A stretch of 64,000 bases of DNA, taken from NCBI GenBank assembly GCA_024372625.1, contig CP099605.1:1-64000 (forward strand). Reading direction: 5' to 3'. The notes below the pieces were generated by a model. The model was not told the DNA's origin and searched no databases. It worked only from the letters and a program-made list of their open reading frames with translations. Position numbers and translations under genes: made by a program. Positions 1 through 64,000 of the stretch are shown one piece after another. Every line of letters begins with the position of its first letter. Position 1 is the first letter of the stretch. The stretch comes from Comamonadaceae bacterium OTU4NAUVB1 (GTDB lineage Bacteria; Pseudomonadota; Gammaproteobacteria; Burkholderiales; Burkholderiaceae_C).

Positions 1-1380
<1,380 letters not shown>

Positions 1381-1505
1381 ATGCGCCACCACCCCGGGCC
1401 TCGCGCGTGGCGTGTCGCCGCGCACCCCTCGCAGGGGCCCCGGCCGAGCCGGTTTCGCGCCGTGGCGCGGATCGGTTAATCCAAATCAGAGTGAGAGATA
1501 AAGAC

Positions 1506-2624
1506 ATGATCGTCCTGAAGGCACCCCAAGACAAAGTCCTCGCCGCGCTGCAGTCGGTGGCCGGCATCGTGGAGCGGCGCCACACGCTGCCCATCCTGGC
1601 CAACGTGCTGATCCGCAAGACCGGCGGCCAGCTCCAGCTGACCACCAGCGACCTGGAGATCCAGATCCGCACCACCGCCGAGCTCGGCGGCGACGAGGGC
1701 GACTTCACGACCACCATCGGCGCGCGCAAGCTCATCGACATCCTGCGCACCATGCCCGCCGACCAGACCGTGAGCCTGGAGGCGAGCGCCAACAAGCTGG
1801 TGCTCAAGGGCGGCAAGAGCCGCTTCACGCTGCAGTCGCTGCCGGCGGAGGACTTTCCGCTGGTGCAGGAGGCGGCGACCTTCGGCCCCGTGTTCAGCGT
1901 GCCCCAGAAGACGCTCAAGGGCCTGCTGCAGCAGGTGTCCTTCGCGATGGCGGTGCACGACATCCGCTACTACTTGAACGGCATCCTGTTCGTGGCCGAG
2001 GGCCGGCAGCTGTCGCTGGTGGCGACCGACGGCCATCGGCTGGCCTTCGCCTCGGCGACGCTGGAGGTCGAGGTGCCGCGCCAGGAAGTGATCCTGCCGC
2101 GCAAGACCGTGATCGAGCTGCAGCGCCTGCTGTCGGACGCGGGCGGCGACAACCAGCCGCAGATCGACCTGCAGTTCGCCAGCAACCAGGCCAAGTTCGG
2201 CTTCGGCGGGATGGAGTTCGTCACCAAGCTGGTCGAGGGCAAGTTCCCCGACTACAACCGCGTGATCCCGAAGAACCACAAGAACAGCATCACCCTGGGC
2301 CGCACGACGCTGCTGGCGAGCCTGCAGCGCACCGCCATCCTCACGTCCGACAAGTTCAAGGGCGTGCGCCTGAACATCGAGCCGGGCACGCTGCGCATCG
2401 CCTCGAGCAACGCCGAGCAGGAGGAGGCGCAGGACGAGGTCGACATCGACTACGGCGGCGACGCCATCGAGATCGGCTTCAACGTCACCTACCTGATCGA
2501 CGCGCTGTCCAACATGAGCCAGGACATGGTCACGCTGGAGCTGGCCGACTCGAACAGCTCGGCGCTGTTCACCATCCCGGAGAACGCGTCGTTCAAGTAC
2601 GTCGTGATGCCGATGCGGATCTGA
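1506..2624 (+). CDS. dnaN: DNA polymerase III beta subunit (sliding clamp)
   Basis: Ring-shaped clamp that tethers polymerase III to DNA and recruits other replication and repair factors. The 372-residue product has the usual length and three-domain composition, ending in the family-typical VVMPMRI. The open frame reaches back to 1407, but the ATG at 1506 starts with MIVLKAPQDKVL, where the family begins, so I chose it. The 125-bp spacer after dnaA may carry its own promoter, but no clear one was recognised. It is co-oriented with dnaA and gyrB. Confidence 0.97.
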   Translation: MIVLKAPQDKVLAALQSVAGIVERRHTLPILANVLIRKTGGQLQLTTSDLEIQIRTTAELGGDEGDFTTTIGARKLIDILRTMPADQTVSLEASANKLVLKGGKSRFTLQSLPAEDFPLVQEAATFGPVFSVPQKTLKGLLQQVSFAMAVHDIRYYLNGILFVAEGRQLSLVATDGHRLAFASATLEVEVPRQEVILPRKTVIELQRLLSDAGGDNQPQIDLQFASNQAKFGFGGMEFVTKLVEGKFPDYNRVIPKNHKNSITLGRTTLLASLQRTAILTSDKFKGVRLNIEPGTLRIASSNAEQEEAQDEVDIDYGGDAIEIGFNVTYLIDALSNMSQDMVTLELADSNSSALFTIPENASFKYVVMPMRI

Positions 2625-2681
2625 CCCGCCCCCGGCGCGCCGCAGCGCGTCGAATCGTGCCGAGTCATCGAGAGAGATTGA

Positions 2682-5321
<2,640 letters not shown>

Positions 5322-5363
5322 GCGACGCCGCGGCCGTGACGGCACGCGTCGCCGGCACGGCCC

Positions 5364-6245
5364 TCATCCCTGGCGGAACCGCACCAGCGTCTCCACGACC
5401 CGCTCGGTCGAGCCGTCCAGCGAGGCCTGGGCGCGGTGCGCGATGCCCAGCCGGCGCACCAGGCGCGGCTTGAGCGGCAGCACCTTCACGCGCGCGTCCG
5501 TCTTCGCGTCCCGCGATTCGTACACCGGCAGCAACGCCGCGCCGTAGCCGGCGGCCACCAGGCCGCGGATCGCGGCGTCGTAGTTGAGCTCGATGCGCGC
5601 CCGGGGCGCGCAGCCGCCGTCGGCGAACCAGGCCATCGTCAGGCGGTGCATGTGGGTGGTGGCGTCGTTGAAGATCAGCGGCTGCCGCGCCAGCCATTCG
5701 GGCGCGACGGTCCGGGGCGCCGCCCAGGCCGCCGGCACGAAGGCCCTGACGGTCTGGTCGCGCCAGGGCGTCACCACGGTCCCCCGCAGCGGCGGCTGGG
5801 GCAGCGCGACGAGGCCGATGTCCAGCGTGCCCAGCGCCAGCCGCTCCAGCGCCTGCGACGAGCCCAGGACCACGACCTCGACGTCGATGCCCGGATGGCT
5901 GTCCTGCAGCGCCTCGAGCACGCGCGGGAGCAGGTCGATGACCACCCCGGTCGAGGTGCCCAGGCGCACCCGGCCCAGCTTGCCCTCAGCCTGCCGCCGC
6001 ACCGCCTCGTCGGCATCGCGCAGCAGGGCACGGGCGCGCTGCACCAGCACCAGCCCGGCGGCCGTCGGCGTGACCCGGCGGCTGCCGCGCACCATCAGCG
6101 GCGTGTCCAGCCGCGATTCCAGTTCGCTGACGTGCAGGCTCACCGTGGGTTGCGCCAGATGCAGGGCGCGCGCGGCGGCCGAAAACGTGCCGAGGTCGGC
6201 GATGGAGACCAGCGTGCGGAGTTGGTCGAGGTTGAGCTGACGCAT
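5364..6245 (-). CDS. LysR-family transcriptional regulator
   Basis: Probable DNA-binding regulator of 293 residues. The N-terminal winged helix-turn-helix (about 1-60, with TFSAAARALHLAQPTVSLHV) is typical of the family. It is followed by a periplasmic-binding-like effector domain from about residue 90 to the end. It is convergent with gyrB (42-bp gap) and divergent from the DUF1127-like gene, so the 87-bp region 6246-6332 probably contains both promoters. LysR proteins usually control a divergent neighbour, but here that is a tiny protein, so its target and inducer are unknown. Confidence 0.9.
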   Translation of the reverse strand: MRQLNLDQLRTLVSIADLGTFSAAARALHLAQPTVSLHVSELESRLDTPLMVRGSRRVTPTAAGLVLVQRARALLRDADEAVRRQAEGKLGRVRLGTSTGVVIDLLPRVLEALQDSHPGIDVEVVVLGSSQALERLALGTLDIGLVALPQPPLRGTVVTPWRDQTVRAFVPAAWAAPRTVAPEWLARQPLIFNDATTHMHRLTMAWFADGGCAPRARIELNYDAAIRGLVAAGYGAALLPVYESRDAKTDARVKVLPLKPRLVRRLGIAHRAQASLDGSTERVVETLVRFRQG

Positions 6246-6332
6246 CGGTTCACCTGATGGATGACCTCAGCATTCTCAACTTTTCCGATGGCATGGGAAA
6301 CCCGACGATGGACGCTCCTCAAGGGAGTCGTC

Positions 6333-6575
6333 ATGTCCTGGAAATCAACCCTGGCCGCACGGGCCGGACTCACGCGCGGTCTGATCGCTTGGCTCGGCCG
6401 TGCGATCACGCGTCGCCGTCGCGTCGATCCGGACCTCGATCGCATGAGCGACCGCGAACTAATCGACTTGGCCATCGGCCGCGGCGAGATCGGCTGGTGG
6501 GGCGCAGCCCGGGCGACCGGTTCACGCGACGCGCGCGAGGATCGCGAGACCGATGGCGTCTCAGGACGGCGGTGA
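6333..6575 (+). CDS. Small DUF1127-like protein
   Basis: An 80-residue basic protein. The central stretch (RRRRVDPDLDRMSDRELIDL, about residues 27-46) resembles the Arg-rich and LDRMSDREL pattern of DUF1127/YjiS small proteins, some of which act in phosphate, carbon or RNA-linked regulation. I chose the ATG at 6333 because AAGGGAG lies just upstream; the frame stays open to 6261 without a comparable ribosome-binding site. It is divergent from the LysR gene. Its last 15 bp overlap the 3' end of the convergent HNH gene. The specific function is unknown. Confidence 0.6.
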   Translation: MSWKSTLAARAGLTRGLIAWLGRAITRRRRVDPDLDRMSDRELIDLAIGRGEIGWWGAARATGSRDAREDRETDGVSGRR

Positions 6576-6845
6576 GGGGTCGTCCGCGCGGGTCTGCGCG
6601 ATCCGGGCCTCGATCCATTGCCGGAACCGCCGTTCGGTCTCCATCCTGAGTTCGTTGCGCATCCGGTTGCAGGCGCCATGCGCGAGACGGCGATGCTTCT
6701 GTTGGCGCACGCCACCCATCGTCGCGTCGTGCAGATGTTCGATGGTGGCGGAGTCGGGCCGGCCGTGCGGCTCGTCGAAGGCCATCGGCAACCCGCACCA
6801 GTGGCACAACGGACCGAAGGTCGAACGCAGGGCACGCACGCTCAT
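6561..6845 (-). CDS. Small HNH-type nuclease-fold protein
   Basis: A 94-residue protein with a CxxC pair near the N-terminus (CHWC), a central IEHLHDATMGG and a C-terminal HGACNRMRNE. This arrangement follows the HNH/beta-beta-alpha-metal fold, in which cysteines hold a structural zinc and the central His acts in catalysis. Stand-alone HNH proteins of this size can be phage terminase-associated, restriction nucleases or domesticated. No phage or restriction genes are nearby. It lies 22 bp downstream of the small secreted-protein gene on the same strand. Fold call fairly good, function unknown. Confidence 0.7.
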   Translation of the reverse strand: MSVRALRSTFGPLCHWCGLPMAFDEPHGRPDSATIEHLHDATMGGVRQQKHRRLAHGACNRMRNELRMETERRFRQWIEARIAQTRADDPSPPS

Positions 6846-6867
6846 GACGGACGCTCGGTCACCGGCG

Positions 6868-7251
6868 TCAACGCGATCCGCCCGGCGTCGAAGGCGTCAC
6901 CGGCCGCGGCGTGGCCGAGCCCTTGCCGGTGGTGCTCTTGGAAGCCGGTTCGGGCGCCGTCACGTTGCGCTGGGTCAGGCCGCCCGCGGTGCCACCGCCC
7001 GGCGGCACGGTGCGGTTCATGCGGGCGCTGGCAGGCCCGCTCTCCGACGTCAGCGCACCCGACGACGTGGCGCCGGCATCGGGCCGGGCACCCGCCGGTG
7101 CCTTCTCGGCCGTGCCTTGCGCCGGGGGCACCGCCGTGCCCTTGGGATTGCCGCTGGCCTGAGCCCAGGCCCCGCCGCAAGCCACCGCCAGGCCAGCGGC
7201 CAGGACGGCGGCACGCGACCGGGCGGAAAAGGAAGGAAGTGATGGCGTCAT
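6868..7251 (-). CDS. Small secreted protein of unknown function
   Basis: A 127-residue protein with a clear signal peptide (basic start, hydrophobic AAVLAAGLAVACGGAWAQA, likely cut after AWA). The mature part is low-complexity, rich in Gly, Thr, Pro and Ser, and probably disordered. The ATG at 7251 is preceded by an AGGAG ribosome-binding site at a good distance; longer frames upstream lack one. It is not recognised as a named family. In composition it resembles the secreted repeat protein at 16154, but the two have no long shared motif. Confidence 0.6.
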   Translation of the reverse strand: MTPSLPSFSARSRAAVLAAGLAVACGGAWAQASGNPKGTAVPPAQGTAEKAPAGARPDAGATSSGALTSESGPASARMNRTVPPGGGTAGGLTQRNVTAPEPASKSTTGKGSATPRPVTPSTPGGSR

Positions 7252-7508
7252 GGAACGTCGCTCCTGAACTGGATGAACAGCCGAAGAATCTCGCGTCGCC
7301 GCCAGCGTGCGATGTAGGTTCCGGTCCGCTCCGATCGCCAGCCAAAGACAGGACGGCGCGTCCCATCCCGCGGGCCGCCGCGAGGTTGGACGCGCGCGCT
7401 GCGCCACGGCCTACGCCCACGCGGACGGGGAGCCGGCGCGCCGGAGCCCGGGAGGGGGTGCAGGCTCGAACCCTCCGATCCACGCCATCGACATCCAAGG
7501 AGATTTCC

Positions 7509-7814
7509 ATGACCCATCCATCCAAAGATCCGCACGACGCCACCGGCGGCACCCCACCGCCCGCCACCGGCAGTTCCGACGCTTCCGGCACCGAGTACGG
7601 AGGCGACGAGGCACGCGTGGGCGACCGGGGCGCCGCGTCGGGCCGCAACATCGAGCAGAACCGCGCGATCGGCCAGGAAGACCCGATCGCGACAGGCAGC
7701 CGCATGGGTCGGGAACGCGACGAAGCGAGCGGCTTTCCCGGCACGCCCGACATCGGGACCGATGCGTCGCAGACCGAGCAGGCCGAAGCGATCGCGCGCG
7801 AGAAGGGCAAGTAA
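7509..7814 (+). CDS. Small hydrophilic, probably disordered protein
   Basis: A 101-residue protein with no signal peptide, no Cys and almost no large hydrophobic residues. It is rich in Gly, Asp, Glu, Ala and Thr, with GRNIEQNRAIGQEDPIATG in the centre and a KGK end. The ATG at 7509 follows AAGGAGAT at ideal spacing, the strongest evidence that it is translated. The composition resembles stress-associated hydrophilins, but that is only inference. It sits in a 790-bp stretch between the divergent secreted-protein gene and the metallophosphoesterase, transcribed alone or with the latter. Confidence 0.6.
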   Translation: MTHPSKDPHDATGGTPPPATGSSDASGTEYGGDEARVGDRGAASGRNIEQNRAIGQEDPIATGSRMGRERDEASGFPGTPDIGTDASQTEQAEAIAREKGK

Positions 7815-8039
7815 GGCGCGGATGAAGCGCGGGTGACGCGGTCCGGGCGCGGTCCAGGGGCTCATGCGACCCGATGGGGGCCGACGAATGTGAACAATGG
7901 GTCCCAGACCCGTTGGAATGCTTCGATCCGGCACGAACCTTGAATGGGTTTATTCCGCCTCGGCGTCGAGCCGCAGGCATGGGTCCGATGCCGTCGCACC
8001 CCTCCGAGTCCGGTCTCTCACGTCCTACCCCGTCCCCCC

Positions 8040-9242
8040 ATGCCGTTCCGATTCCTCGTCCTCCTGACCGCGCTGCTGCATGTCTACATCGGCCTGCGCG
8101 TGCTGCCGATGATCGACGCAACCAGCCGCCTCGCGGCTTGCGTCGTGCTCGTGGCCCTGCTGATGTCGGTCGCGACCATGCCGTTGCCCTTCCTCGCTTT
8201 CCGGGGACACGGACGCTCGATCGGCCGGCGCTGGCAGTGGGTCGGACTGGTGGCCATGGGCTGGTTCTCGTCGATGTTCGTCGCGACGCTCCTGCGCGAT
8301 GTCGTGCTGCTCGTCGCCTGGCTGGTGCAGCACGCCGGGTGGACGACGCCCGGATCGCTCGCGGCGTTGGCGCGCTGGAGCGCCGTCGCCGTGCCGCTGA
8401 TCGCCACGACGGGCTCGATCGTCGGCTTCTTCAACGCGCGGCGCACGGCGCGGGTAGTACGGATCGACGTGCCGATCGCCGGCCTGCCCAACGCGCTGAG
8501 GAACTTCACCATCGCGCAACTGAGCGACCTGCACGTCGGCCCGACCATCCGGCACGGGTACATCCAGCGCATCGTCGAGCGGGTGAACCGCCTGGAGGCC
8601 GATGCCGTCGCGATCACCGGCGACCTGGTGGATGGCGACGTGCCGACCCTGCGGCACCACATCGCGCCGCTGACGGGGCTGAAGGCACGGCATGGCACGT
8701 TCGTGGTGACGGGCAATCACGAGTACTACGCCGGCGCGACGGCCTGGGTGGCGGAATTGCGCCGCATGGGACTGCGCGTGCTGCAGAACGAGCACGTGCT
8801 GCTGGCCGGACGCGGCATCCATGGCGACATGACGGCGCGCGGCGCGCAGACCGACGACGAGGCCGATGCCGCCACGCTGCTGCTGGCCGGGGTCAACGAC
8901 TTCAACGCCGGTCACTACGACGTGGCGCAGGCGAGCGATCCCGTGGGGGCCCTGTCGGGCGCCCCACCGGGCGTCACCACGCGCATCCTGCTGGCGCACC
9001 AGCCCCGCAGCGCGGCCGCGGCCTCGGCGGCGGGCTTCCAGCTGCAGCTGTCCGGCCACACGCACGGCGGACAGTTCTTTCCCTGGAACTTCTTCGTGCC
9101 GCTGCAGCAGCCCTACGTGTCGGGCCTGCACCGGCTGGACGCGATGTGGATCTACATCAGCCGGGGCACCGGCTACTGGGGACCGCCCAAGCGCATCGGC
9201 GCGCCCTCGGAGATCACGCTGGTGCGACTCGTCGCGGCCTGA
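8040..9242 (+). CDS. Membrane-anchored calcineurin-like metallophosphoesterase
   Basis: A 400-residue protein with an N-terminal membrane part of about four hydrophobic segments (within residues 1-130), then a metallophosphoesterase domain. The metal ligands are visible in order: LSDLHVG, GDLVDGD, GNHEYY, LLAHQPR and SGHTHGGQ. This is the YkuE/YaeI-like group; related enzymes hydrolyse phosphodiesters, and E. coli YaeI was linked to UDP-diacylglucosamine hydrolysis. The ATG at 8040 starts MPFRFLV just before the first helix but has no obvious Shine-Dalgarno; an upstream in-frame start at 7944 cannot be excluded. The substrate is not predictable. Confidence 0.9.
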   Translation: MPFRFLVLLTALLHVYIGLRVLPMIDATSRLAACVVLVALLMSVATMPLPFLAFRGHGRSIGRRWQWVGLVAMGWFSSMFVATLLRDVVLLVAWLVQHAGWTTPGSLAALARWSAVAVPLIATTGSIVGFFNARRTARVVRIDVPIAGLPNALRNFTIAQLSDLHVGPTIRHGYIQRIVERVNRLEADAVAITGDLVDGDVPTLRHHIAPLTGLKARHGTFVVTGNHEYYAGATAWVAELRRMGLRVLQNEHVLLAGRGIHGDMTARGAQTDDEADAATLLLAGVNDFNAGHYDVAQASDPVGALSGAPPGVTTRILLAHQPRSAAAASAAGFQLQLSGHTHGGQFFPWNFFVPLQQPYVSGLHRLDAMWIYISRGTGYWGPPKRIGAPSEITLVRLVAA

Positions 9243-9290
9243 GCGCGGCGCGCGGCGCCGGACCAGCCGCGACGCGACCGCGAAACCCGC

Positions 9291-9788
9291 TCACGTGGCG
9301 GCGGGCCGGGCCAGTCGGCGCGCGTTGGCCGCCGCCTTGGCGTGGATCGGCTTGAGCCCGCGCTGCGTCGCGCGCGCGGCCACGCTGGTCATCTGGGACA
9401 CCGTGGCCGCGGCCTGGGTGCTCACGTCGAGCAGGCGGTCACGCTGGGTCAGGGCCTGGGCGGGGGTCGCGCTGGTGAGCAGGCCCGCGAGCGCCGCCGC
9501 GCCGGTGAACCACTGGCGGATGGCCCGGTTGAACAGCCCGAGGCCGCTGGTCTGGAACTGGTGGGCGATCGCCGTGCCGGACTCGCCGGCGGCGGTCAGC
9601 TTTTCCTGGGCCATCAACTGGAACTCGGCCAGATCGGCCTGACTGGGCGAGAGGCCCGCGAGCGCCATGCGTTCGGTGCGCGCCTGCACGACCGACGCCG
9701 AGGACACCCACATTTCCTGCGTCGTCACGGCGACGTCCGCCCACAGCATGAGTGGGTTGAAGAATCGCGAAGAAAGAGCTTGGGACAT
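9291..9788 (-). CDS. Phasin-family polyhydroxyalkanoate granule protein
   Basis: A 165-residue helical amphipathic protein without a signal peptide. The N-terminal half (PLMLWADVAVTTQEMWVSSA, with AEFQLMAQEKLTAAGES further on) resembles phasins, which coat polyhydroxyalkanoate granules in the cytoplasm and control their size and number. The C-terminus is Ala/Arg-rich and basic, so a DNA-contacting phasin of the PhaM type is possible. The ATG at 9788 fits the family start. A perfect palindrome of PhaR-operator form lies 50-70 bp upstream, which supports the call. It is convergent with the metallophosphoesterase gene. Confidence 0.75.
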   Translation of the reverse strand: MSQALSSRFFNPLMLWADVAVTTQEMWVSSASVVQARTERMALAGLSPSQADLAEFQLMAQEKLTAAGESGTAIAHQFQTSGLGLFNRAIRQWFTGAAALAGLLTSATPAQALTQRDRLLDVSTQAAATVSQMTSVAARATQRGLKPIHAKAAANARRLARPAAT

Positions 9789-9837
9789 GGAAGCGACCGA
9801 TGAGTGACGATGCCGGACTATAGGCCACCGGAAGCTT

Positions 9838-9858
9838 TTTTGCTGCACTGCAGCAAAA
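9838..9858. promoter_or_regulatory. Palindrome of PhaR-operator type upstream of the phasin gene
   Basis: Perfect inverted repeat with 9-bp arms TTTTGCTGC and GCAGCAAAA around ACT. Its core is CTGC-N3-GCAG, the form reported for operators of the PHA-responsive repressor PhaR in some alphaproteobacteria. It lies 50 bp upstream of the phasin start and 27 bp downstream of the udgX stop, where a phasin promoter should be. Autoregulation by granule-titrated PhaR is the natural reading. phaR itself is not in the window. A terminator for udgX is a weaker alternative. Confidence 0.6.
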
Positions 9859-9884
9859 CTATCCTTCCGGGTGTCAAGCACGAC

Positions 9885-11483
9885 TCATGCCACGGCCTGC
9901 GCGACGGCAGTGGCGAGCGCCAGGTCTTCCAGCCAGCGGGCGTAGGCTTCCTCCTGCAGGGCGGGATCGCCACGCAGCAGGGCCGACGGATGCAGGGTCA
10001 CCAGCACCTGCTCGCCCTGCGGCCCGGCATGCCACTGCCCGCGTTCCTTCATGACCGCCACCGGCCGTCCCAGCAGGGCACGCGCCGCCGTGGCGCCCAG
10101 CGCGACGAGGGCCCGGGGCCGGACCTGCCGCACCTCGCTTTCCAGCCAGTGCAGGCAGGCGGCGGCCTCCTGCTGGCTGGGGGTCTTGTGGATGCGTCGC
10201 TTGCCGCGCAGCTCGAACTTGAAATGCTTCACCGCGTTGGTGACGTAGAGGGTCTCCCGCGCCCAGCCCAGATCGGCGACGGCACGGTCGAACAGCCGTC
10301 CGGACGGTCCGACGAAGGGCCGGCCGCGCAGGTCCTCCTGATCGCCCGGCTGCTCGCCGACGACCATCAGCGCGGCACGCACCGGGCCTTCGCCGAACAC
10401 CGCCTGCGTGGCGTGCGCGCCGATCGGGCACTCGCGGCAGCGCTGCGTGGCTTCGCGCAGCTGGGAAAGCGCCTCGGCCGGATCGCTCGACAGCGCCTGC
10501 GGCATCGGCGCGAGGACGGCGTCCGGCGCCGGTGACCGCGCGTGCTTCCGCAACCCGGCGACCGGCGCGATGCGGCGCGCCGGGACGCTGGCCGGGGCCT
10601 CGATCATCCGGCCGCTGCGCGCCATCGCCTCGACCGACAGGGGCGTGATCAGTTCGGCCTCGGGCAGGTTGCGCCAGTAGCGGCGCGGCATCTCCTTCTG
10701 CATCATCGCCAGCTTGAGGCGCGCGGGATTGAAGATGTGGCGGTAGTAGGTGAGCCAGAGCGCCTCGCCGGCGTCGGCGGGCGGGGCGTCCTCGCGCCGG
10801 GCCCCGGGGCCGAAGGTCAGCGTGCCTTCCCGGCCGGCGGCCGCCGGCTCCCAGCGCAACGAGCGCTCGGGCGTCATGATCGCCCAGCGCATCGAGGTGA
10901 AGCGACGCACGAAGAACGACGCCACCGCCTCCACGATGTGATGGAACGGTTCGAACCACGCCACGTGCAGCGTCGCGCCGCCGTCGGCCTGCTCGATGCT
11001 GCGAAAGCGCACGAAGGCCTTCATCTTGTGCATGTCGCGCCGCACCGCCTGGGCCATGTGCTGGGCGCGCACGCGGTCGGGATCGATGGGATCGTCGCGC
11101 AGACCGGGCTCGTGCACCAGGCGCCACAGGAGCCGGTAGAGCAGGCCGAAGCGGGCCGGGTCCTCGTGCAGCACCACGGTCTCGCACAGGCGCAGGAACG
11201 CCGGCGGCACGACGGCCGAGGCGCCGCCCGGATGCGGCGTGGGCGCCGGACGGCCCGGGGCCTCACCAACGGAGGCCGGCGACGCCGCGTCGGCGAAGTC
11301 ACCGGACGCTTCGGGGTCGTCGAGCTCATCGGGGAGCGAGGCGAACAGGTCGAGTTCGGCGCTCTCCCGCGTGTGCCACACGATGTCGTCCGGCGGCACC
11401 TGGCGTGTCAGCAGCCCGCGCGCCTCGCGGCGGAAACCGGGCCAGTCGGTGTCGCCGTCCAGCGTGATCGTCTGCGTCGCCAT
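9885..11483 (-). CDS. udgX: UdgX-type uracil-DNA glycosylase fused to a DUF4130/TIGR03915 domain
   Basis: A 532-residue two-part protein. Residues 1 to about 290 match the DUF4130/TIGR03915 type often paired with repair radical SAM proteins. From about 335 onward is a family-4-like uracil-DNA glycosylase with ECPIGAHATQAVFGEGP, GEQPGDQED (about 372-380), PFVGPSGRLFD, TNAVKHFKFE, and the KRRIHKTP loop with His432. That loop defines UdgX, whose loop His becomes covalently bound to the abasic site, giving a suicide glycosylase. It follows the radical SAM gene by 42 bp on the same strand, so the two are very likely co-transcribed. Confidence 0.9.
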   Translation of the reverse strand: MATQTITLDGDTDWPGFRREARGLLTRQVPPDDIVWHTRESAELDLFASLPDELDDPEASGDFADAASPASVGEAPGRPAPTPHPGGASAVVPPAFLRLCETVVLHEDPARFGLLYRLLWRLVHEPGLRDDPIDPDRVRAQHMAQAVRRDMHKMKAFVRFRSIEQADGGATLHVAWFEPFHHIVEAVASFFVRRFTSMRWAIMTPERSLRWEPAAAGREGTLTFGPGARREDAPPADAGEALWLTYYRHIFNPARLKLAMMQKEMPRRYWRNLPEAELITPLSVEAMARSGRMIEAPASVPARRIAPVAGLRKHARSPAPDAVLAPMPQALSSDPAEALSQLREATQRCRECPIGAHATQAVFGEGPVRAALMVVGEQPGDQEDLRGRPFVGPSGRLFDRAVADLGWARETLYVTNAVKHFKFELRGKRRIHKTPSQQEAAACLHWLESEVRQVRPRALVALGATAARALLGRPVAVMKERGQWHAGPQGEQVLVTLHPSALLRGDPALQEEAYARWLEDLALATAVAQAVA

Positions 11484-11525
11484 CGCCTCAATCTCGCGGT
11501 GTCGCCGGGCCGGCCCTGTAGGCGC

Positions 11526-12821
11526 TCAGGCGGAAAAGAGCGAAGCCTGCACCGGAACGGGCTTCAGCCGCGCGGCGAGGTCGGCGGCCTCCAGCGCGTG
11601 GCCGGGCCGGTGGTCGGCCACCTCGACGAACGCCATCACCTTCTTGAGCGGGACGTGCAGACGCTTGAGGTCGTCGCTGCGCAGGCGGCGCACGCGGCGC
11701 GCCATCAGCAGGCGCTCGACCGCCTTCACGCCCAGACCCGGCACGCGCAGCAGCATCTCGCGCGGCGCGGCATTCAGGTCGACCGGGAACCGGTCGCGAT
11801 GCGCCAGCGCCCAGGCCAGCTTGGGGTCGACGTCGAGCGACAGCATGCCGCCGCCGGCCGAATCGCCCGGCGCGGCGGGCGGCACGATCTCGTCGTGCGC
11901 GAAACCATAGAAGCGCATCAGCCAGTCGGCCTGGTAGAGGCGGTGCTCGCGCACCATCGGCGGCGCCGCGAGGGGCAGCGACGAAGAGGCATCGGGAATG
12001 GGACTGAAGGCCGAGTAGTAGACCCGCCGCAGCCGGTAGGCGCCATAGAGGTTGGCGCTGGTCGACAGGATGGTGCGGTCGTCGGTGGCGTCGGCGCCGA
12101 CGATCATCTGCGTGCTCTGGCCCGCCGGAGCGAATTTCGGCGCCGCCGCGCGCCGGGGCATGGAGGTCGGCATCGAGACGACCGACACCGCCGCCGCGTC
12201 GCGCGCCGCGCCCCTGGCGTCGTCGATGTGCACGCGCAGGTTGGCCATCGAGCGACGGATGGCGGCACCGTCCTTCTCGGGGGCGAGCGTCGCGAGCCCC
12301 TGATCGGTGGGCAGCTCGACGTTGATGCTCAGCCGGTCGGCGTAGAGGCCGGCGCGGCGCAGCAGTTCGGGCGACGCGTCGGGAATGGTCTTCAGGTGGA
12401 TGTAGCCACGGAAGTCGTGGTCCTCGCGCAGCGTGCGCGCCACCTCCACGACCTGCTCCATCGTGTAGTCGGGGTTCTGGATGATGCCGCTGGAGAGGAA
12501 CAGGCCCTCGATGCAGTTGCGACGATAGAAATCGAGCGTGAGGTCCACCACCTCCTGGACCGTGAAACGCGCGCGCGGCACGTTGCTGCTGACCCGGTTG
12601 ACGCAGTAGAGGCAGTCGTACTGGCAGAAGTTGGTCAGCAGGATCTTCAGCAGCGAGATGCAGCGGCCGTCGGGCGCGTAGCTGTGGCAGATGCCCGACC
12701 CCTCGGTCGAACCGATGCCCGCGCCACCGACCGAACTGCGCTTGCTGGTGCCGCTGGAGGCGCACGAGGCGTCGTACTTGGCGGCGTCGGCGAGGATGGC
12801 GAGCTTGCGTTGGAGTGTCAC
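11526..12821 (-). CDS. Putative DNA modification/repair radical SAM protein
   Basis: A 431-residue member of the TIGR03916 group. The [4Fe-4S] site is CQYDCLYC (Cys66, Cys70, Cys73). The N-terminus AILADAAKYDASCASSG is characteristic and contains extra cysteines. Near the C-terminus is a helix-hairpin-helix-like segment (REMLLRVPGLGVKAVERLL), fitting DNA binding. The family start agrees with the GTG at 12821, which lacks a Shine-Dalgarno and lies inside a LexA-like box, suggesting a short or absent leader. It forms a two-gene operon with udgX. The reaction is unknown; association with uracil or abasic-site repair is inferred from the partner. Confidence 0.9.
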   Translation of the reverse strand: MTLQRKLAILADAAKYDASCASSGTSKRSSVGGAGIGSTEGSGICHSYAPDGRCISLLKILLTNFCQYDCLYCVNRVSSNVPRARFTVQEVVDLTLDFYRRNCIEGLFLSSGIIQNPDYTMEQVVEVARTLREDHDFRGYIHLKTIPDASPELLRRAGLYADRLSINVELPTDQGLATLAPEKDGAAIRRSMANLRVHIDDARGAARDAAAVSVVSMPTSMPRRAAAPKFAPAGQSTQMIVGADATDDRTILSTSANLYGAYRLRRVYYSAFSPIPDASSSLPLAAPPMVREHRLYQADWLMRFYGFAHDEIVPPAAPGDSAGGGMLSLDVDPKLAWALAHRDRFPVDLNAAPREMLLRVPGLGVKAVERLLMARRVRRLRSDDLKRLHVPLKKVMAFVEVADHRPGHALEAADLAARLKPVPVQASLFSA

Positions 12822-12838
12822 TGGATGAATTTACAGTG
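12819..12838. promoter_or_regulatory. LexA (SOS) box candidate
   Basis: On the minus strand the site reads CTG-TAAATTCATC-CAG, exactly the CTG-N10-CAG form of the LexA operator, with symmetry extended to CACTG and CAGTG. The centre is AT-rich, as in known boxes. It covers the GTG start of the radical SAM gene and would block transcription initiating there. Repair function of the downstream pair makes SOS control plausible. The match lacks the perfect TATA alternation of strong E. coli boxes, and chance occurrence cannot be excluded. Confidence 0.55.
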
Positions 12839-12867
12839 AACGCGACGGCCCTGTCGCCGGGTCGGGT

Positions 12868-13833
12868 TCACGACGCGACGCGGGAGTGCGCCGCCTCGCC
12901 CGCGCCGGCCGCGCCGAGCCGGCGCGCACGCAGCTCGGTCACCAGGAACGCCACCGCCGCGAGGGCCAGCGGCGCGATGTAGTAGAGCGCCCGGTAGCCC
13001 ACCAGCGCCGCCAGGATCTGGCCCTGGGGCAGGCGGTGGGCGAGCAGGGCGACGAACACCGCTTCCAGCACGCCCAGGCCGGCCGGCACGTGCGTGATGA
13101 CACCGGCGACCGCGCCCACCAGCAGCACGGCCAGCACCTCCGGATAGGGCACCTTGCGCAGCAGCAGCAGCCAGACGATGCCGGCCATCAGGGCCCAGTT
13201 CGTGCACGACATCACCAGCTGCAGGCCGGCCATGCGCAACGACGGCGGCGTGAACGCGTGGCCGCGCACGTGCCATGTGCGGTCGCTGGCCACGGCGCAG
13301 AGCACCACGTAGGCCATGGCGATCGCCAGCAGCGTCGCGCCCAGCAGCCGCAGCCCGCCGTTGCCGATCTTCCAGTCCGGCGGCAGTTCGAGCGGCCAGA
13401 AGCTGAAGGCGAGGCCGCCCACCACCAGGTAGCCGAGCCAGTTGGTCAGCATGCTGAAGCCCAGCACGCGCGTGATGGTCTCGGTCGCCAGGCCGAGGCG
13501 CGAGTAGAGCCGGTAGCGCGATGCCACCGCGCCCACGAGGGAGCCCAGATTGAGGTTGAAGGCGTAGCTCACGAACGTCACGCCCATCACGGTGCCGGCG
13601 CCCAGCGTGTGGCCGGTGACGCGGCGTCCGAGCAGGTCGTAGGTGCTGTAGACCGCGTAGCTCGCCGCCGCCAGCGCACCGGCCATCCACAGCGTGGCCG
13701 CCGGCAGGCGCGCGAAGGCGGCGAGCACGTCGTCCCAGTCGATGCCCCGCGCCTGCTTCGCGATGAGCCAGGCGACCAGGGCGAAGAACACCCAGGTGCC
13801 GATGCGCTTGATCCAGGGCCAGGCGGCTTTCAT
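12868..13833 (-). CDS. ybhN: YbhN-like integral membrane protein (lysylphosphatidylglycerol synthase TM family)
   Basis: A 321-residue inner-membrane protein with about eight to nine hydrophobic segments and no soluble domain. It belongs to the UPF0104/lysylphosphatidylglycerol-synthase transmembrane family (PF03706), with the typical SYAFNLNLGSLVGAVASRYRL region. It lacks the cytosolic aminoacyl transferase part of true MprF, so a lipid-transport or flippase-like role is more likely. Its ATG at 13833 lies 3 bp after the clsB stop. Gene order ybhP-clsB-ybhN equals that of the E. coli ybhPON cluster. Confidence 0.88.
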   Translation of the reverse strand: MKAAWPWIKRIGTWVFFALVAWLIAKQARGIDWDDVLAAFARLPAATLWMAGALAAASYAVYSTYDLLGRRVTGHTLGAGTVMGVTFVSYAFNLNLGSLVGAVASRYRLYSRLGLATETITRVLGFSMLTNWLGYLVVGGLAFSFWPLELPPDWKIGNGGLRLLGATLLAIAMAYVVLCAVASDRTWHVRGHAFTPPSLRMAGLQLVMSCTNWALMAGIVWLLLLRKVPYPEVLAVLLVGAVAGVITHVPAGLGVLEAVFVALLAHRLPQGQILAALVGYRALYYIAPLALAAVAFLVTELRARRLGAAGAGEAAHSRVAS

Positions 13834-13836
13834 GGC

Positions 13837-15066
13837 TCAGGCGGCGTCCGTCTGCGTGGCGCCGCCGTCGCGCGCCGCCGTCGCCTCCAGCGGCTTGAGC
13901 ACCGGCGCGTGGCGCGGCAGCCAGGCCATCCAGGCCGGATACCAGCGCAGGAAGTGGAAGATGAAGAAGCTGCGCACCAGGCGCCAGCCGCTCCAGTCGG
14001 TCAGGTCGGCGGCCTCGATCTGCTTGCAGCTGTGCTGCATCAGGTGGTCGAGGCGGCCGGACAGCGTGGCGTTGAAGGCCGGGTCGCGCACGATCACGTT
14101 GGCCTCCAGGTTGAGCGACAGGCTCAGCGGATCGAGGTTGCTCGAGCCCACCGTGCTCCACTGGTCGTCCATCACCGCGACCTTCCCGTGCAGCGGCCGC
14201 TCGACGTATTCGTAGATGCGCACGCCCGCGTGCAGCAGGTGGTGGTAGAGCATGCTCGCGGCGGTCTTGACGATGGGCATGTCGGGCTCGCCCTGCAGGA
14301 TCAGCCGCACGTCGACGCCGCGCCGCGCCGCGTGGCGCATCGCCTTGATGAGGCGGTAGCCGGGGAAGAAGTAGGCGTTGGCGATGACCACCCGGTGGCG
14401 CGCCGTACGCAGCGCGGCGCGGTAGTGACGCTCGATGTCGGTGGTGTGGCGGCGGTTGTCGCGCGTGACGAACTGGATCTCGGCGCTGCCCACGGGCTGG
14501 CCGTGGGGTTCGTGGCGCGCCTCCTTCATGCGGCGCCGGAACCAGCTCGGGCTCTTGCCGCCGATGGCGATCGCGCGCAGCACGAAACGGTGGATCTCGG
14601 GCACCACCGGCCCCTCGATCTCCACCGCATAGTCCTGCTTGCCCTCGGGGCCGTAGTCCATCAGGTGATCGGCCGAATAGTTGATGCCGCCGACGAAGGC
14701 GCGCTCGCCGTCGATCACGACGATCTTGCGGTGCATGCGCCGGAACACGTTGAGGCGATAGCCCAGCACGCGATCGCCCGGATCGAACACGCGGACCTTG
14801 ACGCCGGCGGAGACCAGCCCGGAGACGTAGTCGGCCGACAGGTCCGGCGAGCCGAAGCCGTCGATCATGAGATCGACCTTCACGCCGCGCAGCGCGGCCT
14901 CGCGCAGGGCCGCGTGGAGGGCCTTGCCGACCTTGTCCTCGAACAGGATGAAGGTCTCGACGATCACCTCGCGGCGCGCGGCGCGGATGGTTTCGAAGAC
15001 GCGCGGGAAGAACGCCTCGCCGTTCTCCAGGAGTTCGATGCGGTTGCCCGCGAACCAGCCGCTCAC
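13837..15066 (-). CDS. clsB: Cardiolipin synthase B (phospholipase D family)
   Basis: Condenses phospholipids into cardiolipin at the inner membrane. The 409-residue protein carries two phospholipase D modules: the first HxKxxxxD motif in [18 protein letters not shown] and the second in [20 protein letters not shown]. No N-terminal membrane helices precede the catalytic part ([17 protein letters not shown]), as in ClsB. I chose the GTG at 15066, which overlaps the TGA of the upstream gene (GTGA), marking translational coupling. The same frame runs on to 15969 only as a shadow of the nuclease-family gene. Confidence 0.93.
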
Positions 15067-15890
15067 AGTTCGATCTCCGCGACCAGGGGCGCATGGTCCG
15101 ACAGGTGCGACCAGGGCCGGCGAGGCAGCACCACCGGCGCGTGCACCGCGGCGTTGCGCACGTAGATGCGATCGAGCTGCAGCAGCGGAAAGCGCGCCGG
15201 GAAGGTGCGGGCGGCCTTGCCGTTGGCATGCACGAAGACCTCTCGCAGGCCGGCGCCTTCGGACAGGATGTCGTGCGCGTGGCAGCGCCAGTCGTTGAAG
15301 TCGCCGGCCACCACCAGCGGGGCGTCCGCGGGCACCTCGTCGCGCACGATGTGGCAGAGCAGTTCGAGCTGCTGCTGGCGGTGTGCCTCGGCCAGGCCCA
15401 GGTGGGCGCAGATCACGTGCACCTCGACCGCCCGGCCGGGCAGGCGCAGCGCGCAGTGCAGCAGGCCGCGCTTCTCCGGTCCGGCGATGGACACGTCGTG
15501 GTTCGTGTGGGTCACGATCGGGAACTTCGACAGCACCGCGTTGCCGTGGTGGCCCTTGGGATACACGGCGTTGCGGCCGTAGGCGAACTGCGGCCACATC
15601 GTGTCGGCGAGGAATTCGTAGTGCGGCGCCTCGGGCCAGTTGTCGTGCTTGCGGGCATGGTGGTCGTGGGTGCCCTGCACCTCCTGGAGGAACACCACGT
15701 CCGCACCGACCGTGCGCACCGCTTCGCGCAGTTCCGGCAGGATGAACTTGCGGTTGAGGGCCGTGAAGCCCTTGTGGGTGTTGACCGTCATCACCTTCAG
15801 CGATGTCGGCGTCCGCGCCGCGCCGGCCATCGGCGATGGCGCGGCGGCAGCGGAGGGCGAGGGAATAGGGATGGACGGTTCGAGCGACAT
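15063..15890 (-). CDS. ybhP: Endonuclease/exonuclease/phosphatase-family protein, YbhP-like
   Basis: A 275-residue protein of the DNase I-like phosphatase superfamily. Visible motifs are MTVNTHKGF, the metal-binding [15 protein letters not shown], the catalytic VVAGDFNDW and the final [13 protein letters not shown]. The ATG at 15890 gives a short Pro/Ser/Ala-rich leader before the domain; a longer frame to 15974 adds only basic residues. It is the first gene of ybhP-clsB-ybhN and probably acts on a phospholipid or phosphodiester in cardiolipin metabolism rather than on DNA, though that is inference from the cluster. Confidence 0.9.
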
Positions 15891-15973
15891 GGTGAAAGTG
15901 TGCCGGACGCGGTGCGGCGAGCCGTTCAAATCCCGCGTCCGACGGTGTTTTAGGGTGCGCCGCCGACACGTCA

Positions 15974-16020
15974 TGTAGGACGTTCCAACGTCCCCGCGCC
16001 CTGCGCCGCCACGTCCTACA
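15974..16020. repeat. Nested inverted repeats in the divergent promoter region
   Basis: TGTAGGACGT at 15974-15983 pairs perfectly with ACGTCCTACA at 16011-16020. The left arm also belongs to a tighter repeat, GGACGTT-CC-AACGTCC, at 15978-15993. The site lies between divergent ybhP (start 15890) and the secreted repeat-protein gene (start 16154). It could be an operator for either gene. No factor is known to me for this sequence. Confidence 0.45.
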
Positions 16021-16153
16021 GCGTCCTGTGCCGCCGCCTCACACCCCCCTTGACAGGCCCTCGCTAAGTTACCTTCAGAGTCTCGAAAAAGGGCTCGGAT
16101 GTCGCAGGCCCCAGGCCCATGGCTTCAATTACTGTCCAGACCAAGGAACCAGC

Positions 16154-16570
16154 ATGAAACGCAATCTTTCCACTTCCCTCCTCTCTTCCGTGTTCGTGGC
16201 CGGAATGATCGTCGCAGGCTCCGTGTCTGCACAGCAGATGACCCAGCCGCTGCCCGCCGGCAACGCAGCCACCGGCACGCCGCAGACGCAGCGTCCGTCG
16301 GGCACGATGCCCCAGTCGCGCGATGCCGTGAAGGCCGAGACCCGCGCCGCCAACCGCACGCCCGACGGCACGCTGCCCGCCGGCAATTCCGAGACCGTCG
16401 GCGGCCGCAAGATGGACGGCCCCCCGGCCGTCATGAGCGGCAAGTCGCGCGAAGGCGTGAAGGCCGAAACCCGTGCCGCCGTGCGCACCCCGAACGCCAC
16501 GCTGCCCGCGGGCAACTCGGAGACCGTGGTCCCCGCGAACCAGCGTCCCCCGGCAGCCGCAGGCAAGTAA
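16154..16570 (+). CDS. Secreted protein with tandem LPAGNSET repeats
   Basis: A 138-residue exported protein with signal peptide (SSVFVAGMIVAGSVSAQQ, cut after VSA). The mature part is almost entirely an internal duplication of about 46 residues: SRDAVKAETRAANRTPDGTL and SREGVKAETRAAVRTPNATL are each followed by LPAGNSETV, with a partial LPAGN unit earlier. The VKAETRAA pattern is reminiscent of DUF4148-like small periplasmic proteins of Burkholderiales. A GGAAC upstream is a modest ribosome-binding site. A strong terminator follows, so it is probably monocistronic. Function unknown. Confidence 0.75.
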   Translation: MKRNLSTSLLSSVFVAGMIVAGSVSAQQMTQPLPAGNAATGTPQTQRPSGTMPQSRDAVKAETRAANRTPDGTLPAGNSETVGGRKMDGPPAVMSGKSREGVKAETRAAVRTPNATLPAGNSETVVPANQRPPAAAGK

Positions 16571-16587
16571 GCAGGCCCGCCCCGAAG

Positions 16588-16613
16588 AAAGGACCCTCAC
16601 GGGTCTTTTTTTT
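16588..16613 (+). terminator. Rho-independent terminator
   Basis: Stem GGACCC/GGGTCT (centred on GACCC-TCAC-GGGTC) with flanking A/T pairing, followed by eight T residues at 16606-16613. It lies 18 bp after the stop of the secreted repeat-protein gene. Confidence 0.9.
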
Positions 16614-16643
16614 CGTCCGGAATCTGGCGGCACCCGAAATCGA

Positions 16644-16675
16644 AAGGCCCATGGCGAGCGATCGCCATGGGCCTT
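16644..16675. terminator. Strong hairpin between convergent genes
   Basis: A perfect 14-bp stem (arms 16644-16657 and 16662-16675) closed by a GCGA tetraloop. The stem ends in AAGG/CCTT but no long T-run follows on either strand. It lies 43 bp beyond the spy-like gene stop on the minus strand, so it most likely ends that transcript and shields it from the convergent gene. Confidence 0.6.
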
Positions 16676-16717
16676 CTTCGTTCACCACGCGACCTTCGTC
16701 GACGGCCGCCAGGGTCC

Positions 16718-17257
16718 TCAGCCCTTGACGGGGGCCTCGTGCATGCGGCGATGCTGCGGGCCGCCGTGGCCCGCGTGCGAAGGGCCGCCACGGCGCAGCG
16801 TCTGCGCGTCGAACACCTTCTGCTGATCAGGCTTCAGGGCCGCGTACAGCGCACGGGTGGCGTCGTTGCGCCGGGCGAAGGAAGCCGCGTGCTCGGCCTG
16901 GTGGGCCTGCATGCGGTCCAGGCGCTGCGGCGTCGTCAGCTTTTCGAGCTCGGCACGGTCGGGACGCGGACCGCGTGCCGGCGGCTGGGTCGCGGCCACG
17001 AAGTTGCTCCAGGCGGCTTCCTGCGTGGCGTCGAGCTTGAGCTGCGTCTTCAAGGCCTCCAGATGCCTGGCGCGGCGCTCCTGATGGCGCTCGGCGGACT
17101 TGCCGTCGTGCATCGGGCGGGCACGCGGCTCGGCGGTGGCGGTGGCGGCGGATCCGGCCTGGGGCGCCGGAGCGGGCAGGGGGGTCTGGGCGGAAGCGGC
17201 GAAGGCGGCCGAGGCCAGCAGCGCGGCTGCGAGGATGCGTTGGCGTGACGTGATCAT
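16718..17257 (-). CDS. Spy/CpxP-like periplasmic protein
   Basis: A 179-residue exported protein with a signal peptide (ILAAALLASAAFAASAQ) and a helical, His/Arg-rich mature region. LKTQLKLDATQEAAWSNF and LEKLTTPQRLDRMQAH correspond to the two LTxxQ-type motifs of the Spy/CpxP family. Those proteins act as ATP-independent periplasmic chaperones or sense envelope and metal stress. The C-terminal GGPSHAGHGGPQHRRMH is His-rich and could bind metal. It is single, with a hairpin downstream, and lies 218 bp from the thioredoxin-family gene upstream. Confidence 0.8.
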   Translation of the reverse strand: MITSRQRILAAALLASAAFAASAQTPLPAPAPQAGSAATATAEPRARPMHDGKSAERHQERRARHLEALKTQLKLDATQEAAWSNFVAATQPPARGPRPDRAELEKLTTPQRLDRMQAHQAEHAASFARRNDATRALYAALKPDQQKVFDAQTLRRGGPSHAGHGGPQHRRMHEAPVKG

Positions 17258-17475
17258 GGCGATGACTTCCTGAACTGAACGGCTTGGATGGAAGGTTCCG
17301 GCACCGTCTGGCGGTGCCGGGGACCTTCCCGCTGCGGATCTGCAGCGGGTGAGGGAAGTCTGGGTTCGCCGCGTGTCGCGTCCCCGGCGCGCACGTAAGC
17401 ACGGCGTGTGGGAGCGTAAAGATCGCGTGAACGCTCCCGCCTCGCCCCGCCTGCCGGCGCCGGGCCCCGGCCGCC

Positions 17476-17811
17476 TCAGGCGGGCGCGCCGGCGTCGCGC
17501 AGGCGTGCCAGCGCGGCCTCGACCTCGGTGCTGGCGCGCGGACGCACCAGCCGGTCGATCTCCCGGCCATCACGCAGGAACACCAGGGTCGGCCACAGCT
17601 TGACGTGGAAGGACCGGCCCAGCGGACGCCCGCTGCCGTCCTCGACCTTCAGGTGGGCGACGTCGGCGTGCGGTTCCAGCGCCCGATCCACGTGCGGCCG
17701 CGCGGCCTGACAGAAGCCGCACCAGTTGGTGCCGAAATCCAGCACGGCGAGGCCTCTCAGAGCGTCCACGTCGGCACGGGTCAGGGTTTCGGGGGTGTAG
17801 GGAGTGGTCAT
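17476..17811 (-). CDS. Thioredoxin-family protein
   Basis: A 111-residue cytoplasmic thioredoxin fold with active site WCGFC (two Cys separated by GF rather than the classical GP), preceded by LAVLDFGTNWC and followed by the cis-Pro region LWPTLVFLRDG. The changed dipeptide should alter the redox potential, so it may be a dedicated reductant rather than the housekeeping TrxA. No signal peptide is present. Its promoter must lie in the large origin-like intergenic region to its right. Confidence 0.9.
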   Translation of the reverse strand: MTTPYTPETLTRADVDALRGLAVLDFGTNWCGFCQAARPHVDRALEPHADVAHLKVEDGSGRPLGRSFHVKLWPTLVFLRDGREIDRLVRPRASTEVEAALARLRDAGAPA

Positions 17812-18028
17812 GCCGCAATCGTCGCCTGGAGGCGCTGAAGGCGATCGTCAGGAAAACGCCCCTCTCGATGGAACCTTTGCCGATTTCTGCAAAACCTCGA
17901 CCGCCTCCGGAAGTGGCGTCGCCCGCGTATTCAGCACTTCCTTTGCCGAACGGCCCGTCAGGGCCCGGCTGCATTTGCTCGGCCGAAGCTTCCGCTTCGT
18001 TCCTATCTCTTGTTTCTCTTATTTAAGT

Positions 18029-18040
18029 TAGTAGTAGTAG
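18029..18040 (+). other. DnaA-trio repeat (TAG x4)
   Basis: Four contiguous TAG triplets, preceded by AT-rich sequence and followed by a GC-rich spacer of 18 bp and a DnaA box. DnaA-trios (3'-GAT-5' units) guide DnaA onto single strands during origin melting. Polarity relative to the box is the expected one. Confidence 0.6.
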
Positions 18041-18058
18041 GTAAGGGTCGCGCTCGGC

Positions 18059-18067
18059 TGTGGATAT
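18059..18067 (-). other. DnaA box (one mismatch)
   Basis: Reads ATATCCACA on the minus strand, one base from the TTATCCACA consensus. It is the box nearest the TAG trios and would anchor the unwinding DnaA filament. Confidence 0.6.
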
Positions 18068-18176
18068 GCCGTTTTTCTGCTTTCGTGGCAACGACTTGCG
18101 TCGTGTCGTGGCCTGTGCGCAGCCGTGTCTTTGCGTGATTCTGCAAAAGGGATAACTTTGAAGACCGTCGCCGCGC

Positions 18177-18185
18177 TGTGGACAA
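18177..18185 (-). other. DnaA box (one mismatch)
   Basis: Reads TTGTCCACA on the minus strand, fitting the relaxed TTWTNCACA pattern except at position 3; one base from consensus. Same orientation as the box at 18059. Confidence 0.6.
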
Positions 18186-18353
18186 GTCATCGGTTATGCC
18201 GAAAACGTCCCCAGACTTGTCCTTTGACAGGGCCCTCGGAATCTGGGAAAGGAGCCCCGCACGAAAAGTCATGCACTGCTCAAATTTAAGGCAGGGCGTT
18301 GTTTCTCTTTCAAAAACAAGGACTTGGCCGACCTCTACAGGGAAGTGCCGGTG

Positions 18354-18362
18354 TTATCCACA
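18354..18362 (+). other. DnaA box (perfect consensus)
   Basis: TTATCCACA on the plus strand, the exact consensus, 7 bp before a perfect 16-bp palindrome (CCCCACGATCGTGGGG). Opposite orientation to the two other boxes. Confidence 0.75.
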
Positions 18363-18448
18363 GAGTTGCCCCACGATCGTGGGGAGAAGCGCGGGTCCCG
18401 CGCGCGGCGAAAACCGAGCCGTCGCGATCGACCTCCAAAAAATTTTTT

Positions 18449-18468
18449 GACGCCTGCGGCGTCGTTTT
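18449..18468 (+). terminator. Terminator-like hairpin ahead of the TerB-like gene
   Basis: GACGCC-TGC-GGCGTC stem followed by GTTTTTC, preceded by an A-run and a T-run. It ends 19 bp before the ATG at 18487, so it cannot end that gene. It should end a transcript coming out of the origin region, or act as an attenuator for the TerB-like gene. Confidence 0.65.
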
Positions 18469-18486
18469 TCTTCAAAAGGCCTCTTC

Positions 18487-19521
18487 ATGAACGCATCCGA
18501 AAACCAAGCCGTCCTCACCCTCAGTCTGCTGGCGGCCTTTGCAGACAATGACAAGCACGAGCGCGAACGCGCGGAGATCAAGCGCATCGCCGAAGGCCTG
18601 TCCCAGGCGGAAGGCGTCCACCTGCCGGCGCTCTACCAGAACGTGTTGATGAAGCGGGTGGCGCTGCCCGACGTGGTGGCGGCGCTTCCCGATCGCGGCA
18701 TGCGCCAACTGGCCTACGAAATGGCGGTCTGCGTGTGCGACGCCGATGGCACGCTGTCGCCGGCCGAACGCCGTTTCCTGGACGAAACCCGGCACGCGCT
18801 GGGACTGGACGCTTCCGAGTCGGGCCGGTTCTCGGCCGAGGCGGAAGCGCTTGCCGAAGTGCCGCTGGTGTCGCCGGGCGACGCGTCGACCGGCGTGGCG
18901 GGCATGACCGCCGCCAGCGCCGTCACCGCCGCTGGCGCCGCCACGGCGACGGCCGCCCTCGCGACCGCCTCGACCGGTCCCGTCGCCGCGGCGACGTCGA
19001 GCGTCGATGCCGCCGAACTCGACCAGGCCATCCTCAACGCCGCCATCCTCAACGGCGCGCTGGAACTGCTGCCCGAGACGCTGTCGACGATGGCCATCAT
19101 TCCGCTGCAGATGAAGCTCGTCTACCGGATCGGCAAGGCGCACGGTTTCGAACTCGACAGCGGGCACATCAAGGATTTCATCGCGACCGTGGGCGTCGGC
19201 CTGACCTCGCAGTACCTCGAACAGGCCGGGCGCAAGCTGCTGGGCGGGCTGCTGGGCAAGGTCGGAGGCGGGTTGCTGGGCGGCGTGGGCCGCCAGGCCG
19301 TCAGCTCGGGCATGAGCTTCGCCACGACCTATGCGCTGGGCCACGTCGCCAAGCGCTACTACGCCGGCGGCCGGACGCTGTCGACCCAGATGCTCAAGGA
19401 CGCCTATGCCGGCGTGATGAAGGAAGGGCAGGGCCTGCAGACCCGCTACCTGCCCGCCATCCAGGAGAAGGCACGCACCATCAACCCCTCGCAGATCCTG
19501 TCGATGGTGCGCGGGGCCTGA
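18487..19521 (+). CDS. TerB-like / DUF697-like protein
   Basis: A 344-residue protein with two parts. Residues 1-130 look like a TerB-type helical domain (LLAAFADNDKHERERAEIK, CDADGTLSPAERRFLDE), which in other proteins binds metal through acidic residues. Residues 170-344 resemble the DUF697 (YcjF C-terminal) membrane-associated module, with a Gly-rich hydrophobic stretch LGGLLGKVGGGLLGGVG near 255-275. An Ala-rich linker joins them. The ATG at 18487 follows AAAAGG. It lies right of the candidate oriC, and its role is unknown; envelope or stress function is a guess from family members. Confidence 0.75.
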   Translation: MNASENQAVLTLSLLAAFADNDKHERERAEIKRIAEGLSQAEGVHLPALYQNVLMKRVALPDVVAALPDRGMRQLAYEMAVCVCDADGTLSPAERRFLDETRHALGLDASESGRFSAEAEALAEVPLVSPGDASTGVAGMTAASAVTAAGAATATAALATASTGPVAAATSSVDAAELDQAILNAAILNGALELLPETLSTMAIIPLQMKLVYRIGKAHGFELDSGHIKDFIATVGVGLTSQYLEQAGRKLLGGLLGKVGGGLLGGVGRQAVSSGMSFATTYALGHVAKRYYAGGRTLSTQMLKDAYAGVMKEGQGLQTRYLPAIQEKARTINPSQILSMVRGA

Positions 19522-19551
19522 AAAAAAATCGCGCGACCGGCTGCGCCGGTC
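19521..19551 (-). terminator. Rho-independent terminator (minus strand)
   Basis: Stem GACCGGC-TGC-GCCGGTC (19535-19551). On the minus strand it is followed by GCGCGA and eight T residues. It lies 49 bp past the HMA gene stop and should end the seven-gene metal-efflux operon. Confidence 0.85.
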
Positions 19552-19599
19552 GTCGCGGTACCGGGCGCCCGTGTCGCGGCCCCGGGCGACCGGGCAGGG

Positions 19600-19797
19600 T
19601 CAGGCGTGAACCGCGTAGCCCGCGTTCTCGATCGCCGCGGCGATGTCCGCGCGCGGTTGTCCGCTCACGACGTCGACGTGTCCGGTCTCGAGATCGACCG
19701 TGACCTGGGCCTCGGGATCGACCGTGCGCACCGCTTCCTGGACGACGTTGACGCAATGGCCGCAGCTCATGCCGGTGACTTCGAATTTCTGGCTCAT
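19600..19797 (-). CDS. Heavy-metal-associated (HMA) domain metallochaperone
   Basis: A 65-residue single HMA domain with metal site GMSCGHC (Cys12 and Cys15), the typical copper-chaperone CopZ size and fold. Such proteins bind Cu(I), sometimes Zn or Cd, and hand it to a transporter. The ATG at 19797 follows GAGGAG. It is the last gene of the run led by czcC, 152 bp after the ketosynthase, and is followed by a strong terminator. No P-type ATPase partner is nearby, so metal delivery to or from the CzcCBA pump is possible. Confidence 0.9.
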   Translation of the reverse strand: MSQKFEVTGMSCGHCVNVVQEAVRTVDPEAQVTVDLETGHVDVVSGQPRADIAAAIENAGYAVHA

Positions 19798-19949
19798 CGT
19801 GTGCTCCTCAAGCGCGTTGGACGGGGGATTCGACGTCGAGCGTCGCGCCACGGTGCGACGCCACGCGCCGGACCCGGCCGCGCCATCGCGTCGGGCGGGG
19901 ATGGACGGCGCGGGACCGCCACGGTCGTGGCGGCCGTCCCGTCGCGGTT

Positions 19950-21272
19950 TCAGTCGACCCGGGACGCGATCAGCACCGCGTTCGTGCCGCCGAAGGCGAA
20001 CGAATTGGACATGGCATGGCGCAGTCCCGGCGCCGCGCGCGCGGCGCCGCGCAGGAAGTCCAGCGGGCGGGCGGCGAAGGCCGGGTCGGGCGCGTCCAGG
20101 TGGGCGGTCGGCGGCAGCAGGCCGCGCGCGAGCGCGCGCAGCGCGGCGACGAGTTCGAGCGCGCCCCCGCCGCCCAGCAGGTGGCCGTGGATGGCCTTGG
20201 TGGAACCCACCGGCACGCCGCTGCCGAACACCTCGTGCATCGATGCCGCCTCGGCCGCATCGCCGGCGCCGGTGGCCGTGCCGTGCGCGTTGAGGTAGCC
20301 GATGTCGACGGGACGCAGGCCGGCGTCCCGTAGGGCGGCGCGCATCGCGCGGACCTGGCCGGCGGCGTCGGGATGGGTCAGGTGCACGCCGTCGCAGTTG
20401 GTGGCGTAGCCCGACAGCATCGCCGAGGGGGCGCGACCCCGGCCGCGCGCATGCGCCTCGGATTCGATCACCAGCGCCACGGCGCCCTCGCCGAGCGCGA
20501 AGCCCGCGCGGTCGGCTGAGAAGGGTCGGCACGCGGTCTCCGGCGCGCCCGCCGGTGGCGGCGCGACGACGCGCATCGCCTGCCAGCCCGCCAGCGTGCT
20601 GGGCACCAGCATGGCGTCGTGTCCGCCGACGATGGCGACGTCGATCCAGCCGCCACGGATGGCGCGCATCGCCTCGCCGATCGCCACGGCCGAGGAGGCG
20701 CAGGCGCACGCGTAGCCCAGGGCCGCGCCCCGGGCGCCGAAATGCAACGCCAGCTCCGCCACGGCGGCGTTGGGCATGGTGGTGAGCACGGCGGTCGGAC
20801 GCACGCGCCGGCCCTCGCCATAGAGGGCCCGCGTGGTGGCGTCGAAGGTGGCGGCCCCGGCCATGCCGCTGCCCCAGTACACGCCCAGTCGCTCGGGGTC
20901 CACGGCGGCACCGGCCAGGTCGGCGCCGGCCCAGGCGTCGCGCGCCGCGGCGACAGCCATGGCGGTGCCGCGGTCGAGCGGCAGGTTCGAATGGCCGCGC
21001 GCACCGTCGCTGTCGAAGTCGCACGGCGCGACGGCCAGATGCAGGGGTTCCAGCGCGCCGATGGTCACCGTGCGCGCCACCACCGCGGAGCGGCCGGTGA
21101 ACAGCGCGGCGTCGAGCGCCTCGACCGTGCGGCCCAGCGGACTGACGAAGCCCAGGCCCGCGATGGCGATGCGCGGCGCGCGCGACAGGGGCGCGGGCAC
21201 GGCGGGCGCCGACGTGTCGGTCGGCCGCATGCGGCGGCGCGCGACGCCCGCCGTGGGATGGACGCGTTTCAT
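19950..21272 (-). CDS. Beta-ketoacyl-ACP synthase (KAS I/II type)
   Basis: Catalyses decarboxylative condensation of an acyl chain with malonyl-ACP. The 440-residue thiolase-fold protein has all catalytic residues: Cys191 in ACASSAVAIGEA, His330 in NAHGTATGAGDAAEA and His364 in GHLLGGGGALE, with a typical C-terminal SNSFAFGGTNAVLI. The ATG at 21272 adds about 30 disordered residues; a start at 21230 is also possible. It lies 23 bp after an acyl carrier protein gene. No malonyl transferase, ketoreductase or dehydratase is nearby, so it is not a full fatty-acid locus. Confidence 0.92.
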   Translation of the reverse strand: MKRVHPTAGVARRRMRPTDTSAPAVPAPLSRAPRIAIAGLGFVSPLGRTVEALDAALFTGRSAVVARTVTIGALEPLHLAVAPCDFDSDGARGHSNLPLDRGTAMAVAAARDAWAGADLAGAAVDPERLGVYWGSGMAGAATFDATTRALYGEGRRVRPTAVLTTMPNAAVAELALHFGARGAALGYACACASSAVAIGEAMRAIRGGWIDVAIVGGHDAMLVPSTLAGWQAMRVVAPPPAGAPETACRPFSADRAGFALGEGAVALVIESEAHARGRGRAPSAMLSGYATNCDGVHLTHPDAAGQVRAMRAALRDAGLRPVDIGYLNAHGTATGAGDAAEAASMHEVFGSGVPVGSTKAIHGHLLGGGGALELVAALRALARGLLPPTAHLDAPDPAFAARPLDFLRGAARAAPGLRHAMSNSFAFGGTNAVLIASRVD

Positions 21273-21295
21273 GGGGCGCGAGCGGCCGGCCGCGC

Positions 21296-21610
21296 TCAGG
21301 CCCGCGCGGTGCGCAGCGGCGCGCCGGACGCGACGCCCGGGACGACGGCGACGCTGGCGGTGTCCATCATCTCGTCGATCACCTCGCACAGGCGTCCGAG
21401 CGTCAGGCCGGCCGCGCGCGGGTCGAGGCGTTCCTCGGGAATGCGCAGGCGGAAGGCGTCCTCGACGGCGAAGACGAATTCCATCAGCGACAGCGACAGC
21501 GAGTCGAGTCCGAGCTCGACCAGCGTGCGCTCGGGCACGATGCGCTCGCGCGCCATGCGGAAGTCGGCCTGCAGGATGCCGGCGATGGAGTTGAAGGTGG
21601 GGGTGTTCAC
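21296..21610 (-). CDS. Acyl carrier protein
   Basis: A 104-residue carrier protein. Ser37 in ELGLDSLSLS is the phosphopantetheine attachment site, followed by the acidic helix EFVFAVEDAFRLRIPEE. It is longer than housekeeping AcpP (about 78) by a C-terminal tail after residue 85. The start is GTG at 21610, supported by an AGGAGGA ribosome-binding site. It lies between an alpha/beta hydrolase and a ketosynthase on the same strand, so the three probably act on the same thioester-bound acyl chain. Confidence 0.92.
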   Translation of the reverse strand: MNTPTFNSIAGILQADFRMARERIVPERTLVELGLDSLSLSLMEFVFAVEDAFRLRIPEERLDPRAAGLTLGRLCEVIDEMMDTASVAVVPGVASGAPLRTARA

Positions 21611-21657
21611 GGAGATCCTCCTGGAAGGGAGCGCGGTCGGGGAAGGAGCGGGCGCCC

Positions 21658-22497
21658 TCAGGCGGTGCCGTGGCTGACGGTGGTGGCGAACTCGAGCGTC
21701 TCGCGCACCACCTGGCGACGGTCGTTGTCGATGGTGATCATGTGGAAGCTGTTGCCCAGCACCACCGAGCGGAACGCCGCGCAGCCCAGGCCGCGCGCGA
21801 GGATGCCGAGGTTGCCGATGCCCGCGACCTCGTCCTGGCGCGCGTGCAGCGCCAGCACGCTGGGGCAGACCACGCGCGCGAGGTTGGCGCGCACGTGGCG
21901 CAGCAGCCGGTCGTGCTCGCGCAGGTGGCCCACGCCGATGACCGAGCTGCCGGCGCTGGAGACGCGGCGCGTGCGCAGCTCGCGCTCGATCCAGGCGCGC
22001 ACGCGCTCGTTCTTCACCCCGTAGGGCGCCCGCTCGCGGTATTTCCAGAACCGCCCGAGCGGCGTGTAGAGCACCAGCGGCAGCAGGAAGCGCCAGCGCG
22101 GCACGGCCCAGCCGTCGAAGCGCAGCGTGGTCGACATCAGCACCAGCGCGTCGACCCGCGCGCCGCAGCGGATCGCCGCGGCCAGCGCGAGGGAGGCGCC
22201 GGCGGAGATCCCGACCAGCATCACGCGGTCGTGCGTGGCGCGCAGCGCGTCGATCTCGTGCTCGAGGGCGTCGATCCAGCGCTCGCTGCGCGAGGCCCGC
22301 TGGACGTCGAGCGTCGGATCGAAGGAATAGCCCGGGATGTCCATCGGCCGCACCGTGCAGCCCAGGTCCCCCAGCGAGGTCTCCACCGAGCGCAGTTCGT
22401 CGGCGGTGCTGCACAGGCCGTGCAGCAGGACCGCCGCCATGCGCCGGGGCTCGACCTGGCGCGGGACCGGCGCATCGGGGACATCGAGCGGATTCAT
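21658..22497 (-). CDS. Alpha/beta hydrolase (carboxylesterase/thioesterase-like)
   Basis: A 279-residue alpha/beta hydrolase. The oxyanion region is VLLHGLCST (about 23-31), the nucleophile elbow GISAG carries Ser98, the acid is probably in LHARQDEVAG, and the catalytic His is in NSFHMITIDND. The layout resembles Est30-like monoacylglycerol lipases or carboxylesterases. It begins 10 bp after the czcA stop, so it belongs to the efflux operon. Next to a carrier protein it may release or transfer an acyl product as a thioesterase, but this is inference. Confidence 0.85.
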   Translation of the reverse strand: MNPLDVPDAPVPRQVEPRRMAAVLLHGLCSTADELRSVETSLGDLGCTVRPMDIPGYSFDPTLDVQRASRSERWIDALEHEIDALRATHDRVMLVGISAGASLALAAAIRCGARVDALVLMSTTLRFDGWAVPRWRFLLPLVLYTPLGRFWKYRERAPYGVKNERVRAWIERELRTRRVSSAGSSVIGVGHLREHDRLLRHVRANLARVVCPSVLALHARQDEVAGIGNLGILARGLGCAAFRSVVLGNSFHMITIDNDRRQVVRETLEFATTVSHGTA

Positions 22498-22507
22498 GCG
22501 GGCACCT

Positions 22508-25500
22508 TCACGCGACGTGTTCGGCAGCCGGATCGATGGGGCCCGGACGGGTCCTGCGCGCCGGCGCGGACGGCTTGTCGCCCGCGCGCGGCGCGAACCA
22601 CGAGACGTACAGCGCCGGCAGCACCACCAGGGTGAGCAGCGTGGCCGTGAACAACCCGCCGATCACCACGATGGCCAGTGGCCGCTGGGTCTCCGAGCCG
22701 ATCTCGTGGGACAGCGCCATCGGCAGCAGGCCCAGCGCCGCGAGCATGGCGGTCATGAGCACCGTGCGCAGGCGCTGCATCGAGCCCAGGCGCACCGCCT
22801 GGACCACGTCGTGGCCCTCGTTGCGCAGCTGCTGGAACACCGACAGCATCACCACCCCGTTGAGCACCGCCTGACCCGACAGCGCGATGAAGCCGATGGC
22901 CGCAGACACCGACAGCGGGATGCCGAAGACGCCCAGCGCCACGAAGCCGCCGATGAGCGCCAGGGGCACGTTCATCAGGATGAGCGAGGCGATCTTGAGC
23001 GACTTGAAGGCGTCGAACAGCAGCACGAAGATCAGCAGCAGCGAGATCGGCACGACCACCGCGAGGCGCTTCATCGCGCGCTCCTGGTTCTCGAACTCGC
23101 CCGACCAGTTGACCTGGTAGCCCGGGGGCACCACCACGTTCTGCTCGACGCGCGCCTTCATGTCGGCCACCACCGAGCCCATGTCGCGCCCGGCGATGAA
23201 GATGCCGATGGCGGTGGTGCGGCGGCCGGACTCGCGGGCGATGTTCATCGCGCCGGTGGTCTCGCGCACGTTGACCACGTCGCCCAGCGTCACGAAGCCG
23301 CCGTCGGGCGTGGCGATGGGGGTGCGGCGCAGGTTGGACATGACGCGCTCGTCGGGCGGCAGGCGCACGGCGACGGCGAACTTGCGCTCGCCCTCCCACA
23401 GGCTGGTCGCGGCCTTGCCGGCGAGCGCCGCCTCGATCACGTCCTGGATGTCGCCCACGTTGAGGCCGTAGCGCGAGGCACGGTCGCGGTCGATGTCCAG
23501 CAGCAGCTGCGGCACCTGGCCGTCGCGGTCGATCTCCGCGCGGACCACGCCCTGGACCTGCTTGGCTTCGCGGGCGATCTGGTCGGTGGTCTGCTTCATC
23601 AGCGCGAGGTCGTCGCCGGCCAGCTTGATCACGATCTGGCCCTTGATCTGGGAGATCGACTCCAGCACGTTGTCGCGGATGGGCTGGGAGAACGCCGGAT
23701 CGATGCTCGGGATGGCCGACAGCACCCGGTTCATCTCCTCGGTGATCTTCGCCTTCGTCATGCCCTTGCGCCATTCCTCCTCGGGCTTGATGTCCACGAA
23801 GATCTCGGCCATCGAGATGGTCTTGGGGTCGGTGCCGTCCTCGGGCTGGCCGGCCTTGGAGACGGTGGTGCGCACCTCCGGCACGGTCAGCAGCGCCTTG
23901 CGCGCCATGTGCAGGATGCGCGAGGCCTCCTGCGTCGAGACGTTGGGCGAGAGCGTGAAGTTGACCCAGGTCGTGCCCTCGTCGAGTTCGGGCAGGAACT
24001 CCGAGCCCAGCCGCGCGGCCACCACCGTCGTCAGGGCGAAGGCGGCCACCGCGATCACCATCACCGTGCGGCGGCGGCGCAGCGCCCAGTCCAGGATCGG
24101 CGCGTAGAAGTGCTTGGCGCCGCGCACCACGCGGTTGTCGCCGTGCGGCAGCTTCTTGCGCAGCATCCAGAAGGCCAGCAGCGGCACCAGGGTGAGCGAG
24201 AAGATCAGCGAGCCGATCAGCGCCGAGGTCACCGACAGCGCCATCGGCTGGAAGATCCGGCCCTCGTGGCGCTGCAGCGCGAAGATCGGGATGTGCGCGG
24301 CGATGATGATCAGCATCGAGAACAGCGTCGGGCGGCCGACCTCGGTGACCGCCTTGACGATCACGGAGCGCCGCTCCTGCGGGTCCATGGTCTCCTTCTT
24401 CTCGGCCAGGCGGTGCATGATGTTCTCGATCACGATCACCGCGCCGTCCACGATGATGCCGAAGTCCATGGCCCCCAGCGACAGCAGGTTGGCCGGCACG
24501 CCCATGATCTTCAGGCCCATGAAGGTCGACAGCAGCGCCAGCGGGATCACCACCACCACCGCCAGGCTGGCGCGGAAGTTCGACAGGAACACGTAGAGCA
24601 CCACCGCCACCAGCAGCGCGCCCTCGACCAGGTTGCGGAACACGGTGGAGAGGGTCTTCTCCATCAGCCAGGTGCGGTCGTAGAACGGCACAATCTGCAC
24701 GCCCGGGGGCAGGGCGCGCGCGTTCATGTCGGCGATCTTGTCCTTCACGCCCTTCAACACCACGCTCGGGTTCTCGCCCTTTCGCATGATGACGATGCCG
24801 GTGACGACGTCGTCGTCGTTGTCCTGGCCGACCACGCCCAGGCGCGGCACGGCGCCGATCTTCACCTGGGCGATGTCGCGGATCAGGATCGGGGTGCCGT
24901 TGCGCGCGGCCACCACGATGCGGCCGATGTCGTCGGACGACTGCAGCAGGCCCAGGCCGCGGATGGTGTACTGCTGCGCGCCCTGACGCACGTAGCTGCC
25001 GCCGGCGTTGGAGTTGCCGCGGCCCAGCGCGTCGAGCAGGTTCTGGAACGTGACCTTGTACGCGCGCAGCTTGTCGAGGTCGGGCTGGACCTCGTACTGC
25101 TTGATGGCGCCGCCCATGGCCACCACGTCGGCCACGCCGGGCACCTGGCGCAGGCCGCGCTCCACGGTCCAGTCCTCCAGCGTGCGCAGCTCGGTGGTGG
25201 ACAGGCCGTCGCCGCGCAGGCGGTAGCGCATGATCTCGCCGACCGGCGTGGCGTTGGGCGCGATGTCGGCCTCCACGCCCTCGGGCAGGTCGACGCCGCG
25301 CAGGCGCTCGGCGACCTGCTGGCGCGCGAGGTTGACCTCGGCCTTGTCGTCGTACGTGACGACGGTGAAGGACAGGCCGAACTGGGTGTGGGAGAACACC
25401 CGGATCGAGTTGGGCAGGCCGGCGAGCGCCACCTCGATGGGCAGCGTGACCTGCTTCTCGACCTCCTCGGCGGCACGGCCGGGGAACAGCGAGATCACCG

Positions 25501-25639
25501 TGACCTGGGTGTCGGTCACGTCCGGGAAGGCCTCCACCGACAGGTTCTTGAACGCGAAGACGCCCGCCATCGCGAACAGCAGCGTGCCCAGGACGATGAA
25601 CAGCGGCTGGTGCAGGGCGTACTGGACGAGGCGCTTCAT
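22508..25639 (-). CDS. czcA: Heavy-metal efflux RND transporter, CzcA type
   Basis: Inner-membrane proton/cation antiporter of a tripartite pump. The 1043-residue protein starts with the family-typical QPLFIVLGTLLFAMAGVFAF and has FPDVTDTQVTV. The fourth-helix motif DFGIIVDGAVIVIEN (Asp392 onward) is of the divalent-cation (Co/Zn/Cd/Ni) type rather than the monovalent CusA type. Two large periplasmic loops and twelve membrane segments are evident. The ATG at 25639 overlaps the stop of the fusion-protein gene (ATGA); the longer open frame upstream is a shadow. Metal specificity beyond divalent is not readable. Confidence 0.95.
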   Translation of the reverse strand: MKRLVQYALHQPLFIVLGTLLFAMAGVFAFKNLSVEAFPDVTDTQVTVISLFPGRAAEEVEKQVTLPIEVALAGLPNSIRVFSHTQFGLSFTVVTYDDKAEVNLARQQVAERLRGVDLPEGVEADIAPNATPVGEIMRYRLRGDGLSTTELRTLEDWTVERGLRQVPGVADVVAMGGAIKQYEVQPDLDKLRAYKVTFQNLLDALGRGNSNAGGSYVRQGAQQYTIRGLGLLQSSDDIGRIVVAARNGTPILIRDIAQVKIGAVPRLGVVGQDNDDDVVTGIVIMRKGENPSVVLKGVKDKIADMNARALPPGVQIVPFYDRTWLMEKTLSTVFRNLVEGALLVAVVLYVFLSNFRASLAVVVVIPLALLSTFMGLKIMGVPANLLSLGAMDFGIIVDGAVIVIENIMHRLAEKKETMDPQERRSVIVKAVTEVGRPTLFSMLIIIAAHIPIFALQRHEGRIFQPMALSVTSALIGSLIFSLTLVPLLAFWMLRKKLPHGDNRVVRGAKHFYAPILDWALRRRRTVMVIAVAAFALTTVVAARLGSEFLPELDEGTTWVNFTLSPNVSTQEASRILHMARKALLTVPEVRTTVSKAGQPEDGTDPKTISMAEIFVDIKPEEEWRKGMTKAKITEEMNRVLSAIPSIDPAFSQPIRDNVLESISQIKGQIVIKLAGDDLALMKQTTDQIAREAKQVQGVVRAEIDRDGQVPQLLLDIDRDRASRYGLNVGDIQDVIEAALAGKAATSLWEGERKFAVAVRLPPDERVMSNLRRTPIATPDGGFVTLGDVVNVRETTGAMNIARESGRRTTAIGIFIAGRDMGSVVADMKARVEQNVVVPPGYQVNWSGEFENQERAMKRLAVVVPISLLLIFVLLFDAFKSLKIASLILMNVPLALIGGFVALGVFGIPLSVSAAIGFIALSGQAVLNGVVMLSVFQQLRNEGHDVVQAVRLGSMQRLRTVLMTAMLAALGLLPMALSHEIGSETQRPLAIVVIGGLFTATLLTLVVLPALYVSWFAPRAGDKPSAPARRTRPGPIDPAAEHVA

Positions 25640-26889
25640 GGCTTGGCCGTTCCGCTGGCGGCCGAAGCCCTGGCGGCGGCGGGGGCGGTGCCCCCGGCCG
25701 GCGTGGCGGGCCGCGCGTCCTCGCGCGCCACGGCGAACTGGCGCGCCAGCAGCAGCGCGTTGTCCGCCACCACCTGCTCGCCCACGGCGAGGCCGCTCGC
25801 GATGACCACCTCGCGCGTGCCGGTGTGGCCGATCTTCACGCGGCGCGGCTCGAACACGCCGGGCTGGGTCTGCACGTAGACGGTCTGGTTGTTGCCCTCG
25901 AGCGTGACCGCGCGCGCCGGCACCACCGTGCCCGTGAGCACCTCGTCGACCAGGGCGGTCACCAGCATCTCGCCCTTCAGGCGGCGGTCGGTGTTGGCGA
26001 TCACGCCGCGGATCTTGATGGTGCGGGTGGTCGGGTCGATGAAGTCGGAGGCCGCCGCGACGCGGCCGGTGAAGCTCTCGCCCGGATAGGCCGGCACCTG
26101 CACGGTGAAGGTGGCGCCCTTCTGCAGGCTGCCGATGTCGTTTTCCTTGGCGTCGATCTGCACCCACAGCGAGGTCGGGTCGGTCACCACGAACAGCGCC
26201 TGCGTGCCGGGGCCCGACTGGTCGGGACGCAGCTCCTGGCCGGGGTTGAGGTTGCGCTCGACCACCACGCCGTTGATGCCCGCGCGGATGCCGAAGCGCT
26301 GGTTCACACCCATGCCGCCGCCGTACATCGTGGTGCGGGCGCCGGCGCGCGAGGCCTCGGCCTGCGAGCGGGCGGATTCGGCCTCGGCCTGCTCCAGGTC
26401 CTTGCGGGCGATGATGCCGGCCTGGAACAGCTCGCGCTGGCGCTCCAGGTTCTTGCGCGAGAACGACGCGTCGGCCTGCGCCTTGGCGGTGTCGGCCTGG
26501 GCGATGCCGAAGTCCGGCGAGGCCAGCTGGGCGAGCAGGTCGCCCGCCTTCACGCTCTGGCCGACGTCGGCCCGGATGTCGGTGACGCGGCCGGCGAAGG
26601 GCGCGAACACGCGCTGCGTGCGCTCCTCGTTCCAGACCAGGCGCCCGGGCAGGTCGACGCTCACGCTCCGGGCGGCGGTGGCGGGCACCACGGCCAGCAG
26701 CTTGAGCTGCGGATGGTCGGGCGCGAAGCGGATCTGGTTGCCCTGCACGATGGGCGCGGGCGGCTCGGTGTTGACCGGGGGCGCCTCGCGCCCGCCGCAG
26801 CCCGCGAGCATCAGCATGGCGGCGAAGGCGACGGCCGCGAACCCGGTGGACCGCGACGGCGGGACGGGGGTGAGGAGGGAGGTGGTCAT
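25636..26889 (-). CDS. czcB: Efflux RND periplasmic adaptor (membrane fusion) lipoprotein, CzcB type
   Basis: Links the RND pump to the outer-membrane channel. The 417-residue protein has a lipoprotein signal ending in the lipobox LAGC (about residue 31). Next come a barrel-sandwich hybrid lipoyl half (FAPFAGRVTDIRADVGQSV), a coiled-coil hairpin (ADTAKAQADASFSRKNLERQ), and beta-barrel and membrane-proximal domains. It lacks the His-rich metal-binding N-terminus of classical CzcB. Start ATG at 26889 overlaps the czcC stop and its own stop overlaps the czcA start, so translation of the three genes is coupled. Confidence 0.93.
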   Translation of the reverse strand: MTTSLLTPVPPSRSTGFAAVAFAAMLMLAGCGGREAPPVNTEPPAPIVQGNQIRFAPDHPQLKLLAVVPATAARSVSVDLPGRLVWNEERTQRVFAPFAGRVTDIRADVGQSVKAGDLLAQLASPDFGIAQADTAKAQADASFSRKNLERQRELFQAGIIARKDLEQAEAESARSQAEASRAGARTTMYGGGMGVNQRFGIRAGINGVVVERNLNPGQELRPDQSGPGTQALFVVTDPTSLWVQIDAKENDIGSLQKGATFTVQVPAYPGESFTGRVAAASDFIDPTTRTIKIRGVIANTDRRLKGEMLVTALVDEVLTGTVVPARAVTLEGNNQTVYVQTQPGVFEPRRVKIGHTGTREVVIASGLAVGEQVVADNALLLARQFAVAREDARPATPAGGTAPAAARASAASGTAKP

Positions 26890-28283
26890 GGTGTGGGCGA
26901 GGTTTGGGTGCGCAGGCGCCAGGCGAGCGTGGCCTTGGCGTGATCGACGCGGGCGTTGATGGCGTCGAGCTGGGTGGCGCGCAGCGTGCGGCGCGCGTCG
27001 AGCAGGTCGGTCAGCGACAGGGCGCCGCGGCGGTAGGCCAGCTCGGCGTTGTCGGCGAGCTTCTGGGCGCCGCCGAGGATGTCGCGCTGGAACACCTGCA
27101 GGCGCCGCGCGTTCGACTCGGCCTCGGCGCGCAGGCGCTGGAGTTCGAGCCGGGCGTCGTTGCGCGCGCGATCCAGGTTCTCCTGGGTCTGCGTGTAGAC
27201 CGCCAGGGCACGGCCGATCTCGCCCTCGGCGCGGTAGTTGAACAGCAGCGGGATCGAGGCGCGCACTTCCAGCAGGCGGTTCGACGTGGTCGGGTAGCGC
27301 TCGAGCGACGCGCCGATGGTGACGTCGGCCGTGCGCTGCGCCTGGGCGTTGTCCAGCGAGGCGCTCGCCGAGGCCACGCGGGCGCGCGCCGCGCGGATGT
27401 CGGCGCGGTTCTCGATCAGCGTGTCGAGGTCGACCTCGCCGGCCGTGCCGTACGGCAGCATCCCCAGCACCGGCCAGTCGGTGCCGGCGAGGCGTCCGCG
27501 CACCGCCGCGGTGGCGCCCAGGATCCGCGCCAGCACCAGCTGGGCGCGGTCGCGGTCGAGTTCGGCCGCGCGCAGGTCGACGGCGCTGCGCTGGGCCTCG
27601 ACCTCGGTGCGGGCGGCTTCCTGCGCCGGCAGGTCGCCGGCCTGCACGCGGCGCGTGGCGGTGCCCGCGAGCTGCGAGGCGCTGCGCTCGATGGCGTTGA
27701 TCTCGACGATGCGCTCCTGCGCGCCGAGCAGGTCGTAGAAGGCGCTGCCGGCGACGAGCTGCTGGTCGAGCTGCACGTCGTCGATGTCGAAGCGCGCGGC
27801 ATCGGCGGCGCGTTCGGCCGCGGCGGTGCGCGCGGCGCGCTTGCCGCCGCGCTCCCAGGTCCAGTCCACGCCCACCGAGCTGTCCACGCGCTTGCGCGCG
27901 AGGCCGCCCGTGCCGACGCCGTTCTGCAGGTCGATCGAGGCCGCCTTGGCCGTGAGCACCGGCGAGGGCGCGTGATCGGCCGCGAGGATGTCGGCGCGCG
28001 CGGCCGACAGGGCCAGGCGCGAGGCGCTCACGTCGGGGTTCTCGCGCGCGGCGCGCAGCACCTCGTCGAGCGTCAGCGGCGCGGGCAGCACGGCGGCGAC
28101 CGACGCGGGGATGACCGCCGCCCCGGAGACCGTCGGGGTCGAGGGGGCGAGGGGGGCCGAGGAGGGGCCCTGCCGCGCCGGGAAAGGCTGCGGCGCGGTG
28201 GAAGGAAGTTGCTGGGCGAGCGCCATGCCGCTCGTCCCCGCGATCCAGAATGCCGCCCATGCGGCTTGCCGTCGTATGCTCAT
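26886..28283 (-). CDS. czcC: Outer-membrane efflux channel, CzcC/TolC type
   Basis: A 465-residue outer-membrane factor. A signal peptide (AAFWIAGTSGMALAQ) is followed by a Pro/Ala/Ser-rich linker and then two outer-membrane-efflux repeats of long helices and short strands (starting LTLDEVLRAARENPDV; second near DLDTLIENRADIRAARARV). It is the first gene of the seven-gene operon. The ATG at 28283 lies 84 bp from the divergent response-regulator start, so the shared promoter region is very short and is the likely operator of the two-component system. Confidence 0.92.
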   Translation of the reverse strand: MSIRRQAAWAAFWIAGTSGMALAQQLPSTAPQPFPARQGPSSAPLAPSTPTVSGAAVIPASVAAVLPAPLTLDEVLRAARENPDVSASRLALSAARADILAADHAPSPVLTAKAASIDLQNGVGTGGLARKRVDSSVGVDWTWERGGKRAARTAAAERAADAARFDIDDVQLDQQLVAGSAFYDLLGAQERIVEINAIERSASQLAGTATRRVQAGDLPAQEAARTEVEAQRSAVDLRAAELDRDRAQLVLARILGATAAVRGRLAGTDWPVLGMLPYGTAGEVDLDTLIENRADIRAARARVASASASLDNAQAQRTADVTIGASLERYPTTSNRLLEVRASIPLLFNYRAEGEIGRALAVYTQTQENLDRARNDARLELQRLRAEAESNARRLQVFQRDILGGAQKLADNAELAYRRGALSLTDLLDARRTLRATQLDAINARVDHAKATLAWRLRTQTSPTP

Positions 28284-28367
28284 GCCGCGTTTATCGCGCC
28301 CTCCTGCTGACGCGTGGCTGACCGCCGCGCGGTGGCCCGCTCTTTCCTTATCCCTGCGAGACTTTCC

Positions 28368-29057
28368 GTGCGAATCCTGCTGGTCGAAGACGATGCCGTG
28401 CTGCGCGACGTGATGCTGCGCAGCCTCGCGGACGCGGGCCACCGCGTGGACGTGGCGACGAACGTCGAGGACGCCGACCACCTCTGGCGCATCCAGCCTT
28501 TCGACGCCGTGCTGCTGGACCTCACGCTGCCGGCCTATGCCGGGCCCGCCGGCATCCTGGGCAGCGGCCTTACGGTGCTGCGCCGCGCCCGCGCGCGAGG
28601 CGACCGCACGCCGGTGCTGGTGCTCACCGCGCGCGACCGCACCGACGAGCGCATCGCCGGCCTCGACGCCGGGGCCGACGACTACCTGGGCAAGCCCTTC
28701 GACCTGGCCGAGGTCGAGGCGCGGCTGCGTGCCCTGGTGCGCCGCGCGATCGGCACCGACGACATCGCCGTGCTCGGCGCCCTGCGCCTGGACCGCAAGG
28801 CGCGGCGCTTCGCGGTCGACGACCAGCTGCTCGAACTGCCGGCGCGCGAATTCGAGGTGCTGTGGGAGCTGATGAGTCCGCCCGGGCGCACCGTCAGCAA
28901 GCGCACGCTGTCCGACAAGCTGTCCACCTTCGACGAGGCCCTGGGCGACAACGCCCTGGAGGCCTTCATCTCGCGCCTGCGCAAGAAGCTCGCCGGCAGC
29001 GGCGCCAGCATCCGCACGCTGCGCGGCATCGGCTACCTGCTCGAACCCGGCCGATGA
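28368..29057 (+). CDS. OmpR-family response regulator
   Basis: A 229-residue regulator of QseB/CzcR type. The receiver domain starts RILLVEDDAVL, the phospho-acceptor is Asp51 in VLLDLTLPAY and the conserved Lys is in DDYLGKPFDLAE. A short insertion (PAYAGPAGILGSG) lengthens the loop after the phospho-acceptor. The C-terminal winged helix (about 130-229) has VSKRTLSDKL and RGIGYLLE. The start is GTG at 28368, where the family begins; a GTG at 28314 would add 18 residues. It is divergent from czcC, which is its most likely target. Confidence 0.93.
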   Translation: MRILLVEDDAVLRDVMLRSLADAGHRVDVATNVEDADHLWRIQPFDAVLLDLTLPAYAGPAGILGSGLTVLRRARARGDRTPVLVLTARDRTDERIAGLDAGADDYLGKPFDLAEVEARLRALVRRAIGTDDIAVLGALRLDRKARRFAVDDQLLELPAREFEVLWELMSPPGRTVSKRTLSDKLSTFDEALGDNALEAFISRLRKKLAGSGASIRTLRGIGYLLEPGR

Positions 29058-30496
29058 GCGCCGTCCACGACGCGGCGCCGGCCCCGGTCGCCCGGGCGCG
29101 CTGGCGCGCGGCGCCCGGGCGGCGGCGCGCGCCCTCCCTCACCGCGCGGGTGCTGCGCGGCGTGCTGCTGCCGCTGGCGCTGACCTGGCTGCTGGGCTCG
29201 GGGCTGTCGCTGGGCGTGGCCAACTACTTCACCGGCCAGGCCTTCGACCGCGCGATGCTCGACGATGCCTATTCCGTCTCGGCCAACGTGCGCGCGGGCG
29301 GCGCGCGGGGCATGGAATTCCTGCTGACGCCGCGCGAGATCACCAGCGTGCTGTTCGACCAGTCCGAGGCGGTGTTCTTCGCCGTCATGCGCCCCGACGG
29401 CTCGCTCATCGCCGGCCATGCCGGACTGCAGGCGCCCGAACCGGTCGCGAACGCGCGCTACCGCTTCTCGGACGTCGTCTACCAGGGACGTTCGCTGCGC
29501 GCCGTGGTGCTGGAGAACCCCGACCCGGAGCAGGCGTTCCACGTCGTCATCGCGCAGACCACCCGGGCGCGCCGCGCCATGATCGAGCGGCTGCTGCTCT
29601 ACACGCTGGTGCCCGAGATGCTGGTGCTGACGCTGCTGGCGGCCTGGCTGTGGCGCAGCATCGGGCGCGAGCTGCATCCGCTGCGCGACCTGCAGCGCGC
29701 GCTCGACCGGCGCGACGCCAACGACCTGTCGCCGGTGCCGGTGGCGCGCACCTCGCGCGAACTCGAACATCTGGGAGAGGCCGCCAACTCGCTGCTCGAA
29801 CGCCTCGACCACAGCGTGCGCGCGCAGCGCGAGTTCGCCGGCAACGTCGCGCACGAACTGCGCACGCCGCTGGCCGGCATCCGCGCGCTGGCCGACTACG
29901 GCCTCGCGCAGAAGTCGCCGGCGGTCTGGCGGGAGCAGCTCGAGCGCATCGCGCAGAGCCAGTCGCGCGCGAGCCACCTGGTCGACCAGCTGCTGGCGCT
30001 GGCGCTGGCCGACGAGGGCCGCGCGACGCTGCGCCGCGAGCCGGTGCGCCTGGACCTGCTGGTCGAGCAGGCCGTGATGCGCCACCTCGCGCGCGCCGAT
30101 GCGCAGGGCGTGGACCTGGGCGCACGGGGCCTGGACGCGCCGGTCACGATGGAGGCCAACACGGCGCTGGTCGAAGGCATCCTGGACAACCTGATCGACA
30201 ACGCGCTGCGCTACGGCGGGCGCACCATCACGGTCGAACTCGCCGGCTCGACGCTCGCCGTGGCCGACGACGGCCCCGGCATCCCGAAGGCGGCGCAACG
30301 CGACCTCGTGCGGCGCTGGGCGCAGGGCGCGGCCGGCCAGAAGCTGGGACAGGGCGCGGGCCTGGGGCTGGCCATCATCGCGCGCTACACGACGCTGCTG
30401 GACGCGCAGCTCAGCTTCGGCACCACGCCCGGGAGCACCGGCCTGCGGGTCGAGGTGACCTTCGCGCCCTGGGACCACGCCGCGCCGGCCGGCTGA
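29054..30496 (+). CDS. Sensor histidine kinase
   Basis: A 480-residue membrane kinase coupled to the response regulator by an ATGA overlap. Two membrane helices (about 34-58 and 178-200) bracket a periplasmic sensor of about 120 residues of the two-component-sensor N-terminal type. The phospho-acceptor is His267 in NVAHELRTPLAG, with N box DNLIDNALRYGG, DDGPGIP, and GAGLGLAII. No clear metal-binding His cluster is visible in the sensor, so a metal signal is inferred only from the divergent czc operon. Confidence 0.92.
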   Translation: MSAVHDAAPAPVARARWRAAPGRRRAPSLTARVLRGVLLPLALTWLLGSGLSLGVANYFTGQAFDRAMLDDAYSVSANVRAGGARGMEFLLTPREITSVLFDQSEAVFFAVMRPDGSLIAGHAGLQAPEPVANARYRFSDVVYQGRSLRAVVLENPDPEQAFHVVIAQTTRARRAMIERLLLYTLVPEMLVLTLLAAWLWRSIGRELHPLRDLQRALDRRDANDLSPVPVARTSRELEHLGEAANSLLERLDHSVRAQREFAGNVAHELRTPLAGIRALADYGLAQKSPAVWREQLERIAQSQSRASHLVDQLLALALADEGRATLRREPVRLDLLVEQAVMRHLARADAQGVDLGARGLDAPVTMEANTALVEGILDNLIDNALRYGGRTITVELAGSTLAVADDGPGIPKAAQRDLVRRWAQGAAGQKLGQGAGLGLAIIARYTTLLDAQLSFGTTPGSTGLRVEVTFAPWDHAAPAG

Positions 30497-30544
30497 GGCC
30501 GGTGGGCCGGCCGGGGCGACCGCGCACCGCGCGGTCCCGTCGGC

Positions 30545-31648
30545 TCAGTCGAGCGTGGGGTAGTCGGTGTAGCCGTGCTCGCCGCCGCCGTACATCGTGG
30601 CCTTGTCGGGCTTGTTGAGCGGAGCGCCTTCGCGCAGCCGGCGCACGAGGTCGGGATTGGCGATGTACGGGCGGCCGAAGGCCACCAGGTCGGCGCCTTC
30701 CTCGACGGCCTGCTCGGCCAGGGCCTTGTCGTAGCCGTTGTTGACCATCCAGGCCCCACGGCCGCCGGCCGTGCGGTAGGCGGCTTCCAGGGCGTCGTAG
30801 TCGAAGGGCCGGTCGTCGAGTTCGCGCTTGCCGCCGGTGGCGCCCTCGATCACGTGCACGTAGGCCAGACCGAGGGTGGCGAGCTGCTGGACGAGGTGGG
30901 TGAACAGCGGCTGCGGATCGTCGTCCTGGGCGTCGTTGGCGGGCGTGACGGGCGACAGCCGGATGCCGGTCCTGCCGCCGCCGATGGCGTCGGCCACCGC
31001 GCGCGTGATCTCCAGCGTCAGGCGGGCGCGGTTCTCGATGCTGCCGCCGTAGTCGTCGGTGCGCTGGTTGCTGCCGCTCTTGAGGAACTGGTCGAGCAGG
31101 TAGCCGTTGGCGGCATGGATCTCGACGCCGTCGAACCCGGCGGTCTCGACGGCATTGCGCGCCGCCGCGGCGAAGGTGTGGACGATGCCGGGCAGCTCGC
31201 CGACGTCGAGCGCGCGCGGCTCGGACGTGTCGACGAATTCCGCCTTGCCGTCCTTGATCAGCACGGTCTGCGCCTTGGCGCGGATGGCCGAGGGCGCCAC
31301 CGGGGCGCCGCCGTCGGGCTGCAGCTCGGTGTGCGAGATGCGCCCGACGTGCCAGAGCTGCACGACGATCCGGCCGCCGGCCGCGTGCACGGCATCGGTC
31401 ACGTGCTTCCAGCCGTCGAGTTGCTCGGTGCCGTAGAGGCCGGGAACGTCGGAGTAGCCCTGGCCCTGGTGGCTGACGGCGGTGGCTTCGGTGACGATCA
31501 GGCCGGCGGTGGCACGCTGCGCGTAGTAGGTGGCGGTGATGTCGCGCGGGATGGCGTCGGGGGAGCGGTTGCGCGTCAGGGGTGCCATGACGACGCGGTT
31601 GGCCAGTTGCAGGTCGCCGAACTGGACCGGTTCGTAGAGGGAGGTCAT
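30545..31648 (-). CDS. Old-yellow-enzyme family alkene reductase (NemA-like)
   Basis: FMN-dependent NAD(P)H ene-reductase of 367 residues acting on activated alkenes, maleimides and nitro compounds in the cytoplasm. Family features are [13 protein letters not shown] at the N-terminus, [11 protein letters not shown] with the substrate-side His-Val region, the catalytic segment [33 protein letters not shown] and the FMN-phosphate [11 protein letters not shown]. It is downstream of the GST gene on the same strand with a 61-bp gap, suggesting joint electrophile detoxification. It is convergent with the kinase gene. Confidence 0.93.
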
Positions 31649-31709
31649 GCCGAAATCTTCCTGGGAAATGTCGATGGAGCGGTCGATGGAGCGGTCGAGG
31701 CAGCGCGCG

Positions 31710-32330
31710 TTACTTCGCCGATGCCTTGGCGGCGGCTTCCGCGGCCATGGCTTCCTTGACCGCCGGGCGCTCGCCGATGCGGGCGTGCCAGGCCTGCACC
31801 TGCGGGTACGCGGCGAGGTCCACGCCGGTGGGCTTGGCCCAGTTGGTCACGGTGAACAGGTAGGCGTCGGCCACGGAGAAGTGGTCGCCCATCAGGAACT
31901 GCTTGCCGGTGAGCTGCTGCTCGATCCATTCGTAGCGCTTGGCCAGCTTGGCGCGGGCCTGCGTCTTGGTCTCGTCGGGCGTGGCGGGATTGAACATCGG
32001 GCTGAAGCCCTTGTGGACCTCGGTGCCGATGAAGTTGAGCCATTCCTGCAGGCGGTAGCGCGGCAGCGTGCCGTTGGCCGGCGCCAGGTTCTTCAGGGGC
32101 ACCTGGTCGGCGATGTACTGGACGATCACCGGGCCCTCGCGCAGCAGCGTGCCGTCGTCGAGTTCGAGCAGCGGCACGTAGCCCAGCGGATTGATGGCGT
32201 AGTAGTCGCTGCCGTCGGCGAGCTGGTGGCTCTTGGTGCTGGCGAGCACGGGTTCAAACGCGAGACCGGCTTCGATGAGGACGATGTGCGGCGACAGCGA
32301 ACAGGCGCCCGGCGAGAAATACAGCTTCAT
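31710..32330 (-). CDS. Glutathione S-transferase
   Basis: A 206-residue beta-class-like GST. The thioredoxin-like N-terminal domain begins [18 protein letters not shown], with Cys10 at the beta-class position. The glutathione-binding [14 protein letters not shown] and [11 protein letters not shown] follow, then a helical C-terminal domain. It conjugates or reduces electrophiles using glutathione. The ATG at 32330 agrees with the family start; the frame upstream is not conserved-looking. It precedes the ene-reductase gene, so both may respond to electrophile stress, but no regulator is adjacent. Confidence 0.93.
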
Positions 32331-32556
32331 GGATCGATTCCTTGAGGGGATGAGGGAAGGGGAGAAAGAGGGAAGGGCGGGTGACGAAGATGGGGGAACG
32401 GCCTGCATTCTGCAAGCGGACGACGGCGGATCGGGCGACCCTCATGCCATCGCGTTTTTGTCCTACGGGTGGCCGCGCGGGCCGGCCGTGCGGCGTCCGG
32501 ACCCCTGTTCTACGCTGTATGCATGCGTGGCACGCCGTCGCGCCAAAGGAGCCTCC

Positions 32557-32742
32557 ATGTTGAAGTACGCCATCGTTTTCGCGGTCATTTCACTCATCGC
32601 CGGTGCCCTGGGCTTCGGCGGCGTCGCCGCTGGTGCCGCTGGCATCGCCAAGGTCCTGTTCGGTCTGTTCCTGGTCCTGGCCGTGATCTTCCTGGTGCTC
32701 GCCGCACTGGGCGTGGGCGCGGTGCGCAAAGCGATCGACTGA
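32557..32742 (+). CDS. DUF1328 small membrane protein
   Basis: A 61-residue protein with two hydrophobic helices ([20 protein letters not shown] and [18 protein letters not shown]), matching the DUF1328/UPF0391 (YtjA) family. These are small inner-membrane proteins often induced by stress and have no assigned function. The ATG at 32557 follows AAAGGAG at good spacing. The gene lies between the divergent GST gene and mnmG, 122 bp before the latter. Confidence 0.9.
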
Positions 32743-32864
32743 CGCGCCGGTCGCAGCGGGAGGTGGCCCCACGGGCCACGCCTCCGAGGTCGCACGCTTA
32801 AAATTGCGACCCCGTCTCCCACGGAGACTCCACCGCCGCGCACGCGATAGTGCGCTCCCTCCAC

Positions 32865-34810
<1,946 letters not shown>

Positions 34811-34814
<4 letters not shown>

Positions 34815-35503
34815 GCCAGGATGCCGCGTTGCGAGAGGGCGCCAAGGCGCTCGGCGTCGAATTGACCGAGCGCCAATGCGAGCGGCTGCTGGCCTACGGC
34901 GCGTTGATCCTGAAGTGGAACAAGGTCTACAACCTGACGGCCCTCCGCGACCCGTCCCTGGTGCTCACGCACCATCTGCTCGACAGCCTCTCGGTCATCG
35001 AGCCCTTGCGGCGCGAGAAGCCGGCAGCGACGCGAACGGCCCATGGTGCTGGTGCGGGGCCGGGGCAGGGCGATGCCGGGCGGATGCGGCTGATCGACGT
35101 CGGCGCCGGTGCCGGACTGCCGGGCGTCGTGATCGCCATCCTGCGCGACGACATCCACGTCACGTGCGTGGATGCCGTGGCCAAGAAGGCCGCGTTCGTG
35201 CAGCAGGTGGCGGTCGAGCTGGGGTTGCCCAACCTGCGTGGTCTGCACGCACGTGTGGAGACGCTCTCGGGCGCCTACGATGTCGTCAGTTGTCGGGCCT
35301 TCGCGTCGCTGGTCGACTTCTGCGACGGCTCCCGCCAGCTGCTCGCGACAACGGGCGTATGGATGGCCATGAAGGGCAAGATGCCGGACGAGGAAATGGC
35401 GGCGCTGTCCGCCGATGTCGATGTGTTTCACGTGGAACCATTGCGTGTACCGGGTCTCGATGCCGAACGCTGCCTGGTGTGGGCGCGCGCCAGGACGGCC
35501 TGA
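34811..35503 (+). CDS. rsmG: 16S rRNA (guanine527-N7)-methyltransferase RsmG (GidB)
   Basis: SAM-dependent methyltransferase that makes m7G527 in 16S rRNA; its loss gives low-level streptomycin resistance. The 230-residue protein shows [14 protein letters not shown], the SAM-binding [15 protein letters not shown] and the [10 protein letters not shown] region. A Gly/Ala-rich insertion of about 20 residues ([18 protein letters not shown]) precedes the SAM motif, lengthening it over the usual 207-215. The start overlaps the mnmG stop (ATGA). A second parS-like site lies near its 3' end. Confidence 0.96.
35424..35439. other. parS-like site (two mismatches)
   Basis: TGTTTCACGTGGAACC inside rsmG, matching the parS consensus at 14 of 16 positions, with the central TTCACGTG core intact. 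Confidence 0.75.
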
Positions 35504-35536
35504 AGCCGGTGCCTTCTTCCAGGTACGGGCGGCGAG

Positions 35537-35552
35537 TGTTCCACGTGAAACA
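35537..35552. other. parS-like site (one mismatch)
   Basis: TGTTCCACGTGAAACA, 15 of 16 positions of the parS consensus, in the 205-bp gap between rsmG and the LysE-family gene. Confidence 0.88.
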
Positions 35553-35708
35553 TGCTGCATCGCGCGCGTCGCTCGTTGGCCGATCGTTCCCGCAACGCGC
35601 CTGAGATTCCCGGCGATTGCGTTCGGCAACACATGCGGCGAGGCGGTCGCAATGGCCGTGGCTTAGACTCGGCCTCCTTTCATCCGCCCGGTCAACCAGG
35701 AAAATTCC

Positions 35709-36323
35709 ATGTTCGGCATTGCTGATTACGGCGCTTTTGTGGTGGCCATCGTCGTGTTCCTGTTGATTCCCGGGCCGGGCAATCTGGCCCTCGTCACGTC
35801 GACCGGCAAGGGCGGCATCAGGGGCGGGCTGGCGGCGACCTTCGGCGTCATCGCCGGCGATCAGGTGCTGATGTGGCTGGCGGTGGCGGGCGTCGCCGCG
35901 CTGCTGGCGGCCTATCCGGCGGCCTTCCATGCCGTGCAGTGGCTGGGCGCCGTCTACCTCGCCTGGCTGGGCTTCAAGATGCTGCGCGCCAAGCCCGGCG
36001 ATGCGCCCATCCTGAACATCCGGCCCCGGCAGTTCTTCCGCCAGGCGCTGTTCATCACGCTGCTCAATCCGAAGGCCATCGTGTTCTACATGGCGTTCTT
36101 TCCGCTGTTCGTCGATCCGGCCCGCCACCAGGGCCTGACGACCTTCGCCGTCATGGCGCTGACCATCGCCGTGCTGACCTTCCTGTACGGCACGTGCGCC
36201 ACGCTGCTCACGCACTTCCTGGCCGAGCGCCTGCGCGCCAACCCGCGCGTGAGCAGCACGCTCGAGAAGATCGCCGGCGTATTCCTGATCGCGTTCGGCA
36301 TCAAGCTCGCCATCAGCCGCTAG
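35709..36323 (+). CDS. LysE/RhtB-family amino-acid exporter
   Basis: A 204-residue inner-membrane protein with six hydrophobic segments. Family signs are the opening IPGPGNLALVTSTGKGGIRGG, the hydrophobic AWLGFKMLRA and the central LLNPKAIVFYMAFFPLFVD. LysE/RhtB members export basic or small neutral amino acids and homoserine lactones; the substrate here is unknown. It lies between rsmG and parA, transcribed in the same direction, with 90-200 bp gaps either side. The ATG at 35709 follows CCAGGAAAA. Confidence 0.92.
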   Translation: MFGIADYGAFVVAIVVFLLIPGPGNLALVTSTGKGGIRGGLAATFGVIAGDQVLMWLAVAGVAALLAAYPAAFHAVQWLGAVYLAWLGFKMLRAKPGDAPILNIRPRQFFRQALFITLLNPKAIVFYMAFFPLFVDPARHQGLTTFAVMALTIAVLTFLYGTCATLLTHFLAERLRANPRVSSTLEKIAGVFLIAFGIKLAISR

Positions 36324-36414
36324 GGCCGGCGCGACGATCGCGCACCGCTTCCATCCCGCCTTCCAGTTTCCCGTCATCCCGTTCCTGTACGCACCGAAAG
36401 ACATCGAGCAAGCC

Positions 36415-37389
36415 ATGGCCAAGATTTTTTGCATCGCCAACCAGAAGGGCGGTGTCGGCAAGACCACCACCACCGTGAACCTGGCCGCCGGACTCGCCAA
36501 GGTGGGTCAGCGCGTGCTGATGATCGACCTCGATCCGCAGGGCAACGCCACCATGGGTTCGGGTGTCGACAAGCGCCAGCTGGAGCTCTCCGTGTACGAC
36601 GTCCTGCTGGAGTCCGCCTCCGTGGCCGAGGCGCGCGTCCATTCGGAGCGTTGCGGCTACGACGTGCTGGGCGCCAACCGCGAACTCGCGGGCGCCGAGG
36701 TCGAGATGGTCGCGCTCGACCGGCGCGAGAAGCGCCTGCGCACCGCCCTGGCCGCCGTCGGCGCCGAGTACGACTTCATCCTCATCGACTGCCCGCCCAG
36801 TCTCAACCTGCTCACGCTCAACGGCCTGTGCGCCGCGCACGGCGTCATCGTGCCGATGCAGTGCGAGTACTTCGCGCTGGAAGGCCTGACCGACCTGGTC
36901 AACACCATCAAGCAGGTGCACGCCAACCTCAACAAGAACCTGCAGATCGTGAACCTGGTGCGCGTCATGTTCGATCCGCGCATCACGCTCCAGCAGCAGG
37001 TCAGCGAGCAGCTCAAGTCGCACTTCGGCGACAAGGTGTTCGACACCGTCATCCCGCGCAACGTCCGGCTGGCCGAGGCGCCGAGCTACGGCCTGCCGGG
37101 CGTGGTGTTCGACCCCTCGGCAAGGGGCAGCCAGGCCTTCGTCGCCTTGGCGAGCGAGCTGGTCGAGAAGATGCCGCCGGCGAGCATGTTCGCGCCGCTG
37201 TCCGCCGCGTCGTCGCCGGCCGCCAGGGCCAGGCAGGCGGGCAAGGGCGAGAAGCTTGAAAAGGGCGAGAAGACCGAGCAGGGGGACGAGGGCGGCAAGG
37301 GCGACAAGGGCGGCAAGGCCCAGGACGCCGCCGGACCCGGCGCGGGCAATGCCGCCAGACCGGCGACATCGACACGCGAATCGGCATGA
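36415..37389 (+). CDS. parA: Chromosome partitioning ATPase ParA (Soj) with extended C-terminus
   Basis: Walker-type ATPase that moves ParB-parS complexes and segregates origins. Residues 1-260 are a normal Soj: deviant Walker A KGGVGKTTTTVNL (about 11-23), LMIDLDPQGNAT, FILIDCPPSLNLL and the DNA-binding SEQLKSHFGDKVFDTVIPRN region. Residues 265-324 form an unusual tail rich in Lys, Gly, Glu and Ala (KGEKLEKGEKTEQGDEGGKG), about 60 residues longer than typical. The stop overlaps the next start (ATGA). Confidence 0.96.
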   Translation: MAKIFCIANQKGGVGKTTTTVNLAAGLAKVGQRVLMIDLDPQGNATMGSGVDKRQLELSVYDVLLESASVAEARVHSERCGYDVLGANRELAGAEVEMVALDRREKRLRTALAAVGAEYDFILIDCPPSLNLLTLNGLCAAHGVIVPMQCEYFALEGLTDLVNTIKQVHANLNKNLQIVNLVRVMFDPRITLQQQVSEQLKSHFGDKVFDTVIPRNVRLAEAPSYGLPGVVFDPSARGSQAFVALASELVEKMPPASMFAPLSAASSPAARARQAGKGEKLEKGEKTEQGDEGGKGDKGGKAQDAAGPGAGNAARPATSTRESA

Positions 37390-37985
37390 GCGCGGCATCG
37401 GGCGACCCCACCGTGCTGCTGCTGCCCGGCTGGCACGACAGCGGCCCCACCCACTGGCAGAGCCGCTGGGAAGCCGTGCACGGCGACCACCGCGTCGAAC
37501 AGCACGAGTGGGTGCGCCCGTTGCGCGGCGACTGGTCGATCCGGCTGGAGGAAGCGGTCATCGCGGCGCCGTCGCCGGTCGTGCTGGTGGCCCACAGCCT
37601 GGGTTGCCTGCTGGTGGCCGCCTGGGCCGCGCACTCGCGCCGGACCGACCGGGTGCGCGCCGCGCTGCTCGTCGCGCCGGCCGACCTGGAACGCGACGAC
37701 CTGCGCCAGACCATTCCCGGCTGGGCACCCATCGTGCGCCAGCGCCTGCCGTTTCCCTCGCTGATGATCGCGGCCGGCGACGACCCGTATTGCGAGGCCG
37801 TCCGATCGCGCCAGCTGGCCACCGACTGGGGCGCCCGCTTCGTCGACGCCGCCGACATCCGATACGACCCCGTTCCTGCGGAGGGCGCCGCCGGCACCCA
37901 CGCCGGCCACCTCAATCACGACTCCGGCCTGGGCGACTGGCCCGAGGGTCGTGCGCTGCTGAACGACTTCCTGAAAGAGCACTGA
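37386..37985 (+). CDS. RBBP9/YdeN-type alpha/beta hydrolase
   Basis: A 199-residue serine hydrolase of the RBBP9 family. Features are LLLPGWHDSGPTHWQSRWE at the N-terminus, the nucleophile elbow VAHSLGC, AGDDPYC carrying the acid residue, and a C-terminal NHDSGLGDWPEG, where the His of the catalytic triad usually lies. It is translationally coupled to parA (4-bp overlap) and ends 5 bp before parB, so it is an integral part of the partition operon. No function in segregation is known, and the substrate is unknown. Confidence 0.9.
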   Translation: MSAASGDPTVLLLPGWHDSGPTHWQSRWEAVHGDHRVEQHEWVRPLRGDWSIRLEEAVIAAPSPVVLVAHSLGCLLVAAWAAHSRRTDRVRAALLVAPADLERDDLRQTIPGWAPIVRQRLPFPSLMIAAGDDPYCEAVRSRQLATDWGARFVDAADIRYDPVPAEGAAGTHAGHLNHDSGLGDWPEGRALLNDFLKEH

Positions 37986-37990
37986 ACGCG

Positions 37991-39028
37991 ATGGCTACCA
38001 AGAAACTCAAGGGCCTCGGCCGCGGACTCGAAGCCCTGCTGGGTCCGACCTTCAACGCCGCCACCGGTGCCACCGGCGCCGACGACGGCGACGGCGACGG
38101 CGCCCCCGGCGCGGCGGAAGCCGGCCGGGCCGGCGACGGGCGTCCGGCCGCCAACGGCGCGCGCATCGATCCCTCCGTGCTGCGGCTCGACCAGATGGTC
38201 GCCGGCGCCTACCAGCCACGCACCCGCATGGACGAGGGCGCGCTCTACGAGCTGGCCGAGAGCATCAAGGCGCAGGGCATCATGCAGCCCATCCTCGTGC
38301 GCCGCCTGGAACCCGACCTGGCCGCGCTCAAGCACGCGGAATACGAAATCATCGCGGGCGAACGCCGCTTCCGTGCCGCCAAGCTCGCCGGACTCGACAG
38401 CGTGCCGGTGCTGGTGCGCGACGTCGCCAACGAGGCGGCGGCGGCCATGTCGCTGATCGAGAACATCCAGCGCGAGGACCTGAATCCGCTCGAAGAGGCC
38501 CAGGGCCTGCAGCGCCTGATCGAGGAGTTCGGCCTCACGCACGAGACCGCCGCGCAGGCCGTCGGCCGCTCGCGCAGCGCCGCCAGCAACCTGCTGCGCC
38601 TGCTCAACCTGGCCGAGGCCGCGCAGGCCATGCTGATGGCCGGCGACATCGACATGGGCCACGCGCGTGCGCTGCTGGCGCTCGACCGGGGCGCGCAGGT
38701 GACGGCGGCCACGCAGATCGCGGCGAAGAAGATGTCGGTGCGGGAGGCCGAGGCCCTGGTCAAGAAGCTGGCCGCCGACTTCGGCTCCGCGCCGTCGTCG
38801 GCCGCGTCGCGCCGTGCCGCGTCCGATGCCCTGGACAAGTCGGGCGACCTGAAGCAGGTCGAGCGCGAACTGGCCGACCTGCTGACCTCCGCCGTCGAGG
38901 TCCGCATCAAGAAGCGCACCCGTCATCGCGGCAACCGGGTGGTGGAGAGCGGCGAGCTGGCGATCCACTTCGGCTCGATGGAGGCCCTCAACGGCCTCAT
39001 CGAGCGCCTGCGCAGGATGCCGGCCTGA
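37991..39028 (+). CDS. parB: Chromosome partitioning protein ParB (Spo0J)
   Basis: parS-binding CTP-dependent clamp. The 345-residue protein starts with the ParA-activating KKLKGLGRGLEALLG, then has box I GERRFRAAKLAG, box II ENIQREDLNPLEEA, the helix-turn-helix THETAAQAVGRSRSAASNLL, and the C-terminal dimerisation region. The ATG at 37991 gives the conserved start. Three parS-like sites lie 2.4-3.7 kb upstream. It is 3' of the hydrolase in the same operon. Confidence 0.97.
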   Translation: MATKKLKGLGRGLEALLGPTFNAATGATGADDGDGDGAPGAAEAGRAGDGRPAANGARIDPSVLRLDQMVAGAYQPRTRMDEGALYELAESIKAQGIMQPILVRRLEPDLAALKHAEYEIIAGERRFRAAKLAGLDSVPVLVRDVANEAAAAMSLIENIQREDLNPLEEAQGLQRLIEEFGLTHETAAQAVGRSRSAASNLLRLLNLAEAAQAMLMAGDIDMGHARALLALDRGAQVTAATQIAAKKMSVREAEALVKKLAADFGSAPSSAASRRAASDALDKSGDLKQVERELADLLTSAVEVRIKKRTRHRGNRVVESGELAIHFGSMEALNGLIERLRRMPA

Positions 39029-39058
39029 CACCCGGCCCGGCGCCCCGTCCGGGTCGGC

Positions 39059-40486
39059 TCAGAGGCTGAAGATCTTCCCGGGATTCATGATGTTCCGGGG
39101 GTCGAGGGCGCGCTTGATGACGCGCATGACATCGACCGCGCCGGCGCCGGCCTCGCTGACCAGGAAATCCATCTTGTGCAGGCCGATGCCGTGCTCGCCG
39201 CTGCAGGTGCCTTCCAGGGCGATGGCGCGCGTCACCAGCGCGTGATTGAGGCCTTCGGCGCGGGCACGCTCGGCGGCGTCGTCCGGATCGATCAGGTAGC
39301 CGAAGTGGAAGTTGCCGTCGCCCACGTGCCCGACCAGGAAGTAGGGGATGCCGCTGGCGTCCGCCTCGGCGACCGATTCGAGCAGGCAATCGGCCAGGCG
39401 CGAGATCGGCACGCAGGTGTCGGTGGAAATCGCGCGGCAGCCCGGCCGCGACTGGATGGCGGCGAAGTACGCGTTGTGCCGCGCCGTCCACAGCCGCGTG
39501 CGCTCCTCCGGCGTGGTCGCCCACTCGAAGGCGTTGCCGCCATGGCCGCTGGCGAGTTCCTGCACCAGTTCGGCCTGCTCCTTCACGCCCGAGGGCGAGC
39601 CGTGGAATTCCATCAGCAGCATCGGTTCCTCGCGCAGCCCCAGCCTGGCGTAGGCGTTGACCATGCGCACCGTGTTCGAGTCGATGAGTTCGACACGCGC
39701 GATCGGGACCCCCAACTGGATGATCTCGATGGTCGTGCGCACGGCCGCTTCGATGCTCGGGAACGAGCAGATCGCTGCCGACACGGCCTCGGGCAGCGGA
39801 TAGATGCGCAGCGTCACCTCGGTGATCACGCCCAGCGTGCCCTCGCTGCCCACCATCAGGCGCGTGAGGTCGTAGCCGGCCGACGACTTGCGTGCCCGCG
39901 TGCCGGTGCGGATCACCTCGCCGGCGGCCGTGACCACCTCGAGGGCCAGCACGTTCTCGCGCATGGTGCCGTAGCGCACCGCGTTCGTGCCGCTGGCGCG
40001 CGTGGCCGTCATGCCGCCGATCGAGGCGTCGGCGCCGGGGTCGATCGGGAAGAACAGGCCCGTGCTCTTGAGTTCGTCGTTGAGCTGCTTGCGCGTGACG
40101 CCCGGCTGCACCGTCACCGTCAGGTCGTCGGCATCGATGGACAGCACCTGGTTCATGCGGCCCAGGTCGATACTGATGCCGCCCTGCACGGCCAGCAGGT
40201 GGCCTTCCAGCGAGGAGCCGACGCCGAACGGGATCACCGGCACGTCATGGTCGCCCGCCAGTCGCACGGCATAGGCCACGTCCTGCGTGCTCTCGGCGAA
40301 GACCACGGCGGCGGGCGGCGGCAGCTCGAAGGACGACTCGTCGCGCCCGTGCTGCGTGCGCACGGCCAGGGCGGTCGAGCAGCGTTCGGCGAAGCGTGCC
40401 TTGAGCGCGTCGATCAGCGCGGCCGGAACCTCGCGCTGCGCGGCCACGGGAGGGGCCAGGTGGGAGAGGGCGGCGGGAGCGTTCAT
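39059..40486 (-). CDS. FAD-linked oxidase (GlcD/D-lactate dehydrogenase type)
   Basis: A 475-residue flavoprotein of the vanillyl-alcohol-oxidase fold. The FAD-binding half has VIPFGVGSSLEGH and DPGADASIGGMTATRASGTN; the C-terminal substrate half has HVGDGNFHF and GEHGIGLHKMDFL. These features fit D-lactate or glycolate oxidases (LDHD/GlcD), which pass electrons from 2-hydroxy acids to the respiratory chain. No glcE or glcF neighbours are present, so a single-subunit D-2-hydroxyacid dehydrogenase is more likely. It is convergent with parB and divergent from the adenosyltransferase gene. Confidence 0.93.
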   Translation of the reverse strand: MNAPAALSHLAPPVAAQREVPAALIDALKARFAERCSTALAVRTQHGRDESSFELPPPAAVVFAESTQDVAYAVRLAGDHDVPVIPFGVGSSLEGHLLAVQGGISIDLGRMNQVLSIDADDLTVTVQPGVTRKQLNDELKSTGLFFPIDPGADASIGGMTATRASGTNAVRYGTMRENVLALEVVTAAGEVIRTGTRARKSSAGYDLTRLMVGSEGTLGVITEVTLRIYPLPEAVSAAICSFPSIEAAVRTTIEIIQLGVPIARVELIDSNTVRMVNAYARLGLREEPMLLMEFHGSPSGVKEQAELVQELASGHGGNAFEWATTPEERTRLWTARHNAYFAAIQSRPGCRAISTDTCVPISRLADCLLESVAEADASGIPYFLVGHVGDGNFHFGYLIDPDDAAERARAEGLNHALVTRAIALEGTCSGEHGIGLHKMDFLVSEAGAGAVDVMRVIKRALDPRNIMNPGKIFSL

Positions 40487-40572
40487 GGCGAGGTTCCTCT
40501 GGGCCCGCGACGACAGCGCGGGCGGTCTAACATTCTATGAACCGCTTTCCAACCCTTCATCGGAGTCAACCC

Positions 40573-41160
40573 ATGGGCAACCGCCTCACTCAGATCGCCA
40601 CGCGCACCGGCGACGACGGCAGCACCGGCCTCGGCGACAACACCCGCGTCCCCAAGAGCCACCTGCGCGTGCACGCCATGGGCGACGTCGACGAGCTCAA
40701 TTCCAACATCGGCGTGCTGTTGTGCGAGCCCATGCCCGACGCCGTGCGCGAGCTGCTCGTCGACGTGCAGCACCAGCTCTTCAACCTCGGTGGCGAGCTG
40801 TCGATGCCGGGCTACACCCTGCTCAAGGCCGAGGCCCTGCTGCAGCTGGACGAGGCCCTGGCCGACCACAACGCCGCGCTGCCGCGCCTGGCCGAGTTCA
40901 TCCTGCCGGCGGGCACGCGCGCCGCCTCGCTGGCCCATGTGTGCCGCACGGTGGCGCGGCGCGCCGAACGCGCCGTCGTCGCGCTGGGTGCCGAGGAGAC
41001 CGTGAACGACGCGCTGCGGCACTACCTCAATCGCCTGAGCGACCTGCTGTTCGTGCTCGCGCGCGTGCTCAACCGCATGGCGGGCGCCGATGGCGCCGGC
41101 GGCGACGACGTCTACTGGAAGAGCGAGCGCATGGCGCGCAGCGCCGAAGCGGCTTCCTGA
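40573..41160 (+). CDS. Cob(I)yrinic acid a,c-diamide adenosyltransferase (PduO type)
   Basis: Transfers the adenosyl group of ATP to cob(I)alamin to make adenosylcobalamin. The 195-residue protein has the ATP-binding TRTGDDGSTGLGD near residues 10-22, DVDELNSNIG, and the C-terminal RRAERAVV and LNRLSDLLFVLAR typical of PduO/MMAB trimers. The ATG at 40573 is preceded by CGGAG. No cobalamin riboswitch-like structure or vitamin B12 genes are seen nearby, so it probably serves as a housekeeping repair or salvage enzyme. Confidence 0.95.
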   Translation: MGNRLTQIATRTGDDGSTGLGDNTRVPKSHLRVHAMGDVDELNSNIGVLLCEPMPDAVRELLVDVQHQLFNLGGELSMPGYTLLKAEALLQLDEALADHNAALPRLAEFILPAGTRAASLAHVCRTVARRAERAVVALGAEETVNDALRHYLNRLSDLLFVLARVLNRMAGADGAGGDDVYWKSERMARSAEAAS

Positions 41161-41305
41161 CCTACGCACGCCACCGCCACGCGGGCGCAAGCTACATCCG
41201 CTTACAGCCTTCACCGCGCGCGCACCGGCCGACGGCCTCGTCGATACACAGGGGCCGCACAGTGGAGTTTCCGCATCACGCAGACCTGAAAAGGACGTCT
41301 CCACC

Positions 41306-41773
41306 ATGACCACTCCAGACTCCATCGGCACCATCGCCCGCCGCCCCGGCCGGCGCCTGCAACGCGTGGCCGTCGCCGCCTTGGCGCTGTTCATGGCCGC
41401 CGGCGGCGCGATGGCCCAGGGACGCTCGGGCGACGACCACCGTGGCCGTTCCGAGCACAAGGAACGCTTCGCGAACGGCCACGACAACCGCCGCGGCGAC
41501 CGCGACGACCACCGCCACGATCGGTACGACCGCCAGGACTTCCGCGACGGCCGGCATTTCGATCGCCGTGGCTACGAGCCCCGTCCCGCCGAATGGCGGC
41601 GTGGCGGCCGCCTGCCGCCCGAATACCGCGGGCGCAACTACGTGGTGAACGACTATCGCGCGTACCGGCTGCAGCCGCCGCCGCGCGGCTACCAATGGGT
41701 GGGTGTCGGCGGCGAATTCGCCCTGGCCGCCATCGCCACCGGCATCATTGCGCAGATCATCGTGTCACGATGA
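41306..41773 (+). CDS. RcnB-family periplasmic protein
   Basis: A 155-residue exported protein. It has a signal peptide (VAVAALALFMAAGGAMAQG) and a very Arg/Asp/His-rich hydrophilic middle (DRDDHRHDRYDRQDFRD). The C-terminal RcnB core is YRGRNYVVNDYRAYRLQPPP, then GYQWVGVGGEFALAAIATG. E. coli RcnB keeps nickel and cobalt homeostasis in the periplasm; the His/Asp-rich segment here fits metal binding. It is preceded by AAAAGGACG and followed by a strong terminator, so it is monocistronic. Confidence 0.88.
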   Translation: MTTPDSIGTIARRPGRRLQRVAVAALALFMAAGGAMAQGRSGDDHRGRSEHKERFANGHDNRRGDRDDHRHDRYDRQDFRDGRHFDRRGYEPRPAEWRRGGRLPPEYRGRNYVVNDYRAYRLQPPPRGYQWVGVGGEFALAAIATGIIAQIIVSR

Positions 41774-41806
41774 CGCGATGAATGTGGCCGGTCGCCCGGT
41801 CCAATG

Positions 41807-41836
41807 AAAAAAGCGCCGACATGTCGGCGCTTTTTT
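41807..41836. terminator. Bidirectional Rho-independent terminator
   Basis: Perfect stem GCGCCGAC-AT-GTCGGCGC (41813-41830) with six A residues before and six T residues after. It serves the RcnB-like gene on the plus strand and the small unknown gene on the minus strand. Confidence 0.95.
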
Positions 41837-41841
41837 CTTGG

Positions 41842-42123
41842 TCAATTGTTTTCGCTGAAGACGACGGCGGGCGTCACCTGCGCCCGGACATTGCGTCCGG
41901 TGATGGTCAGTCGCAGACCGCCACCATGCCATTCCAGCCAATTCAGCGCCACGTAGGCGTCGATGTCGTCGCTGTCGATCAGATCGGCCTGGCGCTGCTT
42001 CAGGCGCTCCATGGTGAGTGGCAATCCCTGTCGCAGTCGCTCGCGGGCCAGGGCCGCCATGTCGGCCTTGAGGGAAAGGCGATTCGAAACCTGCTTTCGG
42101 GTCTGCATCGTTGCCGGAGCCAT
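41842..42123 (-). CDS. Small protein of unknown function
   Basis: A 93-residue soluble protein, not recognised. It has a basic helical N-terminal half (RKQVSNRLSLKADMAALARE) and a second half with DSDDIDAYVALNWLEWHGG followed by a short strand pattern LRLTITGRNVRAQV. The ATG at 42123 has AGGA upstream at somewhat long spacing; a start at 42108 is also possible. It ends next to a bidirectional terminator and is divergent from the exopolysaccharide locus. The architecture could suit a small DNA-associated protein, but nothing decisive is seen. Confidence 0.65.
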   Translation of the reverse strand: MAPATMQTRKQVSNRLSLKADMAALARERLRQGLPLTMERLKQRQADLIDSDDIDAYVALNWLEWHGGGLRLTITGRNVRAQVTPAVVFSENN

Positions 42124-42285
42124 GGGACGTCCATTTCCTGAGGGATAAGAGGTGTGTACCAATGTACGCGTGGTCGTGCCATCGGCCTATCGATTTGCCG
42201 TTACCAAATCGCCACAGTCCCGCAAATTCCAATTCCGACCGCTCAAAGTCGGGGATTCCGTGAAATTGTGCTGATACACTCCTTT

Positions 42286-42316
42286 TTGAAAACGTTACCA
42301 AGTGTCAGTGTAATAC
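42286..42316 (+). promoter_or_regulatory. Putative sigma-70 promoter of the exopolysaccharide locus
   Basis: TTGAAA at 42286 and TAATAC at 42311 (19-bp spacing; TGTAAT at 42309 gives 17 bp) in a locally AT-rich region, 60 bp before the TTG start of the lipoprotein gene. It is the likeliest entry point for transcription of the locus. Confidence 0.45.
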
Positions 42317-42375
42317 TAAATATGTAATGCGCATTGGCCTTGGCAGATTGTTCACCCGTCCACTGGAGCATTAGA

Positions 42376-43185
42376 TTGATTGCATCATTCCCGAAATCGG
42401 CGTTGGCCAAGGTTGCCTTTTCCGCCCTGACAGCCATGGCCCTGACGGCCTGCGGCGGCGGTGGTGGCGGCAGTGACAGCGCAAGCGGCGGCAACGGCGC
42501 CGGTGTCGGCCTCGCGGTCAACGGCACGGTCGCACGCGGCGCGGCCATCTCCAACGCCACCGTCCGGCTGTCCTGCGCCAACGGCGCCGAACTGTCGGCC
42601 ACGTCGGGCACCGACGGCAGCTTCGGCACCAACCAGGCCGCCATCGTCTATCCCTGCATCGGCACCGCCACGGCCGGCACCCTGACCTACCGCGGCATCC
42701 TGTTCTCCAGTTCCACCGCCAACTTCACGCCGCTGACCGACCTGCTGGTGCAGACCGTGCTGGCCGCTTCCGCAAGCGGCGCGGCGTCGCTGACGCAGGC
42801 GGAATTCCTCGCCAAGATCCGCAGCGACAGCACCTTCGCGGCCAACGTGTCGTCGGCGGCTTCCGTGGTGGCGTTCCGCAACTCGGTGATCAACGTCATC
42901 AAGGCGCAACTGGTCGCATCGGGCCGGACCCAGGCCGAGGCGGACGCCATCCTCGCGGCCGGCACCAACTTCTACGACCAGCCCTTCACCATCGGCTCCG
43001 CGCTCGACCGCGTGCTCGACAACCTCGCCTCCCTGATCCAGAACGCCGACGGCAGCCTGCGCGCGACCATCCTCGCACTGATCAAGGCCGCGGGTGACCT
43101 GCTGGCCACGCCGCCGAGCGGTGGCGCCACGGGCGGCACCGGTGGCACGGGCGGCACGGGCGGGACCGGCGGCACCGGCGGCTGA
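42376..43185 (+). CDS. Lipoprotein with Gly-Thr repeat tail, first gene of the exopolysaccharide locus
   Basis: A 269-residue lipoprotein with signal LAKVAFSALTAMALTAC and lipobox LTAC followed by a Gly run. The N-terminal mature part (VNGTVARGAAISNATVRLSC) resembles carboxypeptidase-regulatory or transthyretin-like beta domains; the middle is Ala/Ser-rich and helical. The C-terminus is six GGT units encoded by near-identical 9-bp repeats. The start is TTG at 42376, chosen because GGAG lies 7 bp upstream and it gives a proper signal peptide. A terminator follows. Its role is unknown; it may be a cell-surface partner of the neighbouring YjbH-type protein. Confidence 0.75.
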   Translation: MIASFPKSALAKVAFSALTAMALTACGGGGGGSDSASGGNGAGVGLAVNGTVARGAAISNATVRLSCANGAELSATSGTDGSFGTNQAAIVYPCIGTATAGTLTYRGILFSSSTANFTPLTDLLVQTVLAASASGAASLTQAEFLAKIRSDSTFAANVSSAASVVAFRNSVINVIKAQLVASGRTQAEADAILAAGTNFYDQPFTIGSALDRVLDNLASLIQNADGSLRATILALIKAAGDLLATPPSGGATGGTGGTGGTGGTGGTGG

Positions 43186-43220
43186 TCGCCCTCCGGGCTC
43201 CTCCCGCGACGGGCCATTCC

Positions 43221-43246
43221 AGGGCAGCTTCAAAGGCTGCCCTTTT
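43221..43246 (+). terminator. Rho-independent terminator
   Basis: Stem AGGGCAGC/GCTGCCCT (43221-43228 and 43236-43243) with a 7-base loop and TTT after it. It separates the lipoprotein gene from the yjbH-like gene 19 bp further on, so read-through or an internal promoter is required for the latter. Confidence 0.75.
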
Positions 43247-43264
43247 CATTTGTCAGTTCGCTTC

Positions 43265-45700
43265 ATGTCACTTTCTCGTGAAATCGGCGTGTTCAGGGTC
43301 AAGGCGACGGTCGGCGCGCTGCTGGTGTGGCCGGGCCTCGCGGGCGTGACCGCCCCGGCGTTCGCCCAGCAGCAGCCGATCGCGCCCACCCTCAACGCCA
43401 GCGGTGCATCGGGCCTGTCGGTCACGCCGACGGCGCTGCTGTTGCCGTGGGGCGCGCTGGGCCTCGCCTACGACAACCAGGTCGTGAGCGGTCCGGTCGA
43501 CCGCGAGCACGGCACGCGCGGACACAACCTCGTCGCCGGCTTCGGACTCCTGCCCAACCTGGAGATCTCCGGGCGCATCGCCGCCAACACGCTCAACACC
43601 AACTGCTACACCGAGAACTGCGGCATCCGCGACCTCTCGTTCAACTTCAAGGCCGGCACGCCGCTGGACCGCGACAACCGCTGGCACATCGCCGCCGGCG
43701 CCACCGACCTGGGCGGACAGACCGGCAACTTCCGCTCCGTCTATGGCGTGCTCACCTACCGCCCCGTCGATCCGATCGACCTCTCCGCCGGCCTGGCGCG
43801 GCGCGGTGGGGCCGCGACGGTCACCACGCCGCTCGACGGCGTGTTCGCCAGCGCCGCCTACCGGCCGTTCTCCTGGCTGCAGACGCACGTCGAATACGCC
43901 GACAGCAAGGCCTGGGCGGGTGCCCGCGTGTACGCGCCGGCCACGTGGCTGCCCGCCGGCTGGCAGGCGCACGTCGGCGCCAACGTGCGCGTGCATGGCA
44001 GCGATCGCGTCACCTTCGCGGGCGGCGCCACGCAGCAGTCGGCGCGCGGCTGGGTCGGTGTGGGACTGAACATCCCGCTGTTCAAGGTGCCGACCACCGT
44101 GTCCGCCGCGCCCCGGCCACGCCTGGCGCAGGACGACGGCATGCCGGAGCCGCCACCGCGCCGGGTGTACTCGGCCAGCGGCCTGCCGGCATCGGCCACG
44201 CCGCTGGTGGCCGACCTCGCGCCGCCGGTGGTGGTGGCCAAGGCGCCGCCGTCGGCACGGGTCAACCTCGCGCCGCCAAGTGAGGGACCGAGTCCCGAGG
44301 CCCGCGCCGCCGCCGACGCCATGGCCCGCACCGCCGCCGCCCTGCCGAGCGTGGCGCCGGTGGACGACGCGCAGCTCGTGGCGCTGGGCGAGGCCCTGCG
44401 CGACAAGGGTTTCGAGGACATCGCCATCGGCCGCGCGGGCGACGGCGCCGTCGCCGTGCGCCTGAACAACGCCACCTACAACGCCAACACCGCCGACGGC
44501 CTGGGCGTGGCGCTGGGCGTGCTCGCGCGGCGGCTGGCCGACCAGCGCGCCGGCTACCGGCTGGTGCTGACGCAGCGCCAGCTCGCCATCGTGGGCGTGA
44601 CCGGCCAGGCCGACTGCCTCGCGCAGTGGATCGCCCAGGGACCGCCGCGCTGCACCGCCGGCCAGCTCTACACGCCCGGCACGACCGGGCTGGAAGCGCT
44701 GCTGGCCGACACCCGCTGGGTGGTCGACGGGCGCGCCCCCAGCTGGGCCACGCCGCGCGTCATCCTGCAGCCGGTGCTGCGCACGGGCGTCGCGACCGAA
44801 TACGGCGTGCTCGACCACTCGCTGGCCTTGCGCGCCATGCTGCAGCAGCCGCTGTGGCGCGGCGCGTGGGCGGAGGTGGCCGGCAACACGCCCCTCCACG
44901 AATCGAACGACTACAAGGCCGGCCAGGTCTTCGGCAACAGCCGCTTCGTCAGCCAGACCGACCGCTACATGGTCCACCAGATGTTCCGCGTGCCGGTGGA
45001 AAGCATGCTGGGGCAGCTGGTGCGCCTCACCAGCGGGCGCGAGAGCGTCGACCCCGAGAAGGCGCGCCAGACCGCCGAGCGCTGGGGCGCCGCCGCCCTG
45101 ACCGCGCACGTGGCCACCGGCCGCATCGATGCCAACTACCGCGGCCACTACGGCGAACTGCGCTGGGAGCCGGGCGAGGGGCGCCACAAGTTCGGCGTGG
45201 AGGCCGGCCGCTTCCAGCGCGTGACCTACTACGACCCCAACCTGCCGATCAATTCCCGTACCGCGCTGGCGAACTACCGCTATGCCTTCACGCCCACGCG
45301 CACGTATTTCGAGGCCGCCGCCGGCCAGTTCCTCTACAACGACCGGGGCGTGCGGCTGGGCATCAAGCAGTGGTTCGACGACGTGGCCGTCACGGTGTAC
45401 GTGCGCCACAGCAAGTTCGAGTACGCGGCGCAGGGGCGCACGTCGGCGGGCATCGAGGTCTCGTTGCCGCTGACGCCGCGCAAGGACATGTCGCCGACCG
45501 CGCCGGTGCAGGTGGTGGGCAATCCAAGGTGGTCCTACGGCATCGAGACGGTGGTGCGCGAGGACGCCAACGTGCTCAACACCACCCAGGGCGTCGGCTC
45601 GAACGTGTCGATGCTCGACCGGACGTTCAACTTCGACCGCGCCGGACTGGCCTATTTCGAAGACAACATGCCACGCATCCGCAGCGCTGCGGGCCGGTGA
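43265..45700 (+). CDS. YjbH-domain outer-membrane protein of exopolysaccharide biosynthesis
   Basis: An 811-residue exported protein. A signal peptide ends at APAFAQQQ. Residues 40-280 contain repeated amphipathic beta strands ([27 protein letters not shown]), typical of the YjbH/WbfB family. A Pro/Ala-rich linker leads to an alpha/beta middle domain and a second beta-rich region with paired strands to the end, fitting a double barrel. YjbH proteins are needed for export or assembly of group 4-like capsules and exopolysaccharides. It leads the sugar gene run, 34 bp before the UDP-GlcNAc dehydrogenase gene. Confidence 0.85.
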
Positions 45701-45734
45701 GGCTTCCCGCAAATTCAATTCATTCGATCAATTC

Positions 45735-47018
45735 ATGAACGACATCAGCAATTCGGTGCCCATCGCCATCATCGGGCTGGGTTACGTCGGCCTTCCACTC
45801 GCGGTGGAATTCGGCAAGAAACGGCAGGTCATCGGTTTCGACATCCATGCCAGGCGGATTTCCGAATTGCAGGCCGGCCACGACCGCACCCTGGAAACCA
45901 CGGCCGGGGAATTGAAGAACGCGACGCGCCTGTCCTTCACCTCGCATGCCGACGACCTGCGCGATTGCTCGGTCTTCATCGTCACGGTGCCCACGCCCAT
46001 CGACAACGCCAACCGGCCCGACCTGACGCCGCTGATCAAGGCCAGCGAGACCGTCGGCAAGGTGATACACGACGGCGCCATCGTGATCTTCGAATCGACG
46101 GTGTATCCGGGCGCCACGGAGGAAGTGTGCGTGCCCCTGCTCGAAAAGTTCAGCGGCAAGAAATTCAACGTCGATTTCTTCTGCGGCTACAGCCCGGAGC
46201 GCATCAACCCCGGCGACAAGGAACACCGGCTGCCGAGCATCAAGAAGGTGACCAGCGGCAGCACCCCCGAAGTGGCCGAGACCGTGGACCGGCTCTATCG
46301 CGAAATCATCACCGCCGGCACGCACAAGGCCAGCAGCATCAAGGTGGCCGAGGCCGCCAAGGTGATCGAGAACACGCAGCGTGACGTCAATATCGCCCTG
46401 ATGAACGAACTCAGCCTGATCTTCCACCGGCTGGGCATCGACACCCTGGAGGTGCTGCAGGCGGCGGGCACCAAGTGGAACTTCCTGCCGTTCCGTCCCG
46501 GCCTGGTGGGCGGGCACTGCATCGGCGTGGACCCGTACTACCTGACGCACAAGGCCGTCGAAGTGGGCTACCACCCCGAGGTCATCCTGGCAGGGCGCCG
46601 CATCAACGACAACATGGCGAGCCACGTGGCCGACCAGGTCGTGAAGCTGATGCTGCGCAAGGGCCTGCCCGTGCTGGGCAGCAAGGTGCTGGTGCTGGGG
46701 CTGACGTTCAAGGAGAACTGCCCCGACGTGCGCAACACCAAGGTCGTGGACATCGTGAAGACGCTCCAGGGCTACAACACCCGGGTCGATGTCTACGACC
46801 CGTGGATCAGCGTCGAGGACGCGGAACACGAGTACGGCCTGAAATGCCTGCACGAAGCGCCGGCCGCCGGCACCTACGACGCGGTGATCCTGGCCGTGAG
46901 CCATCACCAGTTCGTGACGTTGGGCGAGGCGGGGGTCAAGGCCTTCGGCAAGCCGGGCGCGGTGCTGTTCGACGTGAAGAGCCTGTTCCCGCTCGGCGCC
47001 GCCGACGGACGCCTTTGA
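45735..47018 (+). CDS. tviB: UDP-N-acetylglucosamine 6-dehydrogenase (TviB/WbpO type)
   Basis: Oxidises UDP-GlcNAc or UDP-GalNAc to the uronic acid with two NAD+. The 427-residue protein has the NAD-binding [10 protein letters not shown] at 13-22, [27 protein letters not shown], the central [20 protein letters not shown], and catalytic Cys262 in [11 protein letters not shown]. It is followed 29 bp later by the C4-epimerase gene, the same pair that makes UDP-GalNAcA for Vi antigen and some O-antigens. GC-rich and native-looking. Confidence 0.93.
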
Positions 47019-47047
47019 ACCATGACCCTTGCACCGGACCGCTTCCA

Positions 47048-48100
47048 ATGACCACGGCCTACGAACAACTGAAGGCGCGGCTGCCGAACGAGCCGCGCAC
47101 CTGGCTGGTGACCGGCGTCGCCGGCTTCATCGGCAGCAACCTGCTGGAGACCCTGCTGCTGCTCGACCAGCGCGTGGTGGGGCTGGACAACTTCGCGACG
47201 GGCTATCAGCGCAACCTCGACGAGGTGCAGGGCTTGGTCACGCCGCAGCAATGGAGCCGCTTTCATTTCATCGAAGGCGACATCTGCAACCTCGACGACT
47301 GCCGCCGCGCTTGCGAGGGCGTGGAATACGTCTTGCACCAGGCCGCATTGGGATCGGTTCCCCGAAGCCTGGCGAATCCGATCGCCACCAACGACACCAA
47401 CATCGGCGGTTTCCTGAACATGCTTGTGGCCGCGCGCGACGCGAAGGTCACCAGTTTCACGTACGCGGCCAGCAGCAGCACCTACGGCGACCACCCTGCG
47501 TTGCCGAAGGTGGAGGACGTCATCGGCAAACCGCTGAGTCCGTATGCGGTGACCAAATACGTCAACGAGCTTTATGCGGATGTGTTCGCACGCTGCTACG
47601 ACTTTAAGACCATTGGACTGCGTTATTTCAACGTATTCGGTCCTAGGCAAAACCCAAGCGGAGCTTATGCAGCGGTGATTCCTAAGTGGATCTCAAGCCT
47701 GATGCAAGGCGAACAGGTGTACATCAATGGCGATGGTGAGACCAGTCGCGACTTCTGCTTTATACAAAATGCTGTGCAAGCCAATCTTCTGGCGGCAACC
47801 ACAAAAGAGACTGGTGCTAAAAATCAAATCTACAACGTCGCTGTAAGCGGCCGCACCACTTTAAATTCCTTGTTTTCACTCATTTGCAAGAACTTGAATA
47901 ATTGCAATTTCAGAATTGATGCTCAGCCAATATACAGAGATTTCAGAGCAGGAGATGTTCGACATAGTCATGCGGCGATAGAGAAAGCATCTAGCCTTTT
48001 AGGCTATCAACCTAGTCATACTATTGAAAGTGGCATTCCACACGCCATGATGTGGTACATCAATCACGCAAATGATCCAACAAAATCATTAAAAGCTTAG
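47048..48100 (+). CDS. tviC: UDP-N-acetylhexosamine 4-epimerase (TviC/WbpP type), mosaic gene
   Basis: A 350-residue SDR epimerase interconverting GlcNAc and GalNAc forms of UDP sugars. Family signs are [24 protein letters not shown], the catalytic Tyr/Lys in [11 protein letters not shown], and [19 protein letters not shown]. The protein is continuous and intact, but base composition changes sharply at about 47600: codons before it are GC-rich, and codons after it prefer A or T in the third position, like the following genes. The junction lies within a strongly conserved stretch, which suits homologous recombination. Confidence 0.93.
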
Positions 48101-48167
48101 ATTTGAAAAAACTTAAAAACTAAAAATGCTTAATTAATAAAGCAAATAATTAATGCCAAACTAAAAA

Positions 48168-49613
48168 GTGTTTAAAACTTCGATTGCTTATTTTGCTATT
48201 CGTGCGCTTAATGGTGTTTTAGGATTGGCGACAGTATTTATACTTACTCGTCTGATGTCGGCCGCGCAATATGGCGCTTATGCGTTGAGCATGGCAACAA
48301 TTGGACTCTGCGCCTCAATATTCTATCAATGGATCGCCGTCACCATAGCGCGGTTTTATTCGATATACGCAAAAGATCCAGCAGTATTGATAGCTGAAGG
48401 AAACAAACTTTTCTTCAGAGTTTCGCTATGTGTGTTTTTTGCGATAGCAGTGTATATTTCTTTTGCAGAGATGGAAACGCAAAAGATATGGCTCACAGTG
48501 GCCATCGCAGTAAGCGTCGTTGCTACTGGTTTGCATAATTTGGGGCTACAAATTGCAAATGCGAGCGGACGGCCGGCAAATTATGGTTTGCTGAGTATCA
48601 CGCGAGGTGCATTCACTCTGTGCGCTGCCGTAGGACTAGTTCAATTAGGTTACGGCAGCACAGGGGCAGTTTTCGGTTTTGCAGTCGGAGGAGTCCTGTC
48701 TGTTGCGATTTTCAGGGTCAAGCGTCCAAAATTCACAGAAAAAAGCAATAAGACTCTTAGAAAAGAGATGATGGTCTATGGACTTCCTCTGACCTTGACA
48801 TATGTCTCGACAATGATTCTGGATGTATCTGACAGATTCATGATTGGATGGTGGTTGGGAACACCAGCAGTTGCCGGATACGCTGCAGCTTATGACTTAA
48901 CTCAGCAAGTCATAGGAGCCATTATGAATGTGCTTTTTCTAGCTAGTTACCCACGGATAACAGCTGCATGGGAAACTGGCGGTGTGTCAGCTGCCCGTGA
49001 TGCAATGAGCCCATTATCACGAGCTATCTTGCTTGCCTCGCCACTACTAAGCGGAATTTTTATAGGAGGTGCAACTGAAATCTCAAATGCTGCTTTTGGA
49101 AAAGCTATAGCTTCAGAAGCAGCGAAAGTCATCCCGTGGACAGCATTTGCGATCACAGTTGCATGCTTCAAAAGCTATTACCTAGATGTTGCTTTCCAAC
49201 TTGAAAAAGCAACAAAAACACAGCTTTATATTACTGCTTGCATGGCCATTTTAAATATATTATTAAATTTATTTCTAATAAACCGTTATGGGATATTGGG
49301 AGCCGCAATTTCTACAGCAGCAGCTTTTACATTCGGCGCAATGTTGAGTTGGCAATGTGGAAGAAAGCTGAATTTGTATTCAAGTCGAATGTTGGATCTT
49401 GCAAAACTACTCATAATTTTCTTTTTTATATTGATTGCCACAAGTTTTCTGCCAACAACAAGCTTTAGCAACGTTTTTAACGCTGCAATAAGTGTGACAG
49501 TTGGGGTTGTCTCTTACACTATTGGAATATTAATTTTTAATCCGATGAACATAAGATCTGCGGCGATTAGGCAAGCTTTAGTGCTGATGCGAAACAAAAT
49601 TGCGAAGCACTGA
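48168..49613 (+). CDS. wzx: Polysaccharide repeat-unit flippase, Wzx type
   Basis: A 481-residue polytopic membrane protein with about 12-14 hydrophobic helices of the MATE/MOP superfamily. The start FAIRALNGVLGLATVFILTR and the repeated short loops (LMSAAQYGAYALSM) are typical of O-antigen or capsule flippases, which move lipid-linked repeat units across the inner membrane. The start is GTG at 48168 with no strong ribosome-binding site; nearby ATG codons run into stops. It lies in the AT-rich island just before wzy. Confidence 0.88.
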   Translation: MFKTSIAYFAIRALNGVLGLATVFILTRLMSAAQYGAYALSMATIGLCASIFYQWIAVTIARFYSIYAKDPAVLIAEGNKLFFRVSLCVFFAIAVYISFAEMETQKIWLTVAIAVSVVATGLHNLGLQIANASGRPANYGLLSITRGAFTLCAAVGLVQLGYGSTGAVFGFAVGGVLSVAIFRVKRPKFTEKSNKTLRKEMMVYGLPLTLTYVSTMILDVSDRFMIGWWLGTPAVAGYAAAYDLTQQVIGAIMNVLFLASYPRITAAWETGGVSAARDAMSPLSRAILLASPLLSGIFIGGATEISNAAFGKAIASEAAKVIPWTAFAITVACFKSYYLDVAFQLEKATKTQLYITACMAILNILLNLFLINRYGILGAAISTAAAFTFGAMLSWQCGRKLNLYSSRMLDLAKLLIIFFFILIATSFLPTTSFSNVFNAAISVTVGVVSYTIGILIFNPMNIRSAAIRQALVLMRNKIAKH

Positions 49614-49692
49614 GGCTATTTTTGTTTAATCCAAGTGATGAGATTTAAAAATTAAAGATAGAACTTTTATAATCGTTGCCGCACTTGCGGGG

Positions 49693-50865
49693 TTGTTTAT
49701 TCCTACGTCGAACGAAGGAGAGATATCTAATTTTCTTTCCATACTGAACTTTCTGATACCTGCATTTTTGCTATCACTCACTTTTAGATTTAATGGGTGG
49801 CAGTTGCGTCGCTTGGGCTATGTGATTTTGCTAATGGCAATGATGTTGCTATTCACAGTAACTTCGCCTTTTTCTTATATTGCATGGGGTGGCATGGCGC
49901 CTTATATCTTAGCTTCAGCCATCCTACTCACGGATTTCAAAACTTCTCAATACATATCAGATATCAAAATAGACAAAAGTTTAATAAGAACATTGTTTCT
50001 TATAAACATAGTAATATTTTTGCTTGGATTTGGAATTTTGACTGAACAATCTTTGTTGGTTGAAGTTATCCAGCGCAACTACCAATCTCTGAATGAAGAA
50101 CTCTACGAGCAAATGATAGTTTGGAACTCCAAGCCTGTAACTGTCTTTGGTTCGCATTCCACTGCTGCATTGGCATATTTCTGTTTGTTTGCTATCAATT
50201 TCAAGCTCTTTCGCAATGTTAATCTATCAAGCTTTTGGAGAGGAATATATCTCCTCTTTGCAGCAGGATTTCTAATATTAAATTGGCTGTTGATATCAAA
50301 TACATCAGTAGCAATGACGGCATTTGTAGTCCTTTTCTTTTCAATGGCTTTGATAAGAAAACTTTCGAAAAATACCAAAGTTATTCTTTTTGTAATCGGC
50401 CTGGCATCTATTCTTGTGATTATTGCTGATGTTGGTTTTTTCTATTCCATGTTTGGCGGTTCTGATGCCAATGGTTTTCTTGGCAGATATTCCTCAGGAG
50501 GACGGCTGCAAAGCACGTACAACTACTTAATTGATAACAATTTCATGCCAATAGGGTTTTCCTATTCGGCTGGAATTGGTTTGGGAGACAATTTCATCGC
50601 AGAATACATAATAAAAGCTTCGTTTTTTGGGTATTTTATTATATTGTTTCTTCTATGGACTTGGTTTAGACGTCATTTAAGTCAATACAGAGCGTTGGCT
50701 TTTTTTGTATTTATCGTGCTTGCAGACTTTGCGTACCCTTTGCTTGTATACAGCCGAATCGCCGCTGTTATCCCGTTTTATGTATTGATGTGGCAAAGAA
50801 TAGATTCGGGTGTTTTTCTTGTTCGAGAATCTGATAATCAGATAGAGCATGAAAACGAAAAATAA
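49693..50865 (+). CDS. wzy: Polysaccharide polymerase, Wzy type, with doubtful 5' end
   Basis: A 390-residue membrane protein with about ten hydrophobic segments and a larger loop around residues 120-150, the layout of Wzy O-antigen polymerases. The frame has no ATG: the first usable start is TTG at 49693, which truncates the first helix. An ATG at 49638 lies one base out of frame; removing one A from the run of five at 49647-49651 would restore MRFKIKDRTFII and a complete first helix. This is either a base-call or assembly error, or a slippage-prone or inactivated gene. The 3' end overlaps the next gene by 17 bp. Confidence 0.75.
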   Translation: MFIPTSNEGEISNFLSILNFLIPAFLLSLTFRFNGWQLRRLGYVILLMAMMLLFTVTSPFSYIAWGGMAPYILASAILLTDFKTSQYISDIKIDKSLIRTLFLINIVIFLLGFGILTEQSLLVEVIQRNYQSLNEELYEQMIVWNSKPVTVFGSHSTAALAYFCLFAINFKLFRNVNLSSFWRGIYLLFAAGFLILNWLLISNTSVAMTAFVVLFFSMALIRKLSKNTKVILFVIGLASILVIIADVGFFYSMFGGSDANGFLGRYSSGGRLQSTYNYLIDNNFMPIGFSYSAGIGLGDNFIAEYIIKASFFGYFIILFLLWTWFRRHLSQYRALAFFVFIVLADFAYPLLVYSRIAAVIPFYVLMWQRIDSGVFLVRESDNQIEHENEK

Positions 50866-51877
50866 AAAAATCAAAATATTGGGAATCACGCAGGGCGCTG
50901 ATGTTCCTAGCACCAGATTCAGATGGTCTCAATATGGCGAAGATTTAATTAGCGAAAATTTCGAAGTCTCTGAAGCCGCAAGCAAGTGCGGCGCTTATCC
51001 GCCTGCATCACATGGTTGGCGTCCTGTCTGGTTTGGTGCTGCATGCGTAGAAAATCTCGGCCGTGTTTTTCGCTCAAATAAATTTGATTTGACTTTTCTG
51101 CAAAGAAATTTGATATCAACATTGTTTAGCTTGGAAAGCATGATAAAAAAACCATTTGTTTTTGACGTGGATGATGCTATCTTTTTAGGTGCTCGAGGGA
51201 AAAATGCAAACCGCATAGCGCGGATTTCATCGTTGACCATATGCGGCAACAACTTTCTGGCAAATCATTTCGCTGATTATGGATCTGTAGTTGTTTTGCC
51301 TACGGCTGTCGACGCATCACGTTTTGTTCCGCTTGATCATATAAGTGGATTTCAAAAAGTTATAGGTTGGTCTGGATCTTCATCGGGGTTTAAATACTTG
51401 TATGAAATCGAACCGGCAATTTCCAAAATTCTCAAAAAGTATCCAGATAGCATTCTTAAAATAGTTTCTGATAAAGCGCCATTATTCAAAAGTATATCTA
51501 GTAGTAAGGTTGTTTATGAGCCCTGGAGTGTAGAAAGAGAAGTTGCTGTGCTTCAGGAATTTTCAGTGGGAATAATGCCGCTTGAAAATAGCTTATGGGC
51601 CCGCGGGAAATGTAGTTTCAAAATGTTGACATATATGTCAGTCGGAATTCCTGTTGTAGTTTCTCCAGTCGGAATGAACTCAGAGGTCCTTGCTCAAGCC
51701 CATTGCGGATTTGGCCCTAGAAATCATGATGAATGGGTAGATTCAATTTCCTCCTTACTAGAAAATCCTACATTGTCTAAATCAATGGGGGCATGCGGAC
51801 GAAAATTAATAGAAACTAATTATTCCAAGAAAGTTATTGGACCAAAACTATCTTTAATTCTTAAGTCGCAGATCTGA
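50849..51877 (+). CDS. Glycosyltransferase (GT4-like)
   Basis: A 342-residue cytoplasmic transferase of GT-B fold. The C-terminal donor half shows VIGWSGSSSGFKYL, YEPWSVEREVAVLQEFSVGIMPL and KMLTYMSVGIPVVVSPVGMN, the family-1/4 pattern. The N-terminal acceptor half (ILGITQGADVPSTRFRWSQY) is unlike the neighbouring transferases. It adds a sugar to the lipid-linked repeat unit; donor and linkage are unknown. It overlaps wzy by 17 bp, and codon use is AT-rich. Confidence 0.85.
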   Translation: MKTKNKKIKILGITQGADVPSTRFRWSQYGEDLISENFEVSEAASKCGAYPPASHGWRPVWFGAACVENLGRVFRSNKFDLTFLQRNLISTLFSLESMIKKPFVFDVDDAIFLGARGKNANRIARISSLTICGNNFLANHFADYGSVVVLPTAVDASRFVPLDHISGFQKVIGWSGSSSGFKYLYEIEPAISKILKKYPDSILKIVSDKAPLFKSISSSKVVYEPWSVEREVAVLQEFSVGIMPLENSLWARGKCSFKMLTYMSVGIPVVVSPVGMNSEVLAQAHCGFGPRNHDEWVDSISSLLENPTLSKSMGACGRKLIETNYSKKVIGPKLSLILKSQI

Positions 51878-51943
51878 TGTTTATCTAGATGCTATTATTT
51901 GAAGAAAAACATAGTTTTTGATTTTGGAAAAGCTTAATTTCTA

Positions 51944-53104
<1,161 letters not shown>

Positions 53105-53220
53105 AAGCTGGGATCGCTCAGTGCAATGACGCACGAGTTTCGATCACTCACACATTCATCGACCAACAACAAGATTTCCAGCGCGGCGATGTTCCGCTGG
53201 AGCAAACAGGATCACTGGAA

Positions 53221-55197
53221 ATGTGTGGACTTGCAGGTTTTTTGGGGGGGCAATGGCCCGGCGACACCGCGTCGCCGCGTCTGAACGCCATGACAGATGC
53301 GATCTCGCGGCGCGGGCCGGATGCCGACGGGCAATGGCTTGATGCTGACGCCGTTGTCGGTCTCGGGCACCGGCGTCTCTCGATCGTCGATCTGTCCGAC
53401 GCAGGCGCGCAACCAATGTTGTCCCCCAAGGGCCGGTATGTCATCGCATTCAATGGCGAGATCTACAACCACACGGATCTGCGCGACCAGTTGGACGCGC
53501 AAGATCGCGCTCCGGCATGGAGAGGGCATTCGGATACTGAAACGCTGCTCGCCGGTTTCGATGCTTGGGGGATCCGCGCCACGATCGAACGCGCCATCGG
53601 CATGTTCGCCTTCGCCGTATGGGATCGGCAGTCGCGCACGCTCACGCTTGCGCGCGATCGCATGGGCGAAAAACCACTCTATTACGGCTGGCAAGGCGCG
53701 GGTCGCGCAGCAGTCTTTCTTTTCGGCTCGGAATTGAAGGCTCTGCGTTCTCATCCGGCATTTGGTGCGCCGATCGATCGCGATGCGCTTTGCCTGTTCA
53801 TGCGACACAACAACGTAGGCGGCGCGCACTCCATCTACGCAGGCATCCGCAAGTTGCTGCCGGGCAATCTGCTGACCGTGTCGCAGGCCGCACCAGAGCC
53901 CATTCTTCAAAGCTATTGGTCGAACGTGACAGCGGCGCAACAAGGCGTGGCGCATCGGTTCGAGGGTGGCCCAAAGGAGGCGGTCGATGCATTGGAGACC
54001 CTGCTCAAGGACGCGGTTCGCCGGCAGATGATGGCTGACGTGCCGCTCGGCGCGTTCCTCTCGGGAGGCATCGATTCCTCAACCATCGTCGCATTGATGC
54101 AGACGCAGACCTCTCGTCCGGTCAAGACCTTCTCGATCGGCTTTCACGAGGCGGCATACAACGAAGCAGAGCATGCCAAGGCGGTCGCTGGACATCTGGG
54201 CACTGACCATACGGAGATGTATGTGTCGCCAGATCAGGCGTTGGCCGTCATCCCGGACTTGCCGAAGCTGTATTGCGAGCCTTTCGCCGATTCGTCTCAG
54301 ATTCCGACGTTCCTGGTCAGCCAGCTTGCGCGTCGCCACGTGACCGTGTCGCTCTCAGGAGATGCTGGGGACGAACTTTTCTGTGGCTACAACCGCTATG
54401 TATTGACTTCGAACTTGTGGAGCAAGCTGTCAGCAGTGCCGTTGCCCTTGCGACGGGGAGTGGCGCGCCTACTGACGACTTTTTCGCCCGAGCACCTGAA
54501 TCGTCTGTCCGCCAGCACGTCGCTCTCACGTCGTTGGACCAACGTGGGGGACAAACTGCACAAGGGCGCCAACGTCATGACTGCCGAGTCGGCAGCCCAT
54601 CTCTACAGGAGCATGGTCTCGCAATGGTCGCATCCTGAGGATGTGGTGCTTGGCGGCCGCGAGCCGGACACTCCTCTCAATGCGCCGGCATCCTCCCTGT
54701 CGGGGCTGACCGATGTCGAACGCATGATGGCCCTCGACCTCCAGACTTATCTGCCCGACGACATCCTGACCAAGGTCGATCGGGCCGCAATGGGCGTGAG
54801 CCTGGAGACGCGTGTCCCTTTCCTCGATCACCGCGTCGTGGAGTTCGCATGGCAACTGCCCATGCAATACAAGCTGCAGCGGGAAGGCAAGCGTTGCACG
54901 ACCAAGTGGGCGCTCAGGGAGGTACTGTTTCGCCATGTGCCCAAGGCATTGATCGAGCGGCCCAAGATGGGCTTCGGCGTGCCCATCGACAGCTGGCTGC
55001 GTGGTCCGTTGCGGGCCTGGGCGGAAGACCTCTTGAGCGAGTCGCGCCTGAAGCGCGAGGGATTTTTCAATGCCGCCGTGATCCGGCAGAAGTGGACGGA
55101 ACATCTGAGCGGTCAACGCAATTGGCAGCATCAGCTCTGGTGCGTGTTGATGTTCCAGGGTTGGCTGGACGAGCACATGAAACCGGTGCGCTCGTGA
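53221..55197 (+). CDS. asnB: Glutamine-hydrolysing asparagine synthetase-like amidotransferase
   Basis: A 658-residue class II amidotransferase. Cys2 of MCGLAGF is the glutaminase nucleophile, with AFNGEIYNH and RDRMGEKPLYYG in that domain. The synthetase half has the PP-loop LSGGIDSSTI and SLSGDAGDELFCGYNRY. The start at 53221 is fixed by Cys2; the frame upstream is a shadow. In polysaccharide clusters such enzymes amidate uronic acids (as WbpS is proposed to do in the P. aeruginosa O6 cluster), which fits the UDP-GalNAcA genes here. Free asparagine synthesis cannot be excluded. Confidence 0.9.
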   Translation: MCGLAGFLGGQWPGDTASPRLNAMTDAISRRGPDADGQWLDADAVVGLGHRRLSIVDLSDAGAQPMLSPKGRYVIAFNGEIYNHTDLRDQLDAQDRAPAWRGHSDTETLLAGFDAWGIRATIERAIGMFAFAVWDRQSRTLTLARDRMGEKPLYYGWQGAGRAAVFLFGSELKALRSHPAFGAPIDRDALCLFMRHNNVGGAHSIYAGIRKLLPGNLLTVSQAAPEPILQSYWSNVTAAQQGVAHRFEGGPKEAVDALETLLKDAVRRQMMADVPLGAFLSGGIDSSTIVALMQTQTSRPVKTFSIGFHEAAYNEAEHAKAVAGHLGTDHTEMYVSPDQALAVIPDLPKLYCEPFADSSQIPTFLVSQLARRHVTVSLSGDAGDELFCGYNRYVLTSNLWSKLSAVPLPLRRGVARLLTTFSPEHLNRLSASTSLSRRWTNVGDKLHKGANVMTAESAAHLYRSMVSQWSHPEDVVLGGREPDTPLNAPASSLSGLTDVERMMALDLQTYLPDDILTKVDRAAMGVSLETRVPFLDHRVVEFAWQLPMQYKLQREGKRCTTKWALREVLFRHVPKALIERPKMGFGVPIDSWLRGPLRAWAEDLLSESRLKREGFFNAAVIRQKWTEHLSGQRNWQHQLWCVLMFQGWLDEHMKPVRS

Positions 55198-55215
55198 CCC
55201 GTTGCTGACCACACC

Positions 55216-56349
55216 ATGTCGAAAAAGATCCTCCTGTTCGTCGTCAACGTCGATTGGTTCTTCACGTCGCACAGACTGCCCATCGCACTGGCGGCGCGGA
55301 AGGAAGGCTACGAGGTACACATCGCCACCGGCATCACCACCAAGGGCGATGAATTGCGTCGCAGCGGTCTGGTCGTCCATGAACTGAAGCTCAGGCGCGA
55401 CGGCACTTCGCTGTTCAACGGCTTCTCATCGCTGTGGCAGCTGATCGGCTTGTTCCGTTCGATCAGGCCGCAGGTGGTGCATCTGGTGACGATCAAGCCC
55501 GTCCTGCTGGGCGGCATCGCGGCACGCCTGACGGGCATGCCTGCGGTGGTCGCCGCGGTGTCGGGCCTCGGCTATGTGTTCACGGCGCGAGGCATGGCGG
55601 CACACCTGCGGCGCTGGGGCATCGCCCAGGTCTATCGGGTCGCCTTGTCGAACCCTCGGCTCAAGGTGATCTTCCAGAACGAGGACGACCGGCGCATCCT
55701 GTGCCGTTTCGCTCGGCTGGACCCGGCGCGGTCGATCCTGGTGCGCGGCTCGGGCGTCGATCTGCGCGACTACCACCTGTCGCCGTTGCCCCCTGGCGTG
55801 CCCGTGGTGCTGATGGCGGCGCGCCTGCTGCGGGACAAGGGCGTGGACGAGTTCATCGAGGCGGCACGGCAACTGCGCGCACGCGGGCTGGTCGCGCGTT
55901 ACGTGCTGGTCGGCTCGACCGACGAGGCCAACCCGACCAGCCTGACGCAGGAGCGGCTGGCCGTCGTCGCCAAGGAAGGCGTCGTGGAACTGTGGGGCCA
56001 TCGCACCGACATGCCCGACGTGCTGTCCCAGGCCGCCATCGTGGTGCTGCCGTCCTACCGTGAGGGCCTGCCCAAGGTGCTGATCGAAGCCGCCGCATGC
56101 GGCCGGCCGGTGGTCACCACCGACGTTCCGGGTTGCCGCGATGCGATCGTGGCCGACACGACCGGGCTGCTGGTGCCGGTGCGCGATGCGGTCGCCCTCG
56201 CAAGCGCCATCGAGCGCCTCGTCGCCAGTCCCGGCCTGTGCCGCGACATGGGCGTCGCCGGACGCCGACTGGCTGAATCGGCGTTCGACCTGACGACGGT
56301 GGTCGACGCGCACCTGAACCTCTATGAAGAAATGGCGCCCACGTCATGA
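55216..56349 (+). CDS. Glycosyltransferase (GT4, PglA/WbpT-like)
   Basis: A 377-residue GT-B transferase. The N-terminus LLFVVNVDWFFTSHRLPIA and RPQVVHLVTIKPVLLGGIAAR are typical of transferases acting on undecaprenyl-linked QuiNAc/bacillosamine-type acceptors such as PglA. The donor side shows PSYREGLPKVLIEAAACGRPV. It lies between asnB and the SDR gene; its stop overlaps the SDR start (ATGA). GC content is normal for the chromosome, outside the AT-rich island. It probably adds the second sugar of the repeat unit. Confidence 0.9.
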   Translation: MSKKILLFVVNVDWFFTSHRLPIALAARKEGYEVHIATGITTKGDELRRSGLVVHELKLRRDGTSLFNGFSSLWQLIGLFRSIRPQVVHLVTIKPVLLGGIAARLTGMPAVVAAVSGLGYVFTARGMAAHLRRWGIAQVYRVALSNPRLKVIFQNEDDRRILCRFARLDPARSILVRGSGVDLRDYHLSPLPPGVPVVLMAARLLRDKGVDEFIEAARQLRARGLVARYVLVGSTDEANPTSLTQERLAVVAKEGVVELWGHRTDMPDVLSQAAIVVLPSYREGLPKVLIEAAACGRPVVTTDVPGCRDAIVADTTGLLVPVRDAVALASAIERLVASPGLCRDMGVAGRRLAESAFDLTTVVDAHLNLYEEMAPTS

Positions 56350-57290
56350 AAGTCCTGATCACCGGCGCCAATGGCTTCGTCGGCCATGCCGTCTGGCGCC
56401 GGCTCGACACGGAGCCCGGCATCAAGGCCGTGGGGAGCGTGCGAACACCCGATGTGGCCCGTCGCAATCCGCACTGGTCGTCCGTGGGAGAACTCACGGG
56501 ACAGACGGACTGGTCGGCGACGGTGGCGGGGGTGGACGTGGTGGTGCACACGGCGGCGCGCGTGCACGTGCTCGACGATGCGGCGGCCGACCCGCTGGCC
56601 GAGTTCCGGCGCGTCAATGTCGAGGGCACGCTGCGGCTCGCTTCGCAGGCGGCGGCGGCCGGGGTCGGGCGGTTCGTGTTCGTCAGCTCGGTGAAGGTGA
56701 ACGGCGAATCGACGCCGGGCGGGCGTCCGTTCACCGCCGACGACTCACCAGCGCCGCTGGACGCCTACGGCATGTCCAAGGACGAAGCGGAACGGGCACT
56801 GCGCGAACTGTCGGCGCGCACCGGCATGGAGCTCGTCATCGTGCGGCCGCCGCTGGTCTACGGGCCGGGCGTCAAGGCCAACTTCGCTTCGATGATGCGA
56901 TGGCTGGGACGTGGCGTGCCCTTGCCGCTGGGCGCGGTGGACAACCGCCGCAGCCTGGTCGCGCTGGACAATCTCGTCGATCTGCTGGTCACGTGCCTGC
57001 GGCATCCGGCGGCGGCCGGGCAGACCTTCCTCGTGTCCGATGGCGAGGACGTCTCCACCACGCAATTGCTGCGCCGCATGGGTGCGGCGCTGGGACGTCC
57101 GGCGCGGTTGTTGCCGGTGCCGCCGTCGTGGCTCGAATGGGGCGCGGCGCGTGTCGGCAAGGGCGACGTGGCACGGCGCCTGTGCGGCTCGCTGCAGGTC
57201 GACATCGCCAAAACGCGCGACGTGCTCGGCTGGCGCCCGCCGTTGTCGTTGGACGAGGGGTTGAGGAAAGCGGCCGGAGGCGTGGCATGA
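56346..57290 (+). CDS. NAD-dependent SDR, probable UDP-4-keto-sugar reductase (WbpV-like)
   Basis: A 314-residue extended SDR with cofactor loop [22 protein letters not shown], a Ser-rich [13 protein letters not shown] and catalytic Tyr/Lys in [11 protein letters not shown]. Proteins of this type next to a WbpM-like dehydratase and an initiating transferase (WbpV in P. aeruginosa) reduce UDP-4-keto-6-deoxy-GlcNAc to UDP-QuiNAc. A simple 4-epimerase is the alternative. It is coupled by 4-bp overlaps to the genes before and after it. Confidence 0.85.
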
Positions 57291-57847
57291 AGCGGGTCTT
57301 CGATCTGGCACTGGCGCTGCTGGCAGCGGCGTTGCTGGCGTTGCCGGTGATCGTGGTGGCGGTGCTGGTGCGCCTGACGTCGCCGGGTCCGGCGTTGTAC
57401 TGGTCGGACCGCGTGGGCCGTGGCAACCGGATCTTCCGCATGCCCAAGTTCCGCAGCATGCGCGTGGGCACGCCGGCCGTCGCGACGCACCTGCTTGCCG
57501 ATGCCCGTTCGCACCTCACACCCATCGGCGGTTTCCTGCGCAAGAGCAGCCTGGACGAACTGCCGCAGCTGTGGAGCATCCTGGTCGGCGACATGAGCTT
57601 CGTCGGCCCGCGCCCCGCACTGTTCAATCAGGACGACCTGATCGCCCTGCGCACGCAGCTCGGCGTCGACGCATTGGTGCCGGGGCTGACCGGTTGGGCA
57701 CAGGTCAACGGTCGCGACGAGTTGCCGATCCCTGAAAAAGTCAGGCTCGATGCGCAATACCTGCAGCGCCGGTCGCTCACGTTCGACCTCCGGATTCTCT
57801 GGATGACGTTCGTCAAGGTCCTGCGGCGCGACGGTGTCTCCCACTGA
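57287..57847 (+). CDS. Monotopic phosphoglycosyl transferase (undecaprenyl-phosphate sugar transferase)
   Basis: Starts repeat-unit synthesis by moving a sugar-1-phosphate to undecaprenyl phosphate. The 186-residue protein is the small PglC-type catalytic core: one re-entrant membrane helix ([20 protein letters not shown]), then [27 protein letters not shown] with the catalytic Asp-Glu pair, GPRPAL and [13 protein letters not shown]. It lacks the large N-terminal membrane domain of WbaP. Given the neighbouring WbpM- and WbpV-like genes, QuiNAc-1-phosphate is the likely substrate. The start overlaps the SDR stop. Confidence 0.93.
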
Positions 57848-57964
57848 CCCGCGTCGATCGGCGTGGCGTGCGCGCACATGGCGGGTGCCATCGTGGCGTT
57901 GTGAAAGCCTGCGCACCTGACAAGACCCTCAATCCGTTTTTCTCACTTTCATTCGTACCGGCCC

Positions 57965-58333
57965 ATGACGACCTCGCTTTCTTCCCACCTCAAACCCTGG
58001 CGCATCCTGCTCGCCATCGCCATGCTCGTCATCCTCGTCCTGAGCCTGATGCCGCCTTCGTCGGACCTGCCCACCACGGGTTGGGACAAGAGCAACCACA
58101 TGCTCGGCTTCGCGCTGCTGGGGCTGCTCGGGGTGCGGGGCTGGCCGGTGCGCGCGGTGCCGGCGCTGGTGCTGCTGCTGGCCTATGGCGGCCTGATCGA
58201 GATCCTGCAGTGGCTCACACCCTACCGGTCGGCGGAATGGGCCGACCTGGGCGCCGACGGCGTCGGGCTGGTGCTGGGCCTGGTCCTCGCTCGCCTGAGC
58301 CTCAAGTTCGCGGAAGGTAGAAAGAAGGGCTAA
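57965..58333 (+). CDS. VanZ-family membrane protein
   Basis: A 122-residue protein with four hydrophobic segments and the VanZ-like pattern: LVILVLSLMPPSSDLP, DKSNHMLGFALLG, and EILQWLTPYRSAEWADLGAD. VanZ-like proteins are integral membrane proteins of unclear function, sometimes linked to glycopeptide or envelope phenotypes. It lies 117 bp after the initiating transferase and 55 bp before the WbpM-like dehydratase, both co-oriented, so it may be part of the polysaccharide operon. Confidence 0.88.
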   Translation: MTTSLSSHLKPWRILLAIAMLVILVLSLMPPSSDLPTTGWDKSNHMLGFALLGLLGVRGWPVRAVPALVLLLAYGGLIEILQWLTPYRSAEWADLGADGVGLVLGLVLARLSLKFAEGRKKG

Positions 58334-58388
58334 AGCGAAAGTTTTATAGAACTTGGACCCGGACGAAAAGAGCGAAATTTCATCAAGG

Positions 58389-60446
<2,058 letters not shown>

Positions 60447-60700
60447 CCAGCGAGCCGGGAAGCCGGGAACCCGGGAAGACGGGGCAGGAAGACGGCAGGG
60501 GTGGCCTGCGCTGCGTGAACAGCAGGGCATCGATCAGCGCCTTGCGCGCCAGGAAGTCCCGGCCGCATGTCCGGCAGCGGTAGGCCCTGTAGCCGCGCAG
60601 CAGGCGCATCCAGAATCGACGCCTGAGGCGATCGACGGCCAGCGGCGCGCAGCCGCACCCCGATTTCAGGGTCTTCATCTTTCTCCTCTCCCTGCGACAT

Positions 60701-60718
60701 GTCTCCAGGCCTGGAGAC
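60701..60718. promoter_or_regulatory. Perfect 18-bp palindrome between wzc and the zinc-ribbon gene
   Basis: GTCTCCAGGCCTGGAGAC, fully self-complementary without a spacer, 22 bp upstream of the zinc-ribbon gene start and 63 bp past the wzc stop. It could be an operator for a dimeric regulator or part of the wzc transcript end; no T-run follows on the minus strand. Confidence 0.5.
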
Positions 60719-60781
60719 CCCTGAAAATTCTAGGAAGCAGCGAGATGGAAAATTGCCGATTCGACGGCCCGGCGGAGACGC

Positions 60782-63043
60782 TCAGGCCTTGTACTTGTAT
60801 TCCGTGTAGCGGTAGCCGCCGTACTTGTAGCTGCCGTAGTGGCGCCGCGTCATGTCCATGGCGTTGAAGATCACGCCGGAGGCGGGCTTGCCGGCCTGCA
60901 CGAGTCGCTTGGCGCTCTCGTTGAGTTCACCCAGCTGGGTCTGATCGGCGCGCGCCACCAGCAGCACGGCACCGGCCAGCGGCGCCACCGCGGCGGCGTC
61001 GGCCGCCACCAGCACCGGCGGAGTGTCGATGACCACCAAGTCGTACTGGGCCGACAGGGTGTCCATCAGGTTCCTGAAGGTCTCCGACATCATCATGTCG
61101 GCCGGATTGAGCGGCAGCTTGCCGGTGGTGATGAGGTCGAGGTTGGGGATGACCTCGCGCCGGATCGCCTGCGCCTCGCCGATCATGCCGGCCAGCAGTT
61201 CCGACAGGCCGTTCTCGCGCTTGGTGCCGAACTGCTGGTGGATGTGACCCTTGCGCATGTCGGCGTCGATCAGCACCACGCGCTTGCCGGCGATGGCCAT
61301 GATGGCCGCGAAGTTGGCGGAGATGAAGCTCTTGCCCACGCCCGGCGTGCCACCGGTGATCATCACGCGGTTGTTGCCCGCCTCCAGGGTCGCGAACTGC
61401 AGCGCGATGCGCAGGCTGCGCAGGCTTTCCACCGGCGGGCTCTCCGGATTGGCGACGGCCAGCAGCTGCAGGCCCGGGGTCTTGGCGGCGATGCGCTGCT
61501 CGATGAGCAGCTGCTCCTGCGTGAAGGGCACGACCGAATACACGTTGAGCCCGGTGTGCGCCTCGATCTCCTGCGGGTTGCGGATGCCGCCCATGAACAG
61601 GTTGCGCACGATGGCCAGCGCCACCCCGGACAGCAGCCCCAGCACCAGGCCCAGCGCGGCGATCAGCGGCTTCTGCGGCTTGACCGGGATCTTGGGAGGC
61701 ACGGCGCGGTCGAGCAGGCGCACGTTGCCGACCTTGCCCTCCTTGACCAGGCGCAGCTGCAGCGAGCTGTTGAGCAGCGACTTGTACAGCTCGTTGTTCA
61801 CGCGCACGTCGCGTTCGAGCCGCAGGGCGTCCTGCTCGATGGTGGGCAGCTTGCTCACGCGGTTGTTGAGCGCGCCAATCTCGCGGTTGATGGCCGCGAT
61901 CTGGCCGTCGACGGTGCGCACGCGGGGGTTGATGTCGGTGTACTTGTCGGCCAGCGCGCGCCGCTGCTGCTGCGCCTCGAGCAGCTTGGTCTGCAGCTCG
62001 ACGGTCTGGCCGAGCACGCCCTTGGCTTCCTCGTCCAGCGCGATGGTGCCGTTCTTGTTGCGGAATCGCGTGTAGAGGTCCTCGGAGGCCTCCACCTGCT
62101 TCCTGAACTCGGGCAGCTGGCTGTCCAGGAAGCCGATGGTCTTCTCGGCCTCGGCCGCCTTGCGCTCGACGTTCTGGCGCACGTAGGCCGCGCCGATGGC
62201 GTTGAGCGTGGTCGTCAGCCGCGCGCGGTCGCTGTCCTCGAGCGTGACGGTGATCACGTTGGACTGCTTGCCCTGTTCGCCGAGCTGCAGGCGCTTCTGC
62301 AGGTTCTCGATGGTGGCCAGGCGCGACGCGCGCTCCACCCGGAACTCGGCGCCGGGGCGGCCGTCCAGGCGCGAGACAAGCATGCGGATGGGGCCGGTGT
62401 CGGCGTCGCCGGCGAACTCCACCGCCTGGCCCACGGTGCCGGTCAGCGGCTGGCGCAGGTCCTCGTGGTCGAGCTGGTAGCGGTTCTCGCCCAGGGCGGT
62501 GATGGTGAAGGGCTTGCCGTCCTCCATCTCGGCGGGCACGTCCAGGCGATCCACCTCGATGCCCTCGCGGCCGGAGACATAGCCGTCCATGCCCAGGAAG
62601 CCGGGCGTCGAGAGGTCGTGCGCGCGGCGTGCCAGCCATTCGCCCACGATGGGCAGGTAGCGCGGCCGGGCGTCGATGTAGAGCCGCGTGGCGTCCACCG
62701 CGTTGCCCAGCACCATGCGCGAGCGCAGGATCTGGATTTCGCCGGTCGCGGGCGTCTTCACCTCGAACAGGCTGGTGGCATCGCCCAGGAAGCCCTTGGC
62801 GTCCGGCGCGGTGTCCTCCACCTGGATGAGCAGGTTCGACTGGTAGATCGGCGTGGCCAGCAGCGCGTAGGCCACGCCCAGCGCCAGTCCCAGGGCCGTG
62901 ACGCCGGCCACCAGCCACTTGCGGTCGACCAGGATGTCGAAGTACTCGGCGAGGTTGATCTCGTCGTCGCGTCCGCCGGCGGGCGCGGGGGCGGGCACCT
63001 GGGAGGCGCGCGCCAGGGTCGATGCGGTGGCGGAGGGGGTCAT
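60782..63043 (-). CDS. wzc: Polysaccharide co-polymerase and tyrosine autokinase (Wzc type)
   Basis: Controls chain length and export of capsule polymer through cycles of autophosphorylation. The 753-residue protein has a Wzz-like chain-length domain between two membrane helices (about 37-57 and 430-450) with long coiled coils. The cytoplasmic BY-kinase has Walker A GGTPGVGKSF, Walker A' VVLIDADMRKG and Walker B LVVIDTPPVL. The C-terminal tail HYGSYKYGGYRYTEYKYKA holds seven Tyr residues, the autophosphorylation cluster. The ATG at 63043 overlaps the wzb stop. Confidence 0.95.
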   Translation of the reverse strand: MTPSATASTLARASQVPAPAPAGGRDDEINLAEYFDILVDRKWLVAGVTALGLALGVAYALLATPIYQSNLLIQVEDTAPDAKGFLGDATSLFEVKTPATGEIQILRSRMVLGNAVDATRLYIDARPRYLPIVGEWLARRAHDLSTPGFLGMDGYVSGREGIEVDRLDVPAEMEDGKPFTITALGENRYQLDHEDLRQPLTGTVGQAVEFAGDADTGPIRMLVSRLDGRPGAEFRVERASRLATIENLQKRLQLGEQGKQSNVITVTLEDSDRARLTTTLNAIGAAYVRQNVERKAAEAEKTIGFLDSQLPEFRKQVEASEDLYTRFRNKNGTIALDEEAKGVLGQTVELQTKLLEAQQQRRALADKYTDINPRVRTVDGQIAAINREIGALNNRVSKLPTIEQDALRLERDVRVNNELYKSLLNSSLQLRLVKEGKVGNVRLLDRAVPPKIPVKPQKPLIAALGLVLGLLSGVALAIVRNLFMGGIRNPQEIEAHTGLNVYSVVPFTQEQLLIEQRIAAKTPGLQLLAVANPESPPVESLRSLRIALQFATLEAGNNRVMITGGTPGVGKSFISANFAAIMAIAGKRVVLIDADMRKGHIHQQFGTKRENGLSELLAGMIGEAQAIRREVIPNLDLITTGKLPLNPADMMMSETFRNLMDTLSAQYDLVVIDTPPVLVAADAAAVAPLAGAVLLVARADQTQLGELNESAKRLVQAGKPASGVIFNAMDMTRRHYGSYKYGGYRYTEYKYKA

Positions 63044-63474
63044 TTGAATTGCTTGATTCGCTCGGCCCAGGCGGTGGCACCGGCATCGATGAGGCGATAG
63101 GCGTGGTCGAAGGCGGCCTGACCCCGGCGGTAGGGGTCGGGCACGTCGAGCTTGAGGGTCTCGGTCAGGCGGAACACCCGGCCGCGCGCGAACGGGAAGC
63201 GCGCCTCGATGTAGCGGCGCTGCTCGTTGTCCATCGTCAGGATCAGGTCGGACGACTGGCACATCGCCTGGTTGATCTGGCGCGCGATGTGGCTCTCGAT
63301 GTCGAGCCCGCGCGCGGTCATGAGTTCGCGCGCGATCGGGTCGGCCGGCTGGCCGATGAGCGCGCCGGTGCCCGCCGAGGTGACCTCGATGTCCGGTGCC
63401 GCCGCCGCGAGGAGGGCCTGGCCCATCGGACTGCGGCAGATGTTGCCGATGCAAACCACGAGGACGGATTTCAT
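63040..63474 (-). CDS. wzb: Low-molecular-weight protein tyrosine phosphatase (Wzb type)
   Basis: Removes phosphate from the Wzc tyrosine cluster. The 144-residue protein has the P-loop VCIGNICRS with nucleophile Cys8 and Arg14, and the general-acid Asp113 in VPDPYRRG. It lies between wza and wzc with 4-bp overlaps on both sides, so the three are translationally coupled. The ATG at 63474 agrees with the family start; the longer frame upstream is a shadow of wza. Confidence 0.96.
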   Translation of the reverse strand: MKSVLVVCIGNICRSPMGQALLAAAAPDIEVTSAGTGALIGQPADPIARELMTARGLDIESHIARQINQAMCQSSDLILTMDNEQRRYIEARFPFARGRVFRLTETLKLDVPDPYRRGQAAFDHAYRLIDAGATAWAERIKQFK

Positions 63475-64000
63475 GGCGACGAGATCTGCCGGCCGGTGTA
63501 GAGGACCTGCGCGCTGGGCAGGATGAGGCTCACGATGCGGTTCCACTGCACCAGCGGCACCGGGTCGATGTAGACCACGTCGCGCGGCCTGAGCGCGAAA
63601 TTCTCGGCCAGCGCCAGCGCGGCGGGCGAGTTGGCGTCGAGGTGGAACAGCGCCGGGTCGCCCTCGGCGTTGTTGCGGATGACGTAGACCTGCGCGGTGT
63701 TGGCGGTCGTGCGATCGGGCCCGCGCGCCTCGCCCAGCGCCTGGTTGAGCGACAGGCGGCCGTTGTTCATGGTGAGCGCCGAGGCGATCGTGGTCTCGCC
63801 CATCACGTAGACCTTGTTCTCCTCGCGGCTGCGCACCGTGATGAGGTCGTCGTTCTGCAGCAGGATGCGGTTGGGGTTGATGCCCAGCTCCTCCAGCGCG
63901 ATGAGGTCGATGCGCGTGGTGACGTCGCCGCGCGTGAGGTGCACCACCGCGCGGTCGCCCAGGGCGGTGATGCCGCCGGCGCGGCTGAGCGCCTGGGGCA
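63471..64000 (-). CDS. wza: Polysaccharide export outer-membrane protein Wza, 3' part
   Basis: Partial: the gene runs off the right edge, and only the C-terminal 175 or so residues are seen. They contain SLBB-type beta-grasp repeats (QALSRAGGITALGDRAVV, the following GDVTTRIDL, and VYVMGETTIASAL), LRPRDVVYIDP, and the C-terminal amphipathic helix LVQWNRIVSLILPSAQ that forms the outer-membrane pore in Wza octamers. Its stop overlaps the wzb start. It is the export channel for the polymer made by the locus to the left. Confidence 0.93.
   Translation of the reverse strand, partial: PQALSRAGGITALGDRAVVHLTRGDVTTRIDLIALEELGINPNRILLQNDDLITVRSREENKVYVMGETTIASALTMNNGRLSLNQALGEARGPDRTTANTAQVYVIRNNAEGDPALFHLDANSPAALALAENFALRPRDVVYIDPVPLVQWNRIVSLILPSAQVLYTGRQISSP

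What the first reader, a model, noticed from the sequence alone, without database searches (positions are those of the whole stretch)
17812..18486. Likely replication origin about 18 kb from dnaA, with a DnaA-trio unwinding module
Seen: four tandem TAG triplets next to an AT-rich patch, a GC-rich spacer and a DnaA box in the polarity of the Bacillus subtilis unwinding module, plus two more boxes, one perfect, all in the only large gene-free stretch. Known: betaproteobacterial origins usually lie beside dnaA, and DnaA-trios sit between box and melting region. Inference: oriC is displaced between gyrB and parAB.
Basis: partly seen in the sequence, partly recalled or inferred. Interest (0 to 1): 0.8.

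Follow-up and report, generated by a model that had tools for sequence, protein, structure and literature searches.

The report
Chromosome start site moved from dnaA
A conserved 230-base DNA switch that very probably starts copying of this soil bacterium's chromosome sits 18 kb away from its usual place beside the dnaA gene, and related bacteria show it in either place, sometimes in both, which makes it possible to study how a bacterial replication origin changes address.

Summary
In detail: TAGx4 (18029-18040), an AT-rich tract, an 18-base GC-rich spacer and a DnaA box (18059-18067) in the polarity of a DnaA-trio unwinding module, plus two more boxes, one perfect. Three of the window's four near-consensus boxes lie here. 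The genus appears to be Variovorax. The module contains a 233-nt non-coding core: 111 of 120 genomes of the family match a model of it. Of 110 with a listed match, 47 have it directly downstream of dnaA (the dnaA-dnaN spacer, a classical oriC seat), always reversed; 39 have it elsewhere on dnaA's contig (38 of them at 4.9-459 kb); 24 on another contig. The window's dnaA-dnaN spacer lacks it. Best reading: the chromosome's oriC core at a displaced seat, 16 kb from parS. Five of 25 same-genus genomes carry two cores 30-34 kb apart, and trees hint at duplication followed by loss of one seat. Direct proof is missing: GC skew is flat, and KOPS polarity switches neither at the module nor at dnaA here, although in one relative it switches nearer the core.

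The parts
18003..18235 (+). oriC core: 233-nt non-coding element conserved across the family (model match 18004-18232)
   Evidence: E 5.5e-48 in the window (this sequence is in the model), next best in the window E 0.67; 111 of 120 family genomes match, 3 of which (G000, G374, G318) gave rows to the model
18006..18028 (+). AT-rich pyrimidine tract, presumed melting region
   Evidence: 76% AT over 18006-18030; conserved block before the TAGs
18029..18040 (+). four DnaA-trios (TAG x4)
   Evidence: near-invariant in 22 aligned cores
18041..18058 (+). GC-rich spacer, 18 bases
18059..18067 (-). DnaA box next to the trios, ATATCCACA (one mismatch)
   Evidence: CTGTGGA invariant
18177..18185 (-). DnaA box TTGTCCACA (one mismatch; TTATCCACA in many TerB-seat relatives)
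18314..18326 (+). IHF-like site, one mismatch to WATCAANNNNTTR (recalled consensus)
   Evidence: exact consensus at the same offset, give or take one base, in 9 of 13 relatives' loci scanned
18354..18362 (+). perfect DnaA box TTATCCACA
18380..18388 (-). weak box-like TTCTCCCCA (two mismatches) in a conserved TGTGGGGAGAA block
18487..19521 (+). TerB/DUF533-like protein gene that marks this seat of the core in many Variovorax
17476..17811 (-). thioredoxin-like gene, left border of the gap
1..1380 (+). dnaA
   Evidence: TIGR00362
1381..1505 (+). dnaA-dnaN spacer without the core (presumed ancestral seat)
34301..34316 (.). perfect parS, 16.3 kb from the core; parS-like sites with 2 and 1 mismatches at 35424 and 35537
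32850..34814 (+). mnmG (gidA), followed by rsmG 34811-35503 and a ParA-type gene 36415-37389

Best explanation
The gap holds the chromosome's replication origin core at a displaced seat. Proposed mechanism: DnaA binds the boxes at 18059, 18177 and 18354, perhaps helped by IHF bending at 18314; from the box at 18059 a DnaA filament is guided across the GC-rich spacer onto the TAG triplets of one strand, opening the AT-rich tract 18006-18028 where DnaB is loaded; forks leave in both directions, and parS 16 kb away serves segregation. The likely ancestral seat is the dnaA-dnaN spacer, reversed; in this lineage the spacer copy is gone and the copy beside the TerB-like gene remains. Shown: anatomy, conservation, seats, empty spacer. 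Inferred: DnaA binding, melting, firing, ancestral seat and order of events.
For: Anatomy and polarity. In one search the trio plus box lies upstream of the TerB gene in 12 same-genus genomes besides the window's; it is missing within about 1 kb upstream in 6, and in all 6 a copy lies directly downstream of dnaA. Named contigs: 33 of 80 TerB loci carry at least three TAGs followed by TGTGGA within 3 kb upstream (6 of the 80 held under 1.1 kb of upstream DNA). A model of 22 cores matches 111 of 120 family genomes. Of the 110 with a listed match, 47 lie 10-152 bp past the end of the dnaA match, 47 of 47 reversed. No sign of a structured RNA: no covarying pair, no Rfam match near its cut-off. parS lies 16.3 kb from the core in the window and 14.5-20.3 kb from it in seven TerB-seat relatives. 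In G476, with core (395-399 kb) and dnaA (134 kb) 260 kb apart, KOPS are - at 5 of 6 sites from 118-218 kb, on both sides of dnaA, and + at 6 of 6 from 383-411 kb; GC skew goes from -0.023 to +0.030 across the core, and is negative on both sides of dnaA (-0.014, -0.057).
Against: KOPS in Variovorax: between dnaA and the core 18 of 22 sites (GGG[ACT]AGGG) in eight genomes have right-arm polarity, where left-arm is expected if the core fires; upstream of dnaA 18 of 21 in five genomes as well (homologous sites, not independent; the G004 stretch was cut at its switch), and 9 of 9 in G000 for 67 kb. GC skew is flat. In G476 the KOPS are already + 11 kb left of the core, one site at 478 kb is -, and GC skew is +0.035 at 60 kb and +0.017 at 290 kb. 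In G080 the KOPS switch lies 86-179 kb from the candidate core and over 160 kb from dnaA. dnaA-dnaN-gyrB would run head-on to the fork. No replication measurement was available.
Confidence: 0.8

Rival explanations
1. The origin is the rpmH-dnaA gap, and the window's module is a DnaA-titrating or DnaA-regenerating site (datA/DARS-like, recalled names) that resembles an origin.
For: Two boxes 50 bp apart (one base either way) lie upstream of dnaA in 19 of 23 same-genus loci; the other 4 start at dnaA and hold no upstream DNA, and the own genome has the pair at its contig end. The position is classical; dnaA, dnaN and gyrB would be co-directional with the fork.
Against: No TAG run upstream of dnaA in the own genome. 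The module has the unwinding anatomy that a titration site does not need, and lies directly downstream of dnaA in 47 of 110 relatives. KOPS do not switch at dnaA either.
Confidence: 0.12
2. The true origin lies about 70 kb upstream of dnaA, where KOPS polarity switches; the module is a relic or auxiliary site.
For: Local KOPS switch at C3:3221.7-3222.9 kb in G000 and 1615.1-1617.0 kb in G004. In Cupriavidus metallidurans the GC-skew switch is about 90 kb from dnaA (PMC2864759, passage read).
Against: No DnaA-box cluster or TAG run at the switch in either genome. The KOPS-bearing stretch there is inverted between G000 and G004, so the switch is not one conserved place. KOPS switches are offset from the candidate core in other genomes too.
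Confidence: 0.06
3. The element is not an origin but a transcriptional regulatory element or small RNA.
For: Strongly conserved non-coding DNA upstream of a gene; one ORF of 90 codons overlaps it mechanically.
Against: It keeps its sequence at seats with different neighbours; no covariation; no Rfam match near its cut-off in 17600-18600; many invariant columns fall on trio and boxes, though others lie in blocks of unknown role.
Confidence: 0.02

Closest known systems
Bacterial DnaA-trio / basal unwinding system (BUS) of Bacillus subtilis oriC (Pelliciari et al. 2021, PMC8287927; abstract, passages and one method section read)
   Same: At least 3 trios with central A beside a DnaA box in the same polarity, with a GC-rich spacer.
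Cupriavidus metallidurans CH34 chromosome 1 origin (PMC2864759; passages read)
   Same: Same order (recalled); skew switch about 90 kb from dnaA, preceded by 213 nt with three perfect DnaA boxes.
   Different: No trio module in the passages read; a different displaced seat; no comparison of seats among relatives in those passages.
Burkholderia cenocepacia J2315 oriC1 (PMC4948915; passages read)
   Same: DnaA boxes, IHF site, AT-rich block; bidirectional replication shown by sequencing depth; KOPS of the same sequence.
   Different: Authors call the exact place uncertain; no portable core in the passages read.
Synechococcus lividus PCC 6715 oriC (DoriC 10.0, PMC6323995; passages read)
   Same: A DnaA-box cluster far from dnaA and dnaN in a group where it usually adjoins dnaN.
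   Different: A cyanobacterium with TTTTCCACA boxes; homology not tested.
Escherichia coli oriC (recalled)
   Same: An origin tens of kb from dnaA, with DnaA boxes and an IHF site, near mnmG.
   Different: Melting region there is three 13-mers; no TAG run; homology not tested.

Membership tests
DnaA-trio unwinding module (BUS, rule of PMC8287927) | three or more trios with central A | tested here: met
   TAG x4 at 18029-18040
DnaA-trio unwinding module (BUS, rule of PMC8287927) | DnaA box with at most 2 mismatches beside the trios, right polarity | tested here: met
   ATATCCACA (-) 18059-18067, one mismatch
DnaA-trio unwinding module (BUS, rule of PMC8287927) | spacer of 0-16 bases between trios and first box | tested here: not met
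   18 bases. Some other genera of the family have 14 (G073, G157, G401).
DnaA-trio unwinding module (BUS, rule of PMC8287927) | DnaA melts this DNA | not testable with these tools
   needs a strand-separation assay
chromosomal oriC | DnaA-box cluster with AT-rich melting region | tested here: met
   3 of the window's 4 near-consensus boxes within 304 bp beside a 76% AT tract
chromosomal oriC | conserved homologue at a recognised origin seat in relatives | tested here: met
   directly downstream of dnaA in 47 of 110 family genomes with a listed match; that dnaN follows was read only in G008, G014 and the window
chromosomal oriC | strand-composition or KOPS polarity switches there | tested here: inconclusive
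   GC skew flat; Variovorax KOPS do not switch there; in G476 the switch is nearer the core than dnaA
chromosomal oriC | replication starts there | not testable with these tools
   needs marker-frequency sequencing
structured RNA | covarying base pairs or match to a known family | tested here: not met
   0 compensatory pairs of 14 predicted; best Rfam hit in 17600-18600 is 19.6 bits against a cut-off of 42

The most novel reading that the evidence does not exclude
In this family oriC changes address by duplication and differential loss. A second core is seeded tens of kb away, both are kept for a long time (two potentially firing or cooperating cores on one chromosome, as in G002, G019, G021, G023 and G024, 30-34 kb apart), and later one is lost. 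Displaced cores are kept in two or more copies far more often than cores beside dnaA (35 of 63 against 2 of 47).
Probability: 0.35. Interest if true: 0.78.

Novelty: new member of a known kind. Interest (0 to 1): 0.55.

Why it matters
Origins displaced from dnaA are known, but how an essential unique element moves without killing the cell is unclear. Here one recognisable core sits beside dnaA in some genera, elsewhere in others, and at two places in some species, so intermediates can be studied. It also gives an exact candidate origin for Variovorax, where GC skew did not reveal one, and warns against placing origins by the start of dnaA.

Tried and rejected
GC skew over 20 spaced 20-kb samples, the window and the contig end of the own chromosome, and over 200 kb around dnaA in two relatives, with four-fold sites in the relatives: no usable asymmetry. 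KOPS (GGGNAGGG) polarity: clear on the chromosome scale (18+/6- in ten samples at 100-1585 kb, 5+/25- in eight samples at 1915-3070 kb; two further samples are mixed, 4+/4- at 1750 kb and 3+/2- at 3200 kb) but not switching at the module or at dnaA; reported as evidence against. The switch region 67-74 kb upstream of dnaA was examined as an alternative origin and set aside for lack of boxes or trios. The loose pattern TAGTAGN{8,30}TGTGGA is not specific (103 of 120 genomes, but its reversed control scored more often), so the counts rest on model R1 instead; R1 had no shuffled control, its E-values and the 47-of-47 orientation being the check. Core tree: copies in one genome being recent twins is rejected for G023 (p 7e-5) and G021 (p 0.009), not for G002 (p 0.07); a tree joining spacer and far copies apart from TerB copies is not rejected (p 0.23) and most inner branches are weak (8 of 32 starred), so duplication-loss stays a hypothesis. 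On re-checking, a first copy count (1 of 47 against 34 of 63) was mended to 2 of 47 against 35 of 63, and the KOPS tally to 18 of 22; confidence was lowered from 0.83 to 0.80 for the latter. Literature searches listed no title or abstract start that describes this core or its seats; most subscription papers are not held.

Full report
What is there. The window is the first 64 kb of a 3,289,598-bp contig (C3) that begins at the dnaA start codon and ends just upstream of dnaA, with rpmH 0.25 kb from its end; it looks like a circular chromosome rotated to dnaA. Between a thioredoxin-like gene (17476-17811, -) and a TerB-like gene (18487-19521, +) lies a 675-bp gap. It holds an AT-rich tract, TAG x4 at 18029-18040, an 18-base GC-rich spacer, and DnaA boxes at 18059 (one mismatch), 18177 (one mismatch) and 18354 (perfect). 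The TAG run is not expected by chance in this window (0.00 in 100 shuffles). Three of the window's four near-consensus boxes are here. The rpmH-dnaA gap has two boxes and no TAG run.

Who it belongs to. A scan for the TerB-like protein in named genomes kept 80 of 128 loci; the best 19 rows and most of the rest are Variovorax.

The core is conserved and found at different seats. The TAG x4 + box block, in most with the distal boxes at matching spacing, lies upstream of the TerB gene in 12 same-genus genomes besides the window's. A DNA search with the G004 copy found it in 24 of 25 same-genus genomes; the one without it, G003, also gave no dnaA match. In nine (G002, G005, G008, G013, G015, G019, G021, G023, G024) a copy lies directly downstream of dnaA, reversed. 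Five of these (G002, G019, G021, G023, G024) have a second copy, the two cores lying 30-34 kb apart; the far copy is upstream of dnaA in three and downstream in two. An alignment of 13 copies from these nine genomes (the copy beside dnaA of G019 was not included), with four other copies, shows the TAG run (TGG replaces the first TAG in one), boxes and flanking blocks. G001 has five matches within 3 kb, two of them partial. Among 80 named TerB loci, 33 have the trio and TGTGGA within 3 kb upstream.

Family-wide test. A sequence-only model of 22 cores matched 111 of 120 family genomes at E <= 1e-4; 3 of the 111 (G000, G374, G318) had given rows to the model. dnaA was located in the same set (117 of 120 above cut-off). 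Of the 110 genomes whose match was listed (G492 was not), 47 have the core 10-152 bp past the end of the dnaA match, 47 of 47 in reverse orientation. In 39 it is elsewhere on dnaA's contig: 38 at 4.9-459 kb by the nearest copy, and G477 2.41 Mb along a contig that may be circular. In 24 it is on another contig, so distance is unknown. That dnaN follows was read only for G008, G014 and the window; elsewhere it is assumed from the usual gene order. Two or more matches (counts) occur in 2 of 47 genomes with a core beside dnaA and in 35 of 63 others (Fisher p 3e-9); phylogeny is not controlled. Flanking genes of 11 loci with displaced cores differ, though some share a neighbour (read by eye). In other families of the order, TAG-plus-box clusters also lie far from dnaA, for example 50 kb in G143, 94 kb in G338, 157 kb in G263, 269 kb in G293 and 346 kb in G080; their homology to this core was not tested beyond weak local matches. 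At order level the stricter TAG pattern hit only 27 of 399 genomes, and some of those hits look like chance.

The empty seat. The window's own dnaA-dnaN spacer (1381-1505) has no TAG run, no box and no model match. G014, another TerB-seat genome, keeps only a purine-rich stretch before dnaN that resembles the AT-rich edge of the core in G008; that may be only the ribosome-binding region.

Relation of the seats. In trees of 35 cores, the seven Variovorax copies beside dnaA fall on one side of a branch (65/95 support, 97% of bootstrap trees, other genera's rows not counted), apart from the TerB and far copies. Recent within-genome duplication is rejected for two of three genomes tested. A tree with spacer and far copies together, without TerB copies, is not rejected (p 0.23). 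So the data favour, but do not prove, an old second copy followed by loss of one seat. The window's core has no well-supported place.

Alternatives to an origin. The element shows no covarying pairs and no Rfam match near its threshold. Many of its invariant columns sit on trio and boxes; others lie in blocks of unknown role. An IHF-like site lies at the same offset, give or take one base, in 9 of 13 loci scanned, and with one mismatch in the window. parS lies 16.3 kb from the core in the window and 14.5-20.3 kb away in seven TerB-seat relatives (G004, G009, G011, G014, G016, G017, G020), and mnmG, rsmG and a ParA gene are near it in the window. In G005 and G008, whose only found core is beside dnaA, parS is about 39-46 kb from dnaA.

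Replication polarity. GC skew carries no usable signal. KOPS are polar on the chromosome scale in the own genome, placing the origin broadly near dnaA. Near the origin they do not mark the module: 18 of 22 sites between dnaA and core in eight Variovorax genomes, and 18 of 21 upstream of dnaA in five, have right-arm polarity; in G000 the 9 sites in the 67 kb upstream of dnaA all do. This counts against the module and, for the upstream sites, against dnaA. The apparent switch upstream of dnaA has no box cluster and lies in a stretch inverted between G000 and G004. In G080 the switch falls between candidate core and dnaA. In G476, with core and dnaA 260 kb apart, KOPS are mostly left-arm on both sides of dnaA and right-arm around the core, and GC skew changes sign across the core, though it also does so elsewhere. 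KOPS thus look coarse near origins, and the one Comamonadaceae case sampled with well-separated core and dnaA favours the core.

Comparison with what is known. Trio modules beside a DnaA box are predicted in most bacterial origins (PMC8287927: abstract, passages and one method section read). Displacement in related bacteria is documented for Cupriavidus metallidurans (PMC2864759, passages), and the exact origin of Burkholderia cenocepacia c1 was left open (PMC4948915, passages). The Acidovorax citrulli genome paper used OriFinder to predict its origin (PMC6595937, passages); a term search in PMC10721633 returned no passage. The listings of searches showed no description of this portable core or its seats. 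The element is therefore a new member of a known kind, with an unusual evolutionary pattern.

Noticed in passing
window 47000-54000: GC content falls to 38-55% (2-kb windows) in a genome of about 70% GC, suggesting a horizontally acquired island.
   Followed up: no
G000:C2:45600-46300 (L025 15600-16300): Repeated GGGTTCCTATCGAC/GGGTAGCTATCGAC units with a perfect DnaA box: an iteron-type plasmid origin by eye, so C2 (290 kb) looks like a secondary replicon.
   Followed up: partly
G000:C3:2928599-2928794 (L020): TTATGCACA and TTATCCACA 187 bp apart with no TAG run in the stretch printed; could be a DnaA-regulating or titrating site.
   Followed up: no
G000:C3:3219000-3223000 and G004:C2:1615000-1617000: KOPS polarity switches 67-74 kb upstream of dnaA in both genomes without any DnaA-box cluster; unexplained.
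   Followed up: partly
G001:C36:129628-132458: Five matches to the core, two partial, within 3 kb upstream of the TerB-like gene.
   Followed up: partly
G007:C154 and C196; G009:C14; G016:C6 and C45:43541; G017:C3: Weaker partial matches to the core away from the main one, possibly relics or origins of other replicons.
   Followed up: no
L104-L108 (other family of the order, f8): Dense arrays of DnaA boxes, often in close opposed pairs, beside TAG runs and far from dnaA where both are on one contig: candidate origins of another family.
   Followed up: partly
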